A stretch of 28,924 nt of DNA, taken from IMG/VR virus record IMGVR_UViG_3300008120_000692, positions 1 to 28,924 of that record. The stretch is one strand, 5' to 3'. A program made the translations under genes and the position numbers. Source of the DNA: a virus. Of the stretch, positions 1 to 28,924 are shown piece after piece (position 1 is the first letter of the stretch; each line of letters starts with the position of its first letter). Below the pieces are notes generated by a model that did not search any database, was not told the origin of the DNA, and saw nothing but the letters and a program-made list of their open reading frames with translations.

Positions 1-306
1 ATCGGGCTGAACTTCTCGCTGTTGTACAACGGCGACCCGGACGACACGGTATTTACCGCGATTCGCCAAGCGTTCATCAATCGAACCATTTGGCATTGGG
101 CGATCATGGACAACGTGATTGCCACGCCTGGCCCCTCTGGATCGCAAGGACTGACGTTCCCTGGGGAGATAATGGAATTCCCGATGGATCAACCGCTTGA
201 AGGACACACCAAGTTCGACGTTGCCGTCAGCTTGAGCCGAACCAAGGTTGGTAATCCTGCCGCGTTGGTCGATCCAGCGTGGTTGATCGTTGCACCGTCC
301 GCTTAG
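1..306 (+). CDS. Phage major tail (tail tube) protein, 3' part
   Basis: The reading frame is open from the first base of the window, so this is the C-terminal 101 residues of a gene that starts to the left. The visible part has the alternating hydrophobic pattern of a beta-rich protein and ends with a segment resembling the C-terminus of siphovirus tail tube subunits (FDVAVSLSRTK, then a short hydrophobic tail). In the family this protein polymerises into the tail tube around the tape measure. Position supports the call: the next genes are a small protein and a tail chaperone pair, the usual order of tube, chaperones, tape measure. No catalytic motif is expected. The call rests mainly on synteny; another virion protein is possible. 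Confidence 0.5.
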   Translation: MGLNFSLLYNGDPDDTVFTAIRQAFINRTIWHWAIMDNVIATPGPSGSQGLTFPGEIMEFPMDQPLEGHTKFDVAVSLSRTKVGNPAALVDPAWLIVAPSA

Positions 307-349
307 TGCGTCGGTGGTTTCGTAACACACTTCCACAGCGGGGTCGGCG

Positions 350-595
350 ATGCCTATTCCACGAGTCCGCAAAGGGGATGAGATTGCGATTGATTTTCTC
401 GACCACGGGGAATCTTCGCACGGTCCGCTCGAATTCACCGTCTATGGACGCGTGATTTCGCAAGACAAAAACCACATCGTTGTCGGTTCCTGGGTCTACA
501 TGGATCCAGGAAAACGAATCAAGGCTGACGACTACAACTGCACTCAATTCACCATCGTTCGAAGCACCATTCGAGCGATTCGTTTCGTTCAATAG
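350..595 (+). CDS. Small conserved-looking phage protein, function unknown
   Basis: An 81-residue protein between the tail tube and tail chaperone genes, in the same direction. It begins MPIPRVRKGDEIAIDFLDH and looks like a compact SH3-like beta barrel: short strands, a central turn rich in Asp and Gly (YMDPGKR), and a conserved-looking Cys. No signal peptide or membrane segment. The ATG start at 350 follows the previous stop by 43 bases. A virion or tail-assembly role is inferred from position only. I do not recognise a named family. Confidence 0.6.
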   Translation: MPIPRVRKGDEIAIDFLDHGESSHGPLEFTVYGRVISQDKNHIVVGSWVYMDPGKRIKADDYNCTQFTIVRSTIRAIRFVQ

Positions 596-619
596 CAACC
601 CTGAAAAGGCAACTCGACC

Positions 620-1135
620 ATGCCAATGTTCAAGGATTGCGAAGCCCGTAGCTGGGAAATTCGCATTGATGTAGACGCTGTCCGACGCGTGCGGGCCGCT
701 TGCGGTATCGATCTCGCCACCGTGCTGGCCTCTGAGGACTCGATCGAAAAACTGAAAAACGACATCTGTCTGACGATCGATGTCATCTATGAGCTCGTGC
801 GGCCTGTGGCCGAAAGACTCTCGGTCGACGCAGCTGCGTTCGGCAAAGCTCTCATGAGCGACTCCTTGGGCCATGCTTTAACGGCATTCGAGGAGGCACT
901 GGTCGAATTCCTCCCGGAGTCCAATCGCCGAGCCCTGGCTCGCCAGATGCTCGGCGCGGGCCAGAAACTGCAGGAGGCGAGGGCTCAACGGATCAAGAAA
1001 GCGATCAACGAGGGGCTGTTGGATACAGCGATCGACGAGGAGATGAAGAAGCTCGAAGCCATCATTTCGAAAGCGATGAATACAAGTTCGGATACTGGCC
1101 CGTCATCCTCAGACTCGCGGCCCGAGTCGGAGTAG
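620..1135 (+). CDS. Tail assembly chaperone (lambda gpG-like)
   Basis: A 171-residue, largely helical protein. In siphoviruses the protein in this slot coats the tape measure during tail assembly and is absent from the finished virion. The N-terminus (FKDCEARSWEIRIDVDAVRR) has the beta-hairpin then helix layout I associate with planctomycete phage tail chaperones. The C-terminus (after about residue 150) is a Ser/Pro/Glu-rich tail, which looks like weakly constrained sequence read only when the ribosome stays in frame. A second frame overlapping the 3' end encodes a gpT-like extension (see 1081-1395), so this is probably the short product of a frameshift pair. The start ATG at 620 lies 24 bases past the previous stop. 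Confidence 0.65.
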   Translation: MPMFKDCEARSWEIRIDVDAVRRVRAACGIDLATVLASEDSIEKLKNDICLTIDVIYELVRPVAERLSVDAAAFGKALMSDSLGHALTAFEEALVEFLPESNRRALARQMLGAGQKLQEARAQRIKKAINEGLLDTAIDEEMKKLEAIISKAMNTSSDTGPSSSDSRPESE

Positions 1136-1395
1136 ATCCAGGGCCATTTTCCCTGCGTGAACTGACCTGGATGGCGAATGAAGTCAACCTGGCCCAGTGG
1201 GATCAGACCTCCGAAATCATCGCACAGTTTGCCAACCTGTTCCGTCCAAAACGAGCTCAACCCTATCGAGCGATCGATTTCAATCCCTACCGAAAAGACC
1301 AACCCAAACCAAGCATCACACGCGCTGACCTGCATGCACTCAAGGGGCTGCTGCCGGTGGTCGTTGTGACGCTTCCGCAATCCAATGCAAATTGA
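1081..1395 (+). CDS. gpT-like C-terminal domain made by -1 frameshift from the tail chaperone gene
   Basis: This is the -1 frame relative to the gene at 620-1135. The frame is open from 793 to 1395. It has no ATG, GTG or TTG before an ATG at 1171, yet the segment upstream of that ATG reads as conserved protein: GYWPVILRLAARVGVDPGPF followed by SLRELTWMANE. That last motif matches what I know as the conserved start of the second domain of tail chaperone frameshift products. The fusion would begin in the 620 frame, slip back one base somewhere before about 1085, and end at 1395. I see no textbook X XXY YYZ heptamer in the right register, so the slip site is unassigned. The last 11 bases overlap the next gene. 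A separate protein from ATG 1171 is the alternative but would lose the conserved block. Confidence 0.6.
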   Translation, partial: YKFGYWPVILRLAARVGVDPGPFSLRELTWMANEVNLAQWDQTSEIIAQFANLFRPKRAQPYRAIDFNPYRKDQPKPSITRADLHALKGLLPVVVVTLPQSNAN

Positions 1396-1831
1396 CAATC
1401 AATCGCTTCGACAACTGATCAAGCTCGATGAGCAAGCGACGGCACTTTTTCAGCAAGGCCGATACGGCGACTGCGCGGTGCGATGCGTCGAGCTCGCTCC
1501 CAAGGTGCCGAAGCCATTGCAGATTTCCAAACTGGGAATCGTCGCAATTTATAGCCATGATCCAGCGATGGCAGCACAAGTGCTGGCTGCTTTGGAATCT
1601 GCGGCCAAGGTGAATCCGATCATTAGCGTAATGGTGTCGTTCATGGGGCCCGGTAACCCCGAAAGCAGCCTCCCGAATTTCGGCGATCCAAATGTACGAG
1701 CCGCATTGACCCGACCGCAACCGGTGGGCCTGGGACTTACCTTTCAGCAGGCAGCACCATTGCTAGCCGCCGGTGAGCAATCAGACACGATCACAGGCCA
1801 AGACGTTGAGTCGCTCGGAGGTGTCCTGTAA
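1385..1831 (+). CDS. Phage protein of unknown function in tail region
   Basis: A 148-residue protein whose ATG overlaps the end of the frameshift frame by 11 bases, suggesting translational coupling. The N-terminal half is helical with a TPR-like look (ATALFQQGRYGDCAVRCVEL, then further helices with alanine and leucine). The C-terminal part is more hydrophilic and Gly/Gln-rich. No signal peptide, membrane segment or catalytic motif. Its place between the chaperone pair and virion proteins suggests a tail assembly or structural role. I do not recognise the family. Confidence 0.6.
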   Translation: MQIDNQSLRQLIKLDEQATALFQQGRYGDCAVRCVELAPKVPKPLQISKLGIVAIYSHDPAMAAQVLAALESAAKVNPIISVMVSFMGPGNPESSLPNFGDPNVRAALTRPQPVGLGLTFQQAAPLLAAGEQSDTITGQDVESLGGVL

Positions 1832-2436
1832 TGTCAAGCACCGTTAAGCCAACAACGCCATCGTTCACCACGATCATCTCGGCTCAGCGAGTCGCGACCT
1901 CGAACATTGTCGTCGCTGCTAGCCTGCTCGATTTGCGCGAACGACGCGGGGCCTGGATCACTGCTTTCATTGGTCGCCAATCCGGCACTCCAAGCCGCGC
2001 TGCTTATTTTGCGATTCGGCCCACGGACAACAACACGGATGTCGTGCCTGCGACTATTTTCGATGTCGTCGGACAAGGCCCAACGACTGCCGCATCGGCG
2101 ACCACAATCAGTGCTGCTCTCGCGACCAACGCAAACACAGTCACGGTTGCAGCAGCCGGTTCTCTAGCAATCGGAGACACTGTTTGCGTCTTTAGCGGCA
2201 CGACCTCAGACATCCAGTGGAATCGAATCTGCGGTGGTTCGGGCACGTCATGGACCGTCGAGCGAAACTGGCGGATTGCAAATGCAAGCGGAGACAACTT
2301 CACGAACCTCGCCGATGTTCGCCGAATATGGATTCCGGGTGGCGATCAGTACGAATTTCGATTCATCAATTTCACTGGAATCGGGTGCGTGTGCCAACTC
2401 ATGGCTGAGACACACGAAGGGGACACGATTACCTGA
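1831..2436 (+). CDS. Predicted virion protein, beta-rich
   Basis: A 201-residue protein joined to the gene before it by a TAATG overlap (stop and start share bases at 1831) and to the next by TGATG at 2436. Composition is that of a phage structural protein: rich in Thr, Ala, Val and Ser with alternating hydrophobics, and a central repeat-like stretch (SAALATNANTVTVAAAGSLA) typical of virion surface proteins. The C-terminal part contains several Trp residues and RRIWIPGGDQYEFRF, which looks like a beta sandwich end. No enzyme motif. Exact role unknown. Confidence 0.6.
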   Translation: MSSTVKPTTPSFTTIISAQRVATSNIVVAASLLDLRERRGAWITAFIGRQSGTPSRAAYFAIRPTDNNTDVVPATIFDVVGQGPTTAASATTISAALATNANTVTVAAAGSLAIGDTVCVFSGTTSDIQWNRICGGSGTSWTVERNWRIANASGDNFTNLADVRRIWIPGGDQYEFRFINFTGIGCVCQLMAETHEGDTIT

Positions 2437-3668
2437 TGTTGAACTATTGGCAACCCGGTTATGAATGGATGGGGCACGGGCTACAGGGCCATTGGTGCCC
2501 CTCGTTCGCGCATAACCAGTTGCAGTCGCCGGACGTATCGGGATTCGGAAACCATGGGCAGTTGTTGAACTTTGCGAACAACGGCAACAATGCGTTAGTC
2601 ACGAGTGGTGGCCAGCTTGCGCTGGATTTTGATGGGGTGAATGATCGCGTTACCACGACGTCAGTTAGCACAACAATGTCTACTGGCTTTACAGTCAATT
2701 TTTGGCTAAAAGCAAGAAACACTGGGGGAATGATTCTTGGTAATAACTCCAATAATGTTAATCATATACGTCTATTTGGTACTACCACAGCTACATCGTT
2801 GCGCGTCGCAGTTGGGACATATACATTTGATTTAACAGCTTCTTCTCGCAACACCCAAGACTGGTCAGCTATTACAGTTGTTGGACTTGGAACAACAGTT
2901 GCTTGGTATTATAACGGGTTGTTAGTTCAATCTGCAACAAATGCAGCGGCATCTAGCGGTGGCATGAATGTAAATACTATTGGTACTGGAGCTTCATCTC
3001 CTTTATTTTTTGACGGCCAACTCGACGACATTCGCATTTACAGCCGACCATGGACGGCGCAGGAAATACTTGCCACCTACCAAGCAGACCGTGGCGGGGG
3101 CATGGGATACCAGCCGCCGTTGCGGCGCAGTTATGCAGCACTGCTGGGTGCGTTGGTACTTGCGTGCGACACTGGCAATTACACCCTGTCCGGCCAATCG
3201 GCAGGTCTGTTCGCGTCTCGATCGCTTGCTGCCGATCAAGCTCAATACATACTCTCCGGCAATGCCGCCAACACACTTGCAAGCCGCCTGCTGTCCTCCG
3301 ATCCAGCTACTTACAACGCAACCGGCAACGATGCTGCGACGCTCTGCGCTCGACTGCTCGATGGCGGAGCTGCGGCGTACGCTCTGACTGGCACCGACGC
3401 TGGACTGATCGCTAATCGAAAGCTGACGGCAGACCAAGCGATCTGCTTCCTTGCTGGCAACAACGCCGAGCTGCTGCGGACGATTAAACTCAACGCGGGC
3501 TCGATGCAACTGCAACTCGACAACTTTGCCGCATCGCTGCTGGCCGGTCGCAAGATCTCAGCCGATGGAGCTCAGTACCTCCTAGTCGTTTCCGACGCAA
3601 ACCTAACTAGCTCCGCTTCTGGAGTCGCCCCCTACTACTACCTGTTCATGATGCGAGGACCTCAGTAA
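2436..3668 (+). CDS. LamG-domain virion protein with 22-residue C-terminal repeats (candidate receptor-binding protein)
   Basis: A 410-residue protein. Residues about 60-215 form a LamG/concanavalin A-like lectin domain: LALDFDGVNDRV, then FTVNFWLK, an internal WYYNG strand, and FFDGQLDDIRIYSR near the end, the standard order for LamG_3 domains. Residues 242-395 are seven exact-length 22-residue repeats of the type LxADxAxYxLTGxxAxLxxR (separate entry). LamG domains bind glycans or proteins, so adhesion to the host surface is plausible, but neither ligand nor location is shown. Bases 2701-3000, inside the LamG domain, count to about 41% G+C (124 of 300), against about 62% in the repeat region just after, suggesting the domain was swapped in. 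The ATG overlaps the previous stop (TGATG). Confidence 0.65.
   Translation: MLNYWQPGYEWMGHGLQGHWCPSFAHNQLQSPDVSGFGNHGQLLNFANNGNNALVTSGGQLALDFDGVNDRVTTTSVSTTMSTGFTVNFWLKARNTGGMILGNNSNNVNHIRLFGTTTATSLRVAVGTYTFDLTASSRNTQDWSAITVVGLGTTVAWYYNGLLVQSATNAAASSGGMNVNTIGTGASSPLFFDGQLDDIRIYSRPWTAQEILATYQADRGGGMGYQPPLRRSYAALLGALVLACDTGNYTLSGQSAGLFASRSLAADQAQYILSGNAANTLASRLLSSDPATYNATGNDAATLCARLLDGGAAAYALTGTDAGLIANRKLTADQAICFLAGNNAELLRTIKLNAGSMQLQLDNFAASLLAGRKISADGAQYLLVVSDANLTSSASGVAPYYYLFMMRGPQ
3159..3620 (+). repeat. Seven tandem 22-codon repeats in the LamG protein
   Basis: Residues 242-395 of the LamG protein divide with no gaps into seven 22-residue units. The first four keep a Y/A-x-L-(S/T)-G core and an Arg or Lys near the end (for example LAADQAQYILSGNAANTLAS plus RL). 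The last three are more diverged. The periodicity is at the protein level; the DNA copies have drifted apart. Similar YxLTGxxAxL repeats are familiar from phage tail proteins, where they probably form extended fibres. Confidence 0.75.
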
Positions 3669-4084
3669 TGGCAGCGTTCAACAAGTTTCAATCGTTCACC
3701 AAGAATGTCGCCGAGGGCAAGATCAACCTTGCGTCGGATCAACTCAAGATCGCTTTGACGAATGTCGCTCCGGTTGCGACGAACGCAGTTTTGGCCGATC
3801 TGACCGAGATCAGCTATACCAACGCAAGCACTCGAAACATCACCACCAGCAGCAGCACCCAGTCGGGGGGAGTGTACAAGCTCACGGTGGCCGATTTGGT
3901 TGTCACTGCTAGCGGTGGATCTGTCGGGCCATTCCGCTACGTCGCCGTCTATGACGACACGCCAACGAGTCCAGCCAAACCGCTGATCGGTTGGTACGAC
4001 TACGGATCCTCGATCACGCTCAACGCTGGTGAGACCTTCACCACGGACTTCGACCAAGTCAACGGCCTTTTGACCATCACCTAA
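3668..4084 (+). CDS. Conserved phage virion-associated protein
   Basis: A 138-residue protein starting MAAFNKFQSFTKNVAEG. It matches a widespread phage family that I recall by its pattern: an N-terminal helix, then LKIALTNVAPVATNAVLADL, a YKLTVADLVVTASGG strand pair, and a Trp-rich GWYDYGSSITLNAGET segment. Members sit among tail or fibre genes. No biochemical function is known to me; a structural role is likely. Its ATG is directly after the stop of the LamG gene (TAATG at 3666-3670). No enzyme motif, signal peptide or membrane segment is seen. Confidence 0.65.
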   Translation: MAAFNKFQSFTKNVAEGKINLASDQLKIALTNVAPVATNAVLADLTEISYTNASTRNITTSSSTQSGGVYKLTVADLVVTASGGSVGPFRYVAVYDDTPTSPAKPLIGWYDYGSSITLNAGETFTTDFDQVNGLLTIT

Positions 4085-4086
4085 TC

Positions 4087-4782
4087 ATGTACCGAAACAC
4101 TGCCGGAACACTGAAAGTCTTCGCCTTTAACCGGTCTACCAACGCGCCGGTGACTGGCGATGCCGCGAACATCACTTGCCGAGTCTCACTCGACGGTGGG
4201 GCTCGCTCTGCGCTTACGGACACCAATCCGACTGAGCTTGAGGACGGCTATTATCTGTTCGATGTGACGTCAGCAGAGACCAACGGAACCACCGCAGACT
4301 TCTTTCCGGAGTCCTCGACCAGTGGAGTGCAGGTGATCCCGGTCGAGCACGGTCGGTACTTGTCGCTCGAAAAAGCGATCGCGGACAAGACCAACACGAT
4401 CACCGCTGGCAAGGTTTCCTATGCTGGCCCAGTCACCGCGAAGGGAACCGTCGACCAAATCATCATCGGCGACGATTACCTCGCGGCCCATGGTACTGCA
4501 TTCGTCTGGACGATCTCCGCGATTCCTGGCATGTCTGCTGGGGCGGTTACCGTCCACTTCGGTGGGAAAAACGGAACCAACGCATTCGCGGTCACCGGAT
4601 TTGCCACGGACATCGGATCGGGCAAATGGACGCTCACTTGCGAGATGCCACGCGCCGCATCGGGCCAGCTTGTTTCGGGTGAGTACGTCTATTCCGTCGC
4701 TGTCCACAACGCTGCGGGCGTGGAATTGACCCGGGTCTATTACGACGAACCGCTCGTAGCCGTGGAGAAATTCACCCCATGA
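4087..4782 (+). CDS. Predicted phage structural protein with Ig-like modules
   Basis: A 231-residue, strand-rich protein starting MYRNTAGTLKVFAFNRST. It looks like two beta-sandwich modules: residues about 5-95 (ending IPVEHGRYLSL) and about 110-230, with a short helical linker between. The first module resembles the N-terminal Ig-like domain of phage baseplate upper proteins, but the similarity is by pattern only. Its last four bases overlap the start of the next gene (ATGA at 4779). Probably part of the tail or its adhesion apparatus. Confidence 0.5.
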   Translation: MYRNTAGTLKVFAFNRSTNAPVTGDAANITCRVSLDGGARSALTDTNPTELEDGYYLFDVTSAETNGTTADFFPESSTSGVQVIPVEHGRYLSLEKAIADKTNTITAGKVSYAGPVTAKGTVDQIIIGDDYLAAHGTAFVWTISAIPGMSAGAVTVHFGGKNGTNAFAVTGFATDIGSGKWTLTCEMPRAASGQLVSGEYVYSVAVHNAAGVELTRVYYDEPLVAVEKFTP

Positions 4783-5342
4783 ACGTGACATTTCAGGTGC
4801 GAGAATCGTTCTTTGATCGCCCTAAGGTGATCACAGCACTCAAGCGTGCGAAACGCAGGGCATTGAGCAAGGCGGGTGCGTTTGTTCGCAAGCGTGCGAG
4901 GTCCTCGCTGCGTAGACGCAAACGAGCCTCGGCCCCAGGATCCCCACCATCGGCACACGCTTCGTCGTCGCAACCAAGTCTCAAGACAATCCTGTTCGCT
5001 TTCCAGCCAGCAAGCGAATCGACAATCGTCGGCCCAGTGCAACTCAACCAGGTCAACTTCACCGTCGAGTCGGTAACCAGCACAGTGCCTGGCCTTCACG
5101 AGCGTGGTGAGACAGCGATCATTCGCGAGTATCGATACGCTCCGATCGAAGGCGACAGTGCGTCCGTGAATTGGCGACGCGTCGACGGCAGACGCAGATA
5201 CGACGAGCGGCCTGGTTATCGATTCGAATCTCGCCGTCGCACGGCTCGGTACCCCAAGCGTCCATTCATGCGTCCAGCGCTCGAGGCTGAAGCACCCAAT
5301 TTTGCTGAGCTGTTCCGCAATTCGATTACCAGCGTCAAATAG
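4779..5342 (+). CDS. Tail completion/HK97 gp10-like protein
   Basis: A 187-residue, very basic protein. The N-terminus is a long Arg/Lys-rich helix (KRAKRRALSKAGAFVRKRAR), followed by a Pro/Ser segment, a beta region, and the C-terminal motif YPKRPFMRPALEAEAPNF. A basic helical start plus a terminal R-PFxRPAL-type motif is typical of HK97 gp10 and minor tail Z proteins, which join or complete the tail at its head-proximal end. Here it sits just before the tape measure gene instead of beside the tail tube gene, so the family call is tentative. The ATG overlaps the previous stop (ATGA). Confidence 0.5.
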   Translation: MNVTFQVRESFFDRPKVITALKRAKRRALSKAGAFVRKRARSSLRRRKRASAPGSPPSAHASSSQPSLKTILFAFQPASESTIVGPVQLNQVNFTVESVTSTVPGLHERGETAIIREYRYAPIEGDSASVNWRRVDGRRRYDERPGYRFESRRRTARYPKRPFMRPALEAEAPNFAELFRNSITSVK

Positions 5343-5351
5343 GACTCCAAC

Positions 5352-7451
5352 ATGTCGGCAGCAATCAAAGCAGGCCAGGCCTACGTCGAGATCGCCACTA
5401 AACAAGGCGCGTTCGATAAAGGCATGGCACAAGTCCAAGCGGCCATGGGTCGGCTGAAAGCAGTCGCCACGAGCATGGGAACTGGGATCGGCAAGGGCTT
5501 TGCCTCGGCTCAGGGTGCTCTATCCTCGTTCTCCAAATCGGTCGTCAGCTTGCCGAGCATGATCGCTGGATCGATCGCGGTAACCGGCCTGGTCGCAATG
5601 GCCAAAGGATTTGCCGATGCCGGGTCCGCCGTCGATGACATGGCCCAACGTACGGGAATGGGTGCCGAATCTGTCTCGGCTCTTGGTTATGCGGCCAAGA
5701 TGAGCGGCACGGACATCGGTGCGGTCGAAAAGGGTGTGCGTAAGATGCAGCTAAGCATCGCTGACGCTGCTGCTGGTGCGCCCGATGCAATCGAGAAATT
5801 TGCTGCTATCGGCTTGAGTGTCGCCGATCTCCAAAAGATGACTCCAGACCAGCAGTTTATTGCGATCGCGGACAAGCTCTCGAAGATCGAGGATCCTGCC
5901 CTCAAATCGGCTGCTGCCATGGAATACTTCGGCAAGTCCGGTGCGGACATGGTTCCGCTGCTGTCCGAAGGCGGCGAAGGGATCCGGCGATTGATGGACG
6001 ATGCGAACCGACTTGGACAGACCATGAGTGGCGAAGACGCTGCCGCAGCCGGTCGGCTCGGTGATGTGTTCGATCAATTGTTCGGCGTCATTGGTGGGCT
6101 GCAAAACAGAATCGGTGCTGCTCTCGCTCCGACACTGATCAGCCTCGGCGAAAAGATTATTGGCACAATTTCATGGGTATCGGATTGGATCAGCAACAAT
6201 CGAGAACTGATCGTCACCATTGCCCAATGGACTGCCGTAGGAGCTGGCTTGGTTGCGGGATTGATTGCACTTGGTGGAGCCGCCGGAATCGTTGCCGCAG
6301 GAATGACGGCAATCGCCACCATTGGATCTGTCGTCGGAACGGTCTTTGGAGTGATCGCTGGAGCAATCGGAATGATCGTCTCGCCAGTGGGCCTGGTTGT
6401 CGCTGGACTCACCGCCGCTGCGGTAGCAGCGTTGTATTTTTCTGGAGTCGGTGGTGAGTTGGTTGGCTACCTCGGGGCGAAATTCACAGAGCTCAAGGAC
6501 ATCGCTCTACCGGTCTTCGACGCGATCAAGACGGCTCTGACCAGCGGTCAGTGGGCTGCTGCAGGGAAAGTCGCCATGACTGGATTGGAATTGGTGTTTC
6601 GCGTTGCAACACGAGATCTCTACGCTGGATGGTTGGATTTTACGACGGGAGCATTAAACGCTTGGACTACGTTTAGCGCGGAGGTATCTGCGGGTGGTGT
6701 TGGTTTCGTTGCCAATCTAATCAACATACTCGCGGGGATTCCGACAGGTATTGCCAAGGGGTTCGCGACTGCAATGGTTTGGCTCGAAGGAACGTTTGAC
6801 CAGACAGTGAACTGGATCGCGAAGAAGCTGCTCTATCTCTACTCGCTGATCGACAAATCGGTCGACTACGAAAAGGCAGCAAAGCAAATGGATGTTGAGG
6901 CCTCGAAGCGAGCGGCTAGTCGTCAACAAGGACTTGATTCTGCCAATGCAAAGCGAGATGAGGAATTGCAAACTGCAAATCGCGGTCGTCTCCAAGTTGC
7001 TGCAGAAATGCAAAACACGATTCGCGGAAATGCTCAGCAAACCATGCAAAATCGAGCGGACGCGAATGAGGCATCGCTTGCTGGTTTCAACCAACGAATC
7101 GGTGAGCTTACATCCTCGCTGCAAAGTCAGACTCAGGAAATCAACAAAACCGCACAGCAGAACCCTGGTGGGTTCATGGGGTTCTTGCAGGGCGTTTTCC
7201 AGGGTGTAAGCAAAACGATTGAGAACGCTGCATCTCAGACATCCAAGCGTCAAATCCCAACTTATGAGCAAGTCAAGTCGACCACCGCAACGCAAATGGG
7301 TGGAACTTTCAGTGGCTTCGGAGCAGAGCGACTCGGAACCAACACATCGGCCCTAGATCGAGTGGCGGATCAGACTGCGAAAAGCAACCAATTGCTCGCA
7401 CAGATCGCGAAAAACACTAGTCAATCTTCATCGATGAGCTACGGATCCTAA
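5352..7451 (+). CDS. Tail tape measure protein
   Basis: A 699-residue protein, the longest of the tail block. The N-terminal 250 residues are Ala/Gly-rich helices with the usual opening (GQAYVEIATKQGAFDKGMAQ) and a conserved-looking core MAQRTGMGAESVSALGYAAK. Residues about 286-363 are a long hydrophobic stretch, expected to form several membrane-spanning helices during DNA ejection. Residues about 500-600 are coiled coil with few hydrophobics and many Gln and Asn. This layout is diagnostic of tape measures, which set tail length and fill the tube. At roughly 1.5 Angstrom per residue the tail would be about 100 nm. No lytic peptidase or lysozyme domain is visible. Confidence 0.88.
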   Translation: MSAAIKAGQAYVEIATKQGAFDKGMAQVQAAMGRLKAVATSMGTGIGKGFASAQGALSSFSKSVVSLPSMIAGSIAVTGLVAMAKGFADAGSAVDDMAQRTGMGAESVSALGYAAKMSGTDIGAVEKGVRKMQLSIADAAAGAPDAIEKFAAIGLSVADLQKMTPDQQFIAIADKLSKIEDPALKSAAAMEYFGKSGADMVPLLSEGGEGIRRLMDDANRLGQTMSGEDAAAAGRLGDVFDQLFGVIGGLQNRIGAALAPTLISLGEKIIGTISWVSDWISNNRELIVTIAQWTAVGAGLVAGLIALGGAAGIVAAGMTAIATIGSVVGTVFGVIAGAIGMIVSPVGLVVAGLTAAAVAALYFSGVGGELVGYLGAKFTELKDIALPVFDAIKTALTSGQWAAAGKVAMTGLELVFRVATRDLYAGWLDFTTGALNAWTTFSAEVSAGGVGFVANLINILAGIPTGIAKGFATAMVWLEGTFDQTVNWIAKKLLYLYSLIDKSVDYEKAAKQMDVEASKRAASRQQGLDSANAKRDEELQTANRGRLQVAAEMQNTIRGNAQQTMQNRADANEASLAGFNQRIGELTSSLQSQTQEINKTAQQNPGGFMGFLQGVFQGVSKTIENAASQTSKRQIPTYEQVKSTTATQMGGTFSGFGAERLGTNTSALDRVADQTAKSNQLLAQIAKNTSQSSSMSYGS

Positions 7452-7454
7452 ACT

Positions 7455-8276
7455 ATGAGTGCATGGACGCATCTTCCGATTGACATCCTAGAGACAGCGG
7501 AATCGCGAGAAACCGATTTCGATTTGCGGGGTGGGATGAAAACCCAAAACCGCATCGCAATTGTCACTGGGTACACAGAGCCAGAAGACGCTGCGCAGGC
7601 TGCGGTTGATCTACCTGGAACGCCATTCCCTTTGATCATTTCAGCGACGTCCACCACTCCTGCCTTAGCAATGGTGTCCGCTCGAGCAAAACCGCTAACG
7701 CCCAACGCTTGGGAAATCGTTTTCGGTTACGAGTCGCGATCTATCGAGACATGGAACTATTCCGGAACGACTCTCGGCAAAACTCAAAACATCACTCAGT
7801 CTTACGGGACAACGCGGTACGGAGCATCTGCTCCCGACTATGGTGGAGCTATCAACGTCGACAGGGATGGTGTTCGAGGGGTCGAGGTTGGAATTCCTGG
7901 GTTGGAATTTCAAATCGAAAAAACCCTAAGCCGAGGCGTTTTAACTTTTGCGTACGTTTTGACACTGGTGAATTTGACCTACAAGACCAATGCCGCAGCC
8001 TTTCGCGATTTCGCTGCTGGTGAACTTTTGTTCCTCGGTGCCGAGTTCCGCCAGTCGAGCAATGCTGAAGTGACCGTTGTTTTCAAATTCTCAGCTTCTC
8101 CCAATCGAACTGGCTTAGTCTTTGGTACAATTAGCGGTGTTGCCAAGAAGGGGCACCAGTATCTGTGGGTCGATTACGAAGCCTGGGAAACCGGGGGATA
8201 CGTCATTCGTCGACCGCGCGGAGTGTACGTCGAAGACGTGTACGAGTCAGGGAATTTCAACCTCCTAGGAATCTAG
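7455..8276 (+). CDS. Tail tip protein following the tape measure
   Basis: A 273-residue protein beginning three bases after the tape measure stop. It is strand-rich, with many aromatic residues and segments such as EIVFGYESRSIETWNYSG and FLGAEFRQSSNAEVTVVFKF. Genes directly after a siphovirus tape measure usually encode the distal tail protein and baseplate hub, so a tail-tip role is the best guess. The C-terminal part (KKGHQYLWVDYEAWETGGYV) looks like a compact beta domain. I do not recognise a named family. Confidence 0.5.
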   Translation: MSAWTHLPIDILETAESRETDFDLRGGMKTQNRIAIVTGYTEPEDAAQAAVDLPGTPFPLIISATSTTPALAMVSARAKPLTPNAWEIVFGYESRSIETWNYSGTTLGKTQNITQSYGTTRYGASAPDYGGAINVDRDGVRGVEVGIPGLEFQIEKTLSRGVLTFAYVLTLVNLTYKTNAAAFRDFAAGELLFLGAEFRQSSNAEVTVVFKFSASPNRTGLVFGTISGVAKKGHQYLWVDYEAWETGGYVIRRPRGVYVEDVYESGNFNLLGI

Positions 8277-8283
8277 CCCCTTC

Positions 8284-8901
8284 ATGACCTTTTCCGGCGA
8301 TCGATTCATGCCATCCGTAATCGCAAAAAACGAAACTGGTGCCGATCTCGGCATCGGCAAAGCTGCTTTGATTCGGATCGGACAAGGCTACTTCAACACC
8401 GAGACTATCCCTCGCAAGGATCCCGAATACCGCCGGGGCTACTACAGACTGTCCGCTTTGACCCCATGTGTATCGGGAGAGACTCCATACTTCGAGTCAA
8501 TGGCGGTATCGATCGAGCCTATACAGAATGGAAAATTTGGAGTGGTAGCGATCGAGGGATTAGCCATCGCAAATTATGCTGCCCCTCAAAGTGGATTCGT
8601 GCATCCAATTTCTGGAAACAACGTTGCCGGCAGTATGTTTGGTTTTGCAAATGTCGTTACCAAGCCTCAAGACGGTCTTCATTTTGGCGTGTGGGATCTT
8701 TCTTGCCGCGCAATGCAGGCACCGTATGAGCTCACGACAAACTGGTCTGCAGGAAGCGCAACCGCGACCATCGGTAATTGGTCGACGCCGATCTTAGACT
8801 CTTTCAACATAGCTAGTTGGCAAACCACTGGCGATAAAGGAATGGCCGTGTGGACGAGTGGGTATTGGCGTGTGATCACTCCTTGGTGCGTGGGGGAATA
8901 A
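8284..8901 (+). CDS. Predicted tail tip/virion protein
   Basis: A 205-residue, mainly beta protein seven bases after the previous gene. An ATG at 8284 gives MTFSGDRFMPSV; an internal ATG at 8308 (MPSVIAKNETG) is an equally possible start. The sequence from there (ADLGIGKAALI, later GKFGVVAIEGLAIANYAAP) resembles small phage beta-sandwich proteins. It has only two Cys, in contrast to the next gene. No enzyme motif or signal. Role inferred from place in the tail block. Confidence 0.5.
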   Translation: MTFSGDRFMPSVIAKNETGADLGIGKAALIRIGQGYFNTETIPRKDPEYRRGYYRLSALTPCVSGETPYFESMAVSIEPIQNGKFGVVAIEGLAIANYAAPQSGFVHPISGNNVAGSMFGFANVVTKPQDGLHFGVWDLSCRAMQAPYELTTNWSAGSATATIGNWSTPILDSFNIASWQTTGDKGMAVWTSGYWRVITPWCVGE

Positions 8902-8902
8902 C

Positions 8903-9967
8903 ATGGTCGCGATACCTGATCTGACCTGCACCTGGTGCGACGCCGAGGAGCAGCAAAAGAAACGCCACACCTGCCGAGACGGCAACTGCAGACGTGCCAA
9001 GTTGCGAAACCGCACTTGGAACATGACCGTGACGAACAACACTCGTTTTGTCTGCGTGGCAACCGCGAACAATACCATGTTCCAATCGATCAATGCCTGC
9101 TGTGATCGCATTCGAGCTGGCTGCGGATCGCAAGTCGATCGAAACGGAATCTATCGTTGGCGACGCTATGAGTACGCGTACAACTCGATCACGCAAAAGG
9201 CTCGGTATTGTGGCAATCCAACAGCGAACGAGTGTTACCAGTACGGACCTATCACGGTTTGCAATCGAACGGTTCAATACGCTCAAATGTGTGTCCTCGG
9301 TTGGCGAATGGTGACAACACTGAGCTCAGTAGACCTGTACATTTCGAGGACACCGCCTCGCTACAACTGCGAGCCAGATCGATGCCAATACAGATTGGCA
9401 CTCGTGATTGACGGAACCATGGGCCTGTCGTGGGCCAACCAGGTCACCAATGGATCCAATGTCACAAACAACAGCACCGCTGCTTTTTGCGGCGTGGTGG
9501 ATTGTCCTGATGGACCGTTAGGTGTCTGGCCAATTTCGTCGCTCCCAAGCTTCAACTCGAACCAGGTCCCGGTAACGCAACATCCTTTTCGATTCGTGCT
9601 GCGTCGCAGCGTCGATGTGTTGGAGTTCCCGATGGTGTTTGATGCGACCGGCGCGGTCGAAGTCACTTGTGGCCCCAAATGCGCGTCGAGCATTGGCAGC
9701 ATTTCGCTAAATCTTTCCGATCCCCCCGAGTTCGAATGCACCGCCCCGACCGGCCTGCCACCGACCTCTGGAGTGCCTCCCAACCCAAACGACCCTTGCC
9801 AACAAATGAGTTGCGAGGAGCTAATGGAAAGATGCACGGGCCTGTTGCCAATTGATTTCGTGTGGGGGTCGAGCACACTGATTTCATCGTCCGATAGCGG
9901 TGTCATGACTCCAGGCAGCTTGCCCAATCCGTTTATCCCAGCGTCTTGGACGGTAGATCTATCATGA
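8903..9967 (+). CDS. Cysteine-rich predicted virion protein
   Basis: A 354-residue protein with 22 cysteines by my count (about 6%), far above its neighbours. The N-terminus has CTWC, then C-x4-C near residues 24-29 (CRDGNC), and later CC, then spaced Cys to about residue 190. Residues about 195-270 have few Cys and look like a beta domain. The C-terminal part has paired Cys (CGPKC, DPCQQMSC) and a Pro-rich linker. No signal peptide. The Cys pairs could form disulfides or bind metal; the sequence does not decide. Its end overlaps the start of an Erv/ALR sulfhydryl-oxidase-like gene by four bases (ATGA), which hints that disulfides matter. No known family recognised. Confidence 0.6.
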   Translation: MVAIPDLTCTWCDAEEQQKKRHTCRDGNCRRAKLRNRTWNMTVTNNTRFVCVATANNTMFQSINACCDRIRAGCGSQVDRNGIYRWRRYEYAYNSITQKARYCGNPTANECYQYGPITVCNRTVQYAQMCVLGWRMVTTLSSVDLYISRTPPRYNCEPDRCQYRLALVIDGTMGLSWANQVTNGSNVTNNSTAAFCGVVDCPDGPLGVWPISSLPSFNSNQVPVTQHPFRFVLRRSVDVLEFPMVFDATGAVEVTCGPKCASSIGSISLNLSDPPEFECTAPTGLPPTSGVPPNPNDPCQQMSCEELMERCTGLLPIDFVWGSSTLISSSDSGVMTPGSLPNPFIPASWTVDLS

Positions 9968-11124
9968 TGCAAGATCTATTCGGCCATCCAATTCGATCCG
10001 GCACCTTTACGACTTCCATCGTCGATGGGATCACGGGCCAAGTCCATGAATTCGGCGAAGATCTTTACCTGGATCCCTCTCAGCGAGAAACCGGATGGCC
10101 GGCAATCCACTTGTACGCTTTCCGCAATCAGTCCAAATGGAGCTCTGACGCAGCCCGAGAGTGGTTTGCTGAATGGCTTCGGTGGAGTCTGCCAGGTGGT
10201 TGCGATTGCTCAGCCCACTGGGGCAAGACGATCAAGCAATACCCGCCTTCCTTCGACGATCCGATGGGCTTTTTCTATTGGACGGTAAATGTTCACAACA
10301 GCGTCAACGAGCGGATCTCCATCGATGGTAGCCACCCAATCATTCCACCTGCCCGCGCATTCGAGATTTGGTCGAGAATCGCCGAGGCCGGGCAGGTGGC
10401 TTGGTTTCGTCCTGTGAATGATACCATCAACGGCGGTCGCCGTCTTGTGATCACCATCGCCACTGGCAAGGGCCGCGAGTGGCTTAAGGTGACAGGCGAT
10501 TCGATGCAAGCTTACGCAGCTCGGGTGGGAGCGGATTTTGTTGCCCTGCAGAACACAACCCAAGGCTGGTGGGGGCTCGAAAAGTTTCGCGTCCACGAAT
10601 TCGCCAAGCAATACGACGAGACGCTGTACCTCGATGCAGACATCCTCGTCACTGAGGCTGCCGACGAATCGATTTTCCAGACCGAGGCAAGCGTTTCGAT
10701 ACACGACGAATACAGCTATTTGCCGGCAACTGCATGGGTCGAAGCATCGGTAAAGCTAGTTTCGAGTTGCCTCGATTACACGCCCAAAGATAGGCAGTTT
10801 TTGCGATCGCTTAATTCTGGAGTCGTACACTGCAAGCGATCTGGTGCGGATGTGTGGATGCCGCCCAAGTTGCCGATTCCAACGAGCCACGTTGCCGAGC
10901 AGACTGTTGTCGGGCTCAACTTCGATCGTTTGCAAGTCGCCAAACGAATGTTTTCGAGACTTAGAAACGCGCAGTGCTGGCACCCTCGTTTTGCTTCACT
11001 GCTGCACAACGCTCAATTTGTCCACGCTTCTGGAAAGCAGAAGAAAACCGAGTTGCTTCGATCGCTCGTAGAGCAGCTTCGGGAGGTCGGAAACCCGCCG
11101 CTAACACTCACCCCAAAGGATTGA
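9964..11124 (+). CDS. Erv/ALR-like sulfhydryl oxidase domain fused to a GT-A-type glycosyltransferase
   Basis: A 386-residue, two-domain protein. Residues about 40-130 match the Erv1/ALR pattern: GWPAIHLYAF (the W..H segment), a C80-D-C82 pair followed by SAHW, and H111-N-S-V-N, the FAD-binding HNxVN motif. Erv enzymes use FAD to make disulfides and pass electrons to oxygen. The active pair is CxC, not CxxC. Residues about 160-290 resemble a GT-A glycosyltransferase (GT8-like): RLVITIATGKG at the start and YLDADILV with a DxD metal/nucleotide-sugar motif at D224-A-D226. The ATG at 9964 overlaps the previous stop (ATGA); a TTG at 9946 would add six residues. Substrate, acceptor and location are unknown. 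The oxidase call is well supported by motif order, the GT class less so. Confidence 0.65.
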   Translation: MMQDLFGHPIRSGTFTTSIVDGITGQVHEFGEDLYLDPSQRETGWPAIHLYAFRNQSKWSSDAAREWFAEWLRWSLPGGCDCSAHWGKTIKQYPPSFDDPMGFFYWTVNVHNSVNERISIDGSHPIIPPARAFEIWSRIAEAGQVAWFRPVNDTINGGRRLVITIATGKGREWLKVTGDSMQAYAARVGADFVALQNTTQGWWGLEKFRVHEFAKQYDETLYLDADILVTEAADESIFQTEASVSIHDEYSYLPATAWVEASVKLVSSCLDYTPKDRQFLRSLNSGVVHCKRSGADVWMPPKLPIPTSHVAEQTVVGLNFDRLQVAKRMFSRLRNAQCWHPRFASLLHNAQFVHASGKQKKTELLRSLVEQLREVGNPPLTLTPKD

Positions 11125-11128
11125 GTCG

Positions 11129-11635
11129 ATGAGATGCCCACGCCTGCTTGGTCTTATGACTCGCGCTCGAGTGATTTTCGCTCGCGAGGCAAACACGCTC
11201 TCGATCCAATTGCCAGACGACAGCGAGATCGACCTGGTGCTCATCGATTGCTTCACCCCTCCGCTGCTGGAGAAGGTCGATCATTATCGAATCGAGAACG
11301 GTGAAAAGCTTCTTTTCCACAAAGAGCGCCCCAACCGGCTAGGTGTTGAAGCACTCAAGGTAACGACTGCAGCGATTGCCAAGATGCCCACTTGGACGCG
11401 AGTCTTTTTCCCGACACCTCGCAACGATCGCGAGTGGTTTCGCAATCTGAAGCCTGGATCGAAGCAGCCAGGCCACATTTGGATAACTGAGTCACAGACA
11501 CTGAATGAGCATCTGGTACAGGCTGGAGTGGCCACTGTCACTCAGCCAGACTACGGATCCCCAAATTTCGACGGTCAAAAGTTCGCCACCAGTCAGGAGG
11601 ATGTTCGCTTATGGTCGTTTTCTGCGCAGAACTAG
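11129..11635 (+). CDS. Staphylococcal-nuclease-like (thermonuclease fold) protein, probably inactive
   Basis: A 168-residue protein. The order DLVLIDCFTP (residues 35-44), GVEAL (72-76) and LNEHLVQAGVA (125-135) matches the SNase fold pattern, in which the last segment ends the barrel and GxEA carries a catalytic Glu. A clear equivalent of the second catalytic Arg is missing: the segment before LNEHLV reads PGHIWITESQT where active enzymes have GR. It could be a nuclease with altered chemistry or a binding protein. The gene follows the Erv/GT gene by four bases, preceded by AAAGGA. The family call is moderate. Confidence 0.5.
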   Translation: MRCPRLLGLMTRARVIFAREANTLSIQLPDDSEIDLVLIDCFTPPLLEKVDHYRIENGEKLLFHKERPNRLGVEALKVTTAAIAKMPTWTRVFFPTPRNDREWFRNLKPGSKQPGHIWITESQTLNEHLVQAGVATVTQPDYGSPNFDGQKFATSQEDVRLWSFSAQN

Positions 11636-11868
11636 AGCACTTGCTCGATCACACTGCTGGCCCACAAGGCCGGTACCGAAGACAGCCAAGAAACACTGGC
11701 CCAACGTGCAAGTGTTGTGGCGCTCCCTACGTGGCTCGATCGACACGACCACGGATCACTTACTACTACCCTCGATGCCAATGTGCTCCGAGGCATGGAA
11801 TTCCAAAGCTTCGCCCAAGCAGATTCAACCATGGCCAAGAAACCTCCAGCAGCAGCTCCAGCCGATGA
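11611..11868 (+). CDS. Small zinc-ribbon protein
   Basis: An 85-residue protein overlapping the previous gene by 25 bases and the terminase start by 38, in a different frame from both. The core reads PTCKCCGAPYVARSTRP then YYYPRCQCAP: two Cys clusters about 25 residues apart, the layout of small phage zinc ribbons related to Com and Ogr-type proteins. It probably binds metal and nucleic acid. The Ser-rich C-terminus past residue 75 overlaps the alanine-rich start of the terminase and is probably constrained by it. Small size and double overlap lower confidence. Confidence 0.45.
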   Translation: MVVFCAELEHLLDHTAGPQGRYRRQPRNTGPTCKCCGAPYVARSTRPRITYYYPRCQCAPRHGIPKLRPSRFNHGQETSSSSSSR

Positions 11869-13894
11869 TTTCGACGACGAGGACGAGGTCGACAACAAGC
11901 GGCCTCGTGATTCGTATAGCAAACATCGTAAGCGACAGGCTTCCAAGGCAAAGGAAGAATCGACCGAAGCTCGTGACATTGGCCCGATCCCTGCGATCGT
12001 CAATCCAAAGCGACGCGAGTCCTGTCGTAAAGACCTGAAGCGGTTCCTGCTGACGTACTTTAAAGAATCGTTTCCGCTGCCTTTTTCGCCAGACCATGAG
12101 CGAATCCTTAAAGACATCGAACAACGCGCGATCGACGGTGGTTTGAAATGCATCGCTATGCCTCGTGGATCCGGCAAGACAACGATCTTGCTGCGAGCGA
12201 TGCAGTGGGTGCTGTGTTACGCGCACCGACGGTTTGGAGTGCTCGTTGAAGCAGACGAGGGTGCAGCCGAGGAATCGCTCGACGTGGTCAAAATAGAGTG
12301 GGAAACCAACCCGCTACTGCTCGAGGATTTCCCGGAGATCGCTTACCCCATTCGATGCCTCGAAGGGATCACCCAGCGAGGCAACGCCCAAACCACCAAC
12401 GGCAAGCGAACGCTGATCGGATGGAAACGCAAAGAGCTCGTCTTTCCAACCGTTGAAGGATCACCGGCAAGTGGTGCTGTCATTCGTGTGACGGGGATCC
12501 TGGGCCGAGTGCGCGGAATGCAAAAAGTAACCGCAGACGGCAAGACGCAGCGTCCGGATTTCGTCCTGGTGAACGACCCTCAAACCGACACGTCTGCATT
12601 ATCCGATCCAGAGTGTGCCAAGCGGGAAAAGGTGATTGGTGGAGCCATCCTAGGTCTAGCTGGACCTGGAAAGCGAATTGCAGGGTTTGGAGCAGTCACG
12701 GTCATTCGCGAGGGAGATGTCGCAGACCGGATGCTTAACACCAAGCTGATGCCCAAGTGGCACGGCGACCGCTGCAAGCTTGTCTATGAATGGCCAACGA
12801 ATACGGATTTGTGGGACAAGTATTTCGACCTGCGATCCGAGGAGATTGCAGAAGGAAACGACGAGCACCCAAAGGCGACCAAATACTACAAAGCTAACCG
12901 CAAAGAAATGGATGCTGGATCCAAGGTCGGCTGGGAGCATCGGAAGTACACGCACGAACTATCCGCGATCCAGCATGCAATGGATCTGCGGTTCGACAAC
13001 CCAGACACATTTGACGCGGAGTATCAGAATGAACCGAAATCAGCTGTTGTTGCTGTCGATGGCATGCATTGCCTTACGTCAGACGAATTTTGCTTGCGCA
13101 TACTGCCAACCCACCGTCGTGGAGAAATCCCCGACTGGGTCGAGCACATCACCCTCGGATGCGACGTCCAGGGATCTTCGCTCTGGTGGGTCGTCACTGG
13201 TATCGGTTCGGACTTTTCCGGACTCGTGGTTGATTACGGAATCTGGCCAGATCCTGGCATCGACTACATCACGCTCTCAGAGATCGATCGAACGATCATA
13301 CGAGCCACCGGAATCCGATCGCCCAACGAGTCGCTACTGGCAGCGCTGAACAAGCTTCGAGACGAACGACTGGCCGTCACGTACACACGCGATGACGGCA
13401 CGCAGCTGCGGCCAGAGATCATGGTCGTTGACGCTGGCTATCAGTCCGAGGTTGTCTATCGATTTAGCCAGCAGCATCAGCACGTGGTGCCCAGTCACGG
13501 TAAAGGGGTCACGGCCCGGCAGCGTCCATGGGCGATGGAAAAAAAGAAGGCAGGCGAGCGCATGGGATTCGGCTGGCGGATGCCTCCGACACGAGGAACC
13601 CGGGCCCCGCGGTACGCCTTGATCGACACTAACACCTGGAAGACCTCGATGGCCGAACGATGGACGACTGATGCCGGTGAGCCTGGTGCCTGGTGGCTTT
13701 ACGGCCGCGGTGGGTGCGTCGATCCTGGGAGTAAAAGTCCCCGGGGAGTCCGACCGAGTCGTCAAGCGACGCAAGATCTCGATGAGCGACCGCCAAAGCT
13801 CTCAATCAAGCGAATCCCGCGAGCAAGACGCATTTCGGGCTATGGGGTCAAAGACGGCCAACGATCGCTTCGAAGCCGTCATGGAAGCAGTTAG
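11831..13894 (+). CDS. Terminase large subunit, GpA-type, with aberrant C-terminus
   Basis: Read from ATG 11831 (MAKKPPAAAP) the protein is 687 residues; a GTG at 11717 would extend it through the zinc-ribbon gene and is unlikely. An acidic, charged N-terminal tail precedes the ATPase: Walker A PRGSGKTT at 111-118 and a Walker B-like PDFVLVNDPQ at 242-251. The nuclease half has TLGCDVQG (D445) and IMVVDAGYQ (D534). It cuts concatemers and drives DNA into the procapsid. The family reading is clear to WWLYG (residues 621-625, ending at base 13705). After that the frame gives an Arg/Ser-rich stretch with no family likeness, while another frame continues AAVGASILGVKVPGES, which looks like the true family C-terminus. 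A deletion plus frameshift, or a sequencing error, is likely (see 13704-13955). Confidence 0.8.
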   Translation: MAKKPPAAAPADDFDDEDEVDNKRPRDSYSKHRKRQASKAKEESTEARDIGPIPAIVNPKRRESCRKDLKRFLLTYFKESFPLPFSPDHERILKDIEQRAIDGGLKCIAMPRGSGKTTILLRAMQWVLCYAHRRFGVLVEADEGAAEESLDVVKIEWETNPLLLEDFPEIAYPIRCLEGITQRGNAQTTNGKRTLIGWKRKELVFPTVEGSPASGAVIRVTGILGRVRGMQKVTADGKTQRPDFVLVNDPQTDTSALSDPECAKREKVIGGAILGLAGPGKRIAGFGAVTVIREGDVADRMLNTKLMPKWHGDRCKLVYEWPTNTDLWDKYFDLRSEEIAEGNDEHPKATKYYKANRKEMDAGSKVGWEHRKYTHELSAIQHAMDLRFDNPDTFDAEYQNEPKSAVVAVDGMHCLTSDEFCLRILPTHRRGEIPDWVEHITLGCDVQGSSLWWVVTGIGSDFSGLVVDYGIWPDPGIDYITLSEIDRTIIRATGIRSPNESLLAALNKLRDERLAVTYTRDDGTQLRPEIMVVDAGYQSEVVYRFSQQHQHVVPSHGKGVTARQRPWAMEKKKAGERMGFGWRMPPTRGTRAPRYALIDTNTWKTSMAERWTTDAGEPGAWWLYGRGGCVDPGSKSPRGVRPSRQATQDLDERPPKLSIKRIPRARRISGYGVKDGQRSLRSRHGSS

Positions 13895-13955
13895 CAAGCC
13901 TACTGGAAAGATGAGTCTAGCCGAGTTGCGAGCGCTCAGGCGCAAGTCTAGCTGA
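13704..13955 (+). pseudogene. Displaced C-terminal remnant of the terminase large subunit
   Basis: In the +1 frame relative to the terminase, the protein reads AAVGASILGVKVPGES from 13704 and continues to a normal-looking end (KMSLAELRALRRKSS) at 13955. From memory of the GpA family, AxxASxLGVxLPG follows directly after the DNHWxDC motif that carries the last nuclease acid. Here about 40-50 residues (the HxLLADHLTAEY, EGRGR and DNHW blocks) are absent between WWLYG and this segment. A lost piece of 3n+2 bases would explain both the gap and the frame change. The ATG at 13671, or the one at 13782 (MSDRQSSQSSE), could also start a separate small gene. Its last 39 bases face the end of the leftward operon. 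Confidence 0.5.
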
Positions 13956-14258
13956 TGCGTCCAAATCAAAAATGTCGTAGCCGAACACAAAGACCGACGC
14001 TTCCCTAATTTTTTGCTCTGCCTCACGTGAGGCGTTCGCCGACGCTAGTATCTCCTCTTTGGACATCTCACTTCCGCGAATCGCAAGATCATGTTGACGG
14101 CCCCGAAGCTCGAAAGCCTCTTGCGCGCACAGCTCAAAAAAAGTGGCTATGAGTGAAAATCGAGTGTTTGGATCCCTGTGCTTCCAAGCCAACAGCCGCT
14201 GTTTTGCTACCACGGCTCTATACTCGGCATCTGTGTAATCGTTAGTTGGATGTCGCAT
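13917..14258 (-). CDS. Small phage protein of unknown function, last gene of the leftward operon
   Basis: A 113-residue protein. The ATG at 14258 (MRHPTNDYTDAEYRAVVAKQ) is preceded by GGAGACAAGA, a better start than an upstream one at 14330. It is mostly helical, with one Cys and a C-terminal VFGYDIFDLDASA. A similar FGxDIF ending is found in the next gene upstream, so the two may be diverged copies. No motif identifies a function. It converges on the terminase end and overlaps the last 39 bases. Confidence 0.55.
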   Translation of the reverse strand: MRHPTNDYTDAEYRAVVAKQRLLAWKHRDPNTRFSLIATFFELCAQEAFELRGRQHDLAIRGSEMSKEEILASANASREAEQKIREASVFVFGYDIFDLDASARLAPERSQLG

Positions 14259-14604
14259 TCTTGTCTCCTTGCTGCGAGCGATGAGGTGCAATTTCTGTGG
14301 GGTTCCCAGGCATGAAAATGTCTTCGCCAAACGTCCGAATCGAATGCCGCCGGATCATCGATTCCATTTCGTCCATAGCTTGTTTGGCCTGAAAAGCTTC
14401 GTCCGTCATGTTCGTTGGGCTGTTTATGCACCCGTAATTGAGCACGAAAGTGTTGCGTAATTTAGCGAGGTCGTTGGCGACCTTCGCTAAGCTCATTATG
14501 AAATTCGCGATCCGCATTTGCCGATGATGATCGATTTCTTGATCTTCCGACCACATCTCTATCGTACGCATCCGCTGGAACTTGTCGTGCTCAACCGCTT
14601 TCAT
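14242..14604 (-). CDS. Small helical phage protein, possible paralogue of its neighbour
   Basis: A 120-residue protein starting MKAVEHDKFQRMRTIEMW. Long helices with many Met, Asp and Gln suggest a coiled-coil bundle. The C-terminus (RTFGEDIFMPGNPTEI) shares FGxDIF with the protein at 13917-14258, and the genes overlap by 17 bases. An AAAGG about six bases before the ATG would serve as ribosome site. Function unknown. Confidence 0.55.
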   Translation of the reverse strand: MKAVEHDKFQRMRTIEMWSEDQEIDHHRQMRIANFIMSLAKVANDLAKLRNTFVLNYGCINSPTNMTDEAFQAKQAMDEMESMIRRHSIRTFGEDIFMPGNPTEIAPHRSQQGDKNATSN

Positions 14605-14706
14605 GATTTGCCTTTCTTTCTCGGTTCTAGTCTACGGACACCGCAGGCCCACAAACAGGCCCACAATGAAGAAAACCCAAGCGTTTTTCAGCTTGTGCGA
14701 GTCTTG

Positions 14707-15231
14707 CTAAGACTCGCAGATGTTGAGTTTTGCACCATGCTCCCAAATGCAGAGCACGCACCCAAAGGGTGGCCTTTCATTTGGCTGTATAGCTTTCTGT
14801 CCAGGTTTTAGGAAACGCAATCTACCCGGGAGAAATTCCACGCGCAGAGGGCTGTCGATACGATCCCTGTACGGCTCTATGCCTTTTTGCCACCAAGTTT
14901 GTTCAGTCCTGTTTGCAGGTAACAGCAGAACAATCAAGCTTGCTTCCGTTTCCATCCAAGCTTTTTCTATCCACGGAAGAATATGGCTAAACGGCGGATT
15001 GCAGTAGACTCGCTCGCCTTTCCATGATTTTGACAATGCGTCATCATCAACCGTCCAATGCCGATCCAACTTGCGATTCTCGATCGAGGATGCCGCGTCT
15101 ATCGTAAATGCGAATCTTTCATTCAGTCGTTCAAAGTCTTCAATCGGCAACGCACGATCATCGACATTCTTGTTTGATCCAGCGTATCTGGTTTGCTGCG
15201 GATGATTTTTAGCCTTGAATTTAACAAGCAT
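14707..15231 (-). CDS. Phage DNA N-6-adenine methyltransferase (Dam family)
   Basis: A 174-residue protein of the phage Dam type. Residues 30-46 (IEDFERLNERFAFTIDAA) are the AdoMet-binding motif I region, and VYCNPPF at 75-81 is the catalytic N-P-P-F (DPPY class). The interval NRKLDRHWTVDDDAL between them is characteristic of this phage family, and EASLIVLLLPANRTEQTWW follows. Such enzymes methylate adenine, usually in GATC, and may protect phage DNA from restriction. The length is normal for the family. Located in the leftward early operon between small unknown genes. Confidence 0.85.
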   Translation of the reverse strand: MLVKFKAKNHPQQTRYAGSNKNVDDRALPIEDFERLNERFAFTIDAASSIENRKLDRHWTVDDDALSKSWKGERVYCNPPFSHILPWIEKAWMETEASLIVLLLPANRTEQTWWQKGIEPYRDRIDSPLRVEFLPGRLRFLKPGQKAIQPNERPPFGCVLCIWEHGAKLNICES

Positions 15232-15264
15232 TAGCTTACCTCAACAACTCCAGTTTTCCTTTGC

Positions 15265-15486
15265 CTAAGACTCGCAATCGTCGGTTTTCAGCTCCCGCTC
15301 TGCCGTCAGCATGAACCAATCCAAGTCGACTTTCGGGAACATCTTTTTGGTTGTGTAGGGCCCCGAGTGAGTAATTCGGTAGCCTTTATCTTCCAATTCT
15401 GCGAACACGGATGATTTGTTTTCAAAGTGCTCAACAATTTCGATCCGCTCAATGACCGTGATTTTTCGTCTGGGTGATTTACTCAT
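15265..15486 (-). CDS. Hypothetical small phage protein
   Basis: A 73-residue basic/acidic protein starting MSKSPRRKITVIERIEIVEH. Predicted helix at residues 10-30, then a beta-hairpin (GYRITHSGPYTTKKM). No recognised motif. It follows the gene at 15490 after four bases, consistent with operon membership. Confidence 0.5.
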   Translation of the reverse strand: MSKSPRRKITVIERIEIVEHFENKSSVFAELEDKGYRITHSGPYTTKKMFPKVDLDWFMLTAERELKTDDCES

Positions 15487-15489
15487 GTG

Positions 15490-15738
15490 TTACTGTACCC
15501 TATACCACGGAAGCCAGATCCTGTACTCACGCATGAATCCGGCGATGTTGTGTTGGTAGATGAATTGTCCACCTTGGAAGCCAGGAGTCAGGACCTTGTA
15601 GACGCCGAACCGTAGTTGTCTCCAGCCTTGCGAATCTTCAAAGCCGTTTATTTCAAAGCTGCATTCGACGACCCAGCGTCCGACCAGATCTTTTGGGCGT
15701 TGCACCTTTTGCAGGTCTCGCAAAAAACGAATGTTCAT
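15490..15738 (-). CDS. Hypothetical small phage protein
   Basis: An 82-residue protein. I chose the ATG at 15738 (MNIRFLRDLQKVQRPKDLVG) because it overlaps the stop of the gene before it (ATGA); a start at 15771 would run into that gene. The sequence is strand-rich with several Trp, Phe and Tyr (GRWVVECSFEINGFED, then IWLPWYRV), suggesting a compact beta barrel. Function unknown. Confidence 0.55.
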   Translation of the reverse strand: MNIRFLRDLQKVQRPKDLVGRWVVECSFEINGFEDSQGWRQLRFGVYKVLTPGFQGGQFIYQHNIAGFMREYRIWLPWYRVQ

Positions 15739-15938
15739 CGATTCCTCCAAACAAATGCGATCAATGTGCACAGCATCCAGAGACAGTTAGTGAGAACCCA
15801 TAAATTGACGAAAACAAATGGTGTCGCCCATTTTTGATTTTGCGTCACGACAGAGGCGATCAACGCCGGGAACACAGAAATGCTTGGTAATACCAACCAA
15901 GACACGACAAGCAACAAAAAATCGTAATCGGATCTCAT
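15735..15938 (-). CDS. Small membrane protein with two transmembrane helices
   Basis: A 67-residue protein with two hydrophobic segments, residues about 8-30 (LLLVVSWLVLPSISVFPALI) and 39-63 (TPFVFVNLWVLTNCLWMLCT), and a basic C-terminus (WRNR). Size and topology fit a class II holin or an early membrane protein. No endolysin gene lies beside it and it sits in the early block, so a lysis role is weak. It is joined to the next gene by ATGA. Confidence 0.55.
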   Translation of the reverse strand: MRSDYDFLLLVVSWLVLPSISVFPALIASVVTQNQKWATPFVFVNLWVLTNCLWMLCTLIAFVWRNR

Positions 15939-15941
15939 TAA

Positions 15942-16316
15942 TTAATTCCTGCTTGGCTTGATCCCGCTCAAAACGATACCAGCAATGCTCTGGTTGTTTG
16001 CAGCCACGACAGCCCGCAGCTGCTCGAGCTCGTGCTGCGAGGCAGACCATTGCATGTAGAGATTGTTGTAGGCCTCCTGTGCCATCGTACGGTGCTCACC
16101 GAGCTTACGTTGTGTCGATTGGAGCTCTGCCTTTACAGCATGCCCCCAATCGTTTGATCGCTGGAGCTCGTCTCGCAGTTGCTCAACTTCGTCGCGAAGC
16201 TTTCGCGATGCGTCGAAGATCGCCATCAGGAGGCCCGGGTGGGTCTCCCACTTGCCGATGAGCTCCATCGCCATGTCGACGGTGAGCGGGTTGTCGTCTG
16301 TCGTTGGATCGTCCAT
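15942..16316 (-). CDS. Coiled-coil phage protein, function unknown
   Basis: A 124-residue protein starting MDDPTTDDNPLTVDMAMELI at ATG 16316, which shares a base with the stop of the previous gene (TGATG). Residues about 35-105 form a long heptad-like helix (DASRKLRDEVEQLRDELQRS and onward), so it probably dimerises. A GTG three codons upstream is possible. Function unknown. Confidence 0.55.
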   Translation of the reverse strand: MDDPTTDDNPLTVDMAMELIGKWETHPGLLMAIFDASRKLRDEVEQLRDELQRSNDWGHAVKAELQSTQRKLGEHRTMAQEAYNNLYMQWSASQHELEQLRAVVAANNQSIAGIVLSGIKPSRN

Positions 16317-17542
16317 CAGTTGCACCTGCTCCCGCAGCTGGCGTACCCGGCCATGTCGACCCAGTTATCCCGTTTGCGCTGGTGGATCTCTCGCGAGCAC
16401 TTGAGCTGGATCATTGCCATGGCGACGTGCCGAGGCTCGAAGGCTTCGCCCTCTTTGCGCATGTGTCGGAACAACGCTGTCCACATTCCAGCCGTACGCC
16501 GGAAGTCCTGATCTGGAGGCCCATAAGTCGCTTGGCGATCGCCTCGGGTGATTTTGAAGGCCTCAGCAAGCACATCGTCGGATTGGCGAATGTCTTGGCT
16601 CGAGCACTCCGAGCACCCGCAATCGTCGTCGAGGTCGTCCTTGGGTTGTGAGCGCCGAGCGCCGTCTAATTCCCAGAGATTAGACAGCATGACTGCCATG
16701 TCTTGGGGATTGCATCGTGGGTAGCGAACATACCCAATTTTCTCGTCGTCTCCCACGTACACGAAACGAACGCTCTTTCCTGCCCAGACAGCCAAAGAGA
16801 ACTCGGCCACAGCACCAGCCGACATGTGCCACTCCGGCAGCATGACGATCTCGTCGCATCGCATCACAGCGTCAATGCAGCGACGCATGACTCGGCTGAA
16901 ATCCAATTGTTTCGGGAACACGCAGTTGTCCGGGTTGGCATACTTTGGATCGACCATCGGATCGAAACCATCTTGCTTGCGATCTTCGTCGGCAGGACTG
17001 ATGACTTCGTACCGCTGCTGAGAGAGCAAACAATCACGAACGCGGTCGAACATTTGGTAGTTGAAATAGGGGCGGCCCCGCATTGGGCCAGCAAGGTAGA
17101 GAACCCTCTTTCGTTGGATCGGTTCGGTTTCCGGATCTTTGTTTGAATCGTACGCGTTTTGCACCGTGTACCCGACCGTGATCTTTTCGGCAGACGACGC
17201 GTCTACATCCATTTTGCGAAAGAACCTAGCGTTTTCTCCATGTTGTTTGCCTAGTTCTTTTGCATCCAATACAGTCATCCCGATGGTGTTTTTGCAATCA
17301 GATAAGCTTTGGAAACTGCTTGCGATTTGATCTCCATCTTGAAGCGTTTCATGGTCTTGCAGTTCTCGAAGGTTCCCGAGATAGATTGCGTCGATAGGTT
17401 GCTCGGGCTCGGCGGTCTTGCACTCACTAAGGTGCGTCCACCATGACTTATCAGCATGTCCACAAACATGTACAGCATCGCCAAGTATCTCCAATACTTC
17501 GACTTGCGCCCAAACCTTATCGCCTTGCTTTAGCTGACTCAT
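16316..17542 (-). CDS. DUF4406-DUF6378 fusion protein (nucleotide-metabolism-like)
   Basis: A 408-residue protein starting at ATG 17542 (MSQLKQGDKVWAQVEVLEIL), behind a strong AGGAGG. Three parts are seen. Residues 1-50 are a small beta domain. Residues about 147-263 match DUF4406, a nucleoside 2-deoxyribosyltransferase-like fold: YLAGPMRGRPYFN, later CDEIVMLPEWHMSAGAVAEF with a candidate catalytic Glu at 247. Residues about 322-402 match DUF6378: DDVLAEAFKITRGDRQATYG and RDNWVDMAGYA. The two domains are usually separate phage genes, often near each other. A Cys-rich linker (CGCSEC at 308-313) lies between. A role in nucleotide salvage or modification is inferred from fold only. It overlaps the next gene by one base. 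Confidence 0.7.
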   Translation of the reverse strand: MSQLKQGDKVWAQVEVLEILGDAVHVCGHADKSWWTHLSECKTAEPEQPIDAIYLGNLRELQDHETLQDGDQIASSFQSLSDCKNTIGMTVLDAKELGKQHGENARFFRKMDVDASSAEKITVGYTVQNAYDSNKDPETEPIQRKRVLYLAGPMRGRPYFNYQMFDRVRDCLLSQQRYEVISPADEDRKQDGFDPMVDPKYANPDNCVFPKQLDFSRVMRRCIDAVMRCDEIVMLPEWHMSAGAVAEFSLAVWAGKSVRFVYVGDDEKIGYVRYPRCNPQDMAVMLSNLWELDGARRSQPKDDLDDDCGCSECSSQDIRQSDDVLAEAFKITRGDRQATYGPPDQDFRRTAGMWTALFRHMRKEGEAFEPRHVAMAMIQLKCSREIHQRKRDNWVDMAGYASCGSRCN

Positions 17543-17577
17543 CCTCTCATCCTCCTGAAAACCGAACCAAAGAAACC

Positions 17578-18621
17578 TTACGCTGCTCCCCTGCGGATCA
17601 GCGGTGATAGATACGAAACACCTTCGATGATCGGGATCTGCAAATTCAGATGCCCTAGACCACGCTGCACTAACTGGATCCCATAGCCGTTGACCCAGTC
17701 GGTTAAGTTTTGATGCATCCAGTACGGCTGGAGCTGGCAAAGACAACCAGGATTCCAGGCTCCGATCGGCCCGGAATCGACCGTCCGCTTAGTGGCCAGA
17801 TCCATCCGGTGCGTGTGACCAAACCAAATGTTTGCGTTGTACTTGGCCAGGTGAGCTGCCGCAGCCGCTTTGCTCGTGTACTGGCCATGTGTGAAGTAGC
17901 AGTTGTCCCGCTGGATCGTGCCTGGCACCTGGCAGTTGTCGTACCACTTGCCTTGCTCAAACAGGGCGATTCCACGCTTCGGGAGCTGCAGCACGACGGC
18001 AGTCGAAAAGTAGCTGGCAATCAAGGCCACGTCTCGCTTGCCACCTTTGCCGGACTTTAGCGTATCGGTGACGATCCACTTCTCGATGCGTCGCTCGTGG
18101 TTCCCTTCAAGGTACTCGATCGTCGCTTGTGGAGCTGCCGACTGAAGCTCGTCGAGGAACTGGTTGGTTGCGTTGCAGTCGTCTTCAAAAGTGTAGTTCG
18201 CTTCGGCGACATAGCCCCACGTGTGGTGCTCGGCCAGGAACCCACCGCAGTCGAGGTGATCGCCCAGCATGATGATCGAATCCGGCTTGAGCATCCGAAT
18301 GTCGGCCAGCATTGCCGAAGCTGCTTGCTGGTCGATGAAGCATCCGTGGCTGTCTGGCACGATCACCCGCAGCGTCACGCCGCCCTTGGATGCTCGAGCC
18401 TTGCGATCCAGCCGGAGCTTGACGCGACTGCTACGCAAGTCTTGAAGTGTGTTTTCCAGTCGCTCGCGAGCCTTACGCTCGATCGCTAGCTGGTGCTTGA
18501 GCTGGTTGAGTTCCGCGCGAGCCGTCAGCAGATTCTGGTCTGCCGACTGCTGCTGGCGATGATACTCTTTGACCGCTTTGGACGTCGACCAGCGAGGTTT
18601 TTTGGCTGGTTTATTCCCCAT
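17578..18621 (-). CDS. Calcineurin-like metallophosphoesterase with N-terminal coiled coil
   Basis: A 347-residue protein with every metallophosphoesterase motif in order: D90-x-H92 (PDSHG), GD121xxD124 (LGDHLDCGG), GNH175E (EGNHERR), H245 (THGQY) and GH269TH271 (FGHTHR). Two metals are expected to sit in these side chains. Residues 15-75 form a charged coiled coil (KAVKEYHRQQQSADQNLLTA on). Substrate unknown: phage members may act on DNA ends, RNA or nucleotides. The start ATG overlaps the stop of the previous gene by 11 bases. Confidence 0.85.
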   Translation of the reverse strand: MGNKPAKKPRWSTSKAVKEYHRQQQSADQNLLTARAELNQLKHQLAIERKARERLENTLQDLRSSRVKLRLDRKARASKGGVTLRVIVPDSHGCFIDQQAASAMLADIRMLKPDSIIMLGDHLDCGGFLAEHHTWGYVAEANYTFEDDCNATNQFLDELQSAAPQATIEYLEGNHERRIEKWIVTDTLKSGKGGKRDVALIASYFSTAVVLQLPKRGIALFEQGKWYDNCQVPGTIQRDNCYFTHGQYTSKAAAAAHLAKYNANIWFGHTHRMDLATKRTVDSGPIGAWNPGCLCQLQPYWMHQNLTDWVNGYGIQLVQRGLGHLNLQIPIIEGVSYLSPLIRRGAA

Positions 18622-18931
18622 TTTGCGAATCCCTAAGTTTCCTTAGCCAGTTGCGAAACGCTTCGTGTTTAACTTCGAAGACTTTAGCGTCCACGAACCG
18701 GTAAAAGGCAGACACTGACGGGAAAAGATCGCGAGCTTCGCCTCCAGAAATCCAATCAGTTGCCATGTCCTGCAGCTCTCTGGCGATCTTTGGAGACTTT
18801 ACCTGCAGGCTGTCAAACCAGGTCGTGGATTTTGGCCGAAAACTGTCTGCCGACTTTCGAGCGATCGCAAGCAGCGAATTGCTCGGCTTTGGCTCAGGCT
18901 TGGATTTCTTAATGGGTTTGGTTGGCATCAT
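18611..18931 (-). CDS. Hypothetical phage protein, possible DNA-binding
   Basis: A 106-residue protein with a basic, Pro/Lys-rich N-terminus (MPTKPIKKSKPEPKPS) and a helical remainder (ARELQDMATDWISGGEARDL, then a second helix pair). AGGAGG lies very close to two adjacent ATG codons; the second (18928) has better spacing. A basic tail plus helical body could be DNA-binding, but there is no clear helix-turn-helix. It overlaps the phosphoesterase gene by 11 bases. Confidence 0.5.
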   Translation of the reverse strand: MMPTKPIKKSKPEPKPSNSLLAIARKSADSFRPKSTTWFDSLQVKSPKIARELQDMATDWISGGEARDLFPSVSAFYRFVDAKVFEVKHEAFRNWLRKLRDSQNGE

Positions 18932-18949
18932 GCCTCCTGCGTGAAAGGG

Positions 18950-19822
18950 TCAGCAAGCCTCGGCTGGTTGTGGTGCTGGCTTGGCCGGTGGCGGTGGAGC
19001 TGCTGGGACTTCGTGCTTGATCGCATCCCAGCTTTCCCCTGCCGCCTGGCACATGCGAACCATGACCGTGCCTAGGTAGTTTTTATGCTTCTCGATCTGG
19101 TTTTCGCGGATTCGCGACAGGGCATCGAGGAACCCTGCGCGGTCGATGTCGGTCGCGACCCATGCCATCCGCCAGATGGTGTCGCGATCAAGGCCACGCA
19201 GTTTCCCGCGTGCTTGCATGTCGCTCATGTCCCGAGCCAGAAGCCTAACCGATTCCCGAAATTCAAATCCCGCCGCCGTCCAAACGATCGAACGACGGGT
19301 CTTTGTCTTGTCTTGTTCGGTTATGTCCTGTTCGGTTACGTTCGGTCGTGTGCTCGGGGGATTCCCCTGAACTGCCGGGGCTTCGTCGGGGGATTCCCCC
19401 GAGGAAGTAAATTCACTGTGTTTTTCTTGCTGTTCAGCCAATCCCCGAGACACTTCGGCAGCAGGAGCATGCTCAAGCCACCCGATGTCGGTGCGTGACG
19501 CCCACGCGACCAGATCGACGAAAACAGACTCAGGAAAACCAGTGACCCTGGCCAAGTGGGAGATCTTCAGGGGAATCCCCCGACTATTCCCCAGCGTCCC
19601 CCTGACATGGCAGGTGGCCGCGTAAGCACACAACGCGCACCATGCACCGTAGATTGCCGGCGCACGATCCTCGAACTCTTCTAGCATCGCCTGATAGCCT
19701 GTCGACGAAAAGCCGACAGGCATGGCGATCCAAGTGAGCTGCTTCAATTTGCGAGACTCCGCTCGCTCGAACGTCTCTGTCCACTTCGAGATTCGCAAAA
19801 CAGGCTGGGTCGCGTCAGTCAT
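18950..19822 (-). CDS. Phage replication protein with internal candidate origin
   Basis: A 290-residue protein. Residues about 10-115 resemble the N-terminal domain of phage replication initiators/replisome organisers: KWTETFERAESRKLKQLTWI, GYQAMLEEFEDRAPAIYGAW, and an HTH-like region LKISHLARVTGFPESVF. Residues about 130-180 are a disordered, Ser/Glu/Pro-rich linker with a doubled TEQD motif. The C-terminal part (GFEFRESVRLLARDMSDMQA on) is helical and ends in a Pro/Ala-rich tail. In lambda-like phages such a protein binds repeats inside its own gene, and here DNA repeats lie under the linker (see 19314-19583). The start ATG overlaps the previous gene by eight bases. The call rests on domain layout and the repeats. 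Confidence 0.6.
   Translation of the reverse strand: MTDATQPVLRISKWTETFERAESRKLKQLTWIAMPVGFSSTGYQAMLEEFEDRAPAIYGAWCALCAYAATCHVRGTLGNSRGIPLKISHLARVTGFPESVFVDLVAWASRTDIGWLEHAPAAEVSRGLAEQQEKHSEFTSSGESPDEAPAVQGNPPSTRPNVTEQDITEQDKTKTRRSIVWTAAGFEFRESVRLLARDMSDMQARGKLRGLDRDTIWRMAWVATDIDRAGFLDALSRIRENQIEKHKNYLGTVMVRMCQAAGESWDAIKHEVPAAPPPPAKPAPQPAEAC
19314..19583. repeat. Candidate replication origin: repeats inside the replication gene
   Basis: Two sets of repeats lie in and near the linker coding segment. The 10-mer TGTTCGGTTA occurs at 19314-19323 and 19329-19338, with a partial copy at 19340-19346. The 16-mer TCGGGGGATTCCCCTG occurs at 19354-19369, a 15-of-16 copy at 19386-19401, and an exact inverted copy at 19568-19583. 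Its centre is a near-palindrome. Repeats under a disordered linker of a phage initiator resemble lambda ori inside gene O. They may instead be codon-driven or regulatory. Confidence 0.45.
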
Positions 19823-20030
19823 GGATCACCACCCTGTACACTTCCCACGCGACGAGGGCGACGACAGACCAGAAGCTTGCTGTGACGCACACAGAAAACA
19901 TCCTGTCGATCGCTCTAGCCATCTCGTCCATGTGATCCCCAACCAAATCGTCTTGCCAATCATCTCGTTCATTGTCGAACGCATCGAGATCTTCGGCGCG
20001 TCCGGTCGACTGTTCTACATCGTGCCACAT
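19815..20030 (-). CDS. Small protein with C-terminal membrane helix
   Basis: A 71-residue protein from ATG 20030 (MWHDVEQSTGRAEDLDAFDN). The N-terminal half is very acidic; residues about 45-68 (SVCVTASFWSVVALVAWEVY) form one transmembrane helix. It would be tail-anchored, with the acidic part in the cytoplasm. Overlaps the replication gene start by eight bases. Function unknown; this could be an early host-takeover or exclusion protein, but nothing shows it. Confidence 0.5.
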   Translation of the reverse strand: MWHDVEQSTGRAEDLDAFDNERDDWQDDLVGDHMDEMARAIDRMFSVCVTASFWSVVALVAWEVYRVVIHD

Positions 20031-20057
20031 CAAATTGCCCTTTCTGATGTTTACAAC

Positions 20058-20351
20058 TCAGCCTGGAAATTCGTCGAAAGTGTTGTTGCCAAGATCCGCG
20101 ACTTTACGCGGAGGCACGTTTAGCTCACGCGTGGCCGTGCTAAGACCTGGCGTGTCAAGCCAATCCATGATCTCCGCTCGCAGCTCTCGCTCGTTAGCTG
20201 GGAGGAAATTCGCATAACTCCGCAACGCGGCCACCGCTGCTGGATCGCGTACGGATCCATCGGAATTGAAAGGACGCAGGACGAAACTCCCCGAGTCCAA
20301 TGGATGCCCGTCCGGTGTTCGGACGTGGTATTTGGTGAAAAGCTTGCTCAT
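20058..20351 (-). CDS. Hypothetical phage protein
   Basis: A 97-residue protein starting MSKLFTKYHVRTPDGHPLDS. The ATG overlaps the stop of the gene before it (ATGA). The first half looks beta-rich, the second helical (RSYANFLPANERELRAEIMD). No motif recognised. Confidence 0.55.
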   Translation of the reverse strand: MSKLFTKYHVRTPDGHPLDSGSFVLRPFNSDGSVRDPAAVAALRSYANFLPANERELRAEIMDWLDTPGLSTATRELNVPPRKVADLGNNTFDEFPG

Positions 20352-20755
20352 AGTCCTTTAGTCTTTTTCAATACGGATGTTTTCATGCTGTGTCGATTTG
20401 CACGCCACTCAGCGAAGTCCTGTCCGAGCTGCTCGGCAGCTTGTACAGCTCTTTTGTTGATGGTCGACCAGTCCAGATACATGGCTGGCGTGGTGTTCCA
20501 AGATTCGTACCGAAGAATCACCGCCTCGTCAGCCAGATGCAAAGATCGCTCGTAGTTTCGCATCGCATAGAGCTCGCTCATCGTGCATCCAATTCGTTGG
20601 CACCGTGTCTGTGCGAGGAACGACTCGGAAAAACTTCGATCGGTGCGGACGCATTCGTCAAGGTATTGTTTGTCTAAGTTGCTTAAGACGATCAGCACCT
20701 TTGGTGGGGCAACCGATCGTCTGTCAAATTGGAGTTCCCCTTGAACTAGGCTCAT
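20348..20755 (-). CDS. Hypothetical phage protein, helical
   Basis: A 135-residue protein. I start it at ATG 20755 (MSLVQGELQFDRRSVAPPKV), where ATGA overlaps the previous stop; the longer frame to 20935 lies inside the previous gene. Helices contain ILVLSNLDKQ-type hydrophobics then many Arg, Tyr and Glu (RYESWNTTPAMYLDWSTINK). The central SELYAMRNYERSLHLADEA could be a helix pair. Function unknown. Confidence 0.5.
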   Translation of the reverse strand: MSLVQGELQFDRRSVAPPKVLIVLSNLDKQYLDECVRTDRSFSESFLAQTRCQRIGCTMSELYAMRNYERSLHLADEAVILRYESWNTTPAMYLDWSTINKRAVQAAEQLGQDFAEWRANRHSMKTSVLKKTKGL

Positions 20756-21102
20756 TTTCCACCTGCCTTTTCTGCGCACGCCTCGCAACATGGCAAGCCG
20801 TCTGGAATGCAAACGACGGTAATTCCGCAGTGAGTGCATGGAGACAAGTCGAAACCAGATCTGGCTAGTAACAGCTCCAAGCCGTCGGAGTATTTCTTGT
20901 GGGCCTCCAGCAACTGCTCGGAAAGGCTTGCGCAATGATTCAAGGCGACCTCCAACGCTGCGACCGTCCGATCGCCAACTCGCTTGCGGACTTGCTCTAG
21001 CTCATCGCGACGGGGAACAACCTGCGTCCATCCGTTTGCTCCGAGCGGTAATTCCGCTGGCAAATCAACGCCGTAGATTGGCCCTTTGTTTTGAAGGCTC
21101 AT
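20752..21102 (-). CDS. Phage protein with C-terminal zinc ribbon
   Basis: A 116-residue protein. Residues about 30-80 form a long helix (RDELEQVRKRVGDRTVAALE). Near the C-terminus CTHC (residues 88-91) and a CCEAC group (104-108) about 13 residues later make a four-cysteine zinc ribbon. A nucleic-acid or protein-binding regulatory role is plausible. ATGA overlaps join it to genes on both sides. Confidence 0.6.
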   Translation of the reverse strand: MSLQNKGPIYGVDLPAELPLGANGWTQVVPRRDELEQVRKRVGDRTVAALEVALNHCASLSEQLLEAHKKYSDGLELLLARSGFDLSPCTHCGITVVCIPDGLPCCEACAEKAGGK

Positions 21103-21344
21103 TGCTTCACCTCCGTTTGCGCTGCCTGGATCTTGTTGACCGAGCGCACGATTTCAGTCAGCTCGAATGCACAAGCTAGGACGACGACCAAGTTGATGAA
21201 TGACAACGCCAGCAGTGCAGTCGTGAGCCTGCACAGATCCGCGACATCGTACTTGATGCGTGATGCGCATCCTTGCACCTGGAAAATCTCGTTATTGAAG
21301 TCGCGAATGACTCGACCGAGAGCGTCTTGAACTTCAGGATCCAT
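21099..21344 (-). CDS. Small single-pass membrane protein
   Basis: An 81-residue protein with one hydrophobic segment at residues about 42-62 (TALLALSFINLVVVLACAFE). An N-terminal helix and a short charged C-terminal helix flank it. Joined by an ATGA overlap to the next gene. Function unknown. Confidence 0.5.
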   Translation of the reverse strand: MDPEVQDALGRVIRDFNNEIFQVQGCASRIKYDVADLCRLTTALLALSFINLVVVLACAFELTEIVRSVNKIQAAQTEVKQ

Positions 21345-21669
21345 GGCCGACCTCCGTTGTGAGCTCTAGCAATGTTTCAGTTGCGTCGCAGCCCGGCAGC
21401 GATGAAACATCGGAGCAGTTTGGGCATAAGACGTTACTCAGCTCACATGGGCTCAGGACGTAAGACCTGCACTCAACACATTGATCGATTTTCAATCCTG
21501 TGTTGTCGACCGCCTCGACAAGTTGCCGAAAAGCTTGAAATGACTGTTCAACGGTCACAGCCCGTCCCTGTGTCATAGAAACCGTTCTCCCCCGCCGAAA
21601 AACATCTTCTTTGAGGACTTCAAACGTGTTCAAAGCATTAACTATTTCACCATGCCTGAATGGCCTCAC
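21334..21669 (-). CDS. Small protein with zinc-ribbon-like cysteine pairs
   Basis: A 111-residue protein starting at GTG 21669, where GTGA overlaps the previous stop. The N-terminal half is helical (EIVNALNTFEVLKEDVFRRG). CVEC (residues 64-67) and CPNC (82-85) form a probable zinc ribbon, with another Cys between and one after. It overlaps the next gene by 11 bases. Regulatory or nucleic-acid role inferred only. Confidence 0.55.
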   Translation of the reverse strand: MRPFRHGEIVNALNTFEVLKEDVFRRGRTVSMTQGRAVTVEQSFQAFRQLVEAVDNTGLKIDQCVECRSYVLSPCELSNVLCPNCSDVSSLPGCDATETLLELTTEVGHGS

Positions 21670-22385
21670 GTTGCCACCGTGTTGCCCTTCTTGCTCGATC
21701 GCCTCGGCTTGGCCGACAGAGCAGCAGTGGACTTGGACGACCCAGTGCGTGGAAGCTCATCGGTCGGCACCCCGAGCTGCTGGGCAGAGATCAGCTTCTG
21801 CTTGCGTCGCTTGCCGATCTCCGATGTTGGCCCTTGATCGTCGCTGTGAACAACCAGCTTGGCCGACACAGGAGCAAATGCATCCTCCATCCCTGGCAGG
21901 AGCGTCTGAACGAATGTCGCAGTGACAATCTCGCGAGCTTGCGAAACCTCGTACGAGTCTTCGCCGTACAGCTCGGCCGTACGTGCGAACCACCCAAATT
22001 CAAAATCATGCATGCGGATCTTGAGCCGTGGTCGATCCAGATCGTCACGCTGGATTGCACCAGTCTTTTTCGACTTGGACAGCACCAGGTGCCGCAGCTC
22101 GTGATCGATCACCGCTTGGAGTCGCTTGCTTGTCCACGAGTCGAGTCGCTCTCCGTCGAGGATCATCAGCGCATCACCCATGCCGAGTGTTCGCTCGGTC
22201 AGCTTGGTGATCCGGATGCATCCAGCGGCCTCGCACCCTCGCACCTTGATCGCTGGCCCCTCTTCACTTCGAGCGATCAGCGTCGTCACAGTAACTCCCG
22301 CATTGAACAATTCGCCGTGATTCTCTTTCATCACCTTGGAAACTGTCTGTTCCACTTCGTCCGTCGCCTTGCTATACCAACTCAT
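21666..22385 (-). CDS. Putative phage metallopeptidase (PhageMetallopep-like)
   Basis: A 239-residue protein starting at ATG 22385 (MSWYSKATDEVEQTVSKVMK), which overlaps the previous stop (ATGA). H95-E-L-R-H99 in AVIDHELRHLVLS is an HExxH zinc motif, and the layout (N-terminal EQTVSKVMKENHGEL helix, then a strand, then MILDGERLDSW, then the HExxH helix) fits the phage metallopeptidase family. The third ligand could be His or Asp in KIRMHDFEFGWF. Residues 195-239 are a basic, Ser/Lys-rich tail not needed for the fold. The substrate is unknown. Confidence 0.7.
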   Translation of the reverse strand: MSWYSKATDEVEQTVSKVMKENHGELFNAGVTVTTLIARSEEGPAIKVRGCEAAGCIRITKLTERTLGMGDALMILDGERLDSWTSKRLQAVIDHELRHLVLSKSKKTGAIQRDDLDRPRLKIRMHDFEFGWFARTAELYGEDSYEVSQAREIVTATFVQTLLPGMEDAFAPVSAKLVVHSDDQGPTSEIGKRRKQKLISAQQLGVPTDELPRTGSSKSTAALSAKPRRSSKKGNTVAT

Positions 22386-22738
22386 GCCCATTCTCCATTC
22401 GGTTCCAAAACAATCGTTCGCTTGAGACGGTGCACAGTGCCTCCGCCTCGTCGTTCTTCCGTCGTCTCGATGACACCCCACGCTCGAAGATCCGAGAATG
22501 GTTGCGTCCAACAGTTGATTCCACGGCCAGAGATCGCGGCCATTTCTCGCATCGTCAAACCTCGATCCGCTCGCGAGATCGCCAAGAAGACCTGCAACCG
22601 CTTGCCTTTAATCAGCCGTGATTCCTCCCGACCAGCATCACGCCTGGCACCAGCCAAGCGGACGTTGTCGCGATTCGCATCGGCAGCGTCACCAGTCAGA
22701 GGCAAAAACGGTTGAACGAGCGTGTCCACTGCGATCAC
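22382..22738 (-). CDS. Winged-helix DNA-binding phage protein
   Basis: A 118-residue protein starting at GTG 22738 (GTGA overlap with the previous stop). Residues about 40-108 read KGKRLQVFLAISRADRGLTM, REMAAISGRGINCWTQPFSD, LRAWGVIETTEERRGGGTVH: three helices and a beta-wing, as in MarR/ArsR-like or replication winged helices. Residues 1-40 are disordered. It may regulate early genes or help replication. No cofactor motif seen. Confidence 0.55.
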   Translation of the reverse strand: MIAVDTLVQPFLPLTGDAADANRDNVRLAGARRDAGREESRLIKGKRLQVFLAISRADRGLTMREMAAISGRGINCWTQPFSDLRAWGVIETTEERRGGGTVHRLKRTIVLEPNGEWA

Positions 22739-23082
22739 TCCATCCAGTTCGGTGACTCGGTACCGCTGACCGCCGCTACAGGCTCAGCATGCATTGCCGA
22801 GGCCGACTGGACGGCTGGCATCACATCGACCTCGGTAACGGCCACACCATGCTCAGCAGTGCCCGACGGTATTTGCCGACCTTCGGAGTCGATCTCGTCG
22901 ATCTCCACGCCAGGATTGGCCGTGATGTATTCGCCAAGGTGGTTCCATGGTGCATCGTCGAAACGGATGTACCACTCATCCAGATCGACGTCATAAAACG
23001 TCTTGATCGGCTTCTTTTTCGTGCCGATGCCGACCGCGTAATTCTTGCCAGCCACCAACTGAAAACCGTCTAGTTTCGCCAT
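22735..23082 (-). CDS. Hypothetical phage protein
   Basis: A 115-residue, acidic protein starting MAKLDGFQLVAGKNYAVGIG with GAGAGG upstream. The first 65 residues look like a beta domain (FYDVDLDEWYIRFDDAPWNH). The rest is low in structure. GTGA overlap with the next gene. Function unknown. Confidence 0.55.
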   Translation of the reverse strand: MAKLDGFQLVAGKNYAVGIGTKKKPIKTFYDVDLDEWYIRFDDAPWNHLGEYITANPGVEIDEIDSEGRQIPSGTAEHGVAVTEVDVMPAVQSASAMHAEPVAAVSGTESPNWME

Positions 23083-23129
23083 CGTTTTACCCTCTCAACA
23101 ATTTCGAAAAACACCAACCACACCAGAAC

Positions 23130-23159
23130 AAAAAACGATCGCTGGGGAACCACCCCCCA
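23130..23159 (-). terminator. Possible intrinsic terminator (weak)
   Basis: Between the secreted-protein gene and the gene at 23082. TGGGG/CCCCA (23143-23159, 7-nt loop) is followed on the - strand by seven bases and then a run of six T. The stem is short and the spacing to the T run is long, so termination would be partial at best. Confidence 0.25.
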
Positions 23160-23232
23160 AGGGCCTTCCGACAGGCTGGGCGTGCCGCCTGGCGTGACCC
23201 GCGACCGTAGACGCGGGAAAGGGCGACCGCGT

Positions 23233-23445
23233 TTATCGACGGAACACAAAGCGATTGACCAGTGGCACTCGGGACAGAGTCGAGCGAGTCACCTTCTTGG
23301 CCGTGGCCGCTGGGTAGCATTGGCCGTTGACGCACTTAGGACGAGCATTGCTAACCACACTGTCTGCCGCAGCTGCGAAAGCTCCAGCAAAGACCACGAG
23401 CCACAACGCAAAGATCGAACACACCAAACTCAGAGACCGTTTCAT
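23233..23445 (-). CDS. Small secreted protein with signal peptide
   Basis: A 70-residue protein from ATG 23445 (MKRSLSLVCSIFALWLVVFA), behind GGAGGTGACC. Residues 1-26 are a Sec signal peptide: basic start, hydrophobic core, AFAAAADS cleavage region. The mature part has CVNGQC and a basic Ser/Arg tail with RVPLVNRF. Planctomycete genomes contain many such short CxxGxC secreted proteins (from memory), so this may be a host-derived conversion gene. Function unknown. Confidence 0.6.
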   Translation of the reverse strand: MKRSLSLVCSIFALWLVVFAGAFAAAADSVVSNARPKCVNGQCYPAATAKKVTRSTLSRVPLVNRFVFRR

Positions 23446-23491
23446 CAGGTCACCTCCATGAAAAAAGCATCCAAACACACTCGTAACCAAA

Positions 23492-23631
23492 GGATCGGGC
23501 AGGGTTGGCTACCTGCTGATTCTTGCTTCGCGATGGCCCCAAACTTGCTGTCGTCGCGTCCTAACAGCTTGGTCGAGTGCAAGATTACGCTTTGCCGTTT
23601 TGCGTCGTGGTTACCGCCACGCCGCCGATCC
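23492..23631 (-). ncRNA. Candidate structured RNA closed by a tRNA-like acceptor stem
   Basis: On the - strand the segment starts GGATCGG and ends CCGATCC, a perfect 7-bp pairing, preceded by a GCAGG/CCTGC stem with an 8-nt loop. Acceptor 5' strand and T-like stem are identical to those of the tRNA at 23987-24053. Between them are possible hairpins CGTGG/CCACG and GCTGT/ACAGC. The loop of the T-like stem is not TTCGANY, and no D or anticodon arm is evident. It may be an expanded tRNA-like RNA, a decayed gene or a chance pairing. Confidence 0.3.
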
Positions 23632-23635
23632 TAGC

Positions 23636-23706
23636 CGACCGTAAGGGAATCGAACCCTCGCCACAACGGAGCGTGAAGCCCTCTATGTGTGACCTCCAAG
23701 CGGTCG
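23636..23706 (-). tRNA. tRNA-like element with canonical T arm but no clear anticodon arm
   Basis: A 71-nt segment. The 3' part has a perfect T arm (GAGGG TTCGATT CCCTT, one G-T pair) and an acceptor stem with six of seven pairs (CGACCGC with ACGGTCG). The middle does not fold as D and anticodon arms: no GG in a D loop, and no 5-bp stem with a 7-nt loop. GTCACA/TGTGGC pairs instead and could close the middle. Either a decayed tRNA or a tRNA-like structure. It lies 12 bases past the stop of the small gene at 23718. Confidence 0.35.
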
Positions 23707-23717
23707 TTGTATTCCTA

Positions 23718-23954
23718 CTATCCGACCTCCAAACTGGACTCAGGGCGTTCAGAATCTAAGTCTTTACCCTTCGCTTCTAATGAAAGCTTAATGATCTGAT
23801 TCATCAAATCACTGACTTTGTCAGCGTCTTCGACTCGTACGCAACCCTCAAAAGAGACCCTTGTTTTCTTTGCAGACTCGAACATAAAACCAACCAGACG
23901 ATGGTTGTTATCCTTTGCGAATTGCCTTAGTTTTTTGTTGATGCTTGTTGCCAT
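23718..23954 (-). CDS. Small protein of unknown function between tRNA-like elements
   Basis: A 78-residue protein starting MATSINKKLRQFAKDNNHRL, with AAAGGGG upstream. One helix at each end (KVSDLMNQIIKLSLEAKGKD) and a central beta-hairpin. Lys and Asn content is higher than in neighbours. No motif known. Confidence 0.55.
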   Translation of the reverse strand: MATSINKKLRQFAKDNNHRLVGFMFESAKKTRVSFEGCVRVEDADKVSDLMNQIIKLSLEAKGKDLDSERPESSLEVG

Positions 23955-23986
23955 CTGATCGCCCCTTTCTGAATAATGAAACTAAA

Positions 23987-24053
23987 GGATCGAGCAGGAT
24001 TCGAACCTGCGCCTCTGGATGCCTCCAGTGCCCTTCCGCTAGGCTACCGATCC
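23987..24053 (-). tRNA. tRNA gene with a collapsed 4-nt anticodon loop (possibly Cys-derived)
   Basis: A 67-nt segment folds as a tRNA except in one place. Acceptor GGATCGG pairs with TCGATCC over seven bp (one G-T). T8 is present. The D arm is GCCT/GGGC with loop AGCGGAA, including A14 and G18G19. The T arm GCAGG TTCGAAT CCTGC is canonical. The anticodon stem CTGGA/TCCAG is perfect but its loop is only GGCA, three bases short. The base after the acceptor is T (U73), found in Cys and Gly tRNAs, and GCA is the Cys anticodon. No encoded CCA. It cannot present a normal anticodon unless the stem opens. Confidence 0.6.
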
Positions 24054-24150
24054 AAAGATCGAGCGATCGCGAGTACACCGCACGTAAATCGAAAAGCGGC
24101 TCGCTCACGCTCGATCAGTTCCAATTGCTAACTCTCCAAATCAATTCGAT

Positions 24151-24486
24151 CTAATAACCAACACACGATTGCGAGACAGCCTGCGAATACACCGGTGTAA
24201 ATGGCCCATTGCATTCGCATCCATCTCCCTTTTGATTCTTCCAGTCGATCGCCTCGGGCAGAAATCTGACGCCAGCCTCGAAAGCGATCTGTTTGAGTGC
24301 CAACGCGATTTCTTCTTCGCTTGCTCGATCACCGAGCCAAGGCCCAGAGTCCGAGTCGCGAAGATCCCAATCGAGCGTGACTCGCTTTCTAGCCTGTGTG
24401 CCTTCGACACGGCCTCGCCAGTGAGTCTCGCTGTAGTACAGTTGAACCTTGGTCACTTCCCAAGCTTGAATCGTCGCACTAGACAT
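24151..24486 (-). CDS. Hypothetical phage protein
   Basis: A 111-residue protein starting MSSATIQAWEVTKVQLYYSE. N-terminal beta-hairpins with Trp (TLDWDLRDSDSGPWLGDRAS), one helix (EEEIALALKQIAFEAG), and Cys at the C-terminus (CECNGPF). Overlaps the gene before it by eight bases. Function unknown. The 97 bases after it, up to the tRNA, hold no gene I can see. Confidence 0.55.
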   Translation of the reverse strand: MSSATIQAWEVTKVQLYYSETHWRGRVEGTQARKRVTLDWDLRDSDSGPWLGDRASEEEIALALKQIAFEAGVRFLPEAIDWKNQKGDGCECNGPFTPVYSQAVSQSCVGY

Positions 24487-24832
24487 CGCTGTACCTCACG
24501 ATCCTGTCTTGGGTCGGCCTGTCCCCGACGACTTCAATGTCCATCAAAATGCTCTCGGGAACGCCTCGATTGAAGCACACGAGACGCAGCCGACGAATGC
24601 CGTGCGACTCACGACTCCAACCCATTCGTTCGCACAGCGTCGCGACTGTCTCGTCGACTGCTGCCGCCGACGTTGCAAGCCGTTCGGCCCACTGCTTAGC
24701 GTCGGCCCTGGGTGTCCGCGAATCGAATACTCGAATCGGAACATCGTCGAACGTACCGAGGGCCATGACGACAACAGTTGTGTTGGACTTCTCCAAAGCG
24801 TTCGGCCTGATCCTAGTCTTGGTCGCAACCAT
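24479..24832 (-). CDS. Hypothetical phage protein
   Basis: A 117-residue protein from ATG 24832 (MVATKTRIRPNALEKSNTTV), where TAATG couples it to the gene before. A longer frame to 25018 is a shadow of that gene. Alternating strands and helices (VVVMALGTFDDVPIRVFDSR, then a helix QWAERLATSAAAVDETVATL). No motif recognised. Confidence 0.55.
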   Translation of the reverse strand: MVATKTRIRPNALEKSNTTVVVMALGTFDDVPIRVFDSRTPRADAKQWAERLATSAAAVDETVATLCERMGWSRESHGIRRLRLVCFNRGVPESILMDIEVVGDRPTQDRIVRYSDV

Positions 24833-25152
24833 TACGCCACCAAGTCCACTGCTTGAGGCTCGATCTCGACCGAAACCGAGAACGACACGTCGGCGTTGAG
24901 TTCCAGTAGCGTCACCGCGTCTGAGCCTCGCACGTTGCGTAGTACCGCGAAGAAGTACCGCAGATGATTCGTGAGAATCCCACGATCGCGATTCACATGC
25001 TTGGCGAAGTGATCCCAAGCCGACTTGAGATCCGCCGACGAGTTTCGCACGATCAAAACCATCTGGCCGACTTGCAAGACCGTTTCAGTCCTGCCGACTT
25101 GCGTGGCGACTTGATAAAGTCGATCGACTTGCTTGAGAAACGCTCTGTCCAT
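24832..25152 (-). CDS. Hypothetical phage protein
   Basis: A 106-residue protein from ATG 25152 (MDRAFLKQVDRLYQVATQVG), with GAAAGGGC eleven bases upstream. A helical first half (about residues 1-65) and a strand-rich C-terminus (VTLLELNADVSFSVSVEIEP). It is the first gene after the terminator at 25177-25214, so its expression may need readthrough or its own promoter. Function unknown. Confidence 0.55.
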   Translation of the reverse strand: MDRAFLKQVDRLYQVATQVGRTETVLQVGQMVLIVRNSSADLKSAWDHFAKHVNRDRGILTNHLRYFFAVLRNVRGSDAVTLLELNADVSFSVSVEIEPQAVDLVA

Positions 25153-25176
25153 TTCGATTGCCCTTTCGAATTGATT

Positions 25177-25214
25177 TGAAAAAAGGCCCCGGCGTCCACC
25201 GTGACACCGGGGCC
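25177..25214 (-). terminator. Intrinsic terminator after the first leftward gene
   Basis: On the - strand GGCCCCGGTGTC pairs with GACGCCGGGGCC (one mismatch, short loop) and is followed directly by TTTTTT. It lies 24 bases after the stop at 25238. A strong terminator between the first gene and the rest of the operon implies antitermination, attenuation or a second promoter. Confidence 0.75.
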
Positions 25215-25237
25215 ACACACACCCCGCCCGAGGGCGG

Positions 25238-25552
25238 TTAAGCCAAACGCTTGAACACCGACTTGTCCTTGATCCGCTCGACTTCACGATCGGCAAGAAT
25301 TGCACCAGCAGAAATCAATCTTGCTTCGTAGGCAGCAGCCTGCTCCCGACTCATTGCACGAAGTTGATTGAGATACTGTCGGTAGCACTTCCAGCACAGA
25401 CCGCGACGTGTAGCTGTTTCGTCGCAAACAGAACCGTCCTTTTTGGTTCCCAAGCACTTCCCCGACTCAACCAACGCTTCAACTCGCGTTTGTTTTTTTC
25501 GAGTTCGCTCTGCGCGTAACACCATGATCAAATGCTCTTTTGAATTACTCAC
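25238..25552 (-). CDS. Early regulator-like protein with Cys4 zinc motif
   Basis: A 104-residue protein, first gene of the leftward operon. GTG 25552 gives MSNSKEHLIMVLRAERTRKK; an ATG at 25525 is the alternative. The N-terminus is strongly basic. CLGTKKDGSVC (residues 33-43) and CWKC (53-56) form a Cys4 cluster, followed by a long helix (QYLNQLRAMSREQAAAYEAR). First position behind an operator-bearing promoter and before a terminator would suit a regulator or antiterminator, but neither activity is shown. Confidence 0.6.
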   Translation of the reverse strand: MSNSKEHLIMVLRAERTRKKQTRVEALVESGKCLGTKKDGSVCDETATRRGLCWKCYRQYLNQLRAMSREQAAAYEARLISAGAILADREVERIKDKSVFKRLA

Positions 25553-25644
25553 CGCTAACCTCTGGCCGGGACGTGTATGCGTCCCTGCTCACAACTCCAC
25601 ACTTGCAAGCCGACCGGAAAACCGTCGATTTGCATTGCTGGAGC

Positions 25645-25673
25645 TTTATAAACCTAATTCGTGCACGAATCAA
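25645..25673 (-). promoter_or_regulatory. Leftward early promoter
   Basis: On the - strand, TTGATT (25668-25673) as -35 and TATAAA (25645-25650) as -10 are separated by exactly 17 bases (25651-25667). Both hexamers are near sigma-70 consensus. It faces the gene at 25552, about 90 bases downstream. Confidence 0.6.
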
Positions 25674-25700
25674 GACAAATCAGCACAAAGTTTGCACGAA
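25657..25700. promoter_or_regulatory. Palindromic operator and second half-site
   Basis: ATTCGTGCACGAAT (25657-25670) is a perfect 14-bp palindrome between and partly over the -35 and -10 of the leftward promoter. The half-site TGCACGAA recurs at 25693-25700, 31 bases on, about three helical turns. A bound repressor would block the leftward promoter and perhaps a rightward one. Confidence 0.55.
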
Positions 25701-25779
25701 GTGAGCACACAAAACCACGTTAAAGCATTGAAAACAAAAGACTTATTGATTTGAAAAATTTTTTGGCAATGATGGTGGC

Positions 25780-26142
25780 ATGAGCAAACCAAAAGACATC
25801 ATCGACCTCGAAAAAATGCGGCAGCTATCCACGATTCTGGCCGACATGGCAGATGCCATGCAAAAAGCCGTCGCGGACTACGAGGCAAACGGAATCAAGG
25901 AAACGCAGGTAAAGAACTGGAAAACCTTGCATCGTGGCCTTGTTTATGTCAAACGCACGGCGGCCCAGATTTGTGGGCCATCGAGCAAAATTCAAACGAT
26001 AGACCTGAGCGTGTTACCACTTCCAGAGACAAAGGAACCAACCAAGAAACAAATCAAACGTGTCTTGGATACCGCTCAACAGGAGGCAACATCCTCTCGC
26101 GGCGAGCCACAAAAACGGAAGTCCCGGAAACCCTCCTCCTAA
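25780..26142 (+). CDS. Unknown protein divergent from the leftward operon
   Basis: A 120-residue protein starting MSKPKDIIDLEKMRQLSTIL, transcribed away from the early operon across the operator region. Helical N-terminal 70 residues (ADMADAMQKAVADYEANGIK) and a basic, Lys/Arg/Ser-rich tail. The position is that of a phage repressor, but I see no clear helix-turn-helix. The 250 bases after it hold no gene I can support, apart from the inverted repeat at 26306. Confidence 0.5.
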   Translation: MSKPKDIIDLEKMRQLSTILADMADAMQKAVADYEANGIKETQVKNWKTLHRGLVYVKRTAAQICGPSSKIQTIDLSVLPLPETKEPTKKQIKRVLDTAQQEATSSRGEPQKRKSRKPSS

Positions 26143-26305
26143 GCCATTGGTTTTTGATCCAAAGGCAGCGTTTTTTCGACAACCCGCGAAATTTAACCAA
26201 CACCTTATTGGACAGGTCGTCCACGATCAAAACATCGAACCTAGGCATGAGCAGCACTCCAAAATTTGAAAGATTCACAAAATAGCGAACCAAGTATTTT
26301 GGGGC

Positions 26306-26326
26306 TTGTGACACCTCTGGTCACAA
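26306..26326. promoter_or_regulatory. Inverted repeat upstream of the secreted PDZ gene
   Basis: TTGTGAC, a 7-base spacer, then GTCACAA: perfect 7-bp arms 67 bases before the ATG at 26393. The form suits an operator for a dimeric regulator. It could also be a weak hairpin. Confidence 0.4.
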
Positions 26327-26392
26327 CCATCGCAAATTTCCCAAACCGTCCAGTTTTCCCAATCCGGAAAACGCAAAAACAAAGGAAAAAGC

Positions 26393-27229
26393 ATGTTTTC
26401 ACGCCTGTTATTTCTGTTCCTGCTGGTAGTTGTCAGCAAAGTGTCCGCCGACGAATGGAGCGAAAAACACATCGGTTTTTCGGGATTTCCGATTCAAGGC
26501 CAAGAGGAGCAAATCAAATCTCTGGGTTTCGCCAAACTGCCCGTCAAAAAGGGGATTTTGGTTTGCGTCGTCAACCCAAACACACCCACGGCCAAGGGTG
26601 GCCTGCTGCCTCTGGCAATCGTCACCAGCGTCAACCGCAAGCCAGTGGGTTCCGAGGGTGATGTTCAAGAAGCGATCGCGGAGATCGAAATCGGCGATGA
26701 TGTCGTGATTGCCGGCCAGACTTTGCGAAACAACGTGTGGAAATCGGGCACGGTCAAAACCAAGGTGATGACCAAGCGAGCCGTGCTCGAAGCGACCATG
26801 GTGCAAAGCGTCGACAAGATCGACAACCTGACCGTGTGGAGGCATCGATTCACAGCAGAGGAGCAGGTCAACCGCGTCGAGTTGTTCGTCAGTCAGCTCG
26901 GCAACGAAAAGCCGAACCTGCATGTCGAAACGATTTACATCGCCAAAAACTGGCTGTTCGTCAAAGCTTTGACCGCTGCCAACAAGGGTCAAAAGGCAAC
27001 GATTGATTTGCGAGTCTTGTCTGCCGACAACAGAGTGAAGGGGGGATGGATACTCGAGCGCAACGCAGCTGCGGTACCCGATGATTTCGCGAGTCTGCTT
27101 TGCGATTACTCCTGCATCGTGCGATTCGATGGGAAGAACGAGAACTATGATCATCGCCAAAGCGTCTCCGAGTGCTGGATCAATCGCGATGTCTTCGATT
27201 TCTTTCGCATGATCACCACGAGCCCTTGA
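26393..27229 (+). CDS. Secreted PDZ-domain protein (probable lysogenic conversion gene)
   Basis: A 278-residue protein with a signal peptide (MFSRLLFLFLLVVVSKVSA, cleavage about residue 19). Residues about 50-115 are PDZ-like: GILVCVVNPNTPTAKGGLLP, then VTSVNRKPVGSEGDVQEAIA and GDDVVIAG, as in HtrA-type PDZ domains that bind peptide C-termini. No Ser protease triad is present. Residues 130-278 form a second domain with Trp and three Cys. AAAGGA lies before the ATG. Placed between control region and integrase, pointing opposite to the early operon, it is the usual site for genes expressed in the lysogen. Export to periplasm or surface is inferred. Confidence 0.6.
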   Translation: MFSRLLFLFLLVVVSKVSADEWSEKHIGFSGFPIQGQEEQIKSLGFAKLPVKKGILVCVVNPNTPTAKGGLLPLAIVTSVNRKPVGSEGDVQEAIAEIEIGDDVVIAGQTLRNNVWKSGTVKTKVMTKRAVLEATMVQSVDKIDNLTVWRHRFTAEEQVNRVELFVSQLGNEKPNLHVETIYIAKNWLFVKALTAANKGQKATIDLRVLSADNRVKGGWILERNAAAVPDDFASLLCDYSCIVRFDGKNENYDHRQSVSECWINRDVFDFFRMITTSP

Positions 27230-27312
27230 CCAAATGAGCGAGCCGACCACAATGCACGCACACACCCCGCACCGAGGGCGTTTTCAAGGAACGAAAACAC
27301 CCCGGAGCATCT

Positions 27313-27555
27313 ATGTCGGACGCCATTCAACCGCAGCTCGTCGCACTGCTCAACCAGTCGATCGAGGCTGCGGTCAGAAAATCTATCGTTCCCCGCGAAG
27401 CTTTTTCCATGCAAGAAGTCGCGGAAATTCTTGGTGTTTCGCTTCGCACGATCGAGGGCCTCGTCGACACCCAGCAACTGCGAGCCGTGCGCATCGGCAG
27501 GCATCTGAGAATCGACCGCAAGGAAATCGATCGGTTTCTTGGCCGTGAGAATTGA
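27313..27555 (+). CDS. Excisionase-family helix-turn-helix protein
   Basis: An 80-residue protein. Residues 30-77 are a MerR-like HTH_17: FSMQEVAEILGVSLRTIEGL, VDTQQLRAVRIGRHLRIDRK, EIDRFLG. Such proteins bind att DNA and steer excision or act as small regulators. Its stop overlaps the integrase ATG (TGATG at 27553-27557), typical of a xis-int pair. Confidence 0.8.
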   Translation: MSDAIQPQLVALLNQSIEAAVRKSIVPREAFSMQEVAEILGVSLRTIEGLVDTQQLRAVRIGRHLRIDRKEIDRFLGREN

Positions 27556-28685
27556 TGGGATCCATCTACAAGCACAAGCATCGAGGCTGGTATTGTTGCG
27601 TCGTCACACCGTCTGGCCGACGAGTGCAGATGTATCTTGGCAAAGTGACCAAGGCTGGTGCAGAAACCGTCCGTCGAAACATCGAGCGACTGCAAGCCAG
27701 CAACACCGTGGGAATCGAGCCCGATCCGCAGATCCAAGCGTGGATCTCACTTTGCAAGCCATCTTTTCGCGACAAGATGAAGGCAGCTGGTCTGCTGTCC
27801 AATTGGCGACCTCCCCAGGAAGCACCAAAGCTTTCCGTGGTTTGGGACGCCTATGTTTCTAAGCGAGCCGACTTTTCCGAAAGCAGCAAAAAAGGATTCA
27901 GAACGGCCAGAAAACATGCCATCGAGCATTTAGGGGATCGGTTGATCAGCGAGATTACCGTTTCGGATGCGAAGCATTTTGCACTCAAAATGGAATCGAC
28001 ATTCGCAAGTGCGACGGCAAAGAAAATCGTTGAGCGAGCCAAGCAAATCCTGCAAGATGCCGTCGATTCGAGGATGCTGACCCACAATCCATTTGCTGCC
28101 GTGACGATCCGTGCCAGGCTCGACAAGACACGCGGGCACCATGTGTCCGTTGAGGACGCAAAATTGATCCTCGATAAACTCGGGTCGCTCCAAGCCAAGG
28201 CTGCATTCGTCCTGGCTCGATTTGCCGGGCTGCGGATTCCACACGAGATCAGCTCGTTGACATGGAAGCATGTCGATTTCGAGAAGCATCGAATCACGAT
28301 TCCCAAGGATACCAAGACCGGCTTGCGCGTCGTCCCCATGGTACCAATCGTTTATAAGCACATGCTCAACCTTGCTGAGGCCGCCAGCGAATCACCTTGG
28401 GTGTTTCCGACTGGTCGGTGTTCCGCAGGCACCACGTACCGCAGATGGCTCGAATCAGCGATCCTGCTGGCCGGCCTCAAACAGTGGCCGAAGCTCTGGC
28501 ACAATCTGCGAGCTAGTTGCCGAACGGATCTTGAGGAACAATTCGCCTCTCACGTCTGTGATGCTTGGTTAGGCCACTCTACCAGGGTCGCAAAAGACCA
28601 TTACCTGATGGTTACAGACGAGCATTGGACGAAAGCAACAGGGCAGGGGGCTGCCAAGAAGAAGACCACCAAGACCAAGAAATGA
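27555..28685 (+). CDS. int: Tyrosine-type site-specific integrase
   Basis: A 376-residue protein from ATG 27555. Residues 1-50 are a basic arm-binding start (GSIYKHKHRGWYCCVVTPSG), 90-185 a SAM-like core-binding domain (WDAYVSKRADFSESSKKGFR), and 190-376 the catalytic domain. Catalytic residues: R227 (FAGLRIPHE), K254 (TKTGLR), H316-x-x-R319 (WHNLRASC), H341 (WLGHS) and nucleophile Y350 (DHYLMV). It catalyses phage integration and excision through a Holliday junction. The Lys-rich tail (KKKTTKTKK) is unusual. Overlaps the excisionase gene. Full length and apparently intact. Confidence 0.93.
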   Translation: MGSIYKHKHRGWYCCVVTPSGRRVQMYLGKVTKAGAETVRRNIERLQASNTVGIEPDPQIQAWISLCKPSFRDKMKAAGLLSNWRPPQEAPKLSVVWDAYVSKRADFSESSKKGFRTARKHAIEHLGDRLISEITVSDAKHFALKMESTFASATAKKIVERAKQILQDAVDSRMLTHNPFAAVTIRARLDKTRGHHVSVEDAKLILDKLGSLQAKAAFVLARFAGLRIPHEISSLTWKHVDFEKHRITIPKDTKTGLRVVPMVPIVYKHMLNLAEAASESPWVFPTGRCSAGTTYRRWLESAILLAGLKQWPKLWHNLRASCRTDLEEQFASHVCDAWLGHSTRVAKDHYLMVTDEHWTKATGQGAAKKKTTKTKK

Positions 28686-28778
28686 GGCATGTACGGCGCG
28701 GCCCAAATGTACGGCGCCACGTACGGCGCAAATCGGGCCTGAGCGTGGTCGAGCGTGGTCGAGCGTGGTTCAGGACAT

Positions 28779-28804
28779 AAAAAAACCCTGGAAAACCAGG
28801 GTTT
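28779..28804 (-). terminator. Intrinsic terminator, leftward or bidirectional
   Basis: AAACCCTGG / CCAGGGTTT (28783-28804, loop AAAA) is a perfect 9-bp stem. On the - strand it is followed by seven T (28779-28785, partly in the stem). It may insulate the prophage from leftward host transcription. In the + direction only three T follow, so it would be weak there. Confidence 0.6.
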
Positions 28805-28845
28805 AGGCGTTTCTCAAGTGCCCCCGCAAGGGGTCGAACATTACG

Positions 28846-28863
28846 CCAGAAACGCTGGTTTTT
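28846..28863 (+). terminator. Short hairpin plus T run after the integrase
   Basis: CCAG, loop AAACG, CTGG then TTTTT (28859-28863). The stem is only four bp, so it is a weak rightward terminator candidate. A CCCC-GCAA-GGGG tetraloop hairpin (28822-28833) lies just before it. Nothing else is seen to the window edge. Confidence 0.3.
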
Positions 28864-28924
28864 ATGCTCGTTTTATGATGCCGTACGGCGCTTGGTACGC
28901 AGCAACAAACCAGGCAGGGAACCG

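Follow-up and report, generated by a model that had tools for sequence, protein, structure and literature searches.

Many, but not all, sulfhydryl oxidases of the Erv1/ALR type have a distal shuttle cysteine pair, and the viral members (ASFV pB119L, mimivirus R596, and poxvirus E10R) are used by the virus for its own structural proteins. The signature of the family is a CxxC redox pair next to FAD (PMC10598087); the redox motif of Mia40 is CPC (PMC8557897). Among glycosyltransferases, the PBCV-1 capsid enzyme (PDB 2p6w, 2p72, and 2p73) is a virus-encoded protein of GT-A fold that modifies a virion protein, while glycogenin and LgtC represent the GT8 family. Cyanophages have genes for virion glycosylation; in S-CAM7, for example, a cluster for glycans and a tail fibre has sugar-synthesis genes beside the fibre gene and encodes a glycosyltransferase with weak homology (E 5e-4) to the one described here.

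The window, by which we mean the whole stretch of 28,924 nucleotides analysed, carries a gene whose predicted product joins domains of both kinds. Its N-terminal half resembles Erv1/ALR oxidases in profile, in a helical bundle, in an invariant Cys pair, and in the W/H and HNxVN residues of the flavin site, and we propose that it likewise acts on the virus's own structural proteins. Unlike these enzymes, it has CxC in place of CxxC, has no shuttle cysteines, and is fused to a glycosyltransferase; moreover, the phage Erv proteins occur in tailed phages, whereas the described ones belong to eukaryotes or their viruses. The C-terminal half shares the GT-A fold with the PBCV-1 enzyme and may, like it, modify a virion protein, but the PBCV-1 glycosyltransferase has no oxidase domain, belongs to another host and virion, and is only ~15% identical. 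With GT8 members it shares the DxD motif, the fold, and weak Pfam similarity, although the window protein itself scores under the GT8 cut-off. S-CAM7 differs in its large myovirus-type genome, and no Erv domain is shown there.

Results

An Erv-like domain and a glycosyltransferase domain in one reading frame

The initial annotation described the reading frame at 9964-11124 (+ strand) as an Erv-type oxidase fused to a glycosyltransferase. The frame is present and intact up to its stop codon (11122-11124), every motif named for it is in place, and both domain assignments hold: the Erv part by Pfam, by profile searches against the PDB, and by predicted fold, and the GT part by its DxD motif and predicted fold. 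The product has 386 aa from the ATG at 9964 and 385 aa from the ATG at 9967; counted from the latter Met, the motifs lie at residues 43-52 (GWPAIHLYAF), 79-81 (CDC), 110-114 (HNSVN), and 221-228 (YLDADILV). The true start may lie a few codons away, as some relatives use an upstream in-frame ATG: L011 and L048 have no Met at the equivalent of 9967 and start about 8 codons further 5′, where the window has a TTG (9946) that is a possible alternative start. The ATGATG overlaps the TGA of the preceding gene (8903-9967), and the two genes are therefore translationally coupled. Median dN/dS in the window's clade (Erv part 0.21, GT part 0.14) indicates that purifying selection maintains both domains. 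Inspection by eye revealed no apparent signal peptide or membrane segment in the protein.

A first structure prediction, based on 7 close sequences, gave a pLDDT of 40 and was repeated with 52 diverse sequences. The resulting AlphaFold2 model had a mean pLDDT of 85 and a pTM of 0.70, with both domains confidently predicted: five helices within residues 43-141 (43-53, 60-74, 81-91, 99-117, and 128-141), followed by an alternating alpha/beta domain from residue 157.

The Erv1/ALR-like domain comprises residues 43-141 (10093-10389, + strand). The window's Erv part matched Pfam Evr1_Alr (PF04777) with E 5e-7 and 30.4 bits (cut-off 27.6); several close relatives score under the cut-off, and the family was matched individually by 14 of the 16 diverse relatives from which we built an alignment and profile of the domain (A7). 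Searched against the PDB, this profile detected Erv1/ALR chains at E 1.1e-9 to 5e-4 (best matches 2hj3, 1.1e-9; 3gwl, 7.5e-8; 1oqc, 2e-7), with nothing but Erv/ALR/QSOX proteins at the top of the list. The window protein alone has low identity to solved Erv proteins and reached E 0.0012 in a single-sequence search.

Conservation across A7 followed the family's functional positions. In the W-x-x-x-H motif WPAIH (10096-10110, + strand) the W is invariant and the H nearly so; both cysteines of the CDC pair (10201-10209, + strand) are invariant at identities down to 24-32%; and in HNSVN (10294-10308, + strand), which aligns with HNxVN of solved Erv proteins, the HN is invariant. Overall, the invariant residues were W, W, C, C, P, F, H, N, A, and W, and the nearly invariant ones the H of LH and the V of HNxV. 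In the alignment to Erv1/ALR the second Cys of CxC corresponds to the second Cys of CxxC, with a one-residue gap between the two cysteines. The window protein thus has CDC where the canonical CxxC is expected, and with just two Cys in residues 1-141 it has no distal shuttle pair. The predicted model shows the four-helix-bundle fold of Erv1/ALR, and a Foldseek search against viral models matched a predicted sulfhydryl oxidase of Fadolivirus, a giant virus, with a TM-score of 0.74 normalised to the target. Structure prediction and the conservation of the CxC pair had been proposed as tests of the Erv assignment, and both came out in its favour. As judged from sequence, homology to the Erv/ALR family is clear; since the CxxC signature is absent, we report the protein as an Erv-like CxC variant rather than a canonical member, and it probably works like an Erv oxidase. 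CPC is among the CxC variants found (L130 and L190). In 4 relatives (L066, L072, L092, and L131) a zinc-ribbon-like Cys cluster (C.CPHC...YVC.CG) lies N-terminal to the Erv domain and may serve as a shuttle or bind metal.

The glycosyltransferase domain comprises residues 157-373 (10435-11085, + strand), with pLDDT mostly above 90. Foldseek against the PDB ranked the PBCV-1 capsid glycosyltransferase first (2p6w; E 1.1e-6, TM 0.70 to the target). The DxD metal/nucleotide-sugar motif that had been noted in YLDADILV was confirmed as D223-A-D225 (10633-10641, + strand) within a predicted GT-A fold, and the pattern was present in all 137 GT-containing protein records longer than 300 aa that were examined, a count that includes repeated records. 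A C-terminal histidine, H353 (11023-11025, + strand), is invariant in two GT alignments (A6 and A8), and at ~32-38% identity the relatives conserve DxD, N-S/T-G, EQ, and this late His. Against Pfam GT8 the window protein scored 12.2 bits (E 0.13; cut-off 24.3), while the relative L130 passed the cut-off with 26.4 bits; the GT profile matched glycogenin and LgtC weakly in sequence.

The fusion recurs in uncultured phages

IMG/VR was scanned with the GT domain (66 loci, then the best 80 of 308 relatives) and with the Erv domain. The same fusion, for which the initial annotation had suggested a search, was found in many other contigs: 51 distinct Erv-GT fusions were collected, together with 16 distinct stand-alone phage Erv proteins, the clearest of which matched Pfam at E 9e-14. 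Close relatives with the fusion share 51-75% identity in the GT half and about 57-60% in the Erv half, and many of the distant GTs (34-41% identity) also carry this Erv-like domain on their N-terminal side. Of these 67 Erv proteins, 65 have CxC as redox pair and 2 have CxxC, and more CxxC relatives were found beyond this set. All sequences are metagenomic, with mechanical gene calls in the relatives, except for a GT-only fragment near the tail fibre of S-CAM7, which was the sole match among 50,697 deposited phage records; these records yielded no Erv-GT or stand-alone Erv. PHROGs contains no Erv family, and we found no paper on an Erv-type sulfhydryl oxidase of a tailed phage in the open-access literature. 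The Erv-domain tree is too weakly resolved to place the GT fusion as having a single or multiple origin.

A host origin of the Erv domain gained no support in planctomycetes: PF04777 was found in none of 294 genomes by a search that detected 10 of 13 of these phage records and is thus sensitive but not perfect. Profile A7 likewise gave no match in 392 genomes, with 10 candidates scored per genome. However, Pirellula is listed among the bacteria with the Erv/ALR family (PMC10598087), so a host or prophage copy may yet exist.

At the corresponding genomic position the GT domain is also found in other architectures. In Pirellula-binned contigs and in viral contigs related to them it lacks Erv and is joined to a mannosyltransferase-like domain (PF11051, 2e-30); upstream of this fusion come the gene for a protein of Ser-Gly repeats (41% Ser, 26% Gly) and a small gene rich in cysteine. 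Such Erv-less loci, with a fibre-like Ser-Gly-repeat protein beside the mannosyltransferase-GT fusion, were seen in L060 (4560-6712), L025 (4734-6712), and L077 (5478-6677); in L060 and L025 the fibre-like protein has ~40% Ser and the small cysteine-rich gene lies between. A reading of these upstream proteins as collagen-like was rejected in favour of Ser-Gly repeats. These architectures fit a GT module that provides tail proteins with glycans of variable kind; gene position suggests which protein carries the glycan.

The Erv gene is paired with a cysteine-rich gene

The gene directly upstream in the window (8903-9967, + strand) encodes a tail-module protein of 354 aa with 22 Cys, which we propose as the substrate. 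To place this neighbour in context, the cysteine content of upstream genes was compared across the 27 clusters with readable upstream sequence, GT-only groups included. The gene immediately upstream of Erv(-GT), usually overlapping it, had at least 5% Cys in 25 of the 27 clusters (median 7.1%), compared to 0 of 150 comparison genes from the same loci (median 1.1%); the GT-only Ser-Gly group (L077, 3.0%) fell below this value. The pairing also holds for stand-alone Erv genes without a GT, and the CxxC forms (L195 and L198-L202) occupy the same position beside the same kind of neighbour. The partners fall into ~11 groups without BLAST similarity to one another, so the link of Erv is to cysteine richness and not to one protein. 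Conversely, the GT-only loci L164, L168, L089 (5.0%), and L065 have a cysteine-rich upstream gene and no detectable Erv, so Erv does not accompany every partner of this kind.

In the window's clade (22 distinct partner proteins, down to 40% identity), 19 Cys columns are at least 95% conserved. Columns of this conservation hold 87% of the Cys, followed by Trp with 55%. A conserved cysteine-rich protein beside an Erv gene is what would be expected of an oxidase and its substrate. Nearly all clade members have an odd Cys count (21, 23, or 25), so a thiol must be left that is free, bound to metal, or engaged between molecules; the CxxC-type spacing at the N-terminus of the partner could bind metal. 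Searches of Pfam, NCBIfam, PHROGs, and the PDB with the partner returned nothing useful, so its tail role rests on gene position.

Discussion

The gene product is probably a bifunctional enzyme that matures the cysteine-rich tail protein encoded directly upstream. This reading builds on the homology and predicted fold of the two domains, on their conserved residues and the signs of purifying selection, and on the recurrence of a cysteine-rich neighbour in many phages. The Erv-type domain would bind FAD between its helices. Its CxC disulfide would accept the electrons of substrate thiols, which would travel through the flavin to oxygen, and disulfide bonds would form in the tail protein. As no signal peptide is apparent, disulfide formation would probably take place in the cytoplasm, before or during assembly, and since there is no shuttle pair the substrate may reach the CxC directly. 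Because the reaction depends on oxygen, the hosts are predicted to be aerobic. The GT-A domain would attach a sugar from a nucleotide-sugar donor to the same protein, on which both domains could then act jointly, or to a neighbouring fibre. Several points weigh against this scheme: the normally reducing bacterial cytoplasm, the replacement of the family-defining CxxC, the missing shuttle pair, the odd Cys counts and possible metal-binding spacing of the partner, its assignment to the tail by gene position, and the GT-only loci in which a cysteine-rich gene occurs with no detectable Erv. More tentatively, many uncultured tailed phages may carry their own CxC flavin-oxidase folding system, free-standing or fused to virion glycosyltransferases, that gives diverse cysteine-rich tail proteins their disulfides and glycans within the bacterial cytoplasm; it would be like the maturation line of giant viruses but phage-evolved.

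The departures from the Erv signature could also mean that the domain is a non-catalytic docking or metal-binding module, with two Cys and a conserved His, and keeps the cysteine-rich protein in place while the glycosyltransferase acts. The prevalence of CxC among the phage Erv proteins, the lack of shuttle cysteines, the conserved Cys, Cys, His, His set, and the extra zinc-ribbon-like cysteines of L066 and L072 would all suit such a module. We nevertheless find it unlikely, since W, H, and HNxVN of the flavin site are fully kept at low identity together with both cysteines, the domain also stands alone beside cysteine-rich genes, the CxxC forms share its position and neighbour, and a CxC can be redox active, as in the CPC of Mia40 (PMC8557897). 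That the Erv resemblance is a chance motif match in what is only a glycosyltransferase draws on the low identity to any solved Erv and the weak single-sequence score; the Pfam score above the cut-off, the exclusively Erv/ALR/QSOX top of the PDB list, the stand-alone relatives, and the confident helical model leave it practically no probability, and we rejected it as effectively refuted by the profile evidence.

The acceptor could likewise be another than proposed. Phage glycosyltransferases that alter host surface sugars are well known, and the phage is probably temperate, so the fusion might, in infected cells, modify the surface of the host or one of its proteins. The initial annotation had left a virion-protein maturation enzyme and a host-surface modifier side by side; the cysteine-rich neighbour strongly favours the former, and a host target now seems quite unlikely given that the gene lies inside the tail module, overlapping that neighbour and not in a lysogenic-conversion position, that no export or membrane signal is apparent by eye, and that the pairing recurs with many unrelated cysteine-rich partners. 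Sugars are S-linked in glycocin peptides, and a GT adjoining a cysteine-rich protein with odd Cys counts might place its sugar directly on Cys sulfur while the Erv domain sorts which cysteines stay free. We regard this as very improbable, because the Erv-less GT relatives adjoin Ser-Gly-rich fibre-like proteins, which suggests a Ser acceptor there, and because the nearest fold is that of a capsid glycosyltransferase.

If the maturation of the cysteine-rich tail protein is indeed the role of the fusion, phages can produce disulfide-rich proteins for their virions in a compartment regarded as unfavourable for this, and can link disulfide formation and glycosylation in one polypeptide, and CxC is a new active-site variant of a well-studied flavoenzyme family. 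The adjacent genes would also provide an enzyme-substrate pair that can be tested directly, a way to study such cysteine-rich tail proteins in uncultured phages, and possibly a tool for producing disulfide-bonded proteins in bacteria.

Genomic context and related loci

The tail module is anchored by a tape measure protein (5352-7451, + strand; best named PHROG match 2.7e-38). Close relatives share the gene order tape measure, two tail genes, cysteine-rich gene, Erv-GT, small gene, and terminase. The small gene, which is conserved in synteny (11129-11635, + strand; 168 aa), has weak SNase similarity under the Pfam cut-off (E 0.064), and the terminase large subunit (11717-13894, + strand; phrog_38, 2.8e-27) has a disrupted frame relative to a nearly identical sister record, L002 (IMGVR_UViG_3300008450_000194). 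Compared to L002, the window is without ~143 bases near 13702 (13702-13703), which shifts the terminase frame, and without ~99 bases, in frame, near 8317 in a tail gene (region 8284-8901); these deletions are natural or an assembly artefact. Other genes encode an integrase (27552-28685), consistent with a probably temperate phage, a Dam-type methyltransferase (14707-15231), a putative phage metallopeptidase (21666-22511), and, on the − strand, a DUF4406 and DUF6378 protein (16316-17746) with PHROG matches that are nucleoside deoxyribosyltransferase-like and phosphofructokinase-labelled.

The description of the virus as a planctomycete phage gained indirect support: a contig binned as Pirellula, possibly a prophage or a virus binned in error, carries a related tail module (identity 38% for the tape measure and 43% for a tail gene), pointing to a host in the Planctomycetota.

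Further variation was seen among the relatives. In the phages with a canonical CGEC Erv (L199-L202), a large Gly-Pro-repeat, collagen-like gene lies downstream of Erv (4676-8029). L110 and L130 (676 aa) extend the Erv-GT fusion by a C-terminal part with weak phosphoribosyltransferase similarity, seen in L110, and an apparent HAD-like motif, identified by eye; this part possibly adds ribose to the glycan. Finally, a small domain of the pattern ~NCGC..R..M(N/D).WG...C..N, for which L164 gave no Pfam match, recurs in the C-terminal parts of L164, L140, L089, and L168 and in L025 (6161-6712); it is either fused to the GT or encoded by a separate gene, and may replace the Erv domain.
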